64,000 nt of DNA, from positions 1 to 64,000 of the forward strand of contig CALULJ010000003.1 of assembly GCA_944321445.1 (NCBI GenBank). Direction: 5' to 3'. Both the position numbers and the translations under genes were made by a program. The DNA comes from an uncultured Collinsella sp. GTDB taxonomy: Bacteria; Actinomycetota; Coriobacteriia; Coriobacteriales; Coriobacteriaceae. Shown in pieces: positions 1 to 64,000 of the stretch. Below the pieces are notes generated by a model. That model was not told where the DNA came from. It saw nothing but the letters and a program-made list of their open reading frames with translations, and ran no database searches. The first letter of the stretch is position 1. The number at the start of each line of letters is the position of its first letter.

Positions 1-76
1 CCCGCAATCAACCCGTAACATGCTAGCTCTAGGATAGGAAATCGTTTGCGTAAAGAAATAAGGTGGGGATCGGTTC

Positions 77-1096
77 ATGGAGCGTTGGAAGCAGCTGGGC
101 GCGTTCATCGGCAAGCATATGGCGTACTTCGTGCCTCTTTGCGTCGCTACAGGCGTCCTGCTCCCGGGCGTCTTCGGCCCGCTCAAGGCCATCGTGCCGT
201 TCATTTTCGCCATCATGACGTTCCAAGGTTCGCTTTCCAACACGTTTCGCCAGCTTGTCGAGGTCTTCCGGCATCCTTTGAAGCTCCTGGTGATCTTGCT
301 GATCGCCGAGGTGTTCATGCCCGTGCTCGCCTACCTGTTGGGCACGGTGTTTTTCGGCAGCAACCCGAACCTCGTCGCGGGTATCGTGCTCGAGTACAGC
401 GTGCCCATCGCGGTCATCAGCTTCATGTGGGTGGGCATCTATGAGGGCGACGGACCCCTGTGCCTTGCGTCGATTCTTGTTTCAACCGTTATCTCACCGG
501 TGACCATCCCGCTCACGCTGTCCGTACTTTTGGGCGCGTCCATCCATATCGACGCGATGGGCATGATGACCGACATGCTGTTCATGATTGCTTTGCCTGC
601 GCTCGCTGGCATCGTGGTCAACGAACTCACGCACGGATGGGGACGCGAAACCCTCTCCCCCGCCCTTTCACCGGCGAGCCGTTTCATCACCATCATCCTC
701 ATTACGGCGAACTCGACCTCGATGAGCGAGTACGTGTTGCACATGAACCTGCAGCGCCTCGAGGTCGCGCTGTTTATCTTGGTGTTCGCGACCTCGGGCT
801 TTTTCTGGGGACTGCTTGCCGGACGCCTCATGCACGGCTCGCAACCCCTGCTCGCAACCTCGAGCTTTTGCTGCGGCCTGCGCAACATATCGTCGGGCGC
901 GGTTATTGCAGCGCAGTATTTCCCCGGCGAGACCGTATTCCCCGTCATGTGCGGCACGCTGTTTCAGCAGATTCTCGCCGCGACGTTTGGACATGTAATC
1001 GAGCACCTGTGCGCCGAGGACACCGAGGAACGCGAGCGCAAGGTGTCGGTCGCCAAGCGCCTGTTGCGCACGAAAGACCAGCGTCAAAACGGGTAA
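77..1096 (+). CDS. Bile acid:sodium symporter (BASS/SBF-like) family transporter
   Basis: This 339-residue protein is hydrophobic over most of its length, with about nine or ten membrane segments and a charged cytoplasmic tail after about residue 305. The late segment containing GLRNISSGAVIAAQYF resembles the conserved C-terminal half of BASS/SBF transporters, which import organic anions with sodium. The ATG at 77 is preceded by AGGTGG about ten bases upstream. The gene stands alone with no co-directional neighbour, so the substrate cannot be inferred. The family call is fairly firm; bile acid itself is only one of several possible substrates. Confidence 0.75.
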   Translation: MERWKQLGAFIGKHMAYFVPLCVATGVLLPGVFGPLKAIVPFIFAIMTFQGSLSNTFRQLVEVFRHPLKLLVILLIAEVFMPVLAYLLGTVFFGSNPNLVAGIVLEYSVPIAVISFMWVGIYEGDGPLCLASILVSTVISPVTIPLTLSVLLGASIHIDAMGMMTDMLFMIALPALAGIVVNELTHGWGRETLSPALSPASRFITIILITANSTSMSEYVLHMNLQRLEVALFILVFATSGFFWGLLAGRLMHGSQPLLATSSFCCGLRNISSGAVIAAQYFPGETVFPVMCGTLFQQILAATFGHVIEHLCAEDTEERERKVSVAKRLLRTKDQRQNG

Positions 1097-1136
1097 CGCC
1101 CCTGCACGATGCCGTCCTTTCACGCAACCTAGACAT

Positions 1137-1317
1137 TCTGGGTCGATATGCATTTTTAGCACTGCTACCGGTTGCCGCAAATCGGCCCTCTCGACCCGTC
1201 CCACCGCGTGCCCAGCGCGTTTTAGAGCGCTATCGCCGAGCGAGCGCACCGCATCGATGCGCATCTACCGCTCAGGCTCCGCCATATGGGCGCGTTAAAA
1301 ATGCAAATCGACCCAAA
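1137..1317. repeat. Short element with about 20-bp terminal inverted repeats
   Basis: The arms at 1140-1158 and 1296-1314 are inverted copies of GGGTCGATNTGCATTTTTA with one mismatch, and looser pairing continues outward. They enclose about 140 bases with no credible ORF. The size and terminal repeats resemble a miniature inverted-repeat element, but a large hairpin between converging genes is also possible. No target-site duplication is obvious. Confidence 0.45.
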
Positions 1318-1364
1318 ATGTCTAGCCGGCAGATCGACTGCGCTGCCCAACACGTGTGCCCACG

Positions 1365-2168
1365 CTATATAAGGCCGAAATGCTCCAGCGCGCGGGCGAG
1401 ACCATCGTCATCGATGTCGCCGCAAATGTAGTCCGCCGCGGCGTGCGCATCCGCGTCACCGTTTCCCATGCACACGCCTATGCGCGCGAAGCGCAGCATA
1501 TCGGCATCGTTTTCGCCGTCGCCAAAGGCCATGGTCCTCTCGGGAGCGATGCCAAAATGGTCGAGCAGCGCCTTGATGCCAGCAACCTTGCCACCATGAG
1601 CGGGAACGATATCGTATGCTCCACGATGCCAGCGCGTCGCCTTGCAGCCGGGAAGGCGGCTCATAAGATCGTCCTCGCGCAGCGAATCCTCGTACACGAT
1701 CGCCTTGAGCACCGGAAGGTCGGGACACGGCTCGTCGATTTCGGGAACCGGCGTGGAAACCTCCTCTTCAACCTGGCGCACGTGGTCGGTAACTAAGTTG
1801 ATGTACATGCGGACCGACTCGTAAAACAGGATCGGACGACGGCGTGCATAGAATTCCTCATGAAGCACGTCAAGATCGTGCCCCACGATGGGGTCGGCGA
1901 ACACAACGTTGCGGTCAGCATCGCGGGCCTCCTGGCCACCCACGAGAACGTACCCGTCGAACGTGAGGTCTTGCAGCGGCAGAAAATGAAACTCGCTCAT
2001 GGAGCGACCAGTGGCAACAAACACCTTGTTGCCTCGGCGACGCAGCTCATCGAGCGCCTCAACGGTACTGGGCGGGACGCGCTTGGTCCTATGGGAGACA
2101 AGCGTGCCATCCACATCGAAGAAAAACGCCTGAGGCGCCGGATCGATTCGCTGCGGAAGCGTTTGCAT
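1365..2168 (-). CDS. Cof-type HAD-superfamily hydrolase
   Basis: This 267-residue protein carries the four HAD motifs. The nucleophile motif DVDGT is at residues 18-22, motif II (ATGR) at about 55, the lysine in the GGKVAGIKALL stretch at about 195, and GDGENDADML near 216. The C2-type cap between motifs II and III places it in the Cof/YbjI group, which usually dephosphorylates sugar phosphates or flavin-related metabolites in the cytoplasm. The start is preceded by GAGGAGG. It lies just upstream of nothing co-transcribed, and the liv terminator separates it from livF. The exact substrate cannot be read from sequence. Confidence 0.85.
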   Translation of the reverse strand: MQTLPQRIDPAPQAFFFDVDGTLVSHRTKRVPPSTVEALDELRRRGNKVFVATGRSMSEFHFLPLQDLTFDGYVLVGGQEARDADRNVVFADPIVGHDLDVLHEEFYARRRPILFYESVRMYINLVTDHVRQVEEEVSTPVPEIDEPCPDLPVLKAIVYEDSLREDDLMSRLPGCKATRWHRGAYDIVPAHGGKVAGIKALLDHFGIAPERTMAFGDGENDADMLRFARIGVCMGNGDADAHAAADYICGDIDDDGLARALEHFGLI

Positions 2169-2253
2169 GGGACCTCCTCACTCGATGGTTTCCGCCAGCA
2201 TTATGCCATGGGGCAGGCCACCTTGGGACAGACCGGCCCGCCTGATGTGGCAC

Positions 2254-2294
2254 AAAAATACGGCGTCCTTCGCAGCTGGAAGCGAAGGACGCCG
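2254..2294 (-). terminator. Intrinsic terminator of the liv operon
   Basis: The arms 2261-2273 and 2282-2294 form a perfect 13-bp stem (CGGCGTCCTTCGC and its complement) with an 8-base loop. On the minus strand the stem is followed by TATTTTTG. It sits about 30 bases after the livF stop. Confidence 0.85.
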
Positions 2295-2324
2295 CGTGCT
2301 GGCAAAAACCTATTCTACGCGCTG

Positions 2325-3026
2325 CTATCCGCCGAGGTAGGCCTTGCGCACGTCGTCGTTGTGCAGCAGCTCCTGGCCGGAACCGGTCAGCGTGACGGTG
2401 CCGGTCTCCATGACGTAGCCGCGCGTGGCGATGGAGAGCGCTGCCTGCGCGTTTTGCTCAACGAGCAGGATGGTGGTACCCGCCTTGTGCAGAGCCTGGA
2501 TAATCTCGAAGATCTGCTCAACCAAGATGGGCGCCAAGCCCATCGAGGGCTCGTCAAGCATGAGCAGCTTGGGGTTGGCCATGAGCGCGCGACCCATGGC
2601 GAGCATCTGCTGCTCGCCGCCCGACAGCGTGCCGGCAATCTGGCGACGACGCTCCTTCAGGCGCGGGAAGTGCTCGTACACGCGCTCGAGGTTGCCGGCG
2701 ATGGTATCGCGCGGCTGCGTGTAGGCGCCCATGTCGAGGTTCTCCTCGACCGTCATCTGCTGGAAGATACGACGGCCTTCGGGCACGTGCACCAAGCCGT
2801 TCTCCACGATCTTCTCGGCAGACATGTGCATGATGTCTTGGTCCATGAACTTGATGGAGCCCGAACGCGAGCGCAGCAGGCCCGAGAGGGTCTTCAACGT
2901 CGTGGACTTGCCGGCGCCGTTCGCACCGATAAGCGCCACGATCTCGCCGTCGTTGACCTCGAAGGAGACGTTCTTGATGGCGTGGATCGCCCCGTACCAC
3001 ACGTTGATGTTATAGACGGAAAGCAC
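2325..3026 (-). CDS. livF: Branched-chain amino-acid ABC transporter ATPase LivF
   Basis: This is one of the two cytoplasmic ATPases of the LIV importer; 233 residues is normal for LivF. Walker A GANGAGKST is at residues 34-42. The signature LSGGEQQMLAMGRAL and Walker B LLMLDEP follow near 133-160. The start is GTG at 3026, overlapping the livG stop by one base (TAGTG), which indicates translational coupling. It is the last gene of the livKHMGF operon. Confidence 0.93.
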   Translation of the reverse strand: MLSVYNINVWYGAIHAIKNVSFEVNDGEIVALIGANGAGKSTTLKTLSGLLRSRSGSIKFMDQDIMHMSAEKIVENGLVHVPEGRRIFQQMTVEENLDMGAYTQPRDTIAGNLERVYEHFPRLKERRRQIAGTLSGGEQQMLAMGRALMANPKLLMLDEPSMGLAPILVEQIFEIIQALHKAGTTILLVEQNAQAALSIATRGYVMETGTVTLTGSGQELLHNDDVRKAYLGG

Positions 3027-3893
3027 TACGCCTCCACCTCCTTCTGCTTGCCGAGGTACGCCTCGATGACGGCGTCGTTCTGCTGAATCTCCTCGGGCGT
3101 GCCCTTGGCGATGATCTTGCCGAAGTTGAGCACGCAGATGCCCTCGCAGATGTTCATGACGAGGTTCATGTCGTGCTCGATGAGCATGATGGCGATCTGG
3201 AACTGGTCGCGAATCTTGACGATGTTCTCCATGAGCTCAGCCGTCTCGGACGGGTTCATGCCGGCAGCCGGCTCGTCGAGCAGCAGCAGCTTGGGGTTCG
3301 TGGCCAAGGCGCGCACGATCTCCAAACGACGCTGGGCGCCATAGGGCAGGCTTCCCGCCTCATGGTCGGCCAGACCCGCCATGTCGAAGATGTCGAGCAG
3401 CTCGAGCGCGCGCTCGTGGTAGTACTTTTCGCTCTTCCAGTGGTGCGGCAGACGCAGGATGGAAGTCGCCATGCCGCAGTGGTGCTGGTTGTGCAGGCCC
3501 ACCGCGACGTTCTCCTCCACCGTCAGCGTGTTGAACAGACGGATGTTTTGGAACGTGCGCGCCACACCCAGACGGTTCACGCGTGCCGGGTCGAGACCAG
3601 CCGTGTCGCGGCCGTCCACCATGATGGTGCCGCGCGTGGGCTGGTACACCTTGGTGAGCAGGTTGAACACCGTGGTCTTGCCAGCGCCGTTGGGACCGAT
3701 GAGACCGCAGATCTCGGTGCGACCGACGGTGATGTTGAAGTCGTCGACCGCCTTCAGGCCGCCGAAGTCGATGCCCAGGTGCAGGCACTCGAGCGCCGGG
3801 GCACGGCCCAGATCGCGCTCGGGCATGATGGAGACGCTCGGCACCGGCACCATCTTGGTGCCCTCGCGGCGCTGCTTGGCGAAATCGGTAAAC

Positions 3894-3901
<8 letters not shown>
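3026..3901 (-). CDS. livG: Branched-chain amino-acid ABC transporter ATPase LivG
   Basis: This is the second ATPase of the LIV importer. The ATG at 3901 gives 291 residues, with an extra polar N-terminus of about 35 residues before the ABC domain. It has Walker A GPNGAGKTT, the LivG-type insert with the ARTFQNIRLF segment, a variant signature region (SLPYGAQRRLEIVRALA) and Walker B LLLLDEPAAGMNP. The start overlaps the end of livM by 8 bases (ATGAGTAA). A longer reading from 3970 exists but would run inside livM and lacks a better ribosome site. Confidence 0.93.
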
Positions 3902-4982
<1,081 letters not shown>

Positions 4983-4990
4983 AGTCTCAC

Positions 4991-5872
4991 CTACACCTTC
5001 TCGTTCACGGGCTTGCCGAGCAAGCCGGCCGGACGGATGAGCAGCATGACGATGAGCACCGCGAAGACCACGGCGTCAGCGAGCTGCGTGGAGATGTAGG
5101 CGCGGGCCAGGATCTCGATGATGCCCAGCAGCACGCCGCCGAGCGCCGCACCGGGAATGGAGCCGATGCCGCCGAGCACCGCCGCCGTGAAGGCCTTGAT
5201 GCCGGGCATGGAGCCGGTGGTGGGCATGAGCGTGGGGTACGCGGAGCACATGAGGATACCCGCAATGGCCGCGAGGCCCGAGCCGATGGCGAACACCATC
5301 GAGATGGTGGAGTTCACGTTGATGCCCATGAGCTGAGCGGCGTCGCGGTCCTCGGAGCAGGCGCGCATGGCCTTGCCCATCTTGGTCTTCGTGGTGAAGA
5401 GCGTGAGCGCGACCATGATGATCACGCACGCGAGGATGGTGATTACCGCGGTGGCGCTGATGGTGAGACGACCGTCAAAGAGCTGCAGCGCAGGCAGGGC
5501 GATGATGGACGAGAACGACTTGGGGTCGGAGCCCATGATGATGAGCGCCGCGTTCTGCAGAAAGTAGCTCACGCCGATGGCGGTGATGAGCACGTTCAGC
5601 GACGGGGCGTTGCGCAGGGGCTTGTAGGCGAGACGCTCGACCACGATACCGAGCACCGTGCAGCCGACGACCGAGAGCAGAACACCCGCGAGAGCTGGGA
5701 GCCCCAGGTAGCTCACGGCGCAAAAGCAGATGTAGGCGCCCACCATGATGACGTCGCCGTGCGCGAAGTTGAGCATCTTGGCGATGCCGTACACCATGGT
5801 GTAGCCCAAGGCGATGATGGCGTACACACTGCCCAGGCTCGCGCCGTTGATGATGTTGGCGAGAACTTCCAT
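4991..5872 (-). CDS. livH: Branched-chain amino-acid ABC transporter permease LivH
   Basis: This is the second permease of the LIV importer, 293 residues, starting at the ATG at 5872 behind a strong GGAGGGG. Conserved stretches include YAIIALGYTMVYGIAKMLNF, the coupling-loop region around RACSEDRDAAQLMGIN, and AFTAAVLGGIGSIPGA. An in-frame extension to 5941 would run through the ribosome-binding site and the hairpin upstream, so the shorter start is preferred. Confidence 0.93.
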   Translation of the reverse strand: MEVLANIINGASLGSVYAIIALGYTMVYGIAKMLNFAHGDVIMVGAYICFCAVSYLGLPALAGVLLSVVGCTVLGIVVERLAYKPLRNAPSLNVLITAIGVSYFLQNAALIIMGSDPKSFSSIIALPALQLFDGRLTISATAVITILACVIIMVALTLFTTKTKMGKAMRACSEDRDAAQLMGINVNSTISMVFAIGSGLAAIAGILMCSAYPTLMPTTGSMPGIKAFTAAVLGGIGSIPGAALGGVLLGIIEILARAYISTQLADAVVFAVLIVMLLIRPAGLLGKPVNEKV

Positions 5873-5905
5873 GGCCCCTCCTTTCTTCCAATTCATAAAC
5901 CGAAA

Positions 5906-5937
5906 GCGGAGGCCGCCCTGCGGCAGGCAGCCTCCGC
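5906..5937 (-). terminator. Hairpin between livK and livH, probable attenuator
   Basis: The arms GCGGAGGC (5906-5913) and GCCTCCGC (5930-5937) pair in the gap between the livK stop and the livH ribosome site, with partial extra pairing inside. Only a weak T-rich run follows on the minus strand. Such a hairpin could lower expression of membrane and ATPase genes relative to the abundant binding protein. Confidence 0.55.
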
Positions 5938-5962
5938 TCAATCCGTACGTATGCGTTAAGCC

Positions 5963-7231
5963 TTAGGCATCGAGCGGCATGTAGACGCCGTCCTGAATGA
6001 CCATGCCCATGGGCTGCTTGGAGATCTCGCCGGTATCGGACCAGGTGGCAGCCTCGCCGGCGGTGGTGAGGCCCGTGAACGAGAAGTCACCGGAAGTGAA
6101 GACCTCGACGAGCGCGTCGCAGATGTCGGAGTAGTCCGTATCGGGGGTGACACCGGCCTGCTCGAGCGCGCTCTTCAGCGCGTAGATGCAGTCGTAGGCG
6201 TCGGCGGCGAACTGGTTGGGGGTCTCGCTGGCGACCTCCTCGAACTTGGCGACGAAGTCCTGGGTGGCCTCGTCCTCGGCGGTGGCGACGAACGGGGTCA
6301 GCAGCATGCAGCCCTCGGCGAGCGAGGTGTCGAAGCCCTCGACGGTCAGCAGGCCGTCCATGCCGTCGACGCCGAACCACTTGGGCGCATAGCCCATCTG
6401 GTTGGCCTGGGTGAGGATCAGCGAGATCGGGGTGTAGTAGATCGGCAGGAACACCAGGTCGGCACCGGCGTTCTTCGCGTCGTTCAGCTGCACGGAGAAG
6501 TCGGTCGCGGAGTCATCGGTGAAGGTGGTCTCGGACACGATCTCCAGACCGTCGGCCTCGGCCTCGGCCTTGAAGCTGTTGTAGATGCCGGTGGAGTAGG
6601 TGTCGGAGTTGTTGTAGATGATGGCGATCTTGGTGCCAAGCGCCTGCTCGGAGATGTACTGCGCAGAGGCCGCACCCTGGTTGGGGTCGGTGAAGCACAT
6701 CTGGAAGACGTTCTCCTTGCGCGGCGTGGAGATGTTGCCGTCCGCGTCGGGCTGGCCGCCGATGACGTCGGTCGAGGAGCCGGACGGGGTGATCTGGAAC
6801 ATGTTGTCGGCGTTGGTCTCGGAGGACACGGCCACGCACGGGGTGGTGGTGACGGTGCCCATGAGAATCTGCATGCCCCAGTCCTTGAGGTTGTTGTAGG
6901 CGTTGACGGAGCGCTCGGCGTCGTTCTCGTCGTCCTGGAAGTTGAGCTCGAACTGGATGTCGCCGCCCTCGGCGTTGATCTCGTCGACAGCGATCTGGGC
7001 GCCGTTCTTCACCGCGTTGCCGTAGATGGCCGCAGCGCCGGTGGTGGGTCCGATGCCGCCGATCTTGAAGGTGGCGCCGGAAGCGGAACCGGAGGTGCTG
7101 CCGGCGGACTGGCCGCCCTCGTCGTTGGAGCAGCCAGCGAGAACGCCCGCGGCCCCCAGACCTGCAATACCTGCGATGATGCTCCTGCGGCTGACGACAG
7201 GGTTGAATGACGTACCGGTGAGGCTCGACAT
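5963..7231 (-). CDS. livK: Branched-chain amino-acid ABC transporter substrate-binding lipoprotein
   Basis: This is a 422-residue type I periplasmic-binding-fold protein (ANF-receptor/LivJK family), exported and lipid-anchored. The N-terminus has SRRSIIAG (Arg-Arg at 15-16), a hydrophobic stretch and the lipobox LAGC with Cys at 34, so export through Tat followed by lipidation is plausible. The mature part starts with a Ser/Gly-rich linker, then GGIGPTTGAAAIYGNAVKNG, typical of LIV receptors. The ATG at 7231 has GAGGAGA upstream; an extension to 7288 lacks support. It is the first gene of livKHMGF. Confidence 0.92.
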   Translation of the reverse strand: MSSLTGTSFNPVVSRRSIIAGIAGLGAAGVLAGCSNDEGGQSAGSTSGSASGATFKIGGIGPTTGAAAIYGNAVKNGAQIAVDEINAEGGDIQFELNFQDDENDAERSVNAYNNLKDWGMQILMGTVTTTPCVAVSSETNADNMFQITPSGSSTDVIGGQPDADGNISTPRKENVFQMCFTDPNQGAASAQYISEQALGTKIAIIYNNSDTYSTGIYNSFKAEAEADGLEIVSETTFTDDSATDFSVQLNDAKNAGADLVFLPIYYTPISLILTQANQMGYAPKWFGVDGMDGLLTVEGFDTSLAEGCMLLTPFVATAEDEATQDFVAKFEEVASETPNQFAADAYDCIYALKSALEQAGVTPDTDYSDICDALVEVFTSGDFSFTGLTTAGEAATWSDTGEISKQPMGMVIQDGVYMPLDA

Positions 7232-7466
7232 AGCGGCTCTCCTCTCGCATTGCGGCCAGGTGATCTGGCGGAATAATAAAACGACCACCTCGTAAAACCT
7301 TGCGCGTTTCCCCCGCTGTTTTGCATCGTGGTGGTTCGCACTACCTTACTCGTTTTGGAGGAAAAACGTAAGGCGTGTTTTGGCTGGTACGGGCATTCGC
7401 GCAGATGGCTGCTCGCGCGCACTAAAGTCGACCTGCCGTTTTGCCGCGCCGGGCATCTCGACCCCC

Positions 7467-7488
7467 TGTGTAACATCTTTGTTACACA
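7467..7488. promoter_or_regulatory. Inverted repeat upstream of hom, possible operator
   Basis: TGTGTAAC (7467-7474) and GTTACACA (7481-7488) form a perfect 8-bp inverted repeat with a 6-base spacer, about 160 bases before the homoserine dehydrogenase start. The geometry suits a dimeric repressor. The rest of the 350-base gap between livK and hom shows no gene. Confidence 0.35.
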
Positions 7489-7644
7489 CGCGAAGCGAAA
7501 GGTTTGGAAAAACCGCCTGCCCGCCCCTTGACGCCTCCCCGTGCGCATTGTTGCAAGTCCGATTCGCTGACCGCGGAGCCGCGCGCAGATGGCACAATGG
7601 AACCGTATATGACATTTCGGACGCATCACGGCAAAGGAGACACC

Positions 7645-8982
7645 ATGGACAGCACCGCACGCACCGTCAACGTCGGCCTCATCGGCCTGGGAACCGTGGG
7701 CGGCGGCGTCGCCCGCCTCATCGCCCGCCATCGCGACGAGTACCTCAAGGCCTACGGCATCGACGTACAGCTGAAGAAGGCGAGCGCCCTGGAACCTGAG
7801 CGCGCTGCCGAGCTGGGTATCGCCCCCGAGAACTTCACGACCGACTGGCACGACGTAGTCTCCGATCCCGACATCGACATCGTGATCGAGCTCATCGGCG
7901 GCGATCATCCCGCAACCGAGATCTTCGAGGCAGCCCTCACGAGCGGCAAGCACATGGTCTCCGCGAACAAGGCCCTGCTGGGTCGCCACGTTGAGCGGCT
8001 GGCGAAGCTCGCGGCGGAAAACGGCGTGCAGATCCGCTGCGAGGCGTCTGCGGGCGGCGGCATCCCCATCGTGAACGCCCTTGAGCATGCCCTCGTGGGC
8101 AACGAGATCCTCACCGTCGCGGGCATTCTGAATGGCACCACCAACTACATCCTCACCCGCATGGACGCCGAGGGCCTGGACTTCGACGAGGTGCTCGCAG
8201 ACGCGCAGCGCCTGGGTTACGCCGAGGCGAACCCCACCGCCGACGTCGACGGCTTCGACGCCGCGAGCAAGGTCGCCATCCTCTCCTCCATCGCGTTCCA
8301 CACGCGCATCACCACCGATGACGTGTTCCAGGAGGGCATCCGCAACGTGTCCGCCGCCGACATCGCGCAGGCGAAGAGCCTCGGCTACGTGGTGAAGCTG
8401 CTGGGCATCGGCCGCAACACCCCCGAGGGCGTCGACGTGCGCGTGCACCCCACCATGATTCCCGCGAACCACATGCTCGCCAGCGTGTCGGGCGCCATGA
8501 ACGCCGTGTACGTGGTGGGCGATGCCGTGGGTGAGACCATGTTCTACGGCGCGGGCGCGGGCTCCTTCCCCACCGCGAGCGCCGTGGTGGGTGACGTGCT
8601 GGCACTGGCGGACGCCATCAGCCACAACGAGCAGGTGCAGGCCGAAATCAAACCTTTCGAGCGCGTGCTGCCCATCCGTTCCATCGACGACCTCGCCACC
8701 CGCTATTACGTGCGCCTCGTGGTGAAAGACGAGGTGGGCACACTGGCCCCGGTGGTCGACGCTTTCTCGCAGCACGGCATCTCCATCTCGCAGATCAACC
8801 AGCTGCAAGACGGCGACGGCACCAAGTGCTCCGTGGTGTTCCTCACCCATACCGCGCTCGAGCGCGACATGGCCGCTGCGCGCGCCGCTTTGGAGGCGCT
8901 CGATGCGGTCGAGAGCGTCGCGAGCGTGATCCGCATCGAGAACGTCGATGCCTGGGCAGAGGGCGCCGAAGCGAACGAGTAG
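7645..8982 (+). CDS. hom: Homoserine dehydrogenase
   Basis: This enzyme reduces aspartate semialdehyde to homoserine with NAD(P)H, the branch point to threonine and methionine. The 445-residue product has an N-terminal Rossmann motif GLIGLGTVGGG (about 10-20). The catalytic domain shows SANKALLGRH, EASAGGGIPI, GILNGTTNYI and FDAASKVAIL. A C-terminal ACT domain (TRYYVRLVVKDEVGTLAPV, about 350-430) suggests allosteric control, usually by threonine. The ATG at 7645 follows AAAGGAGA; the in-frame reading from 7504 lacks such a site. The gene is monocistronic, ending at a strong terminator. Confidence 0.95.
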   Translation: MDSTARTVNVGLIGLGTVGGGVARLIARHRDEYLKAYGIDVQLKKASALEPERAAELGIAPENFTTDWHDVVSDPDIDIVIELIGGDHPATEIFEAALTSGKHMVSANKALLGRHVERLAKLAAENGVQIRCEASAGGGIPIVNALEHALVGNEILTVAGILNGTTNYILTRMDAEGLDFDEVLADAQRLGYAEANPTADVDGFDAASKVAILSSIAFHTRITTDDVFQEGIRNVSAADIAQAKSLGYVVKLLGIGRNTPEGVDVRVHPTMIPANHMLASVSGAMNAVYVVGDAVGETMFYGAGAGSFPTASAVVGDVLALADAISHNEQVQAEIKPFERVLPIRSIDDLATRYYVRLVVKDEVGTLAPVVDAFSQHGISISQINQLQDGDGTKCSVVFLTHTALERDMAAARAALEALDAVESVASVIRIENVDAWAEGAEANE

Positions 8983-9010
8983 CGCACGGCTTGCAATAGA
9001 GCCACCTGCA

Positions 9011-9055
9011 CGGGGAGCCCGGGCGCCTAACGCGTTCGGGCTCCCCGCTATTTTG
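9011..9055 (+). terminator. Intrinsic terminator of hom
   Basis: The perfect 11-bp stem CGGGGAGCCCG (9011-9021) / CGGGCTCCCCG (9037-9047) is followed by CTATTTTGATTTG, 28 bases after the hom stop. Confidence 0.85.
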
Positions 9056-9115
9056 ATTTGGCCTCTCTGGGGACGGGGGCCAGGTTAGAAACGACTCGGA
9101 TTTTGAACCTGCAAA

Positions 9116-9129
9116 TGGTACGCGTACCA
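9116..9129. promoter_or_regulatory. 14-bp perfect palindrome, possible operator
   Basis: TGGTACGCGTACCA is a perfect palindrome about 80 bases upstream of the small membrane protein at 9211, in an otherwise featureless promoter region. It has the look of a LacI- or TetR-type operator; the regulator is unknown. Confidence 0.35.
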
Positions 9130-9210
9130 AAGCGTAACAACGAACCTGCGCGTAGAATGGGCGACGTCCTGCCGACATTGCATGCCGGCTCACCCGCGTA
9201 AAGGAGCATC

Positions 9211-9591
9211 ATGGCCTGGATCCTCACCGCCGTCACCTACGTGCTGGCCGCCGGCGCCGCCGCATACGCCTACGCTTCGGGGTCGCCCTTCAACCTGGTG
9301 ACGCTTGCCGCCGCCTGCCTTGCAGCCGGCCCGCGCACCGCGTTCATGATGCATGTCTACAAGATGCAGGGACAGCTGCCCGCGCGCCATCACGGGCTTG
9401 CGCTCAACGTGCCCATTGCCGGTGTTTGGATCTACATCGAGACAGCGCTTGTCTGCGTGTTGGCAACCTATGGCCTCTACCAGGTCGCCCTGCACGAGAG
9501 CGCGAGCGCGGCTGCCATCGGCGTCGCGTTTGCCGCCTTCCCCATCGGATTCATCAAGCCCTGGCTCGCACCCAGCAGCGTTGAGGGGTAA
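9211..9591 (+). CDS. Small integral membrane protein of unknown function
   Basis: I do not recognise this 126-residue protein. It is almost entirely hydrophobic, with about four predicted membrane segments: a start segment, one after SPFNLVTLA, one around NVPIAGVWIYIETALVCVLATYGLY, and a final AIGVAFAAFPIGFIKPWLA. A short charged loop (HVYKMQGQLPARHHG) lies in the middle. The ATG is preceded by AAAGGAGCATC, so translation is likely. It converges on the metallopeptidase gene at 9601. Confidence 0.6.
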   Translation: MAWILTAVTYVLAAGAAAYAYASGSPFNLVTLAAACLAAGPRTAFMMHVYKMQGQLPARHHGLALNVPIAGVWIYIETALVCVLATYGLYQVALHESASAAAIGVAFAAFPIGFIKPWLAPSSVEG

Positions 9592-9600
9592 GCCAAAAAC

Positions 9601-9990
9601 TCAATACCCCATTGCGCAGAGCATGGCCTCGTCGTTGCCGAAATAATGGCCGATTTCATGCACGACCGTTTTGCGGATCTGCTCCGCAATGGCTTCATAG
9701 CTGGAAGAGCAGCGCTCATGTGGCCCCTTGAAGATGCTGATGACATCGGGCACCTCGCCGTCGCCGTAGCCGGCACCGCGCAGCGTTAAAGGCACGCCCT
9801 CGTAGAGACCGAGCAGCTCGGTTCCACGCGACTCGGCCCCCTTGTCATGCAGCGCCCGGCGCTGATGGCGGCTGGGTTCATCCGCCACGACGATAGCCAC
9901 GTTTTCCAGCGAATCGAGGAAGCGCGCCGGCATGGCCGCAAGGGTCTTCTCGACGATGGCCTCGAACTCCTCGTCGGTCAGTTCGTACAC
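9601..9990 (-). CDS. Zincin-like metallopeptidase family protein (Zincin_1/DUF1025)
   Basis: This small 129-residue protein has a single zinc-protease motif HEIGHYFG near the C-terminus (HExxH with downstream acidic residues), matching the minimal zincin family of about 110-130 residues in actinobacteria. The GTG at 9990 is chosen because GGAGGGAGG lies seven bases upstream; the longer in-frame reading to 10035 lacks a site. The natural substrate of this family is not established. It sits 48 bases downstream of the esterase gene and may be co-transcribed with it. Confidence 0.75.
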   Translation of the reverse strand: MYELTDEEFEAIVEKTLAAMPARFLDSLENVAIVVADEPSRHQRRALHDKGAESRGTELLGLYEGVPLTLRGAGYGDGEVPDVISIFKGPHERCSSSYEAIAEQIRKTVVHEIGHYFGNDEAMLCAMGY

Positions 9991-10038
9991 GGCGCCTCCC
10001 TCCTGTCTGCATTCCTTGCCCGAACGCGGCACCAACCG

Positions 10039-10869
10039 CTAGCGCGGATCCTCCTCGAGCCATTCGATAGCCAGGTCGAGCCAGCGCGCAACATGGGGAT
10101 CGATGTGCTCGTCATCCCCGCCGGTCTGGTCGGTGGCGAGGGATAGCCCGTGACGTCCGCGGTGGAATACATGGCAATCGAAATCGACGTCGGCGGCATC
10201 GAGCGCCTCCGCGTAACGCAGGGTATTGCGAACGGGGACGAAACCGTCTTCTGCCGTATGCCATATAAAGGTGCGCGGCGTATCCTTGTCCACCAGGTCC
10301 TGAACCGCCCAGAGCTCCTTGTCATCGCTGATCGCGCCGGCGATGACATCGTCGCCGGGCCAGCCGCACGAGAAATCGATGACGGGATAGCACAGGATCT
10401 GCGCGGACACGCTGATGTCACGCAGCGGACAATCCGCGTCGAAGGGGAAGGTCAGACGACGCGACAGCGCGGAATAGGCGGCGCACAGATGGGCGCCCGC
10501 CGAAAAGCCCGCGATAGCGATGCGGTCCTCGTCGACCGACCACGCGTCTGCGCGCTCGCGCACCAGGGCGATCGCATGAGCGAGGTCGTAGAGCGGATAC
10601 GGCAACAGCGCCTTGCCGCGCGCCGCCTGCGCATGGTCGAGCACGGTGTAGTCGAGCACGAACGCCTGGTAGCCGCGCGCAGCGAACGCGAGCGCAACGG
10701 GCTCGCCCTCGCGCTCCGAGCAGCGCTGATAGCCTCCTCCGGGACAGATCACCACGGCGGGGCGCTTACGGCCCGCCTGCACGGGGATGTTGTCCTGCGC
10801 GTACACGGTCAGCGTCGGCGTCTTGGTGCCGTAGGGCTGGCGCTCCAGCTCGATGGTCTCGATATGCAT
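10039..10869 (-). CDS. Alpha/beta hydrolase, acetyl-esterase/lipase type
   Basis: This 276-residue cytoplasmic hydrolase of the esterase/BD-FAE type has no signal peptide. The oxyanion motif PGGGY is at about residues 43-47 and the nucleophile elbow GFSAGAH near 120. A candidate acid lies in the HTAEDGFVP segment and the catalytic His in GRHGLSLA near 240. Related enzymes deacetylate xylo-oligosaccharides or small esters. It probably forms a two-gene unit with the metallopeptidase downstream. Confidence 0.85.
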   Translation of the reverse strand: MHIETIELERQPYGTKTPTLTVYAQDNIPVQAGRKRPAVVICPGGGYQRCSEREGEPVALAFAARGYQAFVLDYTVLDHAQAARGKALLPYPLYDLAHAIALVRERADAWSVDEDRIAIAGFSAGAHLCAAYSALSRRLTFPFDADCPLRDISVSAQILCYPVIDFSCGWPGDDVIAGAISDDKELWAVQDLVDKDTPRTFIWHTAEDGFVPVRNTLRYAEALDAADVDFDCHVFHRGRHGLSLATDQTGGDDEHIDPHVARWLDLAIEWLEEDPR

Positions 10870-11003
10870 CGTTTTTCTCCCTCTATGCTCGGATGAGATA
10901 AGGATACCCAGCTGTGGTCACAAACGGCAGGTTTGCAACAGGTTTTTCGGGCGAGCAGCGACGGGACCGCTCCGCGAATATTCGAGCCTGCTGAAATAGA
11001 TGG

Positions 11004-11015
11004 GAACATATGTTC
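11004..11015. promoter_or_regulatory. LexA-type (SOS) box upstream of tiny-peptide locus 1
   Basis: GAACATATGTTC is a perfect 12-bp palindrome fitting the GAAC-N4-GTTC core of Gram-positive and actinobacterial LexA boxes. It lies just upstream of tandem TATGCT -10-like hexamers (11021-11031), where it would cover the -35 region. It is about 75 bases upstream of the peptide start. Confidence 0.55.
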
Positions 11016-11088
11016 GTCTGTATGCTATGCTTAACAGACCGAGCGGGCGGTGCCCTCCGAGTCCAACAGGGAGTGAGGAGGGGTCCCC

Positions 11089-11172
11089 TTGGCAAAACTC
11101 ACCGCGCTGCTCCTTGCAGCGGCGACGCTCCTTCTTGCGTTCGCGATTATTCTGGCCCTCGTAGCCAATTAA
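11089..11172 (+). CDS. Tiny hydrophobic peptide, putative type I toxin (copy 1)
   Basis: A 27-residue peptide starts at TTG 11089, five bases after the strong SD AGGAGGGG (11076-11083). After LAKLTALLLAAATLL it continues as an uninterrupted Ala/Leu/Ile helix ending in Ala-Asn, a single membrane span with one basic residue near the N-terminus. The TTG aligns exactly with the ATG of the paralogue at 19577. The leader (CCAACAGGGAG at 11063-11073), SD and downstream hairpin are conserved between both copies, so this is a real unit. Size and architecture resemble type I toxins (Fst/TisB-like). Toxicity is inferred, not seen. Confidence 0.6.
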   Translation: MAKLTALLLAAATLLLAFAIILALVAN

Positions 11173-11178
11173 TCTTCC

Positions 11179-11249
11179 GTGGGTGATGCCTCAATAAGGG
11201 AACAGCCGCCTTATTGCGGAGGCGGCTGTTCTGTGTGGGCGTTACCCAC
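11179..11249. ncRNA. Conserved two-tier hairpin downstream of peptide 1
   Basis: The outer stem GTGGGTGATGCC (11179-11190) pairs with GGCGTTACCCAC (11238-11249) using two G-U pairs. The inner stem GAACAGCCGCC (11200-11210) pairs perfectly with GGCGGCTGTTC (11221-11231). A competing hairpin CAATAAGG (11192-11199) / CCTTATTG (11209-11216) excludes the inner stem. The same outer and inner stems recur at 19666-19729 with pairing-preserving substitutions. No T-tract follows, so it is more than a simple terminator. Confidence 0.6.
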
Positions 11250-11287
11250 CAAACCCTAATCCGCAGGATGGCTTAAAACCTTCTGTT

Positions 11288-11325
11288 CGTACTGAGTATA
11301 CCCCGTCGGCATCCCTGTTTGCCAA
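11288..11325 (-). promoter_or_regulatory. Putative antisense promoter of tiny-peptide locus 1
   Basis: Read on the minus strand, TGGCAA (11319-11324) and TATACT (11295-11300) are separated by 18 bases. The block around them is conserved at 19777-19806. Transcription would start near 11288 and run through the hairpin toward the 3' end of the peptide gene, making a convergent antisense RNA. Confidence 0.5.
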
Positions 11326-11593
11326 GGGTATTTCAGGGTGACGGGCGGCGCGCGGAAGGGAGCCCCTCCCCGTGCGTCGCCCCGATCTGGGAGCGCACTG
11401 ACCCAGATGCTCATCTGGATTCTGGCAAGCGTGTGCCCCTCTTCTCCTTCCATGCCCGACGCGCATCGCCTGTCGTATCATGGAAGGGTTAACAGCCCGC
11501 GCGCTGAAGGTACCGGCAGGACGCCCCACGCCCTGTGGCAGCCGCCGCCCGCGGAAAGACAACGACCGGATTCGCACAGGAAGGCAGGAATCT

Positions 11594-14500
11594 ATGGTCT
11601 CTCGCATCTATGTGGAGAAGAAGCCCGGCTTCGACGTCGAGGCATCCCAGCTCAAAGCCGAGCTGACGGGCATCCTCGGCATCACCGGCCTTGAGGGCTT
11701 GCGCCTTTTCAACCGCTATGACGTCGAAGGCGCGGACGAGGAGTTGTTCGCCCGCTGCACGCCTGTGGTGTTCTCGGAGCCCCAGGTGGACGTCACGTAC
11801 GACGAGCTGCCCGACGTACCCGGTGCGGTCGTGTTCGCTGTCGAGTTCCTGCCAGGACAGTTCGACCAGCGCGCCGACTCCGCAAGCGAGTGCATCCAGC
11901 TCATCTCCCAGGGCGAGCGCCCCACCGTGCGCTCCGCCAAGGTGTATATCCTCACCGGCGACCTCTCGGATGCCGATGTGGACGCCATCAAGCATTACGT
12001 GGTGAACCCGGTCGAGGCGCGCATCGCCAGCCTCGATAAGCCCGAGACGCTCACCACCGAGATCCCCGACCCCGAGCCGGTCGAGGTGCTCAACGGCTTC
12101 CGCGAGCTCACCTCCGAGGAACTCGCCGCCTTCATCGCCGAGCGCGGCTTGGCCATGGACGAGGCGGACATCGCGTTTTGCCAGCAGTACTTCCGCGATG
12201 AGGGGCGCGACCCCACCATCACCGAGATCCGTGTGATCGACACCTACTGGTCCGACCACTGCCGCCACACCACCTTCGGCACGGTGCTCACCGACATCAC
12301 GATCGACGACGCCGTGGTGCAGGCCGCCTTCGACCGCTACATGGAGATCCGCCACGAGCTCGGTCGCGACGAGAAGCCCGTCTGCCTCATGGACATGGGC
12401 ACTATCGGCGCCAAGTACCTCAAGAAGACCGGTCAACTCAAGAACCTCGATGAGTCCGAAGAGATCAACGCCTGCACGGTCAAGGTCACCGTCGACGTGG
12501 ACGGCGAGGACCAGGACTGGCTGTTCCTGTTCAAGAACGAAACCCACAACCACCCCACCGAGATCGAGCCGTTCGGCGGCGCCGCCACCTGCATCGGCGG
12601 CGCCATCCGCGACCCGCTGTCTGGCCGCAGCTACGTGTACCAGGCCATGCGCGTGACCGGCGCTGCCGACCCGACCGTCCCCGTGTCCGAGACGCTTGCC
12701 GGCAAGCTGCCGCAGCGCAAGCTCGTGACCACCGCGGCCGCCGGCTATTCGAGCTACGGCAACCAGATCGGTCTCGCGACCGGTCAGGTCTCCGAGCTGT
12801 ACCACCCGGGCTACGTTGCCAAGCGCATGGAGATCGGTGCCGTCGTGGGCGCCACGCCCGCCGACCACGTGCGCCGCGAGTGCCCCGCACCCGGCGACAA
12901 GATCATCCTGCTCGGCGGCCGCACCGGCCGCGACGGCATCGGCGGTGCCACCGGTTCGTCCAAGGCTCACAACGTCGAGTCCATCGAGAAGGACGGCGCC
13001 GAGGTCCAGAAGGGCAACGCCCCCATCGAGCGCAAGCTGCAGCGCCTGTTCCGCCGCGGCGACGCCTGCCGCCTCATCAAGCGCTGCAACGACTTCGGCG
13101 CGGGCGGCGTGTCCGTGGCCGTGGGCGAGCTCGCTGACGGCCTGTACATCGACCTCGACCAGGTAACCAAGAAGTACGAGGGCCTCGACGGCACCGAGCT
13201 CGCCATCTCCGAGTCGCAGGAGCGCATGGCCGTGGCCGTGGCCGAAGATGACGTCGACGAGTTCATGGGCTATGCCGCCGAGGAGAACCTCGAGGCTACC
13301 GTCATCGCCGAGGTCACCCATGAGCCGCGCGTCCGCATGGCATGGCAGGGTGTGGCCATCGTCGACCTCACCCGTGAGTTCTTGGCATCCAACGGCGCGC
13401 CCAAGCATCAGGCCGCGCACGTGGAGGCGCGCTCCGTGTGGCAGCCCGCATGGAAGGGCACGACGCTCGCCGAGCGCATGGCGAACCTCGTGACCGACCT
13501 CAACGTGTGCTCCAACAAGGGTCTCTCCGAGCGCTTCGACTCCACCATCGGCGCGGCGACCGTGCTCATGCCGTTCGGAGGCAAGACGCAGCTCACGCCC
13601 GCCGAGGCCATGGTCGCCAAGTTCCCCGTGGACGGCGAGACCACCACGGCCTCCGCGATGGCTTGGGGCTTCAACCCCTTCCTCATGGAGAAAGACCAGT
13701 TCGCAGGCGCGTACCTGTCGGTCGTCGAGTCCGTGGCCAAGCTCGTTGCCGCCGGCTTTGCGCACGAGGGCGCCTACCTCACCTTCCAAGAGTATTTCGA
13801 GCGCCTGCGCACCGAGCCCGAACGCTGGGGCAAGCCCGTCGCCGCGGTGCTGGGCGCACTGATGGCCCAGGTCGACCTGGGTATTGGCGCCATCGGCGGC
13901 AAGGACTCCATGTCCGGTTCGTTCGAGGATCTCGACGTGCCGCCCACGCTCGTCTCGTTCGCCGTAGCCGTGGGCAAGGCGTCCGGCGCCGTGTCGCCCG
14001 AGTTCAAGGGCATCACGCATCGCGTCGTGCGCATCGCTCCTGCCACCTACGGCGAGGACTGGCGCCCCGATGTGGCACAGCTGCTCGACGTCTTCACGCT
14101 CGTCGAGAAGCTCACCGCATCCGGCGCAGCGCTCGCCATCTCCACGCCCGGCTACGGCGGCACCGCCGAGGCCCTGTTCAAGATGAGCCTGGGCAACCAG
14201 ATCGGCCTGGAGCTCGCCGAGGATGTCGATGTCGATAGCCTCTTCGAGCCCATGTACGGCAGCTTCGTGGTCGAACTTTCCGACGATGCCGACGCGGTGC
14301 TCGAGGGCGCGCCCGAGGGCCTTGTCATCGAGCCGCTCGGCACCACTGTCGAGGCCTATGTGCTCGACACCGCCGACGAGACCATCGATCTCACCGAGCT
14401 GCAGGAGGCCTGGGAGAATGCTCTTGAGAGCGTGTTCCCCTACCGCACGCCCGCTGGCACCGAGCTGCCCGCTGTGGAGCCGGTCACCTTCACCGCTGAG

Positions 14501-15331
14501 GCGCCGCACGTCTACACCGGCGAGAAGTTCGCGCGCCCGCGCGTGATCATCCCCGTGTTCCCGGGCAACAACTGCGAGTACGACTCCGCCCGCGCATTCC
14601 GTGCCGCAGGCGCCGTGGCCGGCACCTTCGTGATCAACAACCTCACGCCCGAGGCAGTCGCCGAGAGCACCCATGAGCTGGCGCGCCGCATCCGCGAGAG
14701 CCAGATCGTCATGATCCCCGGCGGCTTCTCCGGCGGCGACGAGCCCGACGGCTCCGCGAAGTTCATCACGGCGTTTTTCCGCGCCCCCGAGGTCACCGAG
14801 GCCGTTCGCGACCTGCTGCAGAACCGCGATGGCCTTATGCTCGGCATCTGCAACGGCTTCCAGGCGCTCGTGAAGCTCGGCCTCGTGCCCTACGGCGACA
14901 TCGTCGACGCCACGCCGGATGCCCCCACGCTGACCTTCAACACCATCGGCCGTCACCAGAGCCGCCTGGTGCGCACGCGCGTGGCGAGCAGCCTGTCCCC
15001 GTGGCTTTCCGCCTGCACCCCGGGCGACATCTACACCGTGGCCATCAGCCACGGCGAGGGCCGTTTCGTGGCCAACGACGACGTGCTCGCGAAACTCATT
15101 ACGGGCGGCCAGATCGCTACGCAGTATGTGGATGCGAACGGCACGCCGTCCATGGACCTCGATGTGAACCCCAACGGCTCCGTTGCCGCCATCGAGGGCA
15201 TCACCTCCCCCGACGGCCGCGTCTTCGGCAAGATGGGCCATGTCGAGCGCCGCGGCGAGGGCTTGTACGCCAACGTCCCGGGCAACAAGTTCATGCCGAT
15301 CTTCGAGAGCGGCGTGGCGTACTTCGCGTAA
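11594..15331 (+). CDS. purL: Phosphoribosylformylglycinamidine synthase, fused PurL-PurQ form
   Basis: This enzyme converts FGAR, ATP and glutamine to FGAM, step four of purine synthesis. At 1245 residues it is the large single-chain form. The N-terminal part is followed by the synthetase core, with DTYWSDHCRHTTF near 215 and ETHNHPTEIEPFGGAATCIG near 315. The C-terminal glutaminase begins near 980 and contains GNNCEYDSARAF, the nucleophile Cys in MLGICNGFQALVKLG, and SHGEGRF. The ATG at 11594 has AGGAAGGCAGGA upstream. The long open frame on the opposite strand is a codon-bias shadow. Confidence 0.95.
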   Translation: MVSRIYVEKKPGFDVEASQLKAELTGILGITGLEGLRLFNRYDVEGADEELFARCTPVVFSEPQVDVTYDELPDVPGAVVFAVEFLPGQFDQRADSASECIQLISQGERPTVRSAKVYILTGDLSDADVDAIKHYVVNPVEARIASLDKPETLTTEIPDPEPVEVLNGFRELTSEELAAFIAERGLAMDEADIAFCQQYFRDEGRDPTITEIRVIDTYWSDHCRHTTFGTVLTDITIDDAVVQAAFDRYMEIRHELGRDEKPVCLMDMGTIGAKYLKKTGQLKNLDESEEINACTVKVTVDVDGEDQDWLFLFKNETHNHPTEIEPFGGAATCIGGAIRDPLSGRSYVYQAMRVTGAADPTVPVSETLAGKLPQRKLVTTAAAGYSSYGNQIGLATGQVSELYHPGYVAKRMEIGAVVGATPADHVRRECPAPGDKIILLGGRTGRDGIGGATGSSKAHNVESIEKDGAEVQKGNAPIERKLQRLFRRGDACRLIKRCNDFGAGGVSVAVGELADGLYIDLDQVTKKYEGLDGTELAISESQERMAVAVAEDDVDEFMGYAAEENLEATVIAEVTHEPRVRMAWQGVAIVDLTREFLASNGAPKHQAAHVEARSVWQPAWKGTTLAERMANLVTDLNVCSNKGLSERFDSTIGAATVLMPFGGKTQLTPAEAMVAKFPVDGETTTASAMAWGFNPFLMEKDQFAGAYLSVVESVAKLVAAGFAHEGAYLTFQEYFERLRTEPERWGKPVAAVLGALMAQVDLGIGAIGGKDSMSGSFEDLDVPPTLVSFAVAVGKASGAVSPEFKGITHRVVRIAPATYGEDWRPDVAQLLDVFTLVEKLTASGAALAISTPGYGGTAEALFKMSLGNQIGLELAEDVDVDSLFEPMYGSFVVELSDDADAVLEGAPEGLVIEPLGTTVEAYVLDTADETIDLTELQEAWENALESVFPYRTPAGTELPAVEPVTFTAEAPHVYTGEKFARPRVIIPVFPGNNCEYDSARAFRAAGAVAGTFVINNLTPEAVAESTHELARRIRESQIVMIPGGFSGGDEPDGSAKFITAFFRAPEVTEAVRDLLQNRDGLMLGICNGFQALVKLGLVPYGDIVDATPDAPTLTFNTIGRHQSRLVRTRVASSLSPWLSACTPGDIYTVAISHGEGRFVANDDVLAKLITGGQIATQYVDANGTPSMDLDVNPNGSVAAIEGITSPDGRVFGKMGHVERRGEGLYANVPGNKFMPIFESGVAYFA

Positions 15332-15370
15332 CGAGGCGCTTCCTGCAGACAGGGGTGTCGCGGGGGCGTT

Positions 15371-15407
15371 AGGGCGGTCCGGATGAATCCGGGCCGCCCT
15401 CTTTTTT
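15371..15407 (+). terminator. Intrinsic terminator of purL
   Basis: AGGGCGGTCCGGAT pairs with ATCCGGGCCGCCCT around a GA loop (15371-15400), followed by CTTTTTT. It lies 40 bases after the purL stop. Confidence 0.9.
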
Positions 15408-15994
15408 GGCGCGTCGGGCTCGCGACGTCGATCCTACGCAAGACGGACGTGCAAATAGGGGACGTGCACATCGGGGACGTACCTTTTGCATGCACTTTTG
15501 CAAATTGGGGACACCCCTTTGGGAGGATGGGTTGGTTGGGGACGGGTTCGTTCCAACCCATGCTGGACATCGTGACGGTTTCTGCGGGAAGCCCGGACGA
15601 AATATGCATGCCGACTTTGGTAGGATGCAGAACCACGAGGTGAGCGGTCATGTCGTGTTGGCCGTTATGCAAAACGCCACCGCCGTTCCCGCAAAATCCG
15701 TCGCGACGGTTTCTGCGGGAAGGCGCCACGGCGGCCCGGGCGCCCGGAATGCAAATCGGGGACGTACCTTCCGCATGCACTTTTGCACGCCGGGGACACC
15801 CCTTCGGTGCGCACGTCTACACGAGCCCCCGTATCCACGGCTGCCTCACAGAGACTTTCCCGCACGGACGCTGCAACACTGCGCCGAAACGCCCCCATCT
15901 TCTCAAAGCGGGAATCGAATCGAAAACACGTGCCTGCTACCATCTGGGCAGGGGCAATCTTTGAGCCCTCCCCCGTCGCGAAAAAGGACGACCC
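15408..15994. repeat. Gene-free repeat-rich interval between purL and cyclase copy 1
   Basis: No credible gene is seen here. Two about 50-base copies of a segment beginning ATCGGGGACGTACCTT lie at 15470-15519 and 15755-15804 in direct orientation. An 18-base direct repeat GACGGTTTCTGCGGGAAG occurs at 15574-15591 and 15705-15722; the second copy lies inside a hairpin with TTCCCGC. A further hairpin pairs ATGGGTTGG (15527-15535) with CCAACCCAT (15553-15561). It shares 25 identical bases (15537-15561) with the palindrome at 17641-17727. Confidence 0.6.
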
Positions 15995-16744
15995 ATGAGC
16001 CTGTGGACCGAACTCGACAAACTGAAGAGCGCCACCTGGGTGGAGCTCTCCCATCCGCTTACCGACGACAGCCCGTATTGGGCGGGCATCCCGGAGGGCT
16101 CGGTGGAACTCTGCCGCACGGTATTCGACTACGACGAGGAAATGCTCTCCTGCCGTATCCACACCTACAAGTTCCCCGGGCAGTTCGGCACGCATGTCGA
16201 TTTCCCCAACCACTTCACGCCCGGCGCGGTGGGCTCGGAAGCTTACGGCGCCACCGATATGGTCATGCCACTCGTCGTGATCGACCTCACGCCCAAAATC
16301 GCCCAGCAGGGTCCGGATGTTGCCATCACGGTCGAGGACATCGAGGCGTGGGAGTCCGAGCACGGCCGCATTCCCGAAGGAGCATTCGTGGCGCTGCGCA
16401 CCGACTGGGCGAAACGCTGGCCGGATAACGATGCGCTCAACAACTTCGACGACAAGGGAGGCGAGCATTGCCCGGGTTGGTCGATGGAGGCGCTGCAGTT
16501 CCTGTACAACGAGCGCGGCATCGCCATGAACGGGCACGAGACCTTCGACACCGATGCGTCCTATTTGGCCGTCGAGGCCGATGACCTCGCCTGTGAGCGT
16601 TGGGTTCTGGACAACGGGCATCTGCAGGTAGAGGTGATGGACAACCTCGATAAGGTTCCCGCCACGGGCGCCATCGTGTTCGTGAGCTGGCCGCGCATCG
16701 AGGGCGCCACCGGATTGCCTGCGCGGGTTGTCGCGGCTTACTAG
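15995..16744 (+). CDS. Cyclase family protein (kynurenine-formamidase-like), copy 1
   Basis: This 249-residue protein belongs to the metal-dependent cyclase/formamidase family. The signature FGTHVDFPNHF at residues 64-74 supplies the metal-binding His/Asp pair, with further conserved His residues in NGHETFDTD. Members hydrolyse or cyclise small amides and include kynurenine formamidase; the substrate here is unknown. The ATG follows AAAAGGACGACCC. A second gene at 39212 encodes a protein differing at only four positions (8, 24, 246 and 249). The DNA is identical over about 629 bases, yet the ends differ. Confidence 0.85.
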   Translation: MSLWTELDKLKSATWVELSHPLTDDSPYWAGIPEGSVELCRTVFDYDEEMLSCRIHTYKFPGQFGTHVDFPNHFTPGAVGSEAYGATDMVMPLVVIDLTPKIAQQGPDVAITVEDIEAWESEHGRIPEGAFVALRTDWAKRWPDNDALNNFDDKGGEHCPGWSMEALQFLYNERGIAMNGHETFDTDASYLAVEADDLACERWVLDNGHLQVEVMDNLDKVPATGAIVFVSWPRIEGATGLPARVVAAY

Positions 16745-16910
16745 CTGTGGCTTTGGGAAACGCGGAGTAACGACTTTCGCAGCGTCGTCGTGGCGAGGCG
16801 GATACAACCATAAGGCGTGGAAGGCGTAGCGTGCCTGCGCCGACGCCGGCCGCGGGGAGACCAGGCGCGGAATGCTTCGGTCGGCGTTTCCCTCGGTAAG
16901 ATGAGATGCC

Positions 16911-16951
16911 GTCCCCGCTCCAGGAGCGTTTGACGCTGCCGGAGCGGGGAC
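16911..16951 (+). terminator. Hairpin downstream of cyclase copy 1
   Basis: GTCCCCGCTCC (16911-16921) pairs perfectly with GGAGCGGGGAC (16941-16951) across a 19-base loop. No T-run follows, so termination by this hairpin is uncertain. Confidence 0.45.
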
Positions 16952-17062
16952 TTGCATGATTTGAGGTTCCCGGGACGCACGGGGAGATCGCTGTATCCGC
17001 CCGTGCGCAAAACCGCACCTTGGTAAAAGGTTTTATTAAGGTGCGCGGGCATCTCGTTTTGT

Positions 17063-17215
17063 ATTTGGTATCAAAAATCGGGCAGAAAGGGCCGCGCAGA
17101 GGCGGATCGGGGGCCTTTCCCGGGGCCTCCGGAACCAGTCGGGCAAAGAACCCACAGGTCACAGCCTTGTCAGATATGGCGTTTTCCATTTGTACTTCTT
17201 GGATTGATACCAAAT
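17063..17215. repeat. Short element with 12-bp terminal inverted repeats
   Basis: ATTTGGTATCAA (17063-17074) and TTGATACCAAAT (17204-17215) are perfect inverted copies about 130 bases apart. The interior has G-rich and C-rich blocks but no convincing gene. A 71-residue plus-strand reading across it (17020-17235) has no recognised features. It resembles a MITE or a large regulatory hairpin. Confidence 0.4.
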
Positions 17216-17304
17216 TCATTTCCAGGAATTTTTGACCCCTTCAATCCTGCGGTTTTGCGGTGCGTCTGGCACCGACGACGCGCATCCAAGCCATTCCCCA
17301 CAGA

Positions 17305-17502
17305 TCAAGCGCTGCAAACCTCGTTGATGAACGAAGCGAGATCACGAGTCAGCTGCACGCGTGCGGCCACGAGGGAGTGATCGGCGTTGTAGTCGTGGCG
17401 CTCGCAGGGATTCGCCGCATCCCAAAGTGCGTCCTCGAGCGGATCGACCATCTGCTCGGGCGGGCATATTAGCGAGTGCCTCGGTGCGACCGCTGCTTGC
17501 AA
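17305..17502 (-). pseudogene. Possible gene remnant, 65 codons, no family recognised
   Basis: A short minus-strand reading contains the protein-like stretch NADHSLVAARVQLTRDLASF and ends at 17305, with no good start. Just to the right, ATG 17541 on the plus strand has a strong AGGAGGC site but only 15 codons (MLEATEITLDKLAAQ). Both look like leftovers of decayed genes in this accessory interval. The remainder of 16745-17963 holds only repeats. Confidence 0.3.
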
Positions 17503-17640
17503 GTCCCCGGGGCCAAGTGCTATCTACAGGAGGCGGCCCATATGCTGGAAGCCACCGAAATCACGCTCGATAAACTCGCAGCACAATGATGCAGATGTAT
17601 GATGGCGCCCCTCATCGCACGTAAAGGACCCCATCTATCT

Positions 17641-17727
17641 GGGTCATTTGGGGACGGGTTCGTTCCAACCCATCGGCGGCCCGCACAGCCGCCGATGGGT
17701 TGGAACGAACCCGGCCCCAAATGACCC
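17641..17727. repeat. 40-bp-arm palindromic hairpin element
   Basis: The arms 17641-17680 and 17688-17727 are inverted copies with one mismatch in 40 and a 7-base loop (CCGCACA). The motif GGGGACGGGTTCGTTCCAAC within it recurs at 15538-15557. It could act as a bidirectional terminator or be a mobile palindromic repeat. Confidence 0.7.
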
Positions 17728-17736
17728 ACCCGCACA

Positions 17737-17781
17737 GCACCGGTCCCTCCGCCCCGCAAAAGGCCATGAATACGTATAACT
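17737..17781 (+). repeat. Direct repeat flanking an accessory island, left copy
   Basis: A 45-base segment beginning GCACCGGTCCC matches 20844-20888 in the same orientation at about 36 of 45 positions, including AAGG.CATGAATA. The two copies bracket the AlbA-like regulator, tiny-peptide locus 2 and the MntA/HepT-like pair. Confidence 0.4.
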
Positions 17782-17963
17782 GAGTACTGCGCCTAATTAG
17801 TACCGTCGTTCCGATCACCGAGTACCGGCATTCCGCGCACACGGTACCGTAGCGTCCCCAGATACCCTTCTGAGCAGCGAGGGCGCCGCGCGGGCGCCCG
17901 TCCGTCGTAGAAGCACAGGCCCGTCACCGCTCATGAGCTCTAGGGCCGCTCCGACTACTCCTC

Positions 17964-19430
17964 TCACAGCAGCTGGTACTCTCGGTTCCTGCTCGTTGCG
18001 GGGGCGGTCGCTTTGACCACTCCGCGAGCAATAAGGTCGTTCACGCGGCGGCGCGCCTGGCTAACAGACATGCCGCTTTTCTCCGCAAGCTCGCGAATGG
18101 GCATTTGACCATACTTTCGAAGCGCCGCCTCAACGGCAATCTCGCCCCTGGTCGTCGCCGAGGTGCGGCCATCATCCTCGTGCGGGCGGCGCAAGATCAC
18201 CTTGAAGTGGTCGATCGCGGGATAGAACTCCGGCGGCTCCAGGCCGTTTTCCATCATCTCCGCCATCATGAGCGGGATCCCGGAGCCATTGCCCTCAGCA
18301 GGTGATCCCGCCCCGCTTGGCAGCGGGATAAGTGACATCAGCCTCATGACCGTAGCGTTGCGGCAGCACGACCGACCGTCTGCCAAATCTGCTCGAGACT
18401 TCCCCCAAAGCCCGCCCGGATTGGTGATCTCAACACGATCGTTAAAGACATCTACGGCGACCGCTTCGCCATCGAAATACTCGCTATAGCTGCGATGAAG
18501 GAGGGCGTTGGTCACGGCCTCTCGCAAAACAACCTCGGGTATTTCCAACTCGTCAACCCTGCCGAGCCCACGCACCACCGACCGGCGCCTCAAGCTCTTT
18601 GCAACAGCCGTGACGGTATCCTCGATCATTTCGCCCAGCATGCCCTCGCAGATGGACCGATCACGGAATCGCAATTCCCCTGCAACGCCCTTTGCGGTCC
18701 CCGGATGAACCGCCACGTCTACGTGCAGCTTTGGGAAAAACTGCTGAGGATACGCTCCCGCAACCAACAGGCCCGCACGGATCACCCGCCCTTGGGGATC
18801 CGTGAAATTGAGCCGCTTGAGCCGCTCTGAGTCATCCTTTGTGCCGCGCAGAGACCGCGGCGTCGTCAGCAATGCCCGCGCAAATGCCGCCTTGCACACC
18901 GCCTCATCCAGGTCCGCAATAGAGGCGCCAGCGACCGGCTCGCGATCAGACCGATCGACAACCGTTGCGGATTGTATCGCGTAAAGCTCATGCGCCGATA
19001 GCCGCACATCTTTGTCGTCCACACGCTTGTAGCTCCCTCCCTGCACGCCGCGAGCTGTGATATAGCAGGGCTTTTGGCCAGCAGCAAGCTCGTGGATGCG
19101 GACCAGGAGCACCGCGCGCCCATCATATGGCACTCGTTCAATATGGTATTCAGGGGGACTCGTTAAAACACCTGCGGCCCCACCGTCTCCCATGCCGGAT
19201 ATGAATTGATCACAAATCCGGTCGATCTGGAAATCTGCAACGCGTGCGAAGCCCTCTTTCTCACTCACACCAAGCAGCAGCGTTCCGCCGTCTGTATTGG
19301 CAAAAGCGCTCACCGTCTCCCACACATCTTTGGACAGATCGTGCGCGCACGCTTTGGCCTCGTAGAACGCGTCGTCGCGACCCTGTAAACGAAGCAGGCC
19401 GATTATCTTGTCGATAGAAATGGTATCCAT
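17964..19430 (-). CDS. AlbA_2/Schlafen-like DNA-binding, ATPase-like transcriptional regulator
   Basis: This 488-residue protein has a three-part build. An N-terminal Schlafen/AlbA_2 domain shows FYEAKACAHDLSKD and VSAFANTDGGTLLLGV (about 20-55). A GHKL-type region follows near 295-350, with EAVTNALLHRSYSE and VEITNPGGLWG. The C-terminus is a winged helix (MPIRELAEKSGMSVSQARRRV). Such proteins are usually transcriptional regulators and are common in accessory and defence islands. The ATG at 19430 lies next to repeated half-sites that may be its own operator. The gene is divergent from tiny-peptide locus 2. Confidence 0.8.
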   Translation of the reverse strand: MDTISIDKIIGLLRLQGRDDAFYEAKACAHDLSKDVWETVSAFANTDGGTLLLGVSEKEGFARVADFQIDRICDQFISGMGDGGAAGVLTSPPEYHIERVPYDGRAVLLVRIHELAAGQKPCYITARGVQGGSYKRVDDKDVRLSAHELYAIQSATVVDRSDREPVAGASIADLDEAVCKAAFARALLTTPRSLRGTKDDSERLKRLNFTDPQGRVIRAGLLVAGAYPQQFFPKLHVDVAVHPGTAKGVAGELRFRDRSICEGMLGEMIEDTVTAVAKSLRRRSVVRGLGRVDELEIPEVVLREAVTNALLHRSYSEYFDGEAVAVDVFNDRVEITNPGGLWGKSRADLADGRSCCRNATVMRLMSLIPLPSGAGSPAEGNGSGIPLMMAEMMENGLEPPEFYPAIDHFKVILRRPHEDDGRTSATTRGEIAVEAALRKYGQMPIRELAEKSGMSVSQARRRVNDLIARGVVKATAPATSRNREYQLL

Positions 19431-19433
19431 ACG

Positions 19434-19500
19434 TCACTCACAATCTCATGTCTCTGTTAGTGACAATTGTAAGTGATAACTCTGTTTCTGTTAGTGAGAA
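19434..19500. promoter_or_regulatory. Repeated half-sites in the divergent promoter region
   Basis: Read on the minus strand, TCACTAACAGA occurs twice, with TCACTTACA between them, and an inverted TGAGTGA lies near the regulator start. The sites lie between the AlbA-like regulator and tiny-peptide locus 2. They are plausible operators for autoregulation and possibly for the peptide locus. Confidence 0.4.
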
Positions 19501-19576
19501 TAGACAGGATGCAGGTTATTTCAACGTCAACGATAACGGGTACCGCGAGGCCAACAGGGAGCATTGGAGGGGTCTC

Positions 19577-19657
19577 ATGGCCAGGCTTACCGCGCTGCCG
19601 CTCGCAGCAGCGACGCTTCTCGCGTTCGTCGTTATCCTGATTCTCGTAATCGGTTAA
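19577..19657 (+). CDS. Tiny hydrophobic peptide, putative type I toxin (copy 2)
   Basis: A 26-residue peptide starts at ATG 19577, four bases after GGAGGGG (19566-19572). It begins MARLTALPLAAATLLAFVV and ends in an Ile/Leu/Val run with a final Gly, a single membrane span with one Arg. It is paralogous to the peptide at 11089. The leader CCAACAGGGAG (19551-19561), SD, downstream hairpin and opposing promoter are shared. Unlike copy 1, no LexA-like palindrome is seen; the upstream region carries the repeated half-sites of the neighbouring regulator instead. Function is inferred from architecture. Confidence 0.6.
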   Translation: MARLTALPLAAATLLAFVVILILVIG

Positions 19658-19665
19658 TGATAGGC

Positions 19666-19729
19666 GGGTGATGCCTGCGTAAGAGAGCAGCCGCCTTAGC
19701 GAGACGGCTGTTCAGCGTGGGTATCACCC
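19666..19729. ncRNA. Conserved two-tier hairpin downstream of peptide 2
   Basis: The outer stem GGGTGATGCC (19666-19675) pairs with GGTATCACCC (19720-19729). The inner stem GAGCAGCCG (19685-19693) pairs with CGGCTGTTC (19705-19713). Compared with copy 1, every changed base in the stems keeps a Watson-Crick or G-U pair, which supports a selected RNA structure. Confidence 0.6.
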
Positions 19730-19769
19730 ACCAACACCTTATCCACAGGAGGGCTCTAAACCTTCTGCT

Positions 19770-19806
19770 CGTACTGAATATACCCCAACGGCGTCCCTGT
19801 TTGCCA
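19770..19806 (-). promoter_or_regulatory. Putative antisense promoter of tiny-peptide locus 2
   Basis: On the minus strand TGGCAA (19801-19806) and TATATT (19777-19782) are 18 bases apart, matching the arrangement at 11295-11324. The predicted RNA would run back across the hairpin toward the peptide gene. The rest of the interval up to 20091 contains a GGCCGG/CCGGCC hairpin near 19840 and no gene. Confidence 0.5.
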
Positions 19807-20091
19807 CGGGGTTTTTCGGGGCACGGGGTGCCCGGCGGCCGGCAAAACCGGCCAGAAGGCGCCCTAAGTCGTGGATGAGTTAATCGTAACCCCTACGTTG
19901 ATTTACAGGTCGAGCGAGACGCTTCCAAGCTTGGACAAAGCTCGCCGTGCATTTATTCGTCAGAGAGCTCAGAAGACGGATCATAGGAACCATACGCTCC
20001 AAAAGCTTAGCTGTACTTGAGGAGCATAGGACCCATGGCCAGGCAGCGCATCTACCATGACGGGCATAATCTGCATTAAGGAGGTGGCGTC

Positions 20092-20382
20092 GTGCACCAA
20101 ATTTCGACCATTCGCGACGCGGCAGGCCGTACCGCGCAAAAACACGGCCTCGCGAAGGTGACGTTGTTCGGAAGCTATGCGCGAGGAGACGCCGACGATA
20201 CGTCCGATGTCCACCTCGTAATCGAAACGTCGGCGCCGTTGGGATTTGCACGAGGCGCGATCTATAACGAGCTTGAGCAGGAGCTCGGATGCCCAGTCGA
20301 CCTCATTTTCGGTGCTTCCAATCTCTACCCCTTCATTCGCGAGGCATACGACAGAGAGGGTGTGATTCTCTATGAGGCGTGA
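20092..20382 (+). CDS. MntA-like nucleotidyltransferase antitoxin with altered active site
   Basis: This 96-residue minimal nucleotidyltransferase is of the kind that pairs with HEPN toxins and blocks them by AMPylation. The motif FGSYARGDADDTSDVHLVIE (about 27-46) matches GSxARG...SDxD except that the second catalytic Asp is His (codon CAC, one base from GAC). The later Asp in CPVDLIF is kept. The start is GTG at 20092 behind AAGGAGGTGGC. It overlaps the HEPN gene by 11 bases, the usual operon order. The catalytic change suggests loss of transferase activity. Confidence 0.75.
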   Translation: MHQISTIRDAAGRTAQKHGLAKVTLFGSYARGDADDTSDVHLVIETSAPLGFARGAIYNELEQELGCPVDLIFGASNLYPFIREAYDREGVILYEA

Positions 20383-20731
20383 GCGTCAGGTTCCTGAAAA
20401 CGCAAGGACATTCATCATTGAGGTGGTTATCCGCAACGCCGAGTTGATTAATCGCAGGATTGAAGAAAACTGCATCACGAAGGATGCCTACGCGCGTTCC
20501 ACCGATTATCAAGATTTACTGACCATGCCAATGCTCAGAATCTGCGAGCTCGTGAGCGAGTATACGAGCGTATTTGAAGATATCGATCCCGAATATCCTT
20601 GGCGCGATGTCGCAAAGATGCGAAGCAAGATTGCGCGCCCCCGTGGCGGATTCGACTTTGACTTCGCATGGGAGGCAATTCAAGTTGATTTGCCGGATCT
20701 AGTCGCCGTCTGCAAGCGGGCAATATGCTGA
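20372..20731 (+). CDS. HepT-like HEPN protein lacking the expected catalytic His
   Basis: This 119-residue all-helical protein aligns with HEPN/HepT (DUF86-like) toxins. The usual C-terminal RNase motif R-x4-H-x-Y before the conserved Trp and DLP is recognisable as MRSKIARPRGGFDFDFAW...VDLP. The His position is Arg (CGC, one transition from CAC) and the Tyr normally AMPylated by MntA is also replaced. It is probably not an active RNase. It shares an operon with the MntA-like gene through an 11-base overlap. Confidence 0.7.
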   Translation: MRRERQVPENARTFIIEVVIRNAELINRRIEENCITKDAYARSTDYQDLLTMPMLRICELVSEYTSVFEDIDPEYPWRDVAKMRSKIARPRGGFDFDFAWEAIQVDLPDLVAVCKRAIC

Positions 20732-20843
20732 GCCTGAAAACGAAGTGCCGTAACGCACATGGGAGGGCCCCAAGGGCGCACGGGCAAATAATGCAAGGTC
20801 CGCACCGCGCCGCCACCATTATGGAGACATGACGGACACAACC

Positions 20844-20888
20844 GCACCGGTCCCGCCGTCACGCAGAAGGTCATGAATATGCATAGTT
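20844..20888 (+). repeat. Direct repeat flanking an accessory island, right copy
   Basis: This is the counterpart of 17737-17781, about 80 percent identical over 45 bases. The surrounding 20732-21087 interval contains no gene. It has a TTATAA promoter-like motif near 21024 upstream of the nucleotidyltransferase remnant. Confidence 0.4.
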
Positions 20889-21087
20889 CAACCCAGCCCT
20901 AGATTCAGGCACATTGACAGACATGAGATGGGGCCAGGATGATCAACGCTGAATCAGCATGAAACGACCCTGTATAACAGAGAGAAGATACTGTTTTTCA
21001 TTCGGGAGCCAGAGGGTACACTTCTTATAAGACTTAGTACCACTGGCATGACCTGTGGGTTTCTCACGTTAGGCTAAGGAGGCGTTC

Positions 21088-21370
21088 ATGCCTACGCACA
21101 ATACGATACGCAAAGCCCTAGAGCAGGTTCTGCGACCGTACGATGTGCTTGAAGCGTATGTCTACGGCTCGTATGCTCGCGGTGAGCAAACCCAAAGAAG
21201 CGATATTGACCTGCGCTTTCTATGCGGTGATAGCATTACCTATGGAGATTCACACTCTTTTTTGTACAGAACCGACGATTGAGCCAGGACAGACTGCTTG
21301 GAACCTGTCGGATAGCTTGCGCAAGTTTGCGATTCAGAAACTAAGGAAACGCGTGTCTCTCAAAGCATAA
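21088..21370 (+). pseudogene. Truncated MntA-like nucleotidyltransferase
   Basis: The start has an excellent site (AAGGAGGCGTTC before ATG 21088). The N-terminus is canonical, with YGSYARGEQTQRSDIDLRFL including both Asp residues. The frame then stops at 21282 after 64 codons, losing the second half of the fold. The +1 frame continues as LPMEIHTLFCTEP... to 21370, so a frameshift or small deletion has broken the gene. No HEPN partner follows; the polysaccharide genes converge from the right. Confidence 0.65.
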
Positions 21371-21515
21371 GATATGCACCGTGGCCGACATCAACATCCA
21401 CGAGGGGCCCGCCCTAGGCATCGACAAGGGCAGCAGGAGAACACACACGACAAACGCAGGCGAAACGACCAGCGGAAGACCCCTGTCGCAAGCCCCCTCG
21501 TTCGTAAACAGCAAA

Positions 21516-22973
21516 TCACTTTATTCTGAAATTCGAAGCCACGCCCTTCACGAGCGACAAGAAATGCTCGTTGGCAGTGACCAGGCACCAGCCCGCTGCC
21601 AAAACGACATAGACGACAATGCCAACGCACACCTCAAGAGCCAGAGCTATCACCCCGACGCCCCAAATTGCAGTGAACGGTATCGATGCAATTCGAATCA
21701 CGACAGCCATCAGAAACCCACAAATGGCAAACGGGATCGCGTTCTTAAAGTAAAGGTGCAACGGCAGCTCCTTACTCGTCATAACCACCTGCGCAACAAG
21801 AACCGAGGCTTCTGCGAAAACTGTCGAAATCGCCGCACCCATCGCACCAGCGGCTGGAATCAGCGCCAAATTGAGACAGATGTTCACCACAGCCCCCACG
21901 CAAACAGACAGCGTGAAAAGTGTGTCACGCCCAGTTGGGAGAAGGTATTGACGCCCGAGCACGTTCGTCGTCGAAACTACGGGGATGATGAGCGCCAGTA
22001 CGCACATGATAACATCGCACGACGAGAATTCGCTGCCGAGAAACACGGGGGCGAACTCATGGGCGATACCCATGATCCCGAACATCATGGCGAAAGCCAT
22101 CATGAGCATCGCCCAAATAGAGCCCTCAAGCAGGCTCAACGCTTTTCCCCTGTTGCCGCCTTTCAGTTCGACCGTCATCCTGGGGAGCATGACGGTGCCC
22201 ACGGCAGTAACGAGCGCCATGGGCATGCGAGACAACTTCTCCGAGTACTCGAAAAATCCCGCCTGAATCATGCCGGCCATAGCGCCCAGCATCACCTTGT
22301 CCAGCGTCACATAAAAGCTAATAGCAATGACGGGTATGAAAAGCCTCAGGTTGGGGACGAGATGACGCAGCGCTTCTTTCGGTTTTGGAACAACAAGATC
22401 GACGTACCTGCGGACAAACGGCCAGAGAAGCACCTGGTTTGCGAGGAAACTGCCCGCAATTGCCGCACAGTAGACCCATAGGTCTTCGGATCCCCTAACG
22501 AAGCCGAAAATCACGACGACGCTCAAAAGCCGTGTGACAATTGAGCGAATCGTAGGCATCTTGAACTCCTCAACGCCAAAGAACATCCAAGATACATCGA
22601 GCAGAGCGGAAACAACCCACATCCCCCATACAGCGGCAACAACAAAGCCACCTTTGGGGTTTGCGAAGGAATAGATAACGTAAGCCACGATACAAACAGC
22701 GCTCACGAGAGCCTGAACGGCATACATCTCCCAGAAAACCTTTGATCGCAATTCACGATCGTTACCGCATGCCGCAATCTCTCGAACTCCGTATGTCGAC
22801 ATGCCAAGTGTCGCGAACATGACAAAGTAGTTGGCAATAGAGTATGTGTACGAATAGACACCGACCTGCGAAGCGCCCAGCACACGCGAGAGGTACGGCG
22901 TAGTAGTAAGTGGCACAATGATGAGGAGGAGTTGATAAGTTGCCTGGTAGAGGTAATTATTTTTAATACTCAT
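21516..22973 (-). CDS. Polysaccharide flippase, Wzx/MATE-like
   Basis: This 485-residue polytopic membrane protein has about 12-14 segments. It has the typical Wzx N-terminus (NYLYQATYQLLLIIVPLTTT...YLSRVLG) and YSYTYSIANYFVMFATLGM. It would flip undecaprenyl-linked repeat units across the membrane for surface-polysaccharide assembly. It is the last gene of the polysaccharide operon, five bases after the polymerase gene. Base composition is more A+T-rich than the flanking chromosome. Confidence 0.85.
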   Translation of the reverse strand: MSIKNNYLYQATYQLLLIIVPLTTTPYLSRVLGASQVGVYSYTYSIANYFVMFATLGMSTYGVREIAACGNDRELRSKVFWEMYAVQALVSAVCIVAYVIYSFANPKGGFVVAAVWGMWVVSALLDVSWMFFGVEEFKMPTIRSIVTRLLSVVVIFGFVRGSEDLWVYCAAIAGSFLANQVLLWPFVRRYVDLVVPKPKEALRHLVPNLRLFIPVIAISFYVTLDKVMLGAMAGMIQAGFFEYSEKLSRMPMALVTAVGTVMLPRMTVELKGGNRGKALSLLEGSIWAMLMMAFAMMFGIMGIAHEFAPVFLGSEFSSCDVIMCVLALIIPVVSTTNVLGRQYLLPTGRDTLFTLSVCVGAVVNICLNLALIPAAGAMGAAISTVFAEASVLVAQVVMTSKELPLHLYFKNAIPFAICGFLMAVVIRIASIPFTAIWGVGVIALALEVCVGIVVYVVLAAGWCLVTANEHFLSLVKGVASNFRIK

Positions 22974-22978
22974 TTGCG

Positions 22979-24319
22979 CTAAACCCTCCGAACTAAATGA
23001 GTTCGTTCCGCAACTGCCAGCTCACCCTTCGAAAGTAGAAGGATTGGAACATACAAGATTACTAAATATATTAGTTTATATACAAATGTAATTACAAATA
23101 CGTTTTCGTAGAATTTATTTGAGAAGAAACTAAGCAGCAGCGCATAGGCAATTATCGAATAGATGATGACCCAGACACTTGAAGCCAAGCCGGAGTTGAA
23201 TTTACAGCTTTTCGAATAGACCGCTTGCGAAACGATTGCCATTAACGCAGTAAGTAGAACGAAGCCCACATAGCCGAAATCATAGATAAATGCATAGAAA
23301 GTTGTATAGACATTACCAGTTGACACCCCGTTAATTACGTTAAAGGGAAGATCGTATTGGTAAATAAAGTCCACAATTCCGAATTGCTGACCAATCCATC
23401 GGATTGTGTTTCTGAAAGTCATGTAACCCCATATAACTGGATTAGTGTCCGCTCCGCCAGCTTGCAGAAAACAATCTAGATTCGGTATTTCTGCGCCAAT
23501 ATAGGCAGAAATATAGACAAGCGGGTCAGACGACGTGCTACGTCCCTGAACTGTTTGAGCAACAAACTGAAACGAGACCAGAAACAACGACACGGCAGCA
23601 ACTATCATAAGGATCGTCTTAACTCTAACCTTAGGCAGACGGCCATCCCTGTGTCTTCTCAGCATTACATACGAAACAACAAAGCAGAAAATATAACCAA
23701 CTGCCATGGTCCTGCTCGCAGATATCACCTGGAACACACAAGCAACTACAGTTCCAGCCAATGAAATCCCAAACGCAGCCCTGTCTTTTTCGACAACCGA
23801 TTGTGCGAAATAGAATGCAAAGAGATATCCTGCCATCGAGGCAAGATTTCTAAGCTTATCCCATGGAGAAGGGAAGGCATCAGTGCCATCGTCCGTAAAT
23901 TTTACTACGGAATTGTAGCGAGCAATGGACCCACTTAGCGAGTCCGACGGATATGCCTGAACGATAAGCCTTAATGAAAAAAACATAACCACGAGAACGA
24001 AAACAGTGAGAGCTAGCGCATACGTTTTACTGAACGGTAACCGACTATCTCTATCATCACCACAATCGACGTGTTTCGGAGCTGCCCTCTCGAATAGCTC
24101 CGCAGATGTAGTAAACAGCAAACACCCCATCAAAATAACCGTAAAAGCAGCTGCAGTCATTTCGTAGTCCCACATTTGAGATAAAAGAGAGGTCGAAATC
24201 AGACAGGCCGCAAAACCGCCGCAAAACAAAAGGGCAGGAGAAATCGGATCAAACTTTTGAAGAATAAAAATTAGAAAACAGACAACCAATAGAATGATTG
24301 TCAGAGCTATTGCAATCAT
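22979..24319 (-). CDS. Oligosaccharide repeat-unit polymerase, Wzy-like
   Basis: This 446-residue membrane protein has about 11-12 segments and one larger external loop, around residues 240-330 (SDPLVYISAYIGAEIPNLDC and following). That build, and its place between a glycosyltransferase and a flippase, fit Wzy/O-antigen-polymerase proteins, whose primary sequences are poorly conserved. It is strikingly A+T-rich compared with its neighbours, consistent with horizontal exchange of serotype-specific genes. It is adjacent to the GT2 gene stop. Confidence 0.75.
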   Translation of the reverse strand: MIAIALTIILLVVCFLIFILQKFDPISPALLFCGGFAACLISTSLLSQMWDYEMTAAAFTVILMGCLLFTTSAELFERAAPKHVDCGDDRDSRLPFSKTYALALTVFVLVVMFFSLRLIVQAYPSDSLSGSIARYNSVVKFTDDGTDAFPSPWDKLRNLASMAGYLFAFYFAQSVVEKDRAAFGISLAGTVVACVFQVISASRTMAVGYIFCFVVSYVMLRRHRDGRLPKVRVKTILMIVAAVSLFLVSFQFVAQTVQGRSTSSDPLVYISAYIGAEIPNLDCFLQAGGADTNPVIWGYMTFRNTIRWIGQQFGIVDFIYQYDLPFNVINGVSTGNVYTTFYAFIYDFGYVGFVLLTALMAIVSQAVYSKSCKFNSGLASSVWVIIYSIIAYALLLSFFSNKFYENVFVITFVYKLIYLVILYVPILLLSKGELAVAERTHLVRRV

Positions 24320-25393
24320 TTATCTAGACCATCCAAGCACGCGCTTCTTAGCAAGCCAATAGAGTCGATAAGCCTTAAGCTTTAATGCCAACAGCAACAG
24401 AAAACTTTTCTTGCAACCAAGGGAAGAGGGATCAACTTGTAAAAACGCCTTCGCGTAAACCGGAGACTTCACGAGCTCGACGAACTCGCGGTAGCGCTCG
24501 TCCTCGCTGGCGGGATTCTGTGGATTGAAGAAATATGTCTCCATCGACTTGTTCAGGTATATGAACTTCCTCAAGCACAGCGCCCGGCTGAACTCCTCGC
24601 CCTTGCCGAATTCGTCGATGAACGATTCTATGGCGCCATAGACCTCCTCGTATTTCCCGAAGGGGGCCCCGCCAAACCTTCTGGTGATGGAGCCGGCCAC
24701 ATGCCGGTAGTAATACGTCGGAATCTGGGCATAGGCGATCGACTTGGCGGCTTCCAGCACGTGAAGGGTGAAGCACCCGTCGTCGAAGAGACCTTTGAGC
24801 GACGGATCGAATGAGATGCTGTTGTCCGTTATCACGCTCCTCTTGATCAGGTAATGCCAGGCCGCGCCGACGCCACGCAGTATGTGGATTTCCCCGCATA
24901 CAATGTCCGCAGGACCCATGTTGAAAACGGCCAGCTGAACAGAATCGAGCATTCTGCGATCGGTCGATTCGAACGGTTTGTTAACGACCTTGTAGACGGT
25001 CTGGGACGTATGGGAAAACGCTACGTAATCCCCGAGCACAACATCGACCCGCCCGTTTCCCGTCTTGTCATAGAGCTTCTCGAGCGCGTCCACTGCCAGA
25101 TAGTCGTCTGAATCCAGAAGGAACACGTATTCGCCGGTAGCAGCGGCAAGTCCGTCATTCCTCGCAGCGCTCACTCCACCGTTCCGCTTGTGGATAACCT
25201 TGAAGCGACCGTCTTTGGCAGCATATTCGTCCGCAATAGCCCCGCTTTCGTCGGGGCTGCCGTCATCGACAAGAATTGCCTCAAAGTCAACGAGCGTCTG
25301 TTCGCACACGCTATCCAAACATTCGCGCAGATACGGTGCGACATTGTACATTGGGGCGACGATGCTGATTTTAGGGATATCACTCATGTCCAT
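24320..25393 (-). CDS. Family 2 glycosyltransferase
   Basis: This 357-residue GT-A enzyme has the GT2 opening ISIVAPMYNVAPYLRECLDS, the nucleotide-binding VDDGSPDES (about 40-48), NGGVSAARNDG, and the DxD-like LLDSDDY near 93-99. It would add a sugar to the lipid-linked repeat unit. The ATG at 25393 overlaps the upstream stop as TGATG. It is the only recognisable standard glycosyltransferase in the operon, few for a polysaccharide locus. Confidence 0.88.
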   Translation of the reverse strand: MDMSDIPKISIVAPMYNVAPYLRECLDSVCEQTLVDFEAILVDDGSPDESGAIADEYAAKDGRFKVIHKRNGGVSAARNDGLAAATGEYVFLLDSDDYLAVDALEKLYDKTGNGRVDVVLGDYVAFSHTSQTVYKVVNKPFESTDRRMLDSVQLAVFNMGPADIVCGEIHILRGVGAAWHYLIKRSVITDNSISFDPSLKGLFDDGCFTLHVLEAAKSIAYAQIPTYYYRHVAGSITRRFGGAPFGKYEEVYGAIESFIDEFGKGEEFSRALCLRKFIYLNKSMETYFFNPQNPASEDERYREFVELVKSPVYAKAFLQVDPSSLGCKKSFLLLLALKLKAYRLYWLAKKRVLGWSR

Positions 25394-26472
25394 CACAGTC
25401 TTCCGAACGTAGATTCGATAATTGGCCTGATGCCCTGACGCCTGGAGATTTGGGGGCCGACGAACTGGCCGCCGCTGTTCCCCTCGACCAGCACCCATCC
25501 CTTGGTCCCCGACCACGCCAGATCCCATCCCACATACTTCTGCTCGGGCAGAACTTTGACAAGCTCCGCTACCATCGACCTGAGATCATTCCAGGCAGGA
25601 ATCTGATATCCGACAATCTTGACCCCGGTATCGGGATGCACGTCGATGACCTCGCCGAGTTCGGTGCGGCCAGGAGTAATGATTTTCCCGGTATCCTCGT
25701 CAACAGCGGCAAGGAAACCGCCCGCACCGCCATTGTCCACCACACTCGATCCTCTGCCGATCTTAACAAAACAGCAGATAACGTGAATCGATTGTCCATC
25801 ATAGAAGGTGGCATAGCGTATAGTGTTAACGCTCTGGGGGTGCAGCACCGCCATCTCGTCACCTTGGTCGATAAGCTCCTCGACAACGCATGGCACGGAG
25901 CCGAGCATTCGCCGGAAGGCAAGGCGGCGCTCCTTCGCTTCGGAGCCAACCGTCTCTTTTCTGATGCCGTTCCCGCGTGACGAGCACGATGGCTTCACCA
26001 TGTACGTGGCATGTCTGTCAACGAAAGCACAGTAAGCTTCGAAGTCGCCCTCTTTCGCAATCTCGATGACTTCCCTCTTGAAGAACAGCGAGAAATGCCG
26101 GTAAGTCGCCATTTTGTCCATGTATACTAAACCGGCAGAGTTGGAGTTGTACATCCTCGAGCACAACACCGTACGCTCCATGTCGCCCACAAAGGCGTCT
26201 TTCTCTGCTTCGGTCTTGCCGGCGAATCCGTAAAGGAAATACTCGTCCGGAGTGATGAGGTGACGCAGCATGTCTACTATAATCGCCCGCCCGAGCCGCG
26301 ACAGGGCATCTTTGTCGCAAACCGTCGAGGGGGAGAACGTTTTGATGGCGTCCTTGACCTCGTCGGAATGGGAAGCAAGTCTCCTCGCAACAACGAAACA
26401 CCTCAGAAGCGGCGTCGGCAGATTAAGAACGGCGAGTTTAACTTTTTTCTTGATTGCAGATGTCAGGGGCAT
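25393..26472 (-). CDS. Sugar-transfer-associated ATP-grasp protein
   Basis: This 359-residue protein resembles the ATP-grasp family found in polysaccharide loci (ATPgrasp_ST). Recognisable segments are FVDRHATYMVKPSCSSRGNG, CVVEELIDQGDEMAVLHP, VNTIRYATFYDG, VDNGGAGGFLAAVDEDTG, and the terminal metal-binding EGNSGGQF. It probably ligates an amine or amino acid to a carboxylated sugar or carrier; the reaction is not established. It is translationally coupled to the GT2 gene. Confidence 0.8.
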   Translation of the reverse strand: MPLTSAIKKKVKLAVLNLPTPLLRCFVVARRLASHSDEVKDAIKTFSPSTVCDKDALSRLGRAIIVDMLRHLITPDEYFLYGFAGKTEAEKDAFVGDMERTVLCSRMYNSNSAGLVYMDKMATYRHFSLFFKREVIEIAKEGDFEAYCAFVDRHATYMVKPSCSSRGNGIRKETVGSEAKERRLAFRRMLGSVPCVVEELIDQGDEMAVLHPQSVNTIRYATFYDGQSIHVICCFVKIGRGSSVVDNGGAGGFLAAVDEDTGKIITPGRTELGEVIDVHPDTGVKIVGYQIPAWNDLRSMVAELVKVLPEQKYVGWDLAWSGTKGWVLVEGNSGGQFVGPQISRRQGIRPIIESTFGRL

Positions 26473-26512
26473 TCTATGTCCAAATCTTTGGCCCTGCTAG
26501 CAGGGAAGGCGG

Positions 26513-27526
26513 TTACGAGGCGAAAACGTCGAACTCAGGCGCGTTGAGCTCGAGCCCCAGATCCAAGCGGTCGCATTCCCCAACAAGGAAGGCGCTCGCA
26601 TAAACGTCCACAAGCGCCATGCCGATCGAGTTGAAATAAATGAACTCTGAGTCAGTTTCCCGTCCTTTTTTGCGACCTGCAATCAAATCGACGAGCTCGG
26701 CGTAAATCATGTCGTCAGTCAACACCCCATCGCGATACATATGGGCGATGGTCGGCGACCCCCGGTGCTTGAGAGCATCCCAAGAATCACAGACGACTTT
26801 GTCGGCCTTGAGCGCCACGCCGTACTCGTCCTCGATGCCGCCCACATGACAGTAAAAGGCCCCCGGATCACACCAATCGGCCTTGAGAAGGGGCACCTGA
26901 CCGCTGATGGCGGTAACGATGATGTCCGAGCCCCTGGCAGCGAAGGAGTAGTCCCCGCCGCAGGCCGTCACGCCCAGCTGGGGGAACTTCCGCTTGACCG
27001 CCAGGACGAGCCTCTCCTCACTTGATCGCTTGCGGGAAGAGACAGCGACCTGCTTGATCGAGGGAAACAGCCGTGACATCACGAAGAGGTGCATGAGCGC
27101 CTCGACGCCGGACCCCAGAAGCCCTATGCGCTCCGGCGCGGCCTTGGCAAGGTACTTCGCGGCGATACCTCCCACGAGCGCAGTCCTCAATGCGGTCAGG
27201 TAGCCGGCATCGAGCAGGGCGACCGGCGACCCGTCGTCGCTGCTGAGCAGCAGCACCATCCCCGAGACGTTCGGCTTTCCTGCCTCGGCGTTGGTCGGAA
27301 AGACAGAAACGAGCTTGACTCCCGAATAGCCGATTCCGGGCGCCGTGCAGGGCATGCAGTTCACCCGCGACTGCGTCACAGGATCGATGATCTGCGAGCT
27401 TTTCTCAGGGAGAATCACCTCTCCCCTGTCGTTGGCGAGAAAGCCCTGCTCCAAAAAAGCAATCATCGTGTCGAGCGAGGCGGCCTCGGCGGCCTGGGCG
27501 ACCTCAGAGTTACGGTAGTACTTCAT
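26513..27526 (-). CDS. Ornithine cyclodeaminase/mu-crystallin family protein
   Basis: This 337-residue protein of the OCD family binds NAD(P) and acts on amino or imino acids. It shows the N-terminal substrate region (KSSQIIDPVTQSRVNCMPC), GVKLVSVFPTNAEAGKPNVS, DAGYLTALRTALVGGIAAKYLA and the Rossmann motif GLLGSGVEALMH. The ATG at 27526 is preceded by GAGAGGACC. Its place between two ATP-grasp genes suggests it supplies or modifies an amino acid for ligation to the polysaccharide. Homologues include SbnB-like dehydrogenases, so cyclodeaminase activity should not be assumed. Confidence 0.8.
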   Translation of the reverse strand: MKYYRNSEVAQAAEAASLDTMIAFLEQGFLANDRGEVILPEKSSQIIDPVTQSRVNCMPCTAPGIGYSGVKLVSVFPTNAEAGKPNVSGMVLLLSSDDGSPVALLDAGYLTALRTALVGGIAAKYLAKAAPERIGLLGSGVEALMHLFVMSRLFPSIKQVAVSSRKRSSEERLVLAVKRKFPQLGVTACGGDYSFAARGSDIIVTAISGQVPLLKADWCDPGAFYCHVGGIEDEYGVALKADKVVCDSWDALKHRGSPTIAHMYRDGVLTDDMIYAELVDLIAGRKKGRETDSEFIYFNSIGMALVDVYASAFLVGECDRLDLGLELNAPEFDVFAS

Positions 27527-27545
27527 CGTGAACAGGTCCTCTCCA

Positions 27546-28850
27546 CTAATGCAGCTTGGCGCGCACAAAAGATGGCGCCTCCTGCATGAGCTTTTGATCA
27601 GATGGGTCGAAAAGCGCGAACAGGAGATTCGTCCCGTCTTCCCCGATGACTCTCACGTGTTTCAAGACCTCGCGCGCAAAGCCGAGGACGCCTGCGATGT
27701 CTTTCCCGCACAGATGCAGGTAAGCGAAGACCTGCTGAGCAGACCCCCAGGGCTCGATGACGTCACCAGCCCAATGAACTTGGGCCATGGCATAGAAGCA
27801 CTCCTGTCGATGAAGCCAGTCGAGACCCTCTATCCTCACGATTTTCCCGGGCCTCAAATGAACGGGCCAGATTGCATATAATCCCTCGAACGTGCACCGA
27901 GGAGCTTCGGCCAACACGCCATCGCCGCGTACGCCCAGAGCGTGGTCTATGAGCAGCCCGAGCTGATCGATCCCATAGAGCTTCTTGACCAGATGGTAGG
28001 TAAGCGAGCCGCCGAAGCGATAGCCTATCTCATTGAAGACGAATCTGTCGCCGCAGTTGAAGAATTCAAGCCATATGGGTCCCTCGGCGAAGCCGAGCTC
28101 CTCAAGCAGAGAGACGACCTTTTCGTTCACTTCCAAAAGGAACTTACTAGTACAGGCCGCCGGCGCTAACTGGAACGCCATCACGGGTGCCCCGCCCTCG
28201 CCCATGCTACGGGAGTACTTGTCCGTCAGCCCGCAGAAATGAACCTTGCCGTCATGGGCGGTGTATTGTGCAATCAAGGCTTCGGCGTCGACGAACTCCT
28301 CGATGAGCGGTTCCCCGCAGAAGGAGAACTCGACGGCATGCTCGACTGCGGCGTCGAGCTCGGAAGCACATCGTACCTTGCTGAACCCTCGACTGCCGCT
28401 TCCGTCCCTCGGCTTTACGGCAAGCGGGTAGGCTTCACTCGAGAGCTTTGACGCCTCGTCGTAGCTGTACTCTCTGGCAACGTCGATGCCATGTGCGCGG
28501 CAATGCGCCTTGAAAGCGCTCTTGTCATCGCAGAGCGACTGCAAATAAGGCGTTGTATAACAAGGAAGTCCCAGAGCCGCCGCCAGCTCGGCCATCTTCT
28601 CGATATTGAAATCGTGGACGCCGGCAAGGACGCCGTCGACGCCGCTCTCGAAGCACTTGGCTTTCAAAGCGCCGATGTCAGCCGTACTTACGTCCCACGA
28701 CTCGTTGGCGATTCGCTTGGCGGGCGATTTCTCGTCCGAAAGATAATCGGCGACGATTACGTAATGTCCCGAATTCTTTGCGGCCTGCACGAGCTCGCAA
28801 GAACCGATTGGCTTCCCGCCAAGAATCAATAGCCTTTTCTGTTTGCTCAT
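27546..28850 (-). CDS. ATP-grasp ligase in polysaccharide operon
   Basis: This 434-residue protein has three ATP-grasp subdomains. The pre-ATP-grasp Rossmann-like start is LLILGGKPIGSCELVQAA. The central lysine and glycine loop is LAVKPRDGSGSRGFSKV near 160. The metal-binding C-terminal strand is FNEIGYRFGGSLTYHL. It is probably a carboxylate-amine ligase. The ATG at 28850 follows AGGAGATACT and overlaps the sugar-transferase stop (ATGA). It resembles the ATP-grasp protein at 30021, so the two may act in sequence or on different substrates. Confidence 0.8.
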   Translation of the reverse strand: MSKQKRLLILGGKPIGSCELVQAAKNSGHYVIVADYLSDEKSPAKRIANESWDVSTADIGALKAKCFESGVDGVLAGVHDFNIEKMAELAAALGLPCYTTPYLQSLCDDKSAFKAHCRAHGIDVAREYSYDEASKLSSEAYPLAVKPRDGSGSRGFSKVRCASELDAAVEHAVEFSFCGEPLIEEFVDAEALIAQYTAHDGKVHFCGLTDKYSRSMGEGGAPVMAFQLAPAACTSKFLLEVNEKVVSLLEELGFAEGPIWLEFFNCGDRFVFNEIGYRFGGSLTYHLVKKLYGIDQLGLLIDHALGVRGDGVLAEAPRCTFEGLYAIWPVHLRPGKIVRIEGLDWLHRQECFYAMAQVHWAGDVIEPWGSAQQVFAYLHLCGKDIAGVLGFAREVLKHVRVIGEDGTNLLFALFDPSDQKLMQEAPSFVRAKLH

Positions 28851-29656
28851 AGTATCTCCTCGCCGGAAAGCCCTTTGACCCACTCGATGTATTCGGCGGG
28901 AATGTCGGCGTCGTTTATCGCCTTGCCGTCCAGGTCATAGCCCATGAAACTACCTCTCTTGGCGACGGCGCGGGCGGTGGCACTCTTACAATCAAAGGCG
29001 AAACGGACTAGGTTGACGGCCATGATCAGGTCGGTTTTGAACGAGAGGTGCTCCACGTACCAAATGTCGTTTTCGAGCTGTTCGTTCCACGTCCACACGG
29101 AGCTGCCCAGATGGCGCGGCGGGCATTCGAGTCCAGGGCGAACGTCAAGGCGGTGCATGTGCCGCCTGCTGAAGCGCTGCAGGTACACCTCGGGCAAAGG
29201 GCGCGGTCCGATAATGCTCATATCGCCTTTGAAGATGCTCCAAAAGTTGAGCAATTCGTCCAGCGAGGTCTTGCGGACGAATTTCCCCCACTTCGTGACG
29301 CGCTGCTCGGGCGGGAGCAAATCGCCCTTCTCGTTGCGTTCCTCGGTCATGTTCCTGAACTTGACGATGGTGAACCGCTCTGCATTCCTGCCAACTCGAA
29401 CCTGCCTGAAGAAGAGGGGCCTGCCGAGATCCGCAAGGGTGACAACAGCGATAACAAGGTTGATGGGGAGCGTGACGACAAGGGCGACAGCTGATAGCGC
29501 AATGTCTAGGCAACGCTTTCCGTAACGAGCGTAAAGCCCAGTCGCAGGGTGCACTTCATCCTGGATTGAATCGACGGCCTCGCGGCGGTCAGCCGCGAGT
29601 TTTCTCCCAATTAGCTCAATCTGACGCGCGGTCAAATCTGGCTGATAAGTGCTCAT
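28847..29656 (-). CDS. Initiating sugar transferase (bacterial sugar transferase family)
   Basis: This phosphoglycosyl transferase starts the repeat unit by moving a sugar phosphate onto undecaprenyl phosphate. The 269-residue protein has one N-terminal membrane segment (CLDIALSAVALVVTLPINLV). It carries the family motifs LFFRQVRVG, TIVKFRNMT, TSLDELLNFWSIFKGDMSII and GPRPLPEVYL, including the catalytic Asp-Glu pair. The N-terminus is somewhat extended. It is translationally coupled to the ATP-grasp gene at 27546. Confidence 0.88.
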   Translation of the reverse strand: MSTYQPDLTARQIELIGRKLAADRREAVDSIQDEVHPATGLYARYGKRCLDIALSAVALVVTLPINLVIAVVTLADLGRPLFFRQVRVGRNAERFTIVKFRNMTEERNEKGDLLPPEQRVTKWGKFVRKTSLDELLNFWSIFKGDMSIIGPRPLPEVYLQRFSRRHMHRLDVRPGLECPPRHLGSSVWTWNEQLENDIWYVEHLSFKTDLIMAVNLVRFAFDCKSATARAVAKRGSFMGYDLDGKAINDADIPAEYIEWVKGLSGEEIL

Positions 29657-29667
29657 TTATACAACCC

Positions 29668-29998
29668 CTACATTTGGACTAATATCCCGAAAATACGGCC
29701 GTCTGCCTCGGTCGGACAGCGAGGCGGGCGCGATAGCTGAGGCTCATGTCGCCAGAGAAGGCTCCAGAAGTTGAAGAGCTCGTCCAGGGATGCGCGCCGC
29801 ATGAACCCGCCGAGCTGGGTGACCCTTCGGGCGGGAGAGAGCAGGTCTCCGTTGGCGTCGGCCTCATTCGTCATGTTACGGAGCTTGATGAGCGTGAGGG
29901 GCCTCCCCCCGTCCCGTGCGCTCCTGCCTGAACAGAATCGGGCTACCCGCGTCGCGATACTCGAGGGGCGCCGCAACCAGGTTGAAGGGCGTCGCGTC
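29668..29998 (-). pseudogene. Broken second initiating sugar transferase
   Basis: Pieces of a phosphoglycosyl transferase lie in different frames. TPFNLVAAPLEYRDAGSPIL is in one frame (from about 29998). LIKLRNMTNEADANGDLLSP and RRASLDELFNFWSLL follow in the next. The expected GDMSLIGPRPL appears as GDMSLSYRARLAVRP in a third before a stop. The N-terminal membrane segment and C-terminal quarter are missing. It is a frameshifted, doubly truncated remnant beside the intact transferase. Confidence 0.75.
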
Positions 29999-30020
29999 CG
30001 CAGTTAAGCGCGCCGTCACC

Positions 30021-31232
30021 CTACTCGACCTCCACGCGCATGAACCGGCCCCCTTCGGCGAGGAACTCGTCGAGCTCTTCATGCGACTCAAAGCGCAGGA
30101 ACACCGAGCCGAACGCATGGTTCGCCGCGGTGAACGCCTCGACCCGCTCTCCGGGCGCGATCCAGAGCTGCTCTTCGGCGACGTGGGCCGCGCAGAAGCC
30201 CGGTGCGTACGAGATGCCGCGGAACGTGCCTGTGCGGCCGGCGTGCAGCATCTCCTGGTACCAGAAGCCGTCAAACTCTGGCTCCCCGACTCCGTCCACG
30301 GGCATGCCGAGCGCAGCCTGCACGGCGGCCCTCACCAGGTCGATACGGCCACCCGTCGCGAAGCGCAGCATCTCGCAGAGGCGGTTCCCACCGCCGCGCG
30401 GGGCGACCTCCATGATGTATGCCTTGCCGTCGGTCGCCACGCGCGTCTCGACGTTGAAGACTCCGTCTCTCAGCCCGAGCAGGCCAGCGAGCCGCTGGAG
30501 CTCGGAAGAGAGCTCGGTCTGAGCCCAAGCGGGCATCGACGCAGGCATGGCGTAGGCCGCTGGCGTGTACGGGTTCGGACAGGATGTGTCGAACAGCTGC
30601 GAGGTGAACGAGACGCATTCGAAGTCGCCGTTCAGACAGAACGCATCCGCGTCGGAGGAGTCACCTTGCTTCTCGAGGAACCGCTCGACGATGCACCCGC
30701 CCGAGATCGAGAACGAGAGCGCCTCTTCGACTGCAGCGGCGAGCCCCTCCGGGGAGTCGACGCGCGAGCACCCCTTCGAGCCCGCAGAGTCCACCGGCTT
30801 TGCGATGACCGGGTACGCGATGGACCCCGCCGCCGCTGCCGCCTCCGCGACCGACCCGAAGGCGCGCTGGTCGGGGCAGTTGAACCCGTTGTCCCGAAGG
30901 AAGGCACGGAATCTGTCCTTGCTCTGCAGGATGCAGACCGACTCATAGGGGCCCTGGAAGGGCAACCCAAGCTCCTCGGCGGCATAGGCAGCGGAGATGA
31001 CGCCGGGGTCGGCGGCGAAGGACATGATGCCGTCCGCCCGGACCGATCGGGCCGCGCTGAGCACGGCCTCCCTGTCCACGATGCTCGCGTTCACGTAGCC
31101 GTCCGAGAAGCGGTGAGCGTAGTTTCCCGGCAGGTAGTCGCAGGTCACGACGCGCGCGCCGAGGTTGTGCGCAGCGTCGATCACCGGTAGCGCGTAGCGC
31201 GCGCCGCCCAGTAGCAGAAGGGTCTTGGTCAT
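30021..31232 (-). CDS. ATP-grasp ligase in polysaccharide operon
   Basis: This 403-residue protein of ATP-grasp fold opens with LLLLGGARYALPVIDAAHNL. It has the central AYPVIAKPVDSAGSKGCSRV near 140 and the metal site AYIMEVAPRGGGNRLCEML near 285. It is likely an amino-acid or carboxylate ligase related to carbamoyl-phosphate-synthase-like enzymes. The ATG at 31232 lies one base after the aminotransferase stop (TGATATG) and has GGAGGGAGGGG upstream. Its 3' end abuts the sugar-transferase remnant. Confidence 0.8.
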   Translation of the reverse strand: MTKTLLLLGGARYALPVIDAAHNLGARVVTCDYLPGNYAHRFSDGYVNASIVDREAVLSAARSVRADGIMSFAADPGVISAAYAAEELGLPFQGPYESVCILQSKDRFRAFLRDNGFNCPDQRAFGSVAEAAAAAGSIAYPVIAKPVDSAGSKGCSRVDSPEGLAAAVEEALSFSISGGCIVERFLEKQGDSSDADAFCLNGDFECVSFTSQLFDTSCPNPYTPAAYAMPASMPAWAQTELSSELQRLAGLLGLRDGVFNVETRVATDGKAYIMEVAPRGGGNRLCEMLRFATGGRIDLVRAAVQAALGMPVDGVGEPEFDGFWYQEMLHAGRTGTFRGISYAPGFCAAHVAEEQLWIAPGERVEAFTAANHAFGSVFLRFESHEELDEFLAEGGRFMRVEVE

Positions 31233-31233
31233 A

Positions 31234-32355
31234 TCAGCCCCTCCCTCCACACGACAGGACGATGCCGCAGATGCGGTCGACGTCCTCGGGCGCCAGATCG
31301 GCGTACATGGGCAGGCAGAGCACGCGGGCCGCGGCGCCCCGGGCGACGGGGGTCCTGGAGGAGTCGAGCCTCCCCCGATAGCACGCGAAGTCGCTCACCA
31401 GCGGGTAGAAGTACTTGCGGGCGCCGACGCCCTCCTCGGCCAACGCCTCGAAGACCCCGTCCCTCGTCGCGCCGAACGAATCTAGGAAGAACACAGGCAT
31501 GTAGGCGTGGTTGTGTTCCACCCCGGGCTGCGGCGCGATGAGCTTGAGGCCGGGAACGCCCTCGAGCCTCTCGCGGTAGCGCTCCTCCACCCTCGCCCTC
31601 TTGGCGATCTCCTCGTCCACGTGCCTCAGGTTGCACACGCCCATGGCAGCGCGGAACTCGTCCATCTTGGCGTTGCCCCCAGAGCACGCGACGTCCTCCG
31701 GGCCCTCGATGCCGAAGTTCCTCCAGCGGGCGAGCTCGGACCCGAGCGCGGGGTCGCGGAAGCACACCGCGCCGCCCTCGACCGTGTTGAAGACCTTGGT
31801 GGCGTGGAAGGAGAGCATCGAGGCGTCCCCGAAGGAGGCGGCCGAGGCGCCGTTCTTCCTCACCCCGAATGCGTGCGCCGCATCGTAGAGGACCTTGAGG
31901 CCGTGCCTGTCGGCGATGTCCTGGATGGCGTCCACGTCGCAGAGGTTGCCGTAGACGTGCACGGGGACGATCGCACAGGTCCTTTCGGTTACAAGCGACT
32001 CGACGCTCACGGGGTCGATGGTGTAGTCCGATGGCCTCACGTCGGCCATAACCGGCCTCAGCCCTTTCCTCACGATCGCGTGCACGGTGCTCGCGAAGGT
32101 GAACGGGGTGGTGATCACCTCGTCGCGCCCGTCCTTGCCAAGGCCAAGAGCCTCGAACGCGCATTCAAGGGCGGAATGGCCATTGGTGAACAGTGCCGCG
32201 TTCGACACGCCGAGGTACTCCCTCAGCCCCTCTTCAAGCTTCCTGTGCTCCACGCCCATGTTAGTGAGCCAATGGCTCTCCCACAGCGGCCGCACCTCTT
32301 CGATGTACTCCTCCATGGGGGGCATAGAAGATCTGGTGACTAAGATTGTTTTCAT
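31234..32355 (-). CDS. DegT/DnrJ/EryC1-family sugar aminotransferase
   Basis: This 373-residue PLP enzyme makes amino sugars from keto sugars on nucleotide carriers. It shows the N-terminal WLTNMGVEHRKLEEGL, TNGHSALECAFEALGL, ITTPFTFASTVHAIV, the DAAHAFG acidic motif and the Schiff-base lysine in SFHATKVFNTVEGG (near 183). A tandem GTG-ATG start occurs; the ATG at 32355 is used here. Together with RmlA it points to a dTDP-amino sugar in the polymer. The dehydratase normally needed between them is not in this window. Confidence 0.88.
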   Translation of the reverse strand: MKTILVTRSSMPPMEEYIEEVRPLWESHWLTNMGVEHRKLEEGLREYLGVSNAALFTNGHSALECAFEALGLGKDGRDEVITTPFTFASTVHAIVRKGLRPVMADVRPSDYTIDPVSVESLVTERTCAIVPVHVYGNLCDVDAIQDIADRHGLKVLYDAAHAFGVRKNGASAASFGDASMLSFHATKVFNTVEGGAVCFRDPALGSELARWRNFGIEGPEDVACSGGNAKMDEFRAAMGVCNLRHVDEEIAKRARVEERYRERLEGVPGLKLIAPQPGVEHNHAYMPVFFLDSFGATRDGVFEALAEEGVGARKYFYPLVSDFACYRGRLDSSRTPVARGAAARVLCLPMYADLAPEDVDRICGIVLSCGGRG

Positions 32356-32370
32356 CACCCGGCCCCTTTT

Positions 32371-33270
32371 CTATTGCAGTGAATTTGTGTATCGGCTGAT
32401 GACGCGGCCCGCGAGCACGTTCTCCAGGTGCTTGCCGTAGGCGGTCTTGCCGTACTTCAGCGCCGCGCGCGCCACCGCCTCCCTGTCGATCCACCCGGCG
32501 TTGTAGGCGATCTCCTCGAGGGAGGCGATCTGCAGGCCCTGGTTCACCTCGAGGGCGCGCACGTACTCCGAGGCCTGGAACAGGCTCTCGGTCGTGCCGG
32601 TGTCGAGCCACGCGCTGCCGCGGTGCAGCAGGGTGACCGACAGGCTGCCGTCCTCCAGGTACATGCGGTTGAGGTCGGTGATCTCGAGCTCGCCGCGAGC
32701 GGAGGGCTCGAGACGCTTGGCGAACTCCACCGCGCGTCCGTCGTAGAAGTAGAGGCCGGTCACCGCGTAGTGGCTCCTGGGCTCCTCGGGCTTCTCCACG
32801 AGGGAGAGCACGCGCCCCGAGGCGTCGAACTCCACGACGCCGAAGCGCTCCGGGTCCGGCACGTAGTAGCCGAACACGGTGGCGCCGCGCTCCATGGACG
32901 CCGCCCTCTTCAGGGCGGAGGTGAACCCTCCCCCGTAGAAGATGTTGTCGCCGAGGATGAGGGCCACGGGCTCGCCCGCTATGAAATCCTCTCCAATGAG
33001 CAGCGCCTGCGCGAGGCCGTCGGGGCTCGGCTGCTCGGCGTAGGAGAGGTCGATTCCGAACTGCGAGCCGTCGCCCAGCAGCCGCTCGAAGTTCGGCAGG
33101 TCCCTCGGCGTCGAGATGAGCAGGATGTCACGTATGCCCGCCAGCATGAGGACGCTCAGCGGGTAGTAGATCATCGGCTTGTCGTAGACGGGCAGCAGCT
33201 GCTTGCTCGTCACCGTGGTGAGCGGGTAGAGCCTCGTGCCCGACCCGCCGGCGAGGATTATGCCCTTCAT
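32371..33270 (-). CDS. rmlA: Glucose-1-phosphate thymidylyltransferase
   Basis: This enzyme makes dTDP-glucose from dTTP and glucose-1-phosphate. The 299-residue product has the nucleotidyl-transfer motif [46 protein letters not shown] and [20 protein letters not shown], normal for RmlA. The ATG at 33270 is clear from the conserved N-terminus. RmlB, C and D are absent nearby, so dTDP-glucose must be further processed by enzymes encoded elsewhere or used by another route. Confidence 0.92.
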
Positions 33271-33305
33271 CTTTACCCCAACCCAGGCCCCACCGCCGCC
33301 AAGCG

Positions 33306-33896
33306 CTACCGCTTCGCGACGATCTCCAGCCCGACCCTGATTCTCTTCACTCGACCCAACATGGGAACTTCCAGCTCGGCTTCGCGCTTGTGGCGGTCGA
33401 TCCGCCTGATCTCGAACTCGCGGCCCTTGAGCGGCCCGCGCATCACCATGACGCGGTCGCCCTCGATGATGCCCTCGCTCATCTCCACCACGTGGGTGTC
33501 GATATCGGTGTAGGCGTTCAGCCACGCCTCCTCGTCCGCGGAAAGCGGCATGAAATACTCCCCGTTGCTTCCCAGAAGCCTGATGAACGCCGGCACCTCG
33601 GCGAGCCTCGCCGCCACAGCACCGGGATCACGCGTCTGAATAAACACGTAGCCCGGCAAAAGCTGCATGCGCACGGTGCGCCATTGCCCCTTCGCCGCGC
33701 GCTTGGTCTCGTACGACGGCGTGAAGCAGTCGTCGACAAAATCCTCCAGCGTGCGGACGAGCAGCCTGCGCGTGCGCTCCTCGGCCCCACTTCGGACCTG
33801 GACCGCGTAGAGCTTCGCCACGGACACATCGATCACCCCGACCATATCGCACGGCTTCGCCGACACGCCTCCGCGCGGACAACAGGAAATATTCAT
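33306..33896 (-). CDS. NusG-like antitermination factor (LoaP/UpxY-type), paralogue 1
   Basis: This 196-residue NusG-family protein has an N-terminal NGN domain ([28 protein letters not shown]) and a C-terminal KOW domain ([21 protein letters not shown]). The ATG at 33896 follows GCGAAGGC. Specialised NusG paralogues at the head of polysaccharide operons (RfaH, UpxY, LoaP) reduce pausing and termination over long operons. This one lies directly upstream of rmlA. It is distinct from its tandem neighbour at 34031 and from housekeeping NusG. Confidence 0.85.
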
Positions 33897-34001
33897 GCCT
33901 TCGCGGGCGCGGCAACGCGATACTCGACGATTGCCGAACCGGAAGGATTGTGTGCAGGGCAGTTCCCTGCGCCGGACCCGCGCGGATGCGCTCCCCGTGG
34001 G

Positions 34002-34025
34002 CCCGGCGCAACGCACTGCGCCGGG
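34002..34025 (-). promoter_or_regulatory. Hairpin between the two NusG-like genes
   Basis: CCCGGCGCA (34002-34010) and TGCGCCGGG (34017-34025) form a perfect 9-bp stem six bases after the first NusG-like stop. There is no T-tract. It could be a pause or attenuation site acted on by the NusG paralogues. Confidence 0.4.
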
Positions 34026-34030
34026 AGCCT

Positions 34031-34636
34031 CTAGCTCTTGTGCGGGACGTCGATGGGCATCGACTCCGTGAAGCCGCCGTCCGCGTCGCCCACGCTCACC
34101 AGGCAGCGCCTGCGGTGGCGGTCGACCCGCGAGATGCGCGCCTCCTGCCCCGCGAGCGGACCGTCCAGCACGCGCAGGACCCCGTCGCGGATCTCCGCCG
34201 TGGAGCTGCGAATCACATGCCGCGCGTCCATGGACTGCGCGAACCACGCGGCAGCCTCGTCCGCCAGGGGCAGCCAGGCGCGCTGCTCGGTGCCCACGAG
34301 CTCCGCCGGCACCGACAGGCCCGCAAGCGCCTTGGCGAGGCCCGCCGCGTCACGGGACAGCGCGAACGCGTAGCCGCGATACATCGGTGTGGCACTCAAA
34401 GACCACATGCCGTCGCGCTTGATCCAGCGCTCCTTCTGCGGCACGAAGGAGTCGTCGAGGAGGTCTTTGGGGATGAGCCGAAGCAGCCGGTCGCAGGAGT
34501 CCTGCTCGCGCCCCTCGGGAACGCGCAGCAGGTACCAGCGGACACGGCCCGCAGGGGTGCGCCTTCCGCAGGGAAGGCCCATGGCCATGCGGGCGCCGCG
34601 GCGCGTGCGCTCTGCAGCCGCCGAGGCGACAGCCAT
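34031..34636 (-). CDS. NusG-like protein, paralogue 2, first gene of polysaccharide operon
   Basis: This 201-residue protein has an NGN-like half (VRWYLLRVPEGREQDSCDRLL ... YRGYAFALS) and a KOW-like end (LDGPLAGQEARISRVDRHRR). It is weaker than paralogue 1 but has the same domain order. The ATG at 34636 has AAGGGGGAAGG upstream. As the first gene of the minus-strand operon it probably controls elongation into it. Two adjacent divergent NusG paralogues are unusual; they could act at different sites or one could antagonise the other. Confidence 0.75.
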   Translation of the reverse strand: MAVASAAAERTRRGARMAMGLPCGRRTPAGRVRWYLLRVPEGREQDSCDRLLRLIPKDLLDDSFVPQKERWIKRDGMWSLSATPMYRGYAFALSRDAAGLAKALAGLSVPAELVGTEQRAWLPLADEAAAWFAQSMDARHVIRSSTAEIRDGVLRVLDGPLAGQEARISRVDRHRRRCLVSVGDADGGFTESMPIDVPHKS

Positions 34637-34857
34637 ATGCCTTCCCCCTTCCAGGACCCGAAGGCGCCCGGCAACCGGGCGACCGCAGGCGCTATTTCTC
34701 GCAGGTGCGCGAAAAGGTACACATTTTGAAGGGGTGCTCGTTTAACAAAAGGCAAGAGTGGGCCACGCGTGAAGAGCTGCGGTTTCTTTACACGCCGCGT
34801 CGCGTCCGTGTGTATAATGGGGTCCGTGATATGAACCTAAAAAGGTGTACTTTTTGA
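34637..34857 (-). promoter_or_regulatory. Leader and promoter region of the polysaccharide operon
   Basis: Two similar, partly palindromic sites, AAAAGGTACACATTTTGA (34712-34729) and AAAAAGGTGTACTTTTTGA (34839-34857), lie about 127 bases apart. A TATAAT/ATTATA -10-like element is at 34813-34818. In the leader a stable hairpin CGCCCGG/CCGGGCG (34665-34681) precedes the ribosome site of the first NusG-like gene. Which strand the -10 serves is not certain. Confidence 0.35.
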
Positions 34858-34970
34858 TGTCCTCGCCAGGCTCTCTACCTGCGCGAACACCTCGCATCGC
34901 ATGCCCGCGACCCAAAACAAGCGACCGCGCATCCACCGGCGCGCCACGAACTCCCACACATACCGGCACA

Positions 34971-35010
34971 CAAAAAAGACCCGATCCGGCACATGACCGA
35001 ATCGGGTCTT
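34971..35010 (-). terminator. Intrinsic terminator of the fru operon
   Basis: On the minus strand AAGACCCGAT (35010-35001) pairs with ATCGGGTCTT (34985-34976), with extra inner pairs, followed by TTTTTTG. It lies 63 bases after the fruA stop. Confidence 0.88.
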
Positions 35011-35072
35011 CCCCAACATATATCTAACGTGAGCCGAACTATGCGGCCCCGTTCGCGAAGGGCCAGCAAGTG

Positions 35073-37097
35073 CTACCGCTCCAAACCGGACACCTCTGCA
35101 GGCAGCGGCTTCTTCAGGAAGGACAGGATCAGGCAGGCGACCACCGCGCCGACAACGAGCGCGAGAAGGTACATGACCGGGTTGCCGATGACCGCGATCA
35201 CCCAGGCGCCGCCGTGGGGCGCGGGGCTCGTGCAGCCGAAGCCTGCGGACATCGCGCCCGCGATCGCAGCGCCAGCGATGCAGGAGGGCAGCACGCGTCC
35301 GGGATCGGCCGCGGCGTACGGAATCGCGCCCTCGGTGATGAACGACAGGCCCATGATGTAGTTCACCGCGCCCGCCTTGCGGTCGGCGGAGCTCCAGCGG
35401 TTCTTGAAGATCGTCGTGGAAAGCGCGATGGCGATTGGCGGGACCATACCGCCCACCATGACGGAAGCCATGATGATCTGACCAGTGGAGGTGCCGTCGG
35501 CAAGCATTGCGGTTCCGAAGACGTACGCAGCCTTGTTGAACGGGCCGCCCATATCGACGGACATCATACCGCCGACCACAGCGCCCAGAAGCACCATGTT
35601 ACCGGTGCCCATGCCGGCAAGCGCGTTGGAGAGCCACGCGTTGATGGCGCCGAAAATCGGGTTCAAGGCAAGCATTACGAGGCCGATCAGGAAGATCGAG
35701 ATCAGCGGATAGAGCAGCACGGGCTTGATGCCCTCGAGCGAATCGGGCAGCTTATCGCAGGCCTTCTCGATACCGTAGGTGATGTAGCCGGCAGCAAAGC
35801 CCGCGAAAAGCGCGGCGATGAAGCCGCCGGAGATGAGCGCGCCCTGCGCCTCGGCGTCCATGGCCGTAGCCAGGTAGCCGAGCGTGTAGCCCTGCTTGGC
35901 AATCCAGCCGCCCACGAAGCCCGGCGCGAGACCCGGACGGTCGGCGATGGACATGGAGATGTAGCCGGCCAAAATCGGCAGCATGAAGTTGAAGGCCTGG
36001 TTGCCCACCAGGTTGAAGAACGCTGCGAGCGGCGTCGAGGAGCCGTAGCTTGCGGTGCCCATGCCCGCCTGGTCGAGCAGGAACGAGATGGCCATGAGGA
36101 TGCCGCCGCCCACGACGAACGGCAGCATGTGCGAAACGCCGTTCATGAGGTGTTTGTAGACGGTGGAGCCCAGGCTCTCGGTCGCACCGGAGGCAGCCGG
36201 CGCGGAGGCACCGCCCTCGGCGTGGCAGATGGGCGCCTCGCCGTTCATGATGATGTTGATAAGCTTCTCGGCGTCGTTGATGCCCGCCGACACGTTCGTG
36301 GAATAGAGCGGCTTGCCGTTGAAGCGCCCGAGCTCGATGCCCTTGTCGGCCGCAATGATGATGCCCTTGCACGCAGCGATCTCCTCAGCGGTAAGGGCGT
36401 TTTTGGTGCCCACTGAGCCCTGGGTCTCGACCTTGATGGTCACGCCCATCTGCTCGGCAACCTTCTCGAGGTTCTCGGCCGCCATATAGGTATGGGCGAT
36501 ACCCGTGGGGCACGCGGTGATGGCGAGCACCTGGGGCAGACCCGTGTCGGCAGCAGGCGCTGCGGCGCCGGCGGCAGCGGCCTCGCGCGCGGCCTTGGCA
36601 GCAGCAGCCTTGGCCTCCTTGGCGGCCTGCTCGGCGTCGTGCTCGGCCTCCGCCTTGTCGATGGCAGCCAAGAACTCCTCGGGGGTCTTGGCTGCGCGCA
36701 GCGCAGCCGCGAAGTCGGCGTGCATGAGCAGCGCGGAGAGCTTGGCCAGCACCTCGAGGTGCACGTTGGCCTGCGTATCGGGTGCAGCGATGAGGAAGAT
36801 GAGGTCGGAGGGCTTGCCGTCGGGCGCCTTCCAGTCCACACCCGCGGGCACCGTGATGGCCACAAGCCCCGCCTTGGACACGGCCGCGGTCTTGGCGTGC
36901 GGAATGGCGATACCCTCGCCCACCGCGGTGGAGAACTGAGCCTCACGGTCGAGTACCGCCTGGCGGTACTTCGCGCGATCGTTCACCGCGCCGCATGCAA
37001 CCTGCAGATCGACGAGCTCGTCGATGGCCTCTGCCTGCGTAGCAGCGCTGACTCCCAGCTTCACCCCGTCTTTCTTCAACAACTCGGTGATTTTCAT
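35073..37097 (-). CDS. fruA: Fructose PTS transporter, fused EIIA-EIIB-EIIC
   Basis: This 674-residue PTS protein imports fructose as fructose-1-phosphate. The EIIA domain (1-150) has its phospho-His in GEGIAIPHAKT. An Ala/Lys-rich linker (about 155-185) leads to EIIB, whose phospho-Cys is in LAITACPTGIAHTYMAAENL. EIIC (about 310-660) is polytopic with GGPFNKAAYVFG and SFITEGAIPYAAADP. It is the third gene of fruR-fruK-fruA. The ATG at 37097 has GAAAGGGG upstream. Confidence 0.94.
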   Translation of the reverse strand: MKITELLKKDGVKLGVSAATQAEAIDELVDLQVACGAVNDRAKYRQAVLDREAQFSTAVGEGIAIPHAKTAAVSKAGLVAITVPAGVDWKAPDGKPSDLIFLIAAPDTQANVHLEVLAKLSALLMHADFAAALRAAKTPEEFLAAIDKAEAEHDAEQAAKEAKAAAAKAAREAAAAGAAAPAADTGLPQVLAITACPTGIAHTYMAAENLEKVAEQMGVTIKVETQGSVGTKNALTAEEIAACKGIIIAADKGIELGRFNGKPLYSTNVSAGINDAEKLINIIMNGEAPICHAEGGASAPAASGATESLGSTVYKHLMNGVSHMLPFVVGGGILMAISFLLDQAGMGTASYGSSTPLAAFFNLVGNQAFNFMLPILAGYISMSIADRPGLAPGFVGGWIAKQGYTLGYLATAMDAEAQGALISGGFIAALFAGFAAGYITYGIEKACDKLPDSLEGIKPVLLYPLISIFLIGLVMLALNPIFGAINAWLSNALAGMGTGNMVLLGAVVGGMMSVDMGGPFNKAAYVFGTAMLADGTSTGQIIMASVMVGGMVPPIAIALSTTIFKNRWSSADRKAGAVNYIMGLSFITEGAIPYAAADPGRVLPSCIAGAAIAGAMSAGFGCTSPAPHGGAWVIAVIGNPVMYLLALVVGAVVACLILSFLKKPLPAEVSGLER

Positions 37098-37214
37098 GGT
37101 TTACCCCTTTCCCCGGCACAAGCCGGCCCAACCGCCCAGCAGGACGGATTGCATACAGTCATGGATATCGAGTTCATCGCGCCGACCCTGCGAATCTGGC
37201 GGCGCGCTGAAACG

Positions 37215-38117
37215 CTAGCGGGCGAGGAGCTCCTCCACCTGATCGCGCGTGGCGAGCCCCAGAGAAAACGCACTGGCAGACCCGGTGCACACACCCATGC
37301 GGAACGCCTGCTCGTAGGAGCCGTCGCTCTCCAGGTAGCCGGCGACGAAGCCTGCGACCATCGAATCGCCCGCGCCCACGGAGTTCACCACGGTGCCCTT
37401 GGGCGAAGGGCTCTCGATCACGTCACCGTCCTCGGTGACGAGCACGGCGCCCTCCCCTGCCATGGAGACGAGCACGTTGCGCGCACCCCGCTCCTGCAGC
37501 TTTTTGGCATAGGGCACCACGTCTTCGCGCGTGGTGAGCACGACATCGAAGATCTCACCCAGCTCATGGTTGTTAGGCTTGATGAGGAACGGATGGTACG
37601 GCAAAACGTTCACGAGCAGGTCGCGCGTGGCGTCGACAACGATGCGCACGCCGCGACCGTCCAGGCGCGCCAGGATGCGCTCGTAGATGTCACCGGGCAT
37701 CGTGGCAGGCACGCTGCCCGACACGATGAGGATGTCGTCGGCGGTGAGCTGGTCGATTTTGGCGTAGAGCGCCTCGACGTCCGCCTCGGTGATGGCCGGG
37801 CCGATGCCGTTGATCTCGGTCTCCTCGGCCGCCTTGACCTTAACGTTGATGCGGCTCATGCCTTCGCGCACGGAGATGAAATCGGTGTCGATGCCCATAT
37901 CGCGCAGGCGGCGTGCGATCTCGTCGCCCGTGAAGCCGGCCAAAAAGCCCCATGCGCAGCTCGCGTGCCCCAGGTTCTTGAGGACGATCGAGACGTTCAC
38001 GCCCTTGCCGCCGGCCATGACGGTCTCACGCGAGGCGCGGTTGACCGCTCCGAGCGTCAACGTGTCGACGTTCACGACGTAGTCGAGACACGGATTGAAA
38101 GTCACGGTGTAGATCAT
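37215..38117 (-). CDS. fruK: 1-Phosphofructokinase
   Basis: This PfkB-family kinase phosphorylates fructose-1-phosphate to fructose-1,6-bisphosphate. The 300-residue protein has MIYTVTFNPCLDYVV at the start, GGKGVNVSIVLKNLG near 37-51, and the C-terminal anion-hole/base motif VNSVGAGDSMVAGFVAGY near 245. The ATG at 38117 follows GCAAAGGAG; upstream extensions lack family similarity. It lies between fruR and fruA. Confidence 0.93.
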   Translation of the reverse strand: MIYTVTFNPCLDYVVNVDTLTLGAVNRASRETVMAGGKGVNVSIVLKNLGHASCAWGFLAGFTGDEIARRLRDMGIDTDFISVREGMSRINVKVKAAEETEINGIGPAITEADVEALYAKIDQLTADDILIVSGSVPATMPGDIYERILARLDGRGVRIVVDATRDLLVNVLPYHPFLIKPNNHELGEIFDVVLTTREDVVPYAKKLQERGARNVLVSMAGEGAVLVTEDGDVIESPSPKGTVVNSVGAGDSMVAGFVAGYLESDGSYEQAFRMGVCTGSASAFSLGLATRDQVEELLAR

Positions 38118-38157
38118 GGGACAGCTCCTTTGCTTAAGAACAGGTACCGTGAGCGAA

Positions 38158-38910
38158 CTATTCCGCGACCGACGCGACGATGATGTTCGTGTACTCCTCG
38201 AGATCGGCAGGCAGAACATCGGTTACGACCGTCGCGTCATCGAAGTCGGCGAACGTGACCGGCGAGACCATCGAGAACTTGCTGGAATCGCACAGTACGT
38301 ACGGGCGGAGCGTCTGGGTGAGGGCCGTCGCCTTGACGAGCGCCTCGCCTGTCTCGGGCGTGGTGAAACCCTCGTCGGGCGTTGCGCCGTTAGTGCCGAA
38401 GAACCCGATGGTGAAGTGATAGCGGCGCAGCGTATCCACCGTCTGCTCGCCCACCAGTGCCTCGGTGACGGGCTTGAGCTCGCCTGCGGGCACGAGCACC
38501 CGGCAGCCACGGGACAGCAGGGCGTGCGCGACCGAGATGGAGTTGGTGAAGTACGTGGCGCGCGTCTCGGTGATGAAATCGACGAGCCGCTCGGTCGTGG
38601 AACCGGCATCGATGTAGACGAAGTCATCGGGGCCGATGAGCGTCGCGGCAAAACGCGCGATGGCTGTCTTCTCCTCCAGATGCACGCTGTACTTCTCGTA
38701 GACGGTCTGGTCGGAAGAGACGACCGTGCGCGTGACCGCGGTGGCGCCGCCATGGACCTTCACGATGCGACCCATCTGCGCCAGGCGCGTAAGGTCGCGG
38801 CGAATGGTGGACTCGGAGGCGTCCAGCAGCTGCATGAGGTCGGTTGCGGTGATCGAGCCGTGTTCGTTGACCAAGGCGACGATCTTCTCAAGGCGGTCTT
38901 CTGCAAGCAT
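38158..38910 (-). CDS. fruR: DeoR-family transcriptional regulator of fructose operon
   Basis: This 250-residue regulator has an N-terminal DeoR helix-turn-helix (LAEDRLEKIVALVNEHGSIT, ASESTIRRDLTRLA, KVHGGA). The C-terminal DeoR sensor domain has YIDAGSTTERLVDFI and FFGTNGATPDEGFTTP, which usually binds a sugar phosphate such as fructose-1-phosphate. The ATG at 38910 follows GAGGAGACC. It is first in the operon and probably represses it through the repeats at 38947-39074. Confidence 0.9.
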   Translation of the reverse strand: MLAEDRLEKIVALVNEHGSITATDLMQLLDASESTIRRDLTRLAQMGRIVKVHGGATAVTRTVVSSDQTVYEKYSVHLEEKTAIARFAATLIGPDDFVYIDAGSTTERLVDFITETRATYFTNSISVAHALLSRGCRVLVPAGELKPVTEALVGEQTVDTLRRYHFTIGFFGTNGATPDEGFTTPETGEALVKATALTQTLRPYVLCDSSKFSMVSPVTFADFDDATVVTDVLPADLEEYTNIIVASVAE

Positions 38911-38946
38911 CTGGTCTCCTCTCGTCGTGTCCCGTGAATGGAATCT

Positions 38947-39074
38947 GTCAAAACCATCCAAAACCATTCTAATTCGTTCACAACGAGAGAATAGCACCAG
39001 ATTCGGTCACGTTCGGTCAAAATCATCCATCAGGGGTAAACGGTCGATTGGGAGCGGTGAACGGTTTTGATTGG
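38947..39074 (-). promoter_or_regulatory. fru promoter with repeated operator-like sites
   Basis: On the minus strand TTGACC (39015-39020) and TGCTAT (38991-38996) are 18 bases apart. GTCAAAACCATCC (38947-38959), CCAAAACCATTC (38958-38969), GTCAAAATCATCC (39016-39028) and the inverted CGGTTTTGATTGG (39062-39074) share a common core. One overlaps the -35 and two lie just after the -10, as expected for FruR repression. Confidence 0.5.
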
Positions 39075-39211
39075 TCGTGGCTGTTTTTGGCTACCATCTC
39101 TGACGCTCCCCCAATTGACGGGGCGGACGATTGTCACGCGATGGCAATGTTTGCCTGGTAGTATCGAGTGACAGGATGTATCCCTGAGCCCCTCTCGAGA
39201 AAGGATGTCCC

Positions 39212-39961
39212 ATGAGCCTGTGGACTGAACTTGCGAAGCTGAAAAGTGCCACGTGGGTGGAGCTTTCCCACCCCCTCACCAACGACAGCCCGTATTGGGC
39301 AGGCATCCCGGAGGGCTCGGTGGAACTCTGCCGCACGGTATTCGACTACGACGAGGAAATGCTCTCCTGCCGTATCCACACCTACAAGTTCCCCGGGCAG
39401 TTCGGCACGCATGTCGATTTCCCCAACCACTTCACGCCCGGCGCGGTGGGCTCGGAAGCTTACGGCGCCACCGATATGGTCATGCCACTCGTCGTGATCG
39501 ACCTCACGCCCAAAATCGCCCAGCAGGGTCCGGATGTTGCCATCACGGTCGAGGACATCGAGGCGTGGGAGTCCGAGCACGGCCGCATTCCCGAAGGAGC
39601 ATTCGTGGCGCTGCGCACCGACTGGGCGAAACGCTGGCCGGATAACGATGCGCTCAACAACTTCGACGACAAGGGAGGCGAGCATTGCCCGGGTTGGTCG
39701 ATGGAGGCGCTGCAGTTCCTGTACAACGAGCGCGGCATCGCCATGAACGGGCACGAGACCTTCGACACCGATGCGTCCTATTTGGCCGTCGAGGCCGATG
39801 ACCTCGCCTGTGAGCGTTGGGTTCTGGACAACGGGCATCTGCAGGTAGAGGTGATGGACAACCTCGATAAGGTTCCCGCCACGGGCGCCATCGTGTTCGT
39901 GAGCTGGCCGCGCATCGAGGGCGCCACCGGCCTTCCCGCCCGCGTTATCGCCGCGTTCTAG
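39212..39961 (+). CDS. Cyclase family protein (kynurenine-formamidase-like), copy 2
   Basis: This 249-residue protein is nearly identical to the product at 15995. It differs by Asp8 to Ala, Asp24 to Asn, and VVAAY to VIAAF at the end. It has the same metal motif FGTHVDFPNHF. DNA identity is complete from 39302 to 39930, while the first about 70 bases and the last about 30 differ at many synonymous sites. The ATG follows GAGAAAGGATGTCCC. It is followed by a good terminator. Substrate unknown. Confidence 0.85.
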   Translation: MSLWTELAKLKSATWVELSHPLTNDSPYWAGIPEGSVELCRTVFDYDEEMLSCRIHTYKFPGQFGTHVDFPNHFTPGAVGSEAYGATDMVMPLVVIDLTPKIAQQGPDVAITVEDIEAWESEHGRIPEGAFVALRTDWAKRWPDNDALNNFDDKGGEHCPGWSMEALQFLYNERGIAMNGHETFDTDASYLAVEADDLACERWVLDNGHLQVEVMDNLDKVPATGAIVFVSWPRIEGATGLPARVIAAF

Positions 39962-40024
39962 TAGCACTCCCTCTACGGGGACGGAGTCACAGAGGACATA
40001 ATATCCCCTTCTGAAACAGGTTTC

Positions 40025-40058
40025 TGCCTGGCGGCGCGCCTGCCAGGCATTTTCTGTT
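40025..40058 (+). terminator. Intrinsic terminator of cyclase copy 2
   Basis: TGCCTGGC (40025-40032) pairs with GCCAGGCA (40042-40049), followed by TTTTCTGTTTG. Confidence 0.75.
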
Positions 40059-40118
40059 TGAGGACAACACGGCCAAGAGGAAAACCTGTCCCCAGGGACG
40101 CCAAAGTGGCGCCTCCCA

Positions 40119-40175
40119 CCCCCGTCCCCAGAGAGGACAAAATGTCCCCTGGGACCCCCGTCCCCAGAGAGGACA
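40119..40175. repeat. Two 21-bp direct repeats upstream of azlC
   Basis: An identical 21-base unit, CCCC followed by CGTCCCCAGAGAGGACA, occurs at 40119-40139 and 40155-40175, with small GTCCCC/GGGAC hairpins around them. It belongs to the GGGGAC-rich intergenic repeats seen elsewhere in this window (about 9067, 15538, 17650). Confidence 0.6.
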
Positions 40176-40240
40176 GGGGATGGGATGCGGTATGCTTAGG
40201 ACTTATTGCGAGGGGCTTTGGCTGTGGAAAGGAGCGGCGC

Positions 40241-41002
40241 ATGGCGCAGACGGGCACCAAGATGGCTGCGTTCAAACAGGCATTGCCGCTCTCGTTCTCC
40301 ATCATGGCGGGCTTCGTGTTCCTCGGCATCACCTGTGGCATGTACTCCAGCTCGCTGGGCCTGCCTTGGTGGATGCCCACCTTTATGTCCATCGCCATCT
40401 TCGGCGGCTCGGCGGAGTTCGTCGTCGCGTCCATGCTGCCGGGGGCCTTTGACCCGCTCACCACCTTCGCGGTGATCCTCGTCGTGCAGGCGCGCCACCT
40501 GTTCTATGGCCTCTCGATGCTCTGGCCCTTCCGCGGCATGGGGCGCAAGAAGCCCTATCTCATCTACGCGCTGTGCGACGAGTCGTTTTCCATCAACTAC
40601 GGCGCGCGCATCCCCGCAGACATCGACCGCGGCTGGTTCATGCTGTTCGTGAGCCTACTCAACCAGTCGTCCTGGGTGCTCGGCTGCACGCTGGGCGGCG
40701 TGTTCGGCAGCATGATCCCCCTCGACATCAAGGGCATCTCGTTTGCCATGACGGCGCTATTTGTCGTGATCTTCCTCGACCAGTGGCTCCAGGAGAAAAG
40801 CCACGTGAGTTCGCTTACCGGTCTCGCGGCATCGGCGGCAGCACTCGCCATCTTCGGAGCGGACAGCTTCCTCATCCCCGCGATGATTGGCATCTTGGTC
40901 GTGGTGACCGCCTTGCGCCCCAAGCTCGAGGGCATCTACGCCAACGGCGACCGCGCCGCGCAAGCCCCTGCCCACAACGAGAACGGAGGCGACGAGGCAT
41001 GA
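40241..41002 (+). CDS. azlC: AzlC-family branched-chain amino-acid exporter, large subunit
   Basis: This 253-residue membrane protein has about eight segments and the AzlC hallmarks AFKQALPLSFSIMAGFVFLG, FGGSAEFVVASML and QARHLFYGLSML. With AzlD it exports branched-chain amino acids or analogues. The ATG at 40241 follows GAAAGGAG. An upstream in-frame extension to 40058 only translates the direct repeats. It overlaps azlD by 4 bases. It complements the LIV importer at 2.3-7.2 kb. Confidence 0.9.
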   Translation: MAQTGTKMAAFKQALPLSFSIMAGFVFLGITCGMYSSSLGLPWWMPTFMSIAIFGGSAEFVVASMLPGAFDPLTTFAVILVVQARHLFYGLSMLWPFRGMGRKKPYLIYALCDESFSINYGARIPADIDRGWFMLFVSLLNQSSWVLGCTLGGVFGSMIPLDIKGISFAMTALFVVIFLDQWLQEKSHVSSLTGLAASAAALAIFGADSFLIPAMIGILVVVTALRPKLEGIYANGDRAAQAPAHNENGGDEA

Positions 41003-41319
41003 CGACCTTCCAGCAGGTGCTGACTGTGCTCATCGCCGGAGCTGCCACGGTGCTCACGCGCTTCCTCCCCTTCTTCGCGTTCCGCAACGGCGCACCGCGC
41101 TATATCCGCTACCTGGGCAACGTGCTGCCCGGTGCCATCTTCGGCATGCTCGTGGTGTACTGCCTGAAAGACGTCGATGTTCTTGCCGGCGCCCACGGCG
41201 CACCCGAGGCGCTGGGCATCCTGGTCACGGGCGGCGTCTACCTGTGGCGCCGCGATATGCTGTGGGCGATTCTCGCCGGCACGCTCTCCTACATGCTCCT
41301 CGTGAACCTCGTCTGGTAA
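40999..41319 (+). CDS. azlD: AzlD-family branched-chain amino-acid exporter, small subunit
   Basis: This 106-residue protein has three to four membrane segments. It shows the AzlD-typical TVLTRFLPFFAFR and YIRYLGNVLPGAIFGMLVVYCL, and ends in GTLSYMLLVNLVW. The ATG overlaps the azlC stop (ATGA), so the two subunits are coupled, as in AzlCD/YgaZH exporters. Confidence 0.88.
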   Translation: MTTFQQVLTVLIAGAATVLTRFLPFFAFRNGAPRYIRYLGNVLPGAIFGMLVVYCLKDVDVLAGAHGAPEALGILVTGGVYLWRRDMLWAILAGTLSYMLLVNLVW

Positions 41320-41355
41320 CGCTAGCACCGACCATCCTTTTTGGGAGATGACCGC

Positions 41356-42153
41356 ATGGAAATCGACCGCGCATACGCCCTCGAGGCGTTTCGCCGCTAC
41401 ATCGAGCCCTACGATACGCACAACCCGCGCATCGCGCTCAAGGTCGCGCACACCTATCGCGTGGCGGACCTGTGCACGCGCATCGCTGCGGGCGAGACGT
41501 TCCCCACGCGCGATATCGACCTCGCCTGGCTGTGCGGTCTGCTGCATGATCTGGGTCGATTTGAGCAGCTGCGCCGCTGGGACACCTTCAGCGATGCGAA
41601 AAGCACCAGCCATGCACAACTGGGTGTGAGCGAGCTTTTCGAGACCCCGGAAGACGCACCGGGAAACATCCGCCGCTTTGTCGAGGACGCAGCAGAAGAC
41701 GAGCTGATTCGCCAGGCGGTGGGTCTGCACAGCGACCTTCGTCTGCCAGATGGTCTAGACGCGCGCACAAGGAGCATCTGCACGGTCGTGCGCGATGCGG
41801 ACAAGATCGATATCCTGCATGTCATGAGCGAAAGCAGCGTCGAGACGGTTCTCGGGGTGAGCGAGCAGGCATTTTTGGCAAGCGGCTTTTCCTCGCAAGC
41901 GCTGCAGGCCTTTGGCGAACACCGCTGTCTGGCACGTTCGGAGCGCCATGAACCGGCCGACTACCTGGTGGGGCTCATCTGCTTCGCTTTCGAGCTCGAA
42001 TACGAGACGAGCCGGCGCGAGTTCGTCGAGCGCGGCGACATCTTCCGCGTGCTGGATGACCCCTTTGGGCTTGGCCGTCCCTTCGCCCGTTCGGATGCGC
42101 AAGAAACCTGGCGACGCTTGAGAAACGAGCTTCGGGCGTACCTTGCCGCTTAA
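41356..42153 (+). CDS. HD-domain phosphohydrolase
   Basis: This 265-residue cytoplasmic protein has the HD metal residues His in KVAHTYRVADLC (about 32), the HD pair in CGLLHDLGRFEQ (about 66) and a downstream Asp in VVRDADKIDILHVM (about 150). HD proteins of this size hydrolyse nucleotides or related phosphates; the substrate is unknown. The ATG at 41356 has GGGAG upstream. A TTG at 41341 is an alternative adding five residues. It follows azlD by 36 bases and may be co-transcribed. Confidence 0.8.
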   Translation: MEIDRAYALEAFRRYIEPYDTHNPRIALKVAHTYRVADLCTRIAAGETFPTRDIDLAWLCGLLHDLGRFEQLRRWDTFSDAKSTSHAQLGVSELFETPEDAPGNIRRFVEDAAEDELIRQAVGLHSDLRLPDGLDARTRSICTVVRDADKIDILHVMSESSVETVLGVSEQAFLASGFSSQALQAFGEHRCLARSERHEPADYLVGLICFAFELEYETSRREFVERGDIFRVLDDPFGLGRPFARSDAQETWRRLRNELRAYLAA

Positions 42154-42293
42154 GACCCCGGACGCACTCACGGGAACAGGGCAAAGCGTGTCATTGACGA
42201 CGGCGAGCGGCCCAGTTGGGCGTCCAACCATCGGCAACAACACGCTTTGTAACGGAACGAAGGTCTCGCAATAGCAAAGGTTCAGCGCCCGTT

Positions 42294-43499
42294 CTATTTT
42301 GCTTCCAGCCTCTCGACAAGCGCCTGCACGACCTCGATGCAGTCACCCACCACCTTGTACTGGGCGGCGCCGAAGATGGGCGCCTCAGGGTCGTCGTTGA
42401 TGGCGATGACGGTCTTGGCACCGCCGATACCCGCCAGATGCTGGATCGCGCCGGACACGCCCACGCTGATGAGGAGCTCGGGTGCCACGGAAGCGCCGGT
42501 CTGCCCCACCTGATGGCGGTATTCGAGCCAGCCCGCCTCCACGAGCGGCCTCGTGCATCCGAGCTCGGCGCCCAGCAGGTCCGCCAGCTTGCGCATGAGC
42601 GGCAGGCTCTTCTTGGACCCGATGCCGCGGCCAACCACGACCAGGCGCTCCGCATCGGCGACGGAGGCGGCGTCGTGAGCCGGCTCGACCTCGAGCACGC
42701 GCACGCGGGAGGTCAGTGCTGCATCGAGCGCGACCTCGCTGACTGCACCGATTCGTTCAGAATCGGGCGCGGGCGCAGCGAACACGCCGGGACGCACGGT
42801 GGCCATTTGGGGACGATGTGCGGGGCACACGATGGTCGCCATGAGGTTGCCGCCGAACGCGGGGCGCGTCTGCTGCAAAAGGCCAGTTGCGGGGTCGAGC
42901 TCCAGCACGGTGCAATCGGCAGTGAGACCGGTTTGCAAACGAACCGCCACGCCGGGCGCCAGCTCACGGCCGAATGCCGTGGCGCCATAGAGAATGACCT
43001 CGGGCTTCCGCTCGCGCGCGAGCGAGCAGATCCATTGGGCAAATACCTCGGCATCCAGGCTGCTTAGGCGCTCGTCGCGACATACGATGACCTCGTCGGC
43101 TCCCGCGCGGATGAGCGCGTCCACGTTGTCCGCAGGCGCCGCGGGGCCCTCGCCCAAAAGCGCCACCAGGCGGCAGCCGCGCGCGTCGGCAAGCGTACGG
43201 GCGCGCCCCAGCAGCTCGAACGCCACCGGCAGCACATGGCCAGCCGCATCCACCTGCGCAAAAACCCAGAAGTCACGATATGATGCCAGGTCCCCCGCGG
43301 ACGCCGGACCGTCCTTCGCGATCTCGATGGCGTCCACCGGACACGCGTCGACGCACGACCCGCAGAACACGCAGGCATCGGTCGCCTGCGCGAACTTGCG
43401 CGGGCCCTCCCACACAAGCTCGATGCCGCCCGAGGCGCACGCACGCACGCAGCGGCCGCACCCGATGCACAGCTCGCGATCGACAACCAGCCCGCTCAT
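42294..43499 (-). CDS. lctC: Electron-transfer flavoprotein alpha subunit with N-terminal ferredoxin
   Basis: This 401-residue EtfA-type protein carries two [4Fe-4S] motifs at its N-terminus (CIGCGRCVRAC, CVFCGSCVDACPVDA, residues 11-55). An EtfA N-domain follows, then the FAD domain (VVGRGIGSKKSLPLMRKLA, VGQTGASVAPELLISVGVSG). The ferredoxin extension is typical of EtfA in LctBCD lactate dehydrogenases, where it passes electrons to ferredoxin. The ATG overlaps the etfB stop (ATGA). It is the last gene of the operon. Confidence 0.9.
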   Translation of the reverse strand: MSGLVVDRELCIGCGRCVRACASGGIELVWEGPRKFAQATDACVFCGSCVDACPVDAIEIAKDGPASAGDLASYRDFWVFAQVDAAGHVLPVAFELLGRARTLADARGCRLVALLGEGPAAPADNVDALIRAGADEVIVCRDERLSSLDAEVFAQWICSLARERKPEVILYGATAFGRELAPGVAVRLQTGLTADCTVLELDPATGLLQQTRPAFGGNLMATIVCPAHRPQMATVRPGVFAAPAPDSERIGAVSEVALDAALTSRVRVLEVEPAHDAASVADAERLVVVGRGIGSKKSLPLMRKLADLLGAELGCTRPLVEAGWLEYRHQVGQTGASVAPELLISVGVSGAIQHLAGIGGAKTVIAINDDPEAPIFGAAQYKVVGDCIEVVQALVERLEAK

Positions 43500-44296
43500 C
43501 GGAGCACCTCCTCGATCAGTTCTGCCAAGCGATCCGCCTGCTGGGCGACCGTGCCCTCGATGGCCGTCGCCTCATGGGTCCGCTCCGGCACGAACGAGCG
43601 CACCACCTGCGTCGGAGAACCGGAAAGGCCCGTGCGCGCGGTGTCGGCGCCCACCTCGGCAGCTGTGCGCACCTCCACTTCCGCATCCTGCGCGGCAAGG
43701 ACGCCCGCGATGCTGGGCATGCGCAACTGGGCGGCATCCTTTGCCACCGTGATGACGGCCGGCAGCGCGACCTCGACGAGCTCGCGACCCCCGTCGGTCG
43801 CACGGCGCGCACGCAGCACGCCGTCCTCGACGCCCAGCAGCTCCTGCACGTCGGCGATGCATGGAATATCGAGCGCGCCGCCCAGCTCGGGGCCGATCTG
43901 CGCCGTGTCGCCATCGACGGCCATCTTGCCGCACACAACGAGGTCGACCGGCTCATCGAGCGCATCGATTCCGCAGGTGAGCGCATAGGTCGTGGCCAGG
44001 GTGTCCGCTCCCGCGAAGGCGCGATCGGACAGCAGCAGGCCCGCATCGGCACCGCGCGCGATGCAGTCGCGCAGCAGGCGTGCGGTATCCGGAATGCCCA
44101 TGGACAGCACGGTCACGCGCACGGGCTTACCCGCCGCCTCATCTTTGATGCGCAAGGCGAGCTCAAGCGCCGTGGCGTCGAAGGGATTGACCACCGAGGC
44201 GCGGCCGTCGCGCACGATGGTGTTGGTCTTGGGGTCCATCTTGACCTCCGTCGTGGAGGGGACCGCCTTCACGCAAACGACGATATGCACGCTCAT
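43496..44296 (-). CDS. lctB: Electron-transfer flavoprotein beta subunit
   Basis: This 266-residue EtfB homologue has the nucleotide-binding MSVHIVVCVKAVPSTTEVKM and NPFDATALELALRIKD. The segment AVDGDTAQIGPELGGALDIP (about 120-140) is the signature region next to the bifurcating FAD. It pairs with the ferredoxin-bearing EtfA and the FAD dehydrogenase on either side. The ATG at 44296 overlaps the dehydrogenase stop by four bases; an upstream reading to 44350 would lie inside that gene. Confidence 0.9.
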   Translation of the reverse strand: MSVHIVVCVKAVPSTTEVKMDPKTNTIVRDGRASVVNPFDATALELALRIKDEAAGKPVRVTVLSMGIPDTARLLRDCIARGADAGLLLSDRAFAGADTLATTYALTCGIDALDEPVDLVVCGKMAVDGDTAQIGPELGGALDIPCIADVQELLGVEDGVLRARRATDGGRELVEVALPAVITVAKDAAQLRMPSIAGVLAAQDAEVEVRTAAEVGADTARTGLSGSPTQVVRSFVPERTHEATAIEGTVAQQADRLAELIEEVLR

Positions 44297-45894
44297 GCAC
44301 CCCCTTCGCACACGTTGGGATCGAACAGGTTGCCCCGCCCGAGCTGGCAATACGGGTCGAGCTGCCGCTTGAGGGCCGCCATCTGCGCGATATGTTCGGG
44401 CCCGTACATGACGGTAAGGAAATCGCGCTTGAGCTTGCCCACGCCGTGCTCGGCCGAGACGGCGCCGCCCATGTCGGTCACCGCACGCGCCCAGCGAACG
44501 AAGAGCTCTTTGCCCGCCGCGTAATCCTGCGCGTTGCGCGGCAGCACGTTCACATGCAGGTGGTTGTTACCGATATGTCCCCATGCAGCGGAATCGAGCC
44601 CCGCCTCGGCAAGCGTCGTGCGGTACAGGTCCATGACCTCGCGCAGGCGCTCATCGGGAACGGACATGTCGCTGCCGAGCTTGGTGATGGCGGGATCGGT
44701 CTTGCGCCGCTCGTCGATGAGCATGTTCACGCTCTCGGGCACCGCATGGCGGAAGAACCGCTGCGTCTCGCGATCGGTGTCCGTGCGCGCGACCCACGTG
44801 GCCCGGTCGCTGCCGCCGTGGTCACGCAGCAGCTTCCCCAGCAACGCCAGGTCGTTCAGCGCCGTCGCTTCGTCGTCGGCCTCGAGCTCCACGTACACGC
44901 AGCACGCCCACGCGGCGTCGAGCTCAGGCAGCGACGCGAACGCCGTGCTGTTCTTGCGCTGAACGCGCAGGATGTCGAGCGCCTTCGCGTCGAAATACTC
45001 GAATGCCGCGGCGCGGGGAAGCTTTGGACGGGCAGCGACCGTGAAGTCGAGCGCGGCCCGTTCATCCTCAAAAAAGCAGCTCATACCCCATACAACAGCG
45101 GGGACAGCAGCAAGGATGATCTCGAGCTCGCTGATGATGCCGAGTGTGCCATCTGACCCGATGAACAGGTCGATGGCATCCATGTCGTCCTCGATGAAAT
45201 AGCCCGAGGCGTTCTTGGTGCAAGGCATGGTGTAGGTGGGAAGATCGAGCTCGAGGGTGCGGCCCGACTCGGTTGTCAACGCAAGGTGCCGCCCTTGGGC
45301 GCGGTTCTCGCCGCGGCGCACAGCGATGACATCGCCATCTGCCAGCACGACGTGCAGCGCGCTCACGTGCCCGCGCATGGGACCGTAGCGGTAGCTGCGC
45401 GCGCCCGAGGCATTGCACGCCGCCATGCCTCCCAGGCACGCGGAGGCCTCGGTGGGATCTGTGGGGAAGAACTGCTCGGGGCCCGCATAGAGTTTGTCGA
45501 GCGCCGCCAAGCTCTCCGCATCCCATCCGTCGACAGGAAGCGTTTTGTTCGCCAAATGACGACGCAGCTCGGACAGGATGACGCCCGGCTGCACGCGCAG
45601 GTAGTAGGTGCCGGCGTCATCTTGACGCAGGCCCAGGTAGCGATTTGCACGCGCGAGGTTCATCACATGGCCGCCCGCCGGAACCGCGCCTGCCGCCAAA
45701 CCGGTGCGTGCACCCTGCACCGTCACCGGTGCGGGCACGCCACCCCGGGGCGCCGCCGTGCGCAGCGTCTGCAGCACCGAGCGAATCTCCTCCTCATCCC
45801 GAGGGAACGAGATGGAATCGGCCGTGCCCGAACTGCGGGATTCATCGCGCAGGTACGCTTCGTATTCCGCTGACAGCGGAAGTATGTCCACCAT
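44293..45894 (-). CDS. lctD: FAD-linked D-lactate/2-hydroxyacid dehydrogenase (LctD/GlcD-like)
   Basis: This 533-residue flavoprotein has an FAD_binding_4 domain (VQGARTGLAAGAVPAGG near 60, ACLGGMAACNASGARSYRYG near 155). The C-terminal FAD-oxidase domain carries GHIGNNHLHVNVLP and AVSAEHGVGKLKR near 440-490. With EtfB and EtfA downstream it matches the anaerobic LDH/Etf complex of acetogens, which drives NAD reduction by lactate at the expense of reduced ferredoxin. The start follows AGAGGTGCGCC. No lactate permease is seen in the window. Confidence 0.85.
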   Translation of the reverse strand: MVDILPLSAEYEAYLRDESRSSGTADSISFPRDEEEIRSVLQTLRTAAPRGGVPAPVTVQGARTGLAAGAVPAGGHVMNLARANRYLGLRQDDAGTYYLRVQPGVILSELRRHLANKTLPVDGWDAESLAALDKLYAGPEQFFPTDPTEASACLGGMAACNASGARSYRYGPMRGHVSALHVVLADGDVIAVRRGENRAQGRHLALTTESGRTLELDLPTYTMPCTKNASGYFIEDDMDAIDLFIGSDGTLGIISELEIILAAVPAVVWGMSCFFEDERAALDFTVAARPKLPRAAAFEYFDAKALDILRVQRKNSTAFASLPELDAAWACCVYVELEADDEATALNDLALLGKLLRDHGGSDRATWVARTDTDRETQRFFRHAVPESVNMLIDERRKTDPAITKLGSDMSVPDERLREVMDLYRTTLAEAGLDSAAWGHIGNNHLHVNVLPRNAQDYAAGKELFVRWARAVTDMGGAVSAEHGVGKLKRDFLTVMYGPEHIAQMAALKRQLDPYCQLGRGNLFDPNVCEGGA

Positions 45895-45909
45895 AGGCGC
45901 ACCTCTCTT

Positions 45910-45923
45910 TAGTACAGTAAAGT
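45910..45923. promoter_or_regulatory. Near-palindrome in lct promoter region
   Basis: TTTAGTACAGTAAA (and its complement) is an imperfect dyad 16 bases before the lctD start. GntR-type lactate regulators bind similar dyads, but no regulator gene is adjacent. The rest of 45924-46149 shows nothing else. Confidence 0.25.
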
Positions 45924-46149
45924 GTCACAGGACTCGACTATATACGAACCGCCGAGGTAGATTCCAGTGTGGCGGTCGATTATGACAAGCTCGTGAACAA
46001 CCGCAAGCGGTGCGCAAAAAGAAATGCGGGCGCACTTCGGCGCCCGTAAGCTGCGCGTGTTGGGCATCTGTTGGACAAGGCGAGATTCTGGGCAAGATTG
46101 GGCTGCTAGGTTGGTCTGCACCGAACACGCCGTCCCGTGAGGAGGCCCT

Positions 46150-46362
46150 ATGGCTCTATACCTTCCGCAGCATCACCTGGCCATCGACATCATCGACGAC
46201 CCCTGCAGCGCGCCCGTCGACCGCGAGGCGTTCCCCGGGATCGATGTGGTGCGCCTCACCTGCGCCGACCTGTCCCGGCCGGAGGTCATCGCGCAGCTTG
46301 CGCCGATGCGCGGGCGGGACGGTGCGGGCTCGCTGCGAAGGGGTCGAAGCGCGAAGGCATAG
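46150..46362 (+). CDS. Short hypothetical protein, possibly truncated
   Basis: This 70-residue reading has a strong site (GAGGAGGCCC before the ATG). It begins MALYLPQHHLAIDIIDDPCS, with IDVVRLTCADLSRPEVIAQL in the middle, a plausible globular start. It then turns into a basic low-complexity tail (RDGAGSLRRGRSAKA), suggesting a frameshift or premature end of a longer ancestral protein. The family is not recognised. Confidence 0.45.
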   Translation: MALYLPQHHLAIDIIDDPCSAPVDREAFPGIDVVRLTCADLSRPEVIAQLAPMRGRDGAGSLRRGRSAKA

Positions 46363-46423
46363 CGCGCGTCAACCGAGCGCCCTATTCGCGCGCCGGCACA
46401 TACCGCTGAAACCATCTGCATGG

Positions 46424-46463
46424 AAAAGGCGCCGCTCTTCCGGAAAACCCGAGGAGTGGCGCC
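46424..46463 (-). terminator. Terminator downstream of the deformylase-like gene
   Basis: GGCGCCGCTC (46428-46437) pairs with GAGTGGCGCC (46454-46463) with one G-U pair. On the minus strand the stem is followed by TTTTCC. It lies 36 bases after the stop at 46500. Confidence 0.7.
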
Positions 46464-46499
46464 TTGCGGTGTACGTCGCGCATGCAGGTCGCGCAGCGT

Positions 46500-46919
46500 T
46501 TAGACGAGCCTGCCGTGGCAGTGGTCGATCATGTGCTGGATCATCTGGGCTTCCCAGTCGGTGAAGTCGCGGCGGCGCTGCTTGAGCGCGCCGTCCACGA
46601 GCTCGTCGAAGCTCACCTTGATCTTGATGAAGCGCGTGACCTTATGGGCGTCATCGTGCGAAAGGCAGTGCTCCTCGCACTTGAACGCGCCGAGACCGAG
46701 CAGCATCTTGGGGTTGTACATCACATGGGTCTCGTCGTTATCGTCCTTGTACACAACGACCGCCTTGGGCACGCCGATCTGGTTGGCAGCCAGGCACACG
46801 GCGTCGTCGATCGAGGCCATGGTATCGAGCAGGTCCTGGGCAAGCGCGGCGTCGTCGGCCGTGGCGGGCTCACAGGTCTGGGAAAGAATGGCGTCGTCGC
46901 GTACGAGCTCTTTGATCAT
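46500..46919 (-). CDS. def: Peptide deformylase-like protein with HMxxH instead of HExxH
   Basis: This 139-residue protein of deformylase fold belongs to the short form seen in clostridia and relatives. Motif 1 is VCLAANQIG (GxGLAAxQ) and motif 2 is EEHCLS (EGCLS), with the metal Cys. Motif 3 reads QHMIDHCHG. Both metal His residues are present but the catalytic Glu of HExxH is Met (ATG codon). The ATG at 46919 follows AAAGGACC. It may be inactive, use another base, or be a paralogue beside a normal deformylase elsewhere. Confidence 0.8.
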   Translation of the reverse strand: MIKELVRDDAILSQTCEPATADDAALAQDLLDTMASIDDAVCLAANQIGVPKAVVVYKDDNDETHVMYNPKMLLGLGAFKCEEHCLSHDDAHKVTRFIKIKVSFDELVDGALKQRRRDFTDWEAQMIQHMIDHCHGRLV

Positions 46920-47090
46920 GAACGGTCCTTTCGGAAAAACGTGCAGATTGCGCGCGCAAAGGCGCCCCACGATAGTAGCGAAAAACAGACGCCCATGCGC
47001 GCCTGCCCGCAAACGCCCACGCAAACAGCAGGCCGCCGTGCTTTAGGATAATGATGTTGGATGAACCCGCTTGAGACCCGATGGGAAACC

Positions 47091-47705
47091 ATGCTGAACG
47101 TTGTGCTTTTTGAACCAGAGATTCCCGCGAATACCGGCAACATCGGCCGCACGTGCGTCGTGACCGGTGCGCGCCTGCATCTGATCGAGCCACTGGGGTT
47201 CTTGCTCGATAGCAAGCAGCTGCGACGTGCCGGGTTGGGCTATTGGGAGAACCTCGACGTTACGGTATACCGGAATTGGGAGGACTTTCTCACCCGATGC
47301 GGACTCACAGGGCCCGCGGGCGAGAAGCGCCTGCATCTTCTGACGAAAAAGGCGCGCCGCACCTACGCGGAATCGACGTATCGCGATGGCGACTACCTGG
47401 TGTTTGGGAAGGAGAGTTCGGGATTGCCCGAAGACTTGCTCGCCGCACATGCCGACAGCTGCGAGCGCATTCCCATGCTGGCGGATCGCGATACGCTGGC
47501 CAACCGCGACGCTTGGAGCGCGCAGGAGGCCACGCTGCATCCCGATGATGCCGAGCCGACGAGCTCTCCCCTGCTCCAACAGGACATCTGCGGCAACTTC
47601 ATCGACCCCGCCGACTACCGCATCAGCGCCCTCAACCTTTCCAACGCCGCCGCCATCGTCCTCTACGAAGCCCTACGCCAAACCAACTTCCCCGGCATGG
47701 AATAA
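47091..47705 (+). CDS. trmL: tRNA (cytidine(34)-2'-O)-methyltransferase TrmL
   Basis: This SPOUT methyltransferase modifies the wobble base of leucine tRNAs. The 204-residue protein has MLNVVLFEPEIPANTGNIGR at the start. The knotted AdoMet site is LVFGKESSGLPEDLL and ISALNLSNAAAIVLYEAL. The ATG at 47091 matches the family N-terminus, although its ribosome site (GGGAAACC) is modest. An ATG ten codons upstream at 47061 is possible. Converges with purF. Confidence 0.9.
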   Translation: MLNVVLFEPEIPANTGNIGRTCVVTGARLHLIEPLGFLLDSKQLRRAGLGYWENLDVTVYRNWEDFLTRCGLTGPAGEKRLHLLTKKARRTYAESTYRDGDYLVFGKESSGLPEDLLAAHADSCERIPMLADRDTLANRDAWSAQEATLHPDDAEPTSSPLLQQDICGNFIDPADYRISALNLSNAAAIVLYEALRQTNFPGME

Positions 47706-47731
47706 GTCGCACTTCTCCCCAGGGGAAAAGC

Positions 47732-47851
47732 GCGTCACAACAACGAAGACGGCCCGCTGGACGCACTTTGAACTGCGCCCCAAAACTTGAACGCATTGAC
47801 GCACTTCGCCTCCGGGGAGAAGTGCGTCACAACAACGAAGACGGCCCGCTG
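47732..47851 (+). repeat. 28-bp direct repeats and hairpin after trmL
   Basis: A 28-base unit beginning GCGTCACAACAACGAAGACG occurs identically at 47732-47759 and 47824-47851. Between them TGACGCACTTC (47797-47807) pairs with GAAGTGCGTCA (47819-47829). Confidence 0.7.
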
Positions 47852-47943
47852 AGGTGCCGCAGATCGGGGTGAAAGAGGAGCGAGAACGCCTTGCGTGCGG
47901 CGAGCGACGATTGAACCCCGAGATGCGGTGCCTCAGCGGGCCG
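47842..47943. terminator. Large inverted repeat between trmL and purF
   Basis: The arms 47842-47870 and 47915-47943 (29 bases each, outer 13 perfectly paired from CGGCCCGCTGAGG, a few mismatches inside) enclose 44 bases. Lying between two converging genes, it may serve as a bidirectional terminator. There is no T-tract. Confidence 0.5.
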
Positions 47944-47958
47944 AACAGGTCGAGAAAC

Positions 47959-49389
47959 CTATTCCTTGCCGTCCCAGCAGTAGGTGCACACCTTCGTGGG
48001 ATCGATGCCGATGGCCTCGAGCATGCCGGGCAGCGACTGGTAGCCCAGGCTGTCGAAGCCGAGCTGCTCGCAGATGCGGCGCAGCATGCAGCCGCCGCGT
48101 TCGGTGGAGCTGTCGGCGTACTCGTCAAGGTGCTTATCGCCCTCGGGACCCTCGAGCTCGCGCACCACGCGACGCGCGATGAGGTCCATATCGGACTTGC
48201 CGCGCGAGAACGACAGGTACTTGCAGCTGAACATGATGGGCGGGCACGCGGAGCGCATGTGCACTTCTTTGGCGCCGGCCTCGTACAGAAAGTTCACGGT
48301 CTTGCCAAGCTGCGTGCCGCGCACGATGGAGTCATCCACGAACAGGAGCTTCTTGTCCTTGATGAGCTCGGGCACGGGGATCTGCTTCATCTCGGCGATG
48401 CGGTTGCGCACGCTCTGGTTGGACGGCATGAAGGAACGCGACCACGTGGGCGTGTACTTGATGAACGGGCGGGCGAACGTGGCGCCGCACTCGTTGGCGT
48501 AGCCGATGGCGTGCGGCAGGCCCGAATCGGGCACGCCGGCGACGTAGTCGACCTCAGGCAGCGTGCCGGCCTCGGCCTCGTCGCGCGCCATGATGTGGCC
48601 GTTGCGATAGCGCATGACCTCGACGTTCACGCCCTCGTAGTTGGAGTTGGGGTAGCCGTAGTACACCCAGAGGAACGCGCAGATCTTCATCTCGCTGCCC
48701 GCAGGCGCCACGGTCTCGTAGCCGTCGGCGGTGATGCGCACGATCTCGGCGGGACCGAGCTCGTATTCGTCCTCGTAGCCGAGCTTGTGGTAGACGAACG
48801 ACTCGAACGAGATGCAATAGCCCTGGCCCTCGACGTCGCGGCCGATGATGACGGGCAGGCGGCCCATGCGGTCGCGCGCAGCGAAGATGGTGCCGTCTTC
48901 GGTCATGACCAGCAGCGTGAGCGAGCCCTCGACCACGGACTGGGCGAACATGATGCCCTCGACCAGGTCCTCTTTCTGGTTGATGAGCGCCGCGACGAGC
49001 TCGGTGTTGTTCACCGCGCCGGAGCTCATGGCCATGAACTGCGCGCCACCCTGCTCGAAGTACTGCTCGATGAGCTGGTTAGCGTTGTTGATGATGCCGA
49101 CGGTCGTGATGGCGAACACGCCGTGGCGCGAACGGACCAGCAGCGGCTGCGGGTCGGTATCGCTGATGCAGCCGATACCGCTCGTACCGTGGAAGTGCGC
49201 AAGATCCGCATCGAAGCGGGAACGGAACGGGGTGTTCTCGATGGAGTGGATCTCCTTCTGGAACCCACCGGTGCCCTCGCAGAACACCATGCCGGCACGC
49301 CGCGTGCCGAGATGCGAATGATAGTCGACGCCAAAGAACACATCGAGCACCACGTCACGCTTCGACGTCGCGCCAAAGAAACCGCCCAT
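47959..49389 (-). CDS. purF: Amidophosphoribosyltransferase-like protein lacking the glutaminase Cys
   Basis: This 476-residue PurF homologue is expected to make phosphoribosylamine from PRPP. The phosphoribosyltransferase half is well preserved (AGVPDSGLPHAIGYA, PRPP loop LLFVDDSIVRGTQLG near 355). The N-terminal glutaminase should begin with Met-Cys-Gly; here it begins MGGFFGATSKRDVVLDVFFG, so the nucleophile is absent. The ATG at 49389 follows GGGAGGAC, and no alternative in-frame start restores a Cys. It may use free ammonia or be a specialised relative. Confidence 0.8.
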   Translation of the reverse strand: MGGFFGATSKRDVVLDVFFGVDYHSHLGTRRAGMVFCEGTGGFQKEIHSIENTPFRSRFDADLAHFHGTSGIGCISDTDPQPLLVRSRHGVFAITTVGIINNANQLIEQYFEQGGAQFMAMSSGAVNNTELVAALINQKEDLVEGIMFAQSVVEGSLTLLVMTEDGTIFAARDRMGRLPVIIGRDVEGQGYCISFESFVYHKLGYEDEYELGPAEIVRITADGYETVAPAGSEMKICAFLWVYYGYPNSNYEGVNVEVMRYRNGHIMARDEAEAGTLPEVDYVAGVPDSGLPHAIGYANECGATFARPFIKYTPTWSRSFMPSNQSVRNRIAEMKQIPVPELIKDKKLLFVDDSIVRGTQLGKTVNFLYEAGAKEVHMRSACPPIMFSCKYLSFSRGKSDMDLIARRVVRELEGPEGDKHLDEYADSSTERGGCMLRRICEQLGFDSLGYQSLPGMLEAIGIDPTKVCTYCWDGKE

Positions 49390-49482
49390 GCCATGTCCTC
49401 CCTGTTAGGTCAATGGGAACCCACACAGTATAGAATGGCGCGCGCATGCACGATGTGACGCGAAATTAGGACAGAGGAATTT

Positions 49483-50373
49483 TCACATGAGGCATTGGCC
49501 GCAGGGCTCGTAGCCCATGTTCTCCGCCTCCGCGAGCGTCCCGTCAAAATCTTGACGATTGGCCGGAGAGATATCTTCCACACCCGGGCAATCGGCTTCG
49601 TGCACCTTGTGGGAGTTGGTGTTGAGGACGTATTCGCCCTCCGCGTTGCTCGCCGCATCGTCGGCGGCATCCTGTGCGGCGGCGTGGTCTTCGTCAGCTA
49701 TCTGGGCTTCCCCCGTCGCGTAATCGATCTCGACACCCGGCTGCACGTTGGGGCACCAGACGCTGAAATCGATACCGTCGCCGTTATCCTCCAGCGAATA
49801 AGCCTCGACCATCACGCCGCGGCACACGAGCTCGTCGCCCTCGAACACCGGGGTCGAGCGGTAGAGGATGTGGTTATCCGTGTCGTAGATATAGTCGGCG
49901 GTCTTCTCCTCATAGGGACGCATGGCGTCGGCGTTCATCCAACGTGTGCCCGTCACCAGGTTGCGCTCGTTGGCGTTTTCCGCAGAAAGCGCCCAGCCGA
50001 TAAGATGGCTGCGATTGTAGAGCGACTCGCCCTCTACAAAGTCATAGCGAATGGAATGCCAGCCGGTAGGATGCACCTCGCTGATGCTTTCGCGCTCCTC
50101 GCCATAGTCAGGGATGGTTTCTGGACCCAAGCACGCCATTGCGGTTCCGCAGCGGCCAAGTTCGTCGAGCTCGCTATAGGACTCGTAGCCCTCGTGCGCG
50201 CGGGCATAGGCGATCTCGTCTTCTGTAAATGAGGCACGATCGACCTCAACATGGGCCTCGAGCTCGGCATATGAACCAGTAGACGAATCGGTTTTAGCAG
50301 TGTTGCAGCCGGTAAGCGCCAAAGCGAGGGCAAGGTAGATGAAAGCAAGGACGCGGGCGATGCGCTGGTTCAT
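49483..50373 (-). CDS. Secreted lipoprotein DNA/RNA non-specific endonuclease
   Basis: This 296-residue exported protein has a signal peptide with lipobox LTGC (Cys at 23). The nuclease core shows SLYNRSHLIGWALSAENANE, where the His of RSHL(I)G is the likely catalytic base, and RNLVTGTRWMNADAM, as in streptodornase-like Endonuclea_NS_2 proteins. A C-terminal domain (YVLNTNSHKVHEADCPGV ... GYEPCGQCLM) resembles an Ada-type metal-binding module. It probably degrades extracellular DNA for nutrients or release. The ATG at 50373 follows AGGAGAACC. Confidence 0.85.
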   Translation of the reverse strand: MNQRIARVLAFIYLALALALTGCNTAKTDSSTGSYAELEAHVEVDRASFTEDEIAYARAHEGYESYSELDELGRCGTAMACLGPETIPDYGEERESISEVHPTGWHSIRYDFVEGESLYNRSHLIGWALSAENANERNLVTGTRWMNADAMRPYEEKTADYIYDTDNHILYRSTPVFEGDELVCRGVMVEAYSLEDNGDGIDFSVWCPNVQPGVEIDYATGEAQIADEDHAAAQDAADDAASNAEGEYVLNTNSHKVHEADCPGVEDISPANRQDFDGTLAEAENMGYEPCGQCLM

Positions 50374-50522
50374 GCGGTTCTCCTCATCACGTGGGCCAGG
50401 CTGTTCTGCAAGCGGATGCGACGGACACCATTGTGGCATGTTTGCGCTGGGCGTTGGTGCGCGTCGTTTCATTTGGACTGCCGGTTAAGGGATAGCCCCG
50501 CTGGATTGAATGCGCCTCCAGC

Positions 50523-51314
50523 CTATACGAGGTAGCGTGCCTTCAGCTCGGCGCGAGCATCTGCCCCGATGCCCAGTGCGCGGTCGATGTATCCGAGCAT
50601 ACCGCCGAACTCGCGCGTCGCAGCGTCCGCAGCGGCATTGAGGTAGCGCGCGTCGACGCCGTTGAACGGATCTTCGGGCACACCATCGACCACGGCAAGC
50701 CCGTAGAATCGGTTGGTCGCCATGTAATCGGCGAAGATGACCTCCCAGGAAACACCGAGGGCCATCTCCATGAGCACGCTCGCCATGCCGCAGCGGTCCT
50801 TGCCCGCCGTGCAATGCCACAGCACCGCGCCGATTTCGCAGGCGAGAATCTCCTCGAAAAACGTGCGGTACGCCGTGATGCCCTCGTCGCTTAGCAGCAT
50901 ATTCGGGTACAGCGTGATCATGAGCTGTGCAGGCTCGACCTCGCCACGCTTCACCTGAGCGAGCACGCGGTCCATGTCTGTCTCGCTGCGCGATACGCCC
51001 GCCGCAGGCTCCTGGAACACCGGCAGGTGCACGAAGCGCAGGCCCGGAAGCTCCGCCACCGGGTCGGGACGCTCGGCGCATTCTTCATCGGTGCGCAAGT
51101 CGATATCGAGGCACAGTTCATAGTCGTCATGCAGGCGCGCGAGGTCGGCGCGCGTGGCCGGAGCGAGCAGGCCGCTGCGCAGCAAGCGATGCGTACGAAT
51201 GCGTTTGCCATCGGCGGCGGGCATACCGCCCAGGTCGCGGGTATTGGGAAGTCCCTCGAACTCGATGTGCCCGTTGTCGATATGCCCGGCAAGCTGTGCG
51301 GCGTCTCGCTCCAT
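50523..51314 (-). CDS. Tyrosine/serine protein phosphatase (DSP/PTP-like)
   Basis: This 263-residue phosphatase has the P-loop HCTAGKDRCGMASVL (HCxxGKDR, near 155-165), typical of the bacterial Y_phosphatase3 family. An N-terminal FEGLPNTRDLGGM, LLRSGLL and DLRTDEE match its conserved pre-domain. The substrate may be phosphoproteins or phosphoinositides. The ATG at 51314 follows GAGAGGAG; upstream in-frame Met residues lie in unrelated sequence next to the long palindrome. Confidence 0.85.
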   Translation of the reverse strand: MERDAAQLAGHIDNGHIEFEGLPNTRDLGGMPAADGKRIRTHRLLRSGLLAPATRADLARLHDDYELCLDIDLRTDEECAERPDPVAELPGLRFVHLPVFQEPAAGVSRSETDMDRVLAQVKRGEVEPAQLMITLYPNMLLSDEGITAYRTFFEEILACEIGAVLWHCTAGKDRCGMASVLMEMALGVSWEVIFADYMATNRFYGLAVVDGVPEDPFNGVDARYLNAAADAATREFGGMLGYIDRALGIGADARAELKARYLV

Positions 51315-51399
51315 GCGCGCTCCTCTCTTCGCTGTCCAACGTTCAACCATACCAGAGCTCGCGTACGGAGTACGGGCACATTCGCTCTCGATTTGGCGG

Positions 51400-51496
51400 A
51401 GGGTGTCGGTCATTTCTACTTGCCCTTTCGTTCGGTAACTGGCGGGTTTTGCCCGAGTTACCGAACGAAAGGGCAAGTAGAAATGACCGACACCCT
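51400..51496. repeat. Perfect 41-bp inverted repeat (hairpin element)
   Basis: The arms 51400-51440 and 51456-51496 are exact reverse complements over 41 bases, with a 15-base loop that can itself pair (CGGG-TTTT-GCCCG). It lies between the phosphatase start and the 3' end of the anti-sigma-like gene. The perfection over 41 bp suggests recent formation, or maintenance as an element, rather than an ordinary terminator. Confidence 0.85.
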
Positions 51497-51527
51497 ATCA
51501 CCAATTGGGGGCAGGTCACTTTTGGTT

Positions 51528-52649
51528 TTACGAGAACTCGTAGGTCTCGGTATTCCCATCGCGGTCGCCGCTCACCGTCACGCCTGTCACCTGGCTCACG
51601 TCGACGAGTCCCGTGAACACCATGGTGATGACATCGCGTCCTTCACGCTTGCCCAGATAGCTGAAGTACGTGTTGAGCGTTGTCTCCTCGCCGCCTTCCA
51701 GCACAACGTGTTCCGAGCCGTCCGCCAAGCGCAGCGCCACGCGGTCGCAGATGAACTCGTCGCGCTCGCTCGAGTTTACATCGATGCTCAGGCTCATAGG
51801 GCTCAGATACGCCCGCGCACCGCCCTCATCCTCGTAGGCCTTCGCCTCAACCACGCGCGATGGCTTGAATTCTTCGGTCGTTGAATCGATATACACCATT
51901 GAATCCCACTCGCCCGTGTGCCCGGCAAGCTGCCAACTCACGCCCGCAAGCAGCGCGTCGAGTTCTCCAAAACTGCCGAAGTAAATCGTCCCGTGAACCT
52001 CGGTCGCGCTCGAGGCGTCGCGGTCAAACATCACGCACGTATCTGCAAAGCCAAACCCATCATCATGCGGCAGCAGCATCTGCAGAACACTGAGCCCGTC
52101 ATCGGAAGAGCTCCCTGTATCTGCGTTGAGCACAAGCTCCCCCGGCGCACCATAGCTTGGGTCGTAGCCCACCCCGTCGGGATTGGCCAGCGTGTAGGTC
52201 GCCGCTCCACAGCAGTTTGAGTCGACCACCATACTGTCTATGGTGAGCGTATAGCCGACGAGCTCGCATGACAGCCCGACGCCTTCGACGGCAGATGCCA
52301 TATCGACCGACGCTTCCTCCGCGCCCACACCCTCGTAGCTGCGCGTGACGCTGTAGAGGTACTTATCGTCGTTGACGCCACCGTAGACATCCCACTCAGA
52401 GCTTCCGTCCTCTCCGTGGTCGCTCCACGCATGCACAAAGAACAGCGGGTCGGCCGTCACGATGGCGCCAGCAATGCCCACCGTTGCAAGCGTGCCCGCG
52501 AGCCCCAGGCCCACCGCTGCCGCTACCGGCAGCGCATGTCCGCGCCGGCGCCGGCGCCCACCGGCGGCCCGGGCCATAACCCGGTCGTACAGATCGTCCG
52601 ATGCGTGCAGGCTGTCCATTGCCTCGCGGATTTTTGCCTCCTCGTTCAT
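51528..52649 (-). CDS. Membrane protein paired with ECF sigma factor, probable anti-sigma factor
   Basis: This 373-residue protein has an about 35-residue cytoplasmic head (MNEEAKIREAMDSLHASDD, then RRRRR), one membrane segment (about 38-65) and a large extracellular domain rich in Asp and Ser. That layout, with the ATGA overlap to the sigma gene, fits an anti-sigma or DUF4179-like signal-sensing partner. No zinc-binding anti-sigma motif is seen. The ATG at 52649 follows AAGGGGAG. Confidence 0.75.
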   Translation of the reverse strand: MNEEAKIREAMDSLHASDDLYDRVMARAAGGRRRRRGHALPVAAAVGLGLAGTLATVGIAGAIVTADPLFFVHAWSDHGEDGSSEWDVYGGVNDDKYLYSVTRSYEGVGAEEASVDMASAVEGVGLSCELVGYTLTIDSMVVDSNCCGAATYTLANPDGVGYDPSYGAPGELVLNADTGSSSDDGLSVLQMLLPHDDGFGFADTCVMFDRDASSATEVHGTIYFGSFGELDALLAGVSWQLAGHTGEWDSMVYIDSTTEEFKPSRVVEAKAYEDEGGARAYLSPMSLSIDVNSSERDEFICDRVALRLADGSEHVVLEGGEETTLNTYFSYLGKREGRDVITMVFTGLVDVSQVTGVTVSGDRDGNTETYEFS

Positions 52650-53134
52650 TTTTCTCCCCTTTCCAGCTCCGCCTTGAGCCGCGTGCGACCGCGCGCCAGG
52701 CGCGTGCGCACCGTGGCACTCGGGACCTTGAGCAGTCTGGCGATCTCGTCTGTCGTATAGCCGCCGTAGTAATGCAGCACGATCGGCACGCGATATTTCT
52801 CGGGCAGACGCATTGCCGCCACGAACACCTCGCTGTGCTCGCGCGTGGGCAGCGACAGCGTCGCGGCGTAGTCCTCGATGTCCTCCACGCGCCTCCACGG
52901 CCGACGAAAGAGCGATTTGCAGGTGTTGATCGTTACACGCACGAGCCAGTTGCGCAGGTGGTCATCGCTTTTGAACGCGCGATCCGTGCACAGCAGCTTG
53001 ACGAACACGTCCTGTGTGACATCGTCGGCATCCGCCGCATCGCGCATGTAGGTGTACGCGATGCGGAAAACCGTATCGCGATGGCGCCCTATCGCCTCCT
53101 TTAATTCCGTTTCTGGCAACACGTCTCTCCCCAA
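52646..53134 (-). CDS. ECF RNA polymerase sigma factor
   Basis: This 162-residue sigma-70-family protein has region 2 (HRDTVFRIAYTYMRDAADADDVTQDVFVKLL) and region 4 (MRLPEKYRVPIVLHYYGGYTTDEIARLLKVPSATVRTRLARGRTRL). It directs RNA polymerase to stress- or signal-dependent promoters. TTG at 53134 is preferred because AAGGA lies nine bases upstream; GTG at 53122 is an alternative. It is translationally coupled to the membrane partner downstream. Confidence 0.88.
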   Translation of the reverse strand: MGRDVLPETELKEAIGRHRDTVFRIAYTYMRDAADADDVTQDVFVKLLCTDRAFKSDDHLRNWLVRVTINTCKSLFRRPWRRVEDIEDYAATLSLPTREHSEVFVAAMRLPEKYRVPIVLHYYGGYTTDEIARLLKVPSATVRTRLARGRTRLKAELERGEK

Positions 53135-53210
53135 TCGCCAAAATCCTTCGTTCGGAGCTCCTCACCTACAATACGCACGGGGAAGGCGAAATGTTTCATG
53201 GGAAAACGGG

Positions 53211-53257
53211 GGCGGGCCAAATCTGGTCGACGCCGTATCGACCAGATTTGGCCCGCC
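53211..53257. repeat. Perfect 20-bp inverted repeat
   Basis: GGCGGGCCAAATCTGGTCGA (53211-53230) and its exact complement (53238-53257) are separated by seven bases. It lies between the sigma gene promoter and the converging end of the alcohol dehydrogenase gene, both on the minus strand. It may terminate transcription but has no T-tract. Confidence 0.7.
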
Positions 53258-53278
53258 TGCCCGCTTTGTGCCGCCCGG

Positions 53279-54328
53279 CTATTCCCAAGGGGTGATGACC
53301 GCTTTGAGGCAATCGTCTTCGCGCGCCTCGAAGGCGCGGTAGGCATCCAGGATGTCATTGAGTGGATAGCGTTTAGAGATAAGCAGGCCGGTGTCGAGCT
53401 TGCCCGCCTCGATGAGCGCCATGACCTCGTCGAGTCCGGACGCATCCACGCCGCCGGTTTTGAAGATAAGGTTCTTGCCGTACATCTGGGGCAGCGGCAG
53501 CACCTGATCCTGCTCGTACATGGCCGACACCACCACGACGGCATTGGGGCGGGCGATGCGCCATGCCGCCTCGAAGGTGGTGGAGCTTCCGGCAGCCTCG
53601 ATGACGGCGTCGGCACCGCGGCCGTGCGTCGCCTCGCGCACGAGCGCCTCGACCTCGGTCTGGCTCTTCCCCGTCGGGTTGATGGCGATATCGGCAAGCC
53701 CATGGTCGATTGCGCAACGCAAGCGTGCCTCGTCGACGTCGAGCGCGATGATGCTGCCGGGGTTCATGAGCCTGGCGCACATCATGGTCGTGAGACCCAC
53801 CGGCCCGGCGCCGATCACCGCAACGGACGAGCCGGGCTCGATCTCTGCCAGGCGCGCACCCCACCAACCCGTTGCCAGGATGTCGCCTAAAAAGAGCGCG
53901 TCTTCGTCGGAAACGCGTTCGGGGATGCGCGTGAAAGCGTTGTCCGCGAGCGGCACGCGGACGTATTCGGCCTGGCAGCCATCGATGGTGCAGCCGAGCA
54001 GCCAGCCACCGTGCTCGCAGTTGTTGACCCAGCCGCGTTTACAGAAGAAGCACTCGCCGCAGAAGGTCTCGCAGTTGACGGCAACGCGGTCGCCCGGCGA
54101 GAAACGTGTCACGCCCGGGCCGACCTCCTCGACCACGCCCACGAACTCGTGGCCGAGCACTGTGTCGGGCAGCGCGCGAGGAACGGCGCCGCGCATGATG
54201 TGCAGATCGCTCGTGCAGATGGTCGAACGTGTCACGCGCACGATGGCATCGGTCGGGTCGATGAGATGCGGACGCGGACGGTCAAGCAGGGCGATAGTTC
54301 TATGTCCATCGTGTACCAGCGCTTTCAT
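53279..54328 (-). CDS. Zinc-dependent alcohol dehydrogenase family protein
   Basis: This 349-residue MDR-family enzyme has the catalytic zinc ligands in CTSDLHIM and GHEFVGVVEEVG (GHE). The structural zinc Cys cluster is in CGECFFCKRGWVNNCEHGG, and the NAD(P) motif is VAVIGAGPVGLTTMM (about 165-180). It oxidises a secondary alcohol or polyol; the substrate is not determined. The ATG at 54328 follows GGGAGGTTC. It is 38 bases downstream of the dihydrouridine synthase gene, possibly in one transcript. Confidence 0.88.
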   Translation of the reverse strand: MKALVHDGHRTIALLDRPRPHLIDPTDAIVRVTRSTICTSDLHIMRGAVPRALPDTVLGHEFVGVVEEVGPGVTRFSPGDRVAVNCETFCGECFFCKRGWVNNCEHGGWLLGCTIDGCQAEYVRVPLADNAFTRIPERVSDEDALFLGDILATGWWGARLAEIEPGSSVAVIGAGPVGLTTMMCARLMNPGSIIALDVDEARLRCAIDHGLADIAINPTGKSQTEVEALVREATHGRGADAVIEAAGSSTTFEAAWRIARPNAVVVVSAMYEQDQVLPLPQMYGKNLIFKTGGVDASGLDEVMALIEAGKLDTGLLISKRYPLNDILDAYRAFEAREDDCLKAVITPWE

Positions 54329-54366
54329 GAGAACCTCCCGATAATCACGCGCCAATTGGGGGCGGG

Positions 54367-55308
54367 TTACTTTTGGCTGAAAATCTTGGCCACGGCAGCT
54401 TGGTAGTCGGGAACAGTGCGAACTTTCCTGATTGCGCGATGCACCGTCAGCGGATCGGCGAACGCCTGCTGGGCGTAGGACCACCACTCCTTCATGCGGA
54501 AGACCGCGTTGCCACCCATCTGCGCCTCGTAGGCGTCGAAGAGCTTGTCGTGGAAGCGCTTGAGCTCGTCGAGCGAAAGCGCCGGGCCGCCGTTCAGCAT
54601 GCGCGCCAGCGCCGGGTTGTACAGCAGGCCCCTGCCCAGCATCACGTGACGCGTCGACGGATACGCTGCAAACAGCGCATGCATATCGTTGCAGGTAAAG
54701 ATATCCCCGTTGTACGCCACGGGAAAGGGCGCGCGGCGCAGGGTCTCGCCGTACGGCTCCCAGCGCGGCCTGCCGCGATAGAAATCCTTCCGCACGCGCG
54801 GGTGCACGATGAGCTCCGCCAGGGGGTGATGGCAATACATGGCAAGAATAGATTCATACTCGTCGTCGCTCGCGATGCCGATGCGCGTTTTGACCGATAC
54901 GGGCAGCGGGGACCGGCTGCACACTTCGCCAAGAAACGCATCGAGGGCATCCAGATCGCGCAGAAAGCCCGCTCCCCTGCCCTTGCCGACGACCGTTCCC
55001 GAAGGACACCCGACGTTCAGGTTGACCTCGCGGTAGCCCATCTTCGCCAACAGCCCGGAGGCCCACACGAACTCGTCGGCGTTTTTCGTCAGCAGCTGCG
55101 GCACCACATTGAGACCCTGATTGTTAGCGGGATCGACCTCTCCGCAATCGCGTTTGCCAAACGAGCTACCCACGCGCGGCGGCGTGAGAAACGGCGTGTA
55201 GTAGCGGTCGAGCGCACCGAAACACTCCGCGTGAATCCGACGGAAGGTGTGACCGGTCAGCCCCTCCATGGGCGCCATCGACAGCAGCGGCCCCTCGTTT
55301 TGCCCCAT
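54367..55308 (-). CDS. dus: tRNA-dihydrouridine synthase
   Basis: This FMN enzyme reduces uridines in tRNA. The 313-residue protein has the family N-terminus SMAPMEGLTGHTFRRIH, the active-site Cys in EVNLNVGCPSGTVVGKGRGA (near 95), PVSVKTRIG, ELIVHPRVRKDFYRG and FPVAYNGDIFT. The ATG at 55308 follows GGGGAGGCG; an extension to 55380 lacks support. Which uridine position is modified is unclear. Confidence 0.88.
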   Translation of the reverse strand: MGQNEGPLLSMAPMEGLTGHTFRRIHAECFGALDRYYTPFLTPPRVGSSFGKRDCGEVDPANNQGLNVVPQLLTKNADEFVWASGLLAKMGYREVNLNVGCPSGTVVGKGRGAGFLRDLDALDAFLGEVCSRSPLPVSVKTRIGIASDDEYESILAMYCHHPLAELIVHPRVRKDFYRGRPRWEPYGETLRRAPFPVAYNGDIFTCNDMHALFAAYPSTRHVMLGRGLLYNPALARMLNGGPALSLDELKRFHDKLFDAYEAQMGGNAVFRMKEWWSYAQQAFADPLTVHRAIRKVRTVPDYQAAVAKIFSQK

Positions 55309-55424
55309 ACGCCTCCCCGCGTGAACATGTAAAAATACCTCTAGGGTAATTTTACCTCGCACACAGATTTCGGCGGACATAACCGCAGGCGGAGCACCGC
55401 TCAGGCACAGAAAGGACGGGCCAC

Positions 55425-56267
55425 ATGGTTTGGTTTTCAGAGGCGCGCATCGACCAGCTGATCGCAGAGGACATGCCCTACCTCGACCTCACCAGCGAGG
55501 TGCTCGGCGTGAGCGACCAGCCGGGCGAGATGGAGTACTACACGCGCGAGGACTGCATCCTCGCCGGAACGAACGTTGTGAAGAGAATCGCCCAGCATCT
55601 GGGCTGCGATGTCATCAGCGCCCGCAGCGATGGCGGCCGCATCCCCGCGGGCGAGTCGTTCATGACGCTTCGCGGGCCCGCATCTGCGCTCCATCAGGTC
55701 TGGAAGGTGGGGCTGAACACGTTTGACCACCTGTCCGCCGTCGCCACGAAGACGCGCCAGATGGCGGACGCCGCCCATGCGGCGAACCCCCGCTGCGAGA
55801 TCCTCACCACGCGCAAGAGCATGCCGGGCGCGAAGGACCTGCTGACGCTCGGCGTCCGCGCCGGCGGCGCGTGGCCGCACCGGCTGGGGCTGTCCGAAAC
55901 CGTTCTGGTCTTCGACCACCACATCACCTTCCTGGGCGGTTTCGAGGCGTTTCTGAAGCAGCTGCCCACCATCCGGAGCCGCTGCATGGAGAAGAAGCTC
56001 TTCGTGGAGGCCGACGAGGGACATGCTCGCCCGCTGGCACACGCCGGCGTCGACGGCATCCAGTTCGACAAGATCCCGGTCGACCGCCTGGCCGACCTCG
56101 TGCGGGAGCTGCGGGAAATCGATTCGCACCTCACCCTGATCGCTGCAGGCGGCATCAATCCCTCGAACGTGGCCGCATACGCCGCCACCGGCATCGACGG
56201 CTTCGCCACCACCGCGCCGTTTTCCGCGAAGCCACTCGACATGAGCGTCCGCATGCGCGCGTTGTAG
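55425..56267 (+). CDS. modD: ModD-like nicotinate-nucleotide pyrophosphorylase homologue
   Basis: This 280-residue protein of the quinolinate phosphoribosyltransferase fold belongs to the ModD subgroup (DMPYLDLTSEVLG, TTRKSMPGAKDLLTLGVRAG, DGIQFDKIPVDRL, AAGGINPSNVAAYAATGIDG). ModD proteins are usually encoded with molybdate transporters and have an undefined role. No molybdate transporter is next to this one. The ATG follows GAAAGGACGGGCC. Confidence 0.8.
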   Translation: MVWFSEARIDQLIAEDMPYLDLTSEVLGVSDQPGEMEYYTREDCILAGTNVVKRIAQHLGCDVISARSDGGRIPAGESFMTLRGPASALHQVWKVGLNTFDHLSAVATKTRQMADAAHAANPRCEILTTRKSMPGAKDLLTLGVRAGGAWPHRLGLSETVLVFDHHITFLGGFEAFLKQLPTIRSRCMEKKLFVEADEGHARPLAHAGVDGIQFDKIPVDRLADLVRELREIDSHLTLIAAGGINPSNVAAYAATGIDGFATTAPFSAKPLDMSVRMRAL

Positions 56268-56330
56268 GAGCGAGATGCTGAACCTTTGCGTGCCGTGCAG
56301 CGCGCGCAACGCAAGTAGAACCTTTTGAAC

Positions 56331-56359
56331 ATGGGGCCGCGAAATCATCGCGGCCCCAT
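56331..56359 (+). terminator. Hairpin downstream of modD
   Basis: The perfect 12-bp stem ATGGGGCCGCGA / TCGCGGCCCCAT with a 5-base loop lies between the converging modD and guaA genes. The T-run is poor. Confidence 0.6.
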
Positions 56360-56410
56360 TCCGAAATTAGGCTATAGTAAAGCTTTGCATAAATACGAAT
56401 GTATGTTCTA

Positions 56411-57394
56411 TTATTCCCACTCGATCGTGCCGCAGGGCTTAGGCGTCAGGTCGTACGCCACGCGGCAGATGCCCGGAACCTCGGCCAGGATGCGGTCGGT
56501 GATCTTCTTGAGCAGTGCCCAATCGAGCTCGGGCACCGTGGCGGTCATGGCGTCGACAGTGTTGACGGCGCGAATGATAGCCGGCCACGCGTAGAGGCGC
56601 TTGCCGTCGCGCACGCCGGTGGCGCGCATGTCGGGCACCACGACGAAGTACTGCCACACCTTGCCCGCGAGTCCGGCGCCGGCGAACTCCTCACGCAGGA
56701 TGGCGTCGGCCTCGCGCAGGGCCTCCAGACGGTCGCGCGTGATGGCGCCGAGGCAGCGCACGCCCAGGCCGGGGCCGGGGAACGGCTGGCGCTCGACCAT
56801 GGACTCGGGAAGTCCCAGCTCGCGGCCGACGACGCGGACCTCGTCCTTGAAGAGCAGCTTCACGGGCTCGCAGAGCTCAAACTGCAGGTCATCGGGCAGG
56901 CCGCCCACGTTGTGGTGAGCCTTCACGCCGTCGGACTCGAGGATGTCGGGATAGATGGTGCCCTGCGCCAGGAAGCTCACCTGGTCGCCGACCTTGCGGG
57001 CTTCCTCCTCGAACACGCGGATGAACTCGGCGCCGATGATCTTGCGCTTCTTCTCGGGCTCCTCGACGCCCGCCAGCAGGTCGAGGAAGCGGTCGGTCGC
57101 GTCCACATACACGAGGTTCGCGTCCATCTGGTTCTTGAACACGTCGATGACCTGCTCGGACTCGCCCTTGCGCATGAGGCCATGGTTCACGTGCACGCAG
57201 ATGAGCTGCTTGCCCACCGCCTTGATGAGAAGGGCCGCCACAACGCTCGAATCGACGCCGCCGGAAAGCGCCAGCAGCACGTTCTTGTCACCGATTTGCT
57301 CGCGGCACGCAGCGACCTGCTGGTCGATGAACTCGCGCGCAAGCTCGGGCGTGGTGATGCGCACCATGTCGTCGGGACGCTTATTGGGATCCAT
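56411..57394 (-). CDS. guaA: GMP synthase ATP-pyrophosphatase subunit without glutaminase domain
   Basis: This enzyme aminates XMP to GMP. Only the ATP-PPase ([16 protein letters not shown], residues 45-60) and dimerisation domains are present ([34 protein letters not shown], terminal [11 protein letters not shown]). The chain is 327 residues against about 520 for the fused bacterial enzyme. The ATG at 57394 follows GAGGAGGAGCCC, and no glutaminase is encoded immediately upstream. It must use ammonia or a separate glutaminase subunit, as in archaea. Confidence 0.92.
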
Positions 57395-57554
57395 GGGCTC
57401 CTCCTCGTTGCGGAAAAGTTACATACCTAGTTGGATTGTATGCGCAGGCACACGCCGCAGCCCCGATGCAGCGGCAGGGGGTAGAAGCGCGACGGCAGAA
57501 GGACGCGCAATGTCTTCTATAGCAAAATGCCCGCTGTGGTGCGGGCATCTCGTT

Positions 57555-59144
57555 CTACTCTTCTTGAGCGCTTTCAGTCTCCACCGACTCCGCCTCGATC
57601 TTTTGCGGTTTCTCTTGCCCCTCTTCCGTCTCCGCCGCAGCGCGTGCCTCCTCGAACTTAGCCCGCATCGTGGGGTTTTTCCACGTGAGCTTGCGGATGG
57701 TGAGACCCTGTGCCTTGTCGTTTGCCAGGCGCAAGTTGTTCTCGGACGACAGCAGGTTCTCCTTCACCTTCTGCAGATGCTTGATTGTGGTGTCGATCTC
57801 GTTGATGGCGTCGTTGAACTTGCGGCTCGCGCGCTCGAAGTTCTGCGAGAAGCCGTCCTGGAACTTGTTGAGCTTCTCCTCGAAGTTCGTCACGTCGATG
57901 TTTTGCTGGCGCACGAGCGCAAGCTCCTGCTTGTAGGCAAGCGAGTTCATGGCGGCGTTGCGCAGCAGCGTGATCATGGGGATGAAGAACTGCGGGCGGA
58001 TGACGTACATCTTGGGATAGCGATAGCTCACGTCGACGATGCCGGTGTTGTACAGCTCGCTTTCCGGCTCAAGCAGGCTCACGAGCACTGCGTACTCGCA
58101 GCCCTTCTTGGTGCGGTCGGCGTCGAGCTTTTTGAAGAAGTCCTCGTTGCCGTGCTTGCGCGCGGTCTCGTCGTTCTCGTTTTTCATCTCGAACATGATG
58201 GAGATGATCTCGTTGCCGCCCTCATCGGTCTCGCGGAAGATGTAATCGCCCTTCGAGCCTTCGCTGGCATCGTTGTCTTTTTCGAAGTACGCGCGCGGGA
58301 AGGCGGTCATGCGCAGGCGGTTGAACTCGGTCTCGCAGTGCTGCTCGAGCGACTCGCCCACCATCTTGGTGGACAGGCGGACCTTCATGTCTTTTAGGCG
58401 CTCGATTTCGTCATCCTTGTAGCGCAGCAGTTCCTCGGTATTCTTGCGCACCTGCGCGAGCTCGAGCGTGTGCGCCGTTTCGAGCTGCTGCTTTTCCGCG
58501 TCGCGCACGGCCTGCTCGCGCTCGAGGGTCGCCCGTGCCTCATCGCGCTCGCGCTCAACCTGCGAGACCGCGCGCGCCACGGCAAGCTCGCGCTCAGCAT
58601 CGACCGCTGCGAGCTTACGCTCGAGTTCGGCGATCTTGGCATCGCGCTCGGACAGGTCGCCCGCTCGGAGCTGGTCGGCCTTTGCCGCTTCGAGCGCCGC
58701 CGCATCGGCCTGCTGCTTGAGCTTCGCACGAAGCTGGTCGACCTCGCGCTGCAGCTCGGCGGTCGACTTTTGCGCCTGCTCGCGCGCCTCCGCTGCCGCC
58801 TGTTTGCTTGCGAACTCGCGCTCCTCCCCCGCCGCCTCAAGGCGCGCCGTGAGCTCTGCGATGCGTGCGTCGCGCTCTGACTCGCTTTGCTTGAGTTCAG
58901 AAGCCGCATTGGCTTTGAGTTGCTGAATCTGGGCATCGCGCTCGGCCAGCGCGTGTTCCAGCTTGCGCGCTGCCTCGGCGCCAGCGAGCTGCAGCGCGTG
59001 CTCGCGCTCGCGCTCCATGAGCCGCTCGCGTTCGCGCAGCTCGGCGGCAAACTGCTCGTCGCGCACCTGGCGCACGATGCTTTCGTAGTCGCTCTCGTCG
59101 ACCTGTATGACCGTACCGCAGTTGGGGCACTTGATCTCGTTCAC
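57555..59144 (-). CDS. DUF2130 domain protein, long coiled coil
   Basis: This 529-residue protein opens with a zinc-ribbon-like CPNCGT. A very long Glu/Ala/Arg-rich coiled coil spans about residues 25-245. The DUF2130 globular domain follows ([42 protein letters not shown] near 310, [19 protein letters not shown]). The domain is thought to have a restriction-endonuclease-like fold. Cellular role unknown. It ends in an acidic tail. No partner gene is adjacent. Confidence 0.82.
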
Positions 59145-59311
59145 GCGGCATCGCTCCTTACGCTCGCTGCCGGAAGGGCTGTTCGTTCACTATACGATAC
59201 CCCGCTGCGCGGACAGCATGCCGCGGGAAGCCGGTTTTGCATGCCGAGAAGCTAGTCACAGCATGCGGACTTGACGAATTTCGCGCCCCATATTCGTATC
59301 GCTTGGGACCC

Positions 59312-59552
59312 CGTGGTCAAAAATCCGTCGAGTCGGGATTGCCCGATTTGGCAGCCAAGCGTTCTACCTGCTCTTTTGTAAAAGCCCCATGCTTCAACTC
59401 GCGGTGGGATATCGCCCGTGTGGCGCTACCCCACTCCAAAATAGCAAATCCGCCCCAATTTGAAGCTCCAAAGCCCTCCGTGGCACACAAAACGGGCCCC
59501 ATCCCGCGTCGGATGGAGCCCGAATTCCCGACTCGACGGATTTTTGACCACG
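59312..59552. repeat. 241-bp element with perfect 27-bp terminal inverted repeats
   Basis: The arms 59312-59338 and 59526-59552 are exact reverse complements over 27 bases (starting CGTGGTCAAAAATCCGTCGA). They enclose 187 bases. A minus-strand reading across it (59317-59583, ending AKSGNPDSTDF) has no recognised family. The format is that of a MITE. The remainder of 59145-59599 shows no gene. Confidence 0.65.
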
Positions 59553-59596
59553 ACCGGGCAAGTAATAGGTCGCGACAGGGCAAGCGCGAGCGGTTT

Positions 59597-59779
59597 CTAG
59601 AAGGAGCCCCGGTGAACTTTGCTCATGTCGGCCTCGTCAAGCGTGTGCGGCGCCGGCGCTGAGTTGTCTACCACACCGATGGAGAGCGCGGCTTCCATCT
59701 CATGGCCCTCGGGAACGCCCAGCAGCTCGCGGCAGAAATCGCTGGTGGTCCGGCCGAGCATTTTTATGGAGCCGTCGGC
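59597..59779 (-). pseudogene. Nitroreductase-like C-terminal remnant
   Basis: After the in-frame TAG that ends the phosphoesterase, the same frame stays open for 60 codons. It reads like the end of a nitroreductase, with FCRELLGVPEGHEMEAALSI and the terminal DEADMSKVHRGSF, which resembles the usual SKVHxxxF end of that family. No start or upstream domain remains. It appears to be a gene tail fused behind the phosphoesterase. Confidence 0.4.
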
Positions 59780-60355
59780 CTACAGATCCATCTCGCATAC
59801 GCCGCGCGCGGACTCGACGCCGCAGAAGAACTCGAGAATCTCGTCGCGGCTCACAGGACAATAGCCGTTGGCGTCGACGCCCACGTCGTAGCGCAAAATT
59901 CCCGTCTCGCGGTTGCGCTCGTTGTACGATGCGCCCTGACTGTGAATGTGGCCGTGCAGATGAATGGCCGCGCGCCATCTACCGTTCCAGCTGAGCAGCG
60001 GGTAATGGAACAGCACGAGCTTGTGGCCCTCGGCAAACCCGGGCTTGATCTCAAGGTAATCCTGCTCGGATGCGAAGATGTCGGCGAACTTCGTCTCCGA
60101 CCAGTGCTTATCGTGATTGCCGCGCACCAGATGCACGTTGCGGCAGTTGATGCGCGACCGCAGGCGACGTGCCTCCTCCGCGGTCGTGCGATACGAGAAA
60201 TCGCCCAGCACGTACAGGGTGTCGGATGCGCTCACGCGGTCGTTGATGTTGGCGATGAGCGCTGCATTCATGCGCTCGACTGTGGGATACGGCCGCCCGG
60301 TCGCCTCGATGATGTTCGAGTGTCCGAAGTGCGTATCGGCGGCGAAATAGATCAC
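59780..60355 (-). CDS. Calcineurin-like metallophosphoesterase
   Basis: This 191-residue phosphoesterase has the metal motifs DTHFGHSNII (D-x-H), LGDFSYR, RGNHDKHW and a C-terminal LHGHIHSQG. It hydrolyses phosphomono- or diesters of unknown identity. The start is GTG at 60355, overlapping the lipase stop by four bases (GTGA), so translation is coupled. The last residues (ARGVCEMDL) run directly into a TAG followed by a nitroreductase-like tail in the same frame, so the original C-terminus may have been altered. Confidence 0.82.
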   Translation of the reverse strand: MIYFAADTHFGHSNIIEATGRPYPTVERMNAALIANINDRVSASDTLYVLGDFSYRTTAEEARRLRSRINCRNVHLVRGNHDKHWSETKFADIFASEQDYLEIKPGFAEGHKLVLFHYPLLSWNGRWRAAIHLHGHIHSQGASYNERNRETGILRYDVGVDANGYCPVSRDEILEFFCGVESARGVCEMDL

Positions 60356-61749
60356 GCCGCGTCCCCTTCGCGCAGATCCGACCCATCTATGGCCTGCATC
60401 CAGGCGATATAGACGTTGGGATAGTGGCCGTAGAGCACCTGCATGGGATCGATGTTGCCCAGCATGTCGCGCACGAGCGAGAACAAGCCACCCGCCGTCG
60501 CCAGGTCATCGGCCGTCGTAATCTCGCGGCCCAGGTCCTCGATGAGCTTATCCACGCGCTCTCGGTCCTGCGGAACATAGGGGCTCTCGGTTCCCACGTT
60601 CGCCTCAAACGCTGCGCGCATGTCGTCGTAATGCTCGTCGAACGCCGCTTCGCCGTAGCCGGGCAGCCACAGGTCATGGCCGTAGCGGGCGTAGCCCCAC
60701 GATGCAAGCGGCAGGCGCGGCACGATGTCGCTGGGGTTCATGATGTTGAAGATGTTGTCGTAAAGCGCGTCGTTCGTGTTGGCGAACTCGGTGACCTCGG
60801 GCGTGGCGAACGTGTAGCAGTAGATGTTCTCGAGCGGCGCCAGCGGGCGCAGGCTCGTGGTCATGTCGTCGGCATAGGACGCAGCGAGGTTCGCCGTGGC
60901 GGCACCGCGGGAATGCCCGGTAAACAGCAGTGCGATGTCATCACCGCCGCCGTCCTCCGACAGGCGCTCGGCAAGATCCTCGACGATTTCGTTCGCCGCG
61001 CGCATGAAGCCCTCGTGGTCGATGGCGTCCATCTCGTAGTCGGCAGCGTCACCCATATTGAAGTCGCTCAGCCACTCCGAGCCGTAGCTGCCGCGAACCG
61101 ACACGAGGTACAGGGTTTTCTCGGCACCGTCGGTGTTCTTTACGCGCTTGGTTGCCACCGAATAGGCTACGACATCGTCGGTACCGGCCAGGAAGTCGAC
61201 GACCTCGTCGAAGATTTCGCTGCGATACTGGTAGGACGCGGTGGAGATGTCCTGGAAGCCCAGCGCCGCGAGCGCTTCCTCCATGTAGGCGGGTGAAGAG
61301 GAGCCGGCCTGGTAGTAGCCCGATTCCGAGTTTGCGATGGCGGAGAGTACCGAGCAGGTCGTGGCGAGCTCGTGGTTGTAGGCAGTGGGGTCCTGGAAGA
61401 ACCACGCATCGTCCCATACGATGTCGGTTGCCACCTGGTGACCGTCGGTCTCGGCCATACTCGTGTACTCCACGTGCGCCGTGAAGGCGCCGGTACGATT
61501 GGAGGAATCTTCGAGCTCGGTGGGAGCCGAGGGCGGCTGCACCGCGCCCAGGCCCAGGCGCTCCTGTTCCTGACGATGGTGAACGGCGATGGTCAGCGCA
61601 ACGCCGATGCCGATCGCAGCAACGGCCAGCACCGCTACGATGCGGACGAACCACTTATGGCGACGGTAGAAGGAAGGACGTGCGGGAGCGTCGGATTTAT
61701 GGTCCTCATGCTCCTCGGCATCGACAACCTGCTGGTTTTCCTGCGACAT
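60352..61749 (-). CDS. Membrane-anchored class 3 lipase-like protein
   Basis: This 465-residue protein has a cytoplasmic acidic head, one membrane segment at about 35-57 (FVRIVAVLAVAAIGIGVALT) and an extracellular alpha/beta hydrolase domain. The nucleophile elbow is LLFTGHSRGAATANL (GHSRG), followed by YCYTFATPEVTEF and a NPSDIVPRLPL segment with the likely acid, as in lipase_3 proteins. It probably hydrolyses lipids or esters outside the cell. The ATG at 61749 follows AGGAAGGAACC. Confidence 0.82.
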   Translation of the reverse strand: MSQENQQVVDAEEHEDHKSDAPARPSFYRRHKWFVRIVAVLAVAAIGIGVALTIAVHHRQEQERLGLGAVQPPSAPTELEDSSNRTGAFTAHVEYTSMAETDGHQVATDIVWDDAWFFQDPTAYNHELATTCSVLSAIANSESGYYQAGSSSPAYMEEALAALGFQDISTASYQYRSEIFDEVVDFLAGTDDVVAYSVATKRVKNTDGAEKTLYLVSVRGSYGSEWLSDFNMGDAADYEMDAIDHEGFMRAANEIVEDLAERLSEDGGGDDIALLFTGHSRGAATANLAASYADDMTTSLRPLAPLENIYCYTFATPEVTEFANTNDALYDNIFNIMNPSDIVPRLPLASWGYARYGHDLWLPGYGEAAFDEHYDDMRAAFEANVGTESPYVPQDRERVDKLIEDLGREITTADDLATAGGLFSLVRDMLGNIDPMQVLYGHYPNVYIAWMQAIDGSDLREGDAA

Positions 61750-61932
61750 ATTGCGGTTCCTTCCTGCGTTTTTCTCTCGGCGGCAGTATACCGTGGAAAA
61801 GCACCCCCAACCCGCAAATGCACGTTGCTCAACCATATATCAAGGAAAACAGCGGCGCAGCAGACCTTCTCCCCCGTTCTGGAGAGGTCGTCGAATGCCG
61901 AAGGCAGCGTTGGATCGGCAGATACTGTTCCG

Positions 61933-62724
61933 TTACAGCACGGTGTAGGACTCGACGCGCGGCGCCAGACGCTCGGCGAAGGCCGCGCGCTGGGCAACGA
62001 GGGCATCGCCGCCGGTAAGCGAACGAGCGCGCGCCGGGCACACGTTGATGCAGCGCATGCAGGTGATGCAGGCGTCGGCATCGGTTGCTGTGGGGTTTGC
62101 CGGGTCGATTGCAGCGGCGGGGCACTGGCGGGCGCAGGCGCCGCAGCCCGTGCAACGGGCGGGATCGGCCTGTGCGCGGAAAGGCACACCGTGGAAATCG
62201 CGGTAGGGATGGTTGCCCGGGATGTCGGTCAGCTCTGCGTCGCGCACGTTTGCGACGGCGGCAAGCTTGCTGAGGACCTTGCGCGCCAACTCGTCGGTCG
62301 CGGCAAGGTCTGCAGCGTCGGGCCGGCCCTGCGCAACATCGATCATAAGGGAATGATGCGCAACGATGGCACCGAGCGCCACCGGGATGAAGCCGTGCGC
62401 GCGAACCGTATCGGCGAGCTCGAGGAAGGTATCGTCCACCGCGCGGTTGCCGAAGGTGACGATGAGAACGGCGGGCGTATCGTGCCCCTCGCAGCGCGCA
62501 AACTGCGCGAGCGCCGGAGCGGGCGCGCGCCCGCCGTAGGAGGGCACCGCGAAGACGGCGAGGTCGTCGGGGCCGAAAGCGGGAACATCGGAGCCCGCCC
62601 GGGTGACGTCGACCGCGCGAGCAGGGATGCCCGCGGCTTCAATGGCGGCAACGAAGCGCTCGGTGATGGCGCGGGTCGTTCCTGCTCCGGTGAAATATGC
62701 AGCGGTGCAGCTGGTGGGGGTCAT
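61933..62724 (-). CDS. EFR1-type flavodoxin/ferredoxin fusion protein
   Basis: This 263-residue redox protein has an N-terminal flavodoxin-like domain (AAYFTGAGTTRAITERFV, FAVPSYGGRAPAPALAQF). Two [4Fe-4S] motifs follow near the C-terminus (CTGCGACARQCPAAAI, CITCMRCINVCPARA). Such proteins move electrons between ferredoxin-type donors and unknown partners in anaerobes. The ATG at 62724 follows GAAAGGACC; a longer reading to 62823 is not supported. Confidence 0.82.
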   Translation of the reverse strand: MTPTSCTAAYFTGAGTTRAITERFVAAIEAAGIPARAVDVTRAGSDVPAFGPDDLAVFAVPSYGGRAPAPALAQFARCEGHDTPAVLIVTFGNRAVDDTFLELADTVRAHGFIPVALGAIVAHHSLMIDVAQGRPDAADLAATDELARKVLSKLAAVANVRDAELTDIPGNHPYRDFHGVPFRAQADPARCTGCGACARQCPAAAIDPANPTATDADACITCMRCINVCPARARSLTGGDALVAQRAAFAERLAPRVESYTVL

Positions 62725-62943
62725 GGCAGGTCCTTTCGATAAGAGGGTGTCCATCACATCATAGACCTCAGCAAGTTGCCTATTGTTCGCGCGAACATTT
62801 GAAACGAATTGATCCGCCGACAACCTTCCCTTTCTGCGCCCTTTCTCTAACCTTCAATTCGCTTGGAACAAAAAGGGTGCGCAAGCCCCGCTTCATCGTG
62901 ATGTACTTCGCCCAATTGCAGCGAAAGGCTTCTGTCCAGACCT

Positions 62944-62971
62944 AGAAAGGCCCGATGCATCGGGCCTTTCT
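62944..62971. terminator. Perfect 28-bp palindromic terminator
   Basis: AGAAAGGCCCGATG pairs exactly with CATCGGGCCTTTCT, with T-rich ends on both strands. It can terminate in either direction. The flanking interval 62725-63057 has a short plus-strand reading ending at 62945 but no recognisable gene. Confidence 0.75.
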
Positions 62972-63057
62972 TATACATCGCCAACTTTCGCCACAACGCT
63001 CTTTTGATATAGAGCCTGGCGCCATGGTTCTGGAAAACTCACGTGCCCGCTTTGTGG

Positions 63058-64000
63058 CTAACCATGCCGATAAAGCATCACCACCAAATCGGAAAGAATG
63101 TTATTCCGGCGAATAATATCCTCAACAGTCCATGACTGCTTTGTCTCGAGACGCTCTCCCCGCACCTCATCAGCGATGCTCTCGTTCAAAAACAGCCCCG
63201 AACGCAACCCAACAAAGTTGCCGTTCTTCTTATCCTGATAGTCTCTCTTCGAACCTTCATATGGATTCTCTTCCGAATAAAACGGCTTCTGTCCCAGCTC
63301 AGAATTGTACGGAGTAAGTGTGAGGTTACCGAGCAAATGGACATACTCCGCCTGCAGGCTCGCCGCCTTCTCACGGTCCCCATCAGCCAGCTCGTCCACC
63401 CACCATTCCGGCAAGTCGCCTTCAGGAAGAATATGTTCTATTGTCCAGATTGGCGTGACCTTGCCATTGCTGCTTACAAGGTATTGATCGAGACTATCCG
63501 GATGCCCCTTGTCGAATGTCGGGCTATCGCCAACCCTACGCTCAAGGTCTATGAGAATATAGCGGGCGGTCGCCTTGCTCTTGTCGTAAAGTGGCTGATT
63601 TAAAGCAACTCTCAGCTGATCATCGGAAACACTCATATCGAAAAGCGCGTCCTTAACAGTTTCAACGATGTCTGACCCGAACGTACCGCCCTTTTGGATG
63701 TATCTCACGATGCCGATCAAGCGAGCTCGGATATTCGAAGCCTTAGGAGTAAGCGCAACGTTTCTTCTCACGTAAAACATCACAAGCGCATCCGCTATCT
63801 CAATCAAATCTGCCTCATCGAGAAGCAGAGCCTCCCTTTCAGAGAAAAGATACATGAGCAAAGGGAGCGCCTGGGTCGATTCCAGCCTCTTTAAAGATGC
63901 CAGCTTTTCATCAAGGTGGCTCGGTTTTCCTACGGTCCCATTCAGTTGACTGATTCTGGAAAAGACCTCCGCACGACCGATGAGAACTTGCAAGTAATTC
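63058..64000 (-). CDS. GmrSD-like/DUF262-DUF1524 protein, 3' part (runs off the window)
   Basis: This is the C-terminal part, about 311 residues visible, of a large DUF262-DUF1524 protein. The HNH-like DUF1524 core is IWTIEHILPEGDLPEWWVDE and YVHLLGNLTLTPYNSELGQK, followed by WTVEDIIRRNNILSDLVVML. Such proteins act as type IV restriction enzymes against modified phage DNA (GmrSD) or in other defence systems. Composition is A+T-richer than its neighbours. The true start lies beyond 64000; the in-frame Met near 63993 is probably internal. Confidence 0.75.
   Translation of the reverse strand, partial: NYLQVLIGRAEVFSRISQLNGTVGKPSHLDEKLASLKRLESTQALPLLMYLFSEREALLLDEADLIEIADALVMFYVRRNVALTPKASNIRARLIGIVRYIQKGGTFGSDIVETVKDALFDMSVSDDQLRVALNQPLYDKSKATARYILIDLERRVGDSPTFDKGHPDSLDQYLVSSNGKVTPIWTIEHILPEGDLPEWWVDELADGDREKAASLQAEYVHLLGNLTLTPYNSELGQKPFYSEENPYEGSKRDYQDKKNGNFVGLRSGLFLNESIADEVRGERLETKQSWTVEDIIRRNNILSDLVVMLYRHG

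What the first reader, a model, noticed from the sequence alone, without database searches (positions are those of the whole stretch)
11004..11325. SOS-linked type I toxin-antitoxin-like locus with a 27-residue membrane peptide
Seen: a LexA-type palindrome, tandem TATGCT -10 motifs, a strong SD, a 27-residue single-span peptide starting at TTG, a long hairpin, and a promoter-like TGGCAA-N18-TATACT on the opposite strand aimed back at the peptide. Known: TisB/IstR and other SOS-induced membrane peptides, and Fst-type loci with convergent antisense RNAs, share this architecture. Inferred: a DNA-damage-induced toxin restrained by antisense RNA. I do not recognise the peptide or the RNA as a described family.
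Basis: partly seen in the sequence, partly recalled or inferred. Interest (0 to 1): 0.85.

Follow-up and report, generated by a model that had tools for sequence, protein, structure and literature searches.

The report
DNA-damage-switched toxin–antisense RNA family
A short stretch found repeatedly in gut Collinsella, Enorma and Olsenella genomes looks like a self-contained switch in which DNA damage turns on a tiny membrane peptide, probably a toxin, whose messenger RNA is folded shut and faced by an antisense RNA; no system of this sort had been described in this bacterial phylum in the papers I could search.

Summary
Window 11004-11335 is one member of a dispersed family: 5 copies in this genome (another at window 19546-19830) and about 60 distinct copies in Coriobacteriaceae and Atopobiaceae (Collinsella, Enorma, Olsenella). 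No match in Rfam, Pfam, NCBIfam, PHROGs, plasmids or phages. Conserved parts: a LexA box (the same motif precedes this genome's lexA and recA), an extended -10, a leader whose CCCTCC can mask the Shine-Dalgarno, a 25-29 aa single-span peptide under clear coding selection, a long 3' hairpin, and a terminator overlapping a -10 (TATACT) of an antisense promoter. New: the loop of the SD-masking hairpin and the terminator loop are complementary and covary strongly (86% paired against 34-47% when slid; 36 double changes against 2-8; 0 of 5000 shuffles). The antisense-bearing 3' half often stands alone (19 of 54); the toxin half almost never does (1 of 36, with a broken peptide). Best reading: an SOS-induced type I toxin-antitoxin family with a kissing-loop translational lock. 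Toxicity, LexA binding, the lock and both transcripts remain untested. A 2025 paper states that type I systems were known only from Proteobacteria, Firmicutes and Tenericutes before its cyanobacterial case.

The parts
11004..11015 (+). LexA (SOS) box GAACATATGTTC, occupying the -35 position
   Evidence: exact GAAC-N4-GTTC; the motif occurs 24 times in the genome, including two sites upstream of lexA and one upstream of recA; conserved in promoter-bearing relatives
11023..11031 (+). extended -10 TGC-TATGCT of the toxin promoter; start site inferred near 11038
   Evidence: TGN-TATNNT common in the family alignment, TA...T invariant
11053..11058 (+). leader anti-SD CCCTCC, predicted to pair with the SD 11077-11082
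   Evidence: MFE pair probabilities 0.97-1.0; same pairing in the RNAalifold consensus of 24 copies; nearly invariant, so covariation is uninformative
11065..11072 (+). 5' kissing loop AACAGGGA, in the loop of the SD-masking hairpin
   Evidence: complementary to 11312-11319; covaries over 27 distinct copies
11077..11082 (+). Shine-Dalgarno GGAGGG
   Evidence: invariant or nearly so
11089..11172 (+). 27-aa single-span membrane peptide MAKLTALLLAAATLLLAFAIILALVAN (TTG start, TAA stop)
   Evidence: frame conserved in about 39 copies; +1.27 BLOSUM per changed codon against -0.45 (sd 0.35) in column shuffles and about -1.1 in other frames; 19-aa hydropathy 2.97
11180..11248 (.). long 3' hairpin (TGGGTGATGCC/GGGCGTTACCCA outside, GAACAGCCGCC/GGCGGCTGTTC inside); its inner stem may end the antisense RNA near 11189
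11264..11285 (.). CAGGATGG/CCTTCTG hairpin (CAGGAGGG in nearly all relatives, an SD-like repeat); first hairpin of the antisense RNA
11189..11289 (-). inferred antisense RNA of about 100 nt, complementary to the toxin 3' UTR only
   Evidence: conserved -10 and start region; weak U-tract after GGCGGCTGTTC; transcription not shown
11295..11300 (-). antisense -10 TATACT (no conserved -35)
   Evidence: TATACT or a close variant in most copies, also in copies that lost the 3' arm of the terminator
11296..11334 (+). sense terminator hairpin ATACCC..GGCA(TCCCTGTT)TGCC..GGGTAT-TTC; loop 11312-11319 is the 3' kissing partner
   Evidence: some relatives have longer stems and TTTTT tails
19546..19830 (+). 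second copy in the window: peptide MARLTALPLAAATLLAFVVILILVIG 19577-19657, kissing pair 19553-19560/19794-19801, no LexA box or leader

Best explanation
An SOS-controlled type I toxin-antitoxin module, one member of a new family. LexA keeps the toxin promoter shut. On DNA damage a ~300-nt mRNA is made. Its leader masks the SD (CCCTCC:GGAGGG), and the loop of that hairpin kisses the loop of the terminator, so the complete transcript is probably translationally locked. A convergent ~100-nt antisense RNA, starting from a -10 inside the sense terminator, is complementary to the 3' UTR and probably directs duplex formation and cleavage, as RatA and SR4 do. Only when mRNA outruns antisense and is unlocked (by 3' or 5' processing) is the 25-29 aa membrane peptide made; it probably depolarises or disturbs the membrane and slows growth during damage. 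Shown here by sequence comparison: family, LexA motif, coding frame, covarying kissing pair, conserved antisense -10, asymmetry of solitary halves. Inferred: transcription, LexA binding, the lock's effect, antisense action and toxicity.
For: Family of about 60 copies with one architecture. LexA box identical in kind to those at lexA and recA; 4 of the 24 exact genome sites are at this family's own copies. Coding selection. Kissing pair: 85.6% paired against 34-47% slid, 36 double-change cells against 2-8, 0 of 5000 shuffles; non-anchored positions alone 85% against 60%, 0 of 5000. SD masked in the MFE and in the consensus fold. Antisense -10 retained even where the terminator's 3' arm is lost. 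19 of 54 3' halves are solitary, 1 of 36 5' halves is, and that one has a broken, non-membrane peptide, as expected if a toxin cannot be kept without its antitoxin.
Against: No RNA-seq, LexA binding or toxicity data. The antisense promoter has no conserved -35 and its terminator a poor U-tract. The sense-strand GTATACCC also serves the terminator stem, so its conservation is not purely promoter evidence. Solitary 3' halves could be decaying remnants; several keep a piece of the toxin's C-terminus, and about 8 of their genomes have no intact toxin copy detected. The two halves were sought with different models of different sensitivity. The kissing pair rests on covariation among related copies, not on probing.
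Confidence: 0.75

Rival explanations
1. An SOS-induced small regulatory membrane peptide that is not a poison (for instance a division brake, working like SidA of Caulobacter), with tight RNA control but no true antitoxin RNA.
For: LexA control and one membrane span fit; several known SOS peptides are division inhibitors (general knowledge); the antisense RNA is not shown.
Against: Conserved antisense -10 and start region; the 3' half persists without the peptide while the peptide almost never persists without it; multi-copy, patchy distribution (17 of 45 genus genomes) is unlike a division checkpoint gene.
Confidence: 0.1
2. The translational lock is wholly in cis (SD mask plus kissing loop); the antisense -10 is a by-product of the terminator stem and there is no antitoxin RNA.
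For: Strong covariation of the cis lock; GTATACCC is the 5' arm of the terminator; no conserved -35.
Against: The 5' arm is far more conserved than pairing needs; TATACT remains where the 3' arm is lost (L083, L085, L012); the segment between -10 and the first hairpin is conserved though unpaired in the sense RNA; solitary 3' halves.
Confidence: 0.12
3. A dispersed non-coding repeat (REP-like or mobile miniature element) with an accidental ORF.
For: Multiple dispersed copies, some truncated, some in short-spaced arrays.
Against: Clear coding selection, conserved regulatory site, RNA covariation; no transposon ends were apparent in the alignments.
Confidence: 0.03

Closest known systems
TisB/IstR-1 (Escherichia coli)
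   Same: LexA-controlled gene for a ~29-aa single-span membrane peptide whose mRNA is not translated as first made; RNA antitoxin
   Different: IstR is divergent and acts on a 5' standby site; here the antisense is convergent, overlaps the 3' UTR and starts inside the sense terminator; unrelated sequence; other phylum
TxpA/RatA and BsrG/SR4 (Bacillus subtilis)
   Same: Convergent antisense RNA complementary to the 3' part of a membrane-peptide mRNA (PMC8167048)
   Different: No LexA control known to me; longer peptides; no 5'-3' kissing pair known to me
AapA/IsoA (Helicobacter pylori)
   Same: Multi-copy small hydrophobic toxin; mRNA closed by a 5'-3' long-distance interaction after termination, with SD-masking hairpins (PMC6733600)
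   Different: There the 3' end itself carries an anti-SD; here the 3' loop pairs with the loop of an SD-masking hairpin; no LexA box known to me there; unrelated sequence
Fst / par pAD1 (Enterococcus faecalis)
   Same: Convergent promoters, SD-masking 5' stem-loop, terminator loop as a pairing site, SD-like repeat at both ends (PMC7472228)
   Different: In Fst the terminator is shared and its loop pairs with the antisense; here the terminator loop pairs with the same mRNA's 5' loop; no sequence kinship; SOS control
TimP/TimR (enterobacteria)
   Same: Tertiary RNA pairing (pseudoknot) governs toxin translation (PMC11228461)
   Different: There the pseudoknot activates translation; here the pairing more likely locks it, though the sign is untested
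MsoT1/MsoA1 (Microcystis)
   Same: Candidate type I system outside the classical phyla (PMC12390103)
   Different: Constitutive predicted promoters; another phylum

Membership tests
Type I toxin-antitoxin systems | small, usually single-span hydrophobic toxin peptide encoded as a real gene | tested here: met
   coding test and hydropathy
Type I toxin-antitoxin systems | antisense RNA made from the locus | tested here: inconclusive
   conserved antisense -10 and start region, solitary 3' halves; no transcript data, no -35
Type I toxin-antitoxin systems | toxin mRNA structure withholding the RBS | tested here: met
   SD paired in MFE and consensus fold; covarying 5'-3' kissing pair; prediction and covariation only
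Type I toxin-antitoxin systems | peptide toxic, RNA neutralises | not testable with these tools
   indirect only: asymmetry of solitary halves
SOS-induced type I toxins (TisB, DinQ, SymE class) | LexA operator at the toxin promoter | tested here: met
   motif match validated by lexA and recA upstream sites; binding untested
TisB/IstR | sequence kinship of peptide or sRNA | tested here: not met
   no Rfam match, no Pfam or NCBIfam match
Fst/Ldr (par) | bidirectional terminator shared by both RNAs | tested here: not met
   sense terminator 11296-11334 lies upstream of the inferred antisense start; the antisense would end at the other hairpin
Fst/Ldr (par) | Fst peptide family match | tested here: not met
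AapA/IsoA | 5'-3' long-distance interaction in the toxin mRNA | tested here: met
   of a different kind (loop-loop rather than anti-SD:SD)
AapA/IsoA | sequence kinship | tested here: not met
   no Pfam, NCBIfam or Rfam match

The most novel reading that the evidence does not exclude
Probability: 0.35. Interest if true: 0.85.

Novelty: new variant of a known kind. Interest (0 to 1): 0.74.

Why it matters
Type I systems were stated in 2025 to be known only from Proteobacteria, Firmicutes and Tenericutes before one cyanobacterial case (PMC12390103). A well-conserved, multi-copy, LexA-controlled family in common gut Coriobacteria would extend them to Actinomycetota, show that SOS-driven membrane peptides exist outside the enterobacterial examples, and give a natural set of about 60 variants with a covarying loop-loop contact for asking how toxin mRNAs stay silent while being transcribed. 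It would bear on DNA-damage and antibiotic tolerance in gut commensals.

Tried and rejected
Rfam at gathering and relaxed thresholds: nothing. Peptides against Pfam, NCBIfam, PHROGs: nothing. Plasmids, phages, viral contigs: nothing at the sensitivity used, so no sign of phage or plasmid carriage. The perfect inverted repeat CCCTTGGCAAA/TTTGCCAAGGG (11086-11096/11318-11328), first taken as a start-codon-masking pair, is not kept in relatives and was dropped in favour of the covarying AACAGGGA/TCCCTGTT pair. A conserved -35 for the antisense promoter: not found. Strand of folding of the 3' hairpins: ambiguous; both strands fold well. RNAalifold on all 59 copies failed through poor alignment. 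A leader-pattern search with 3 mismatches was too noisy and its list was cut, so I used model R2 instead. Shared neighbouring genes: only small groups of copies share flanks, so no conserved partner gene. Structure prediction of the peptide was not run: it is below the 30-aa limit.

Full report
WHAT IS THERE. Details corrected: the 'tandem TATGCT' is better read as one extended -10 (TGC-TATGCT), and the minus-strand '-35' is not conserved.

IT IS A FAMILY. A whole-genome search found four further copies in the same genome (one inside the window at 19546-19830) and copies in many species of the genus at 72-83% identity over the unit. A covariance model of the 3' half (R1) found it in 17 of 45 genomes of the genus, in 35 of 298 genomes of the class at E <= 0.01 (two of these, in families f2 and f12, are marginal partial matches), and, in a phylum-wide sample of 396, only in two families of one order. 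An exact-pattern scan of named genomes gave Collinsella (stercoris, intestinalis, tanakaei, phocaeensis, provencensis, massiliensis, ihumii and others), Enorma massiliensis and an Olsenella, i.e. Coriobacteriaceae and Atopobiaceae of Actinomycetota; the few hits in distant organisms in that scan are about as many as I would expect by chance for such a pattern in that collection. No plasmid, phage or viral-contig match; no Rfam, Pfam, NCBIfam or PHROGs match.

THE SOS BOX IS SUPPORTED BY GENOME EVIDENCE. GAAC-N4-GTTC occurs exactly 24 times in the 2.36-Mb genome. Two sites lie 55-95 bp upstream of the LexA DNA-binding-domain match (C5:76109-76300, minus) with a third, GAACATATGTTT, beside them; one lies about 110-120 bp upstream of the RecA match (C5:66274); four lie at this family's own copies. 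In relatives GAAC....GTTC, or a one-mismatch form, stands at the same place before the -10.

THE PEPTIDE IS CODING. About 39 copies encode a 25-29 aa peptide (one of 33), consensus M-x-K-L-T-x-L-L-L-A-A-A-x-L..., with ATG, TTG or GTG starts at the same place. Changed codons score +1.27 BLOSUM62 in frame, about -1.1 in the other frames, -0.45 (sd 0.35) after column shuffling; the second codon position varies least. (One of the 40 sequences in that set, L091, was started in the wrong frame by my script; it weakens rather than helps the test.) Hydropathy over 19 residues is 2.7-3.3 in six examples.

THE mRNA LOOKS BUILT TO STAY SHUT. The MFE fold of the inferred transcript pairs the SD (11077-11082) with leader CCCTCC (11053-11058) at probability near 1, and the consensus of 24 copies gives the same pairing. 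The loop of that hairpin carries AACAGGGA (11065-11072); the loop of the terminator hairpin is TCCCTGTT (11312-11319). In relatives the two change together: CGCAGGGA/TCCCTGCG, TGCAGGGG/CCCCTGCA, AACGGGA/TCCCGTT, AGCAAGG/CCTTGCT, TGCAGGAA/TTCCTGCA, GCAGGC/GCCTGC. Over 27 distinct combinations 85.6% of cells pair in register against 34-47% when slid by 1-3; 36 double-change cells against 2-8; 0 of 5000 shuffles reach either value; the three positions not used for anchoring pair at 85% against 60%. Since the 3' partner lies upstream of the inferred antisense start, this is a contact within the sense RNA (or between two sense RNAs). The contact is sequence evidence; that it locks translation is inference, by analogy with AapA/IsoA (PMC6733600) and hok. 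An activating role, as in timP (PMC11228461), is not excluded. Shuffles ignore relatedness of the copies; the slid controls keep it.

THE ANTISENSE STRAND. Minus-strand TATACT and the segment between it and the first hairpin are conserved though unpaired in the sense RNA. TATACT stays in copies that lost the 3' arm of the terminator. The predicted antisense RNA runs from about 11289 to about 11189, ending after GAACAGCCGCC/GGCGGCTGTTC-CC(G/T)TTTT (the U-tract is poor, especially in W1). It covers the 3' UTR only. Predicted duplexes between the antisense of one copy and the 3' UTR of another in the same genome are strong (-133 to -192 kcal/mol against -255 to -270 for cognate pairs), so cross-talk is possible.

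TOXIN RARELY WITHOUT ANTISENSE. In the same 298 genomes there are 54 3' halves (E <= 8e-7) and 36 5' halves (E <= 1.1e-6); 19 3' halves have no detected 5' half beside them, one 5' half has no 3' half. That one (G138, L219) has a peptide that runs out of frame with no membrane span and lacks the antisense hairpins. This is what a toxin-antitoxin pair predicts. Two of the 19, including window 19546, still carry the peptide but have lost promoter and LexA box. Caution: several solitary 3' halves keep a piece of the toxin's C-terminus and sit in genomes without a detected intact copy, so decay after toxin loss is a fair alternative to function.

WHAT IT IS MOST LIKE. In control, TisB/IstR; in antisense placement, TxpA/RatA and BsrG/SR4 (PMC8167048); in the 5'-3' closure of the mRNA, AapA/IsoA; in overall design, Fst par (PMC7472228), from which it differs in having no shared terminator. 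It is filed under none of these by sequence. As a kind it is a type I-like system in which toxicity and the antisense transcript are still unproven. A 2025 paper states that type I systems had been found only in Proteobacteria, Firmicutes and Tenericutes before its own cyanobacterial one (PMC12390103); searches for Collinsella, Coriobacteriia and Actinomycetota type I systems found nothing relevant. That search covered open-licence papers only.

VERDICT. Confidence 0.75 that this is an SOS-induced type I toxin-antitoxin family working broadly as described.

Noticed in passing
window 19546-19830: Second copy of the family in the window, with intact peptide, kissing pair and an antisense -10-like TATATT, but without LexA box, promoter or leader hairpin: a silenced or re-promoted copy.
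   Followed up: partly
window 20092-20382 and 20372-20731: MNT-type nucleotidyltransferase (Pfam NTP_transf_2) next to a HepT-like gene, a protein toxin-antitoxin pair; the nucleotidyltransferase motif reads GSYARG...SDVHL, with His where the second Asp of DxD is usual.
   Followed up: partly
window 17964-19430 and 19446-19500: Schlafen/AlbA_2-type gene (minus strand) with a repeated CTGTTAGTGA motif just upstream of its start, possibly an operator; it sits beside the second copy and the MNT/HepT pair.
   Followed up: no
L219 (G138:C13:174353-174474): Only 5' half without an antisense half; its peptide is frame-broken and loses the membrane span, and the antisense -10 is changed.
   Followed up: yes
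G081:C10:32008-36478 (L134) and G081:C23:26302-28853 (L135): Several copies, whole and 3'-only, close together within a few kilobases.
   Followed up: no
L031:1577-2500: Another own-genome copy lies beside an Mrr_N-domain gene (restriction-like).
   Followed up: no
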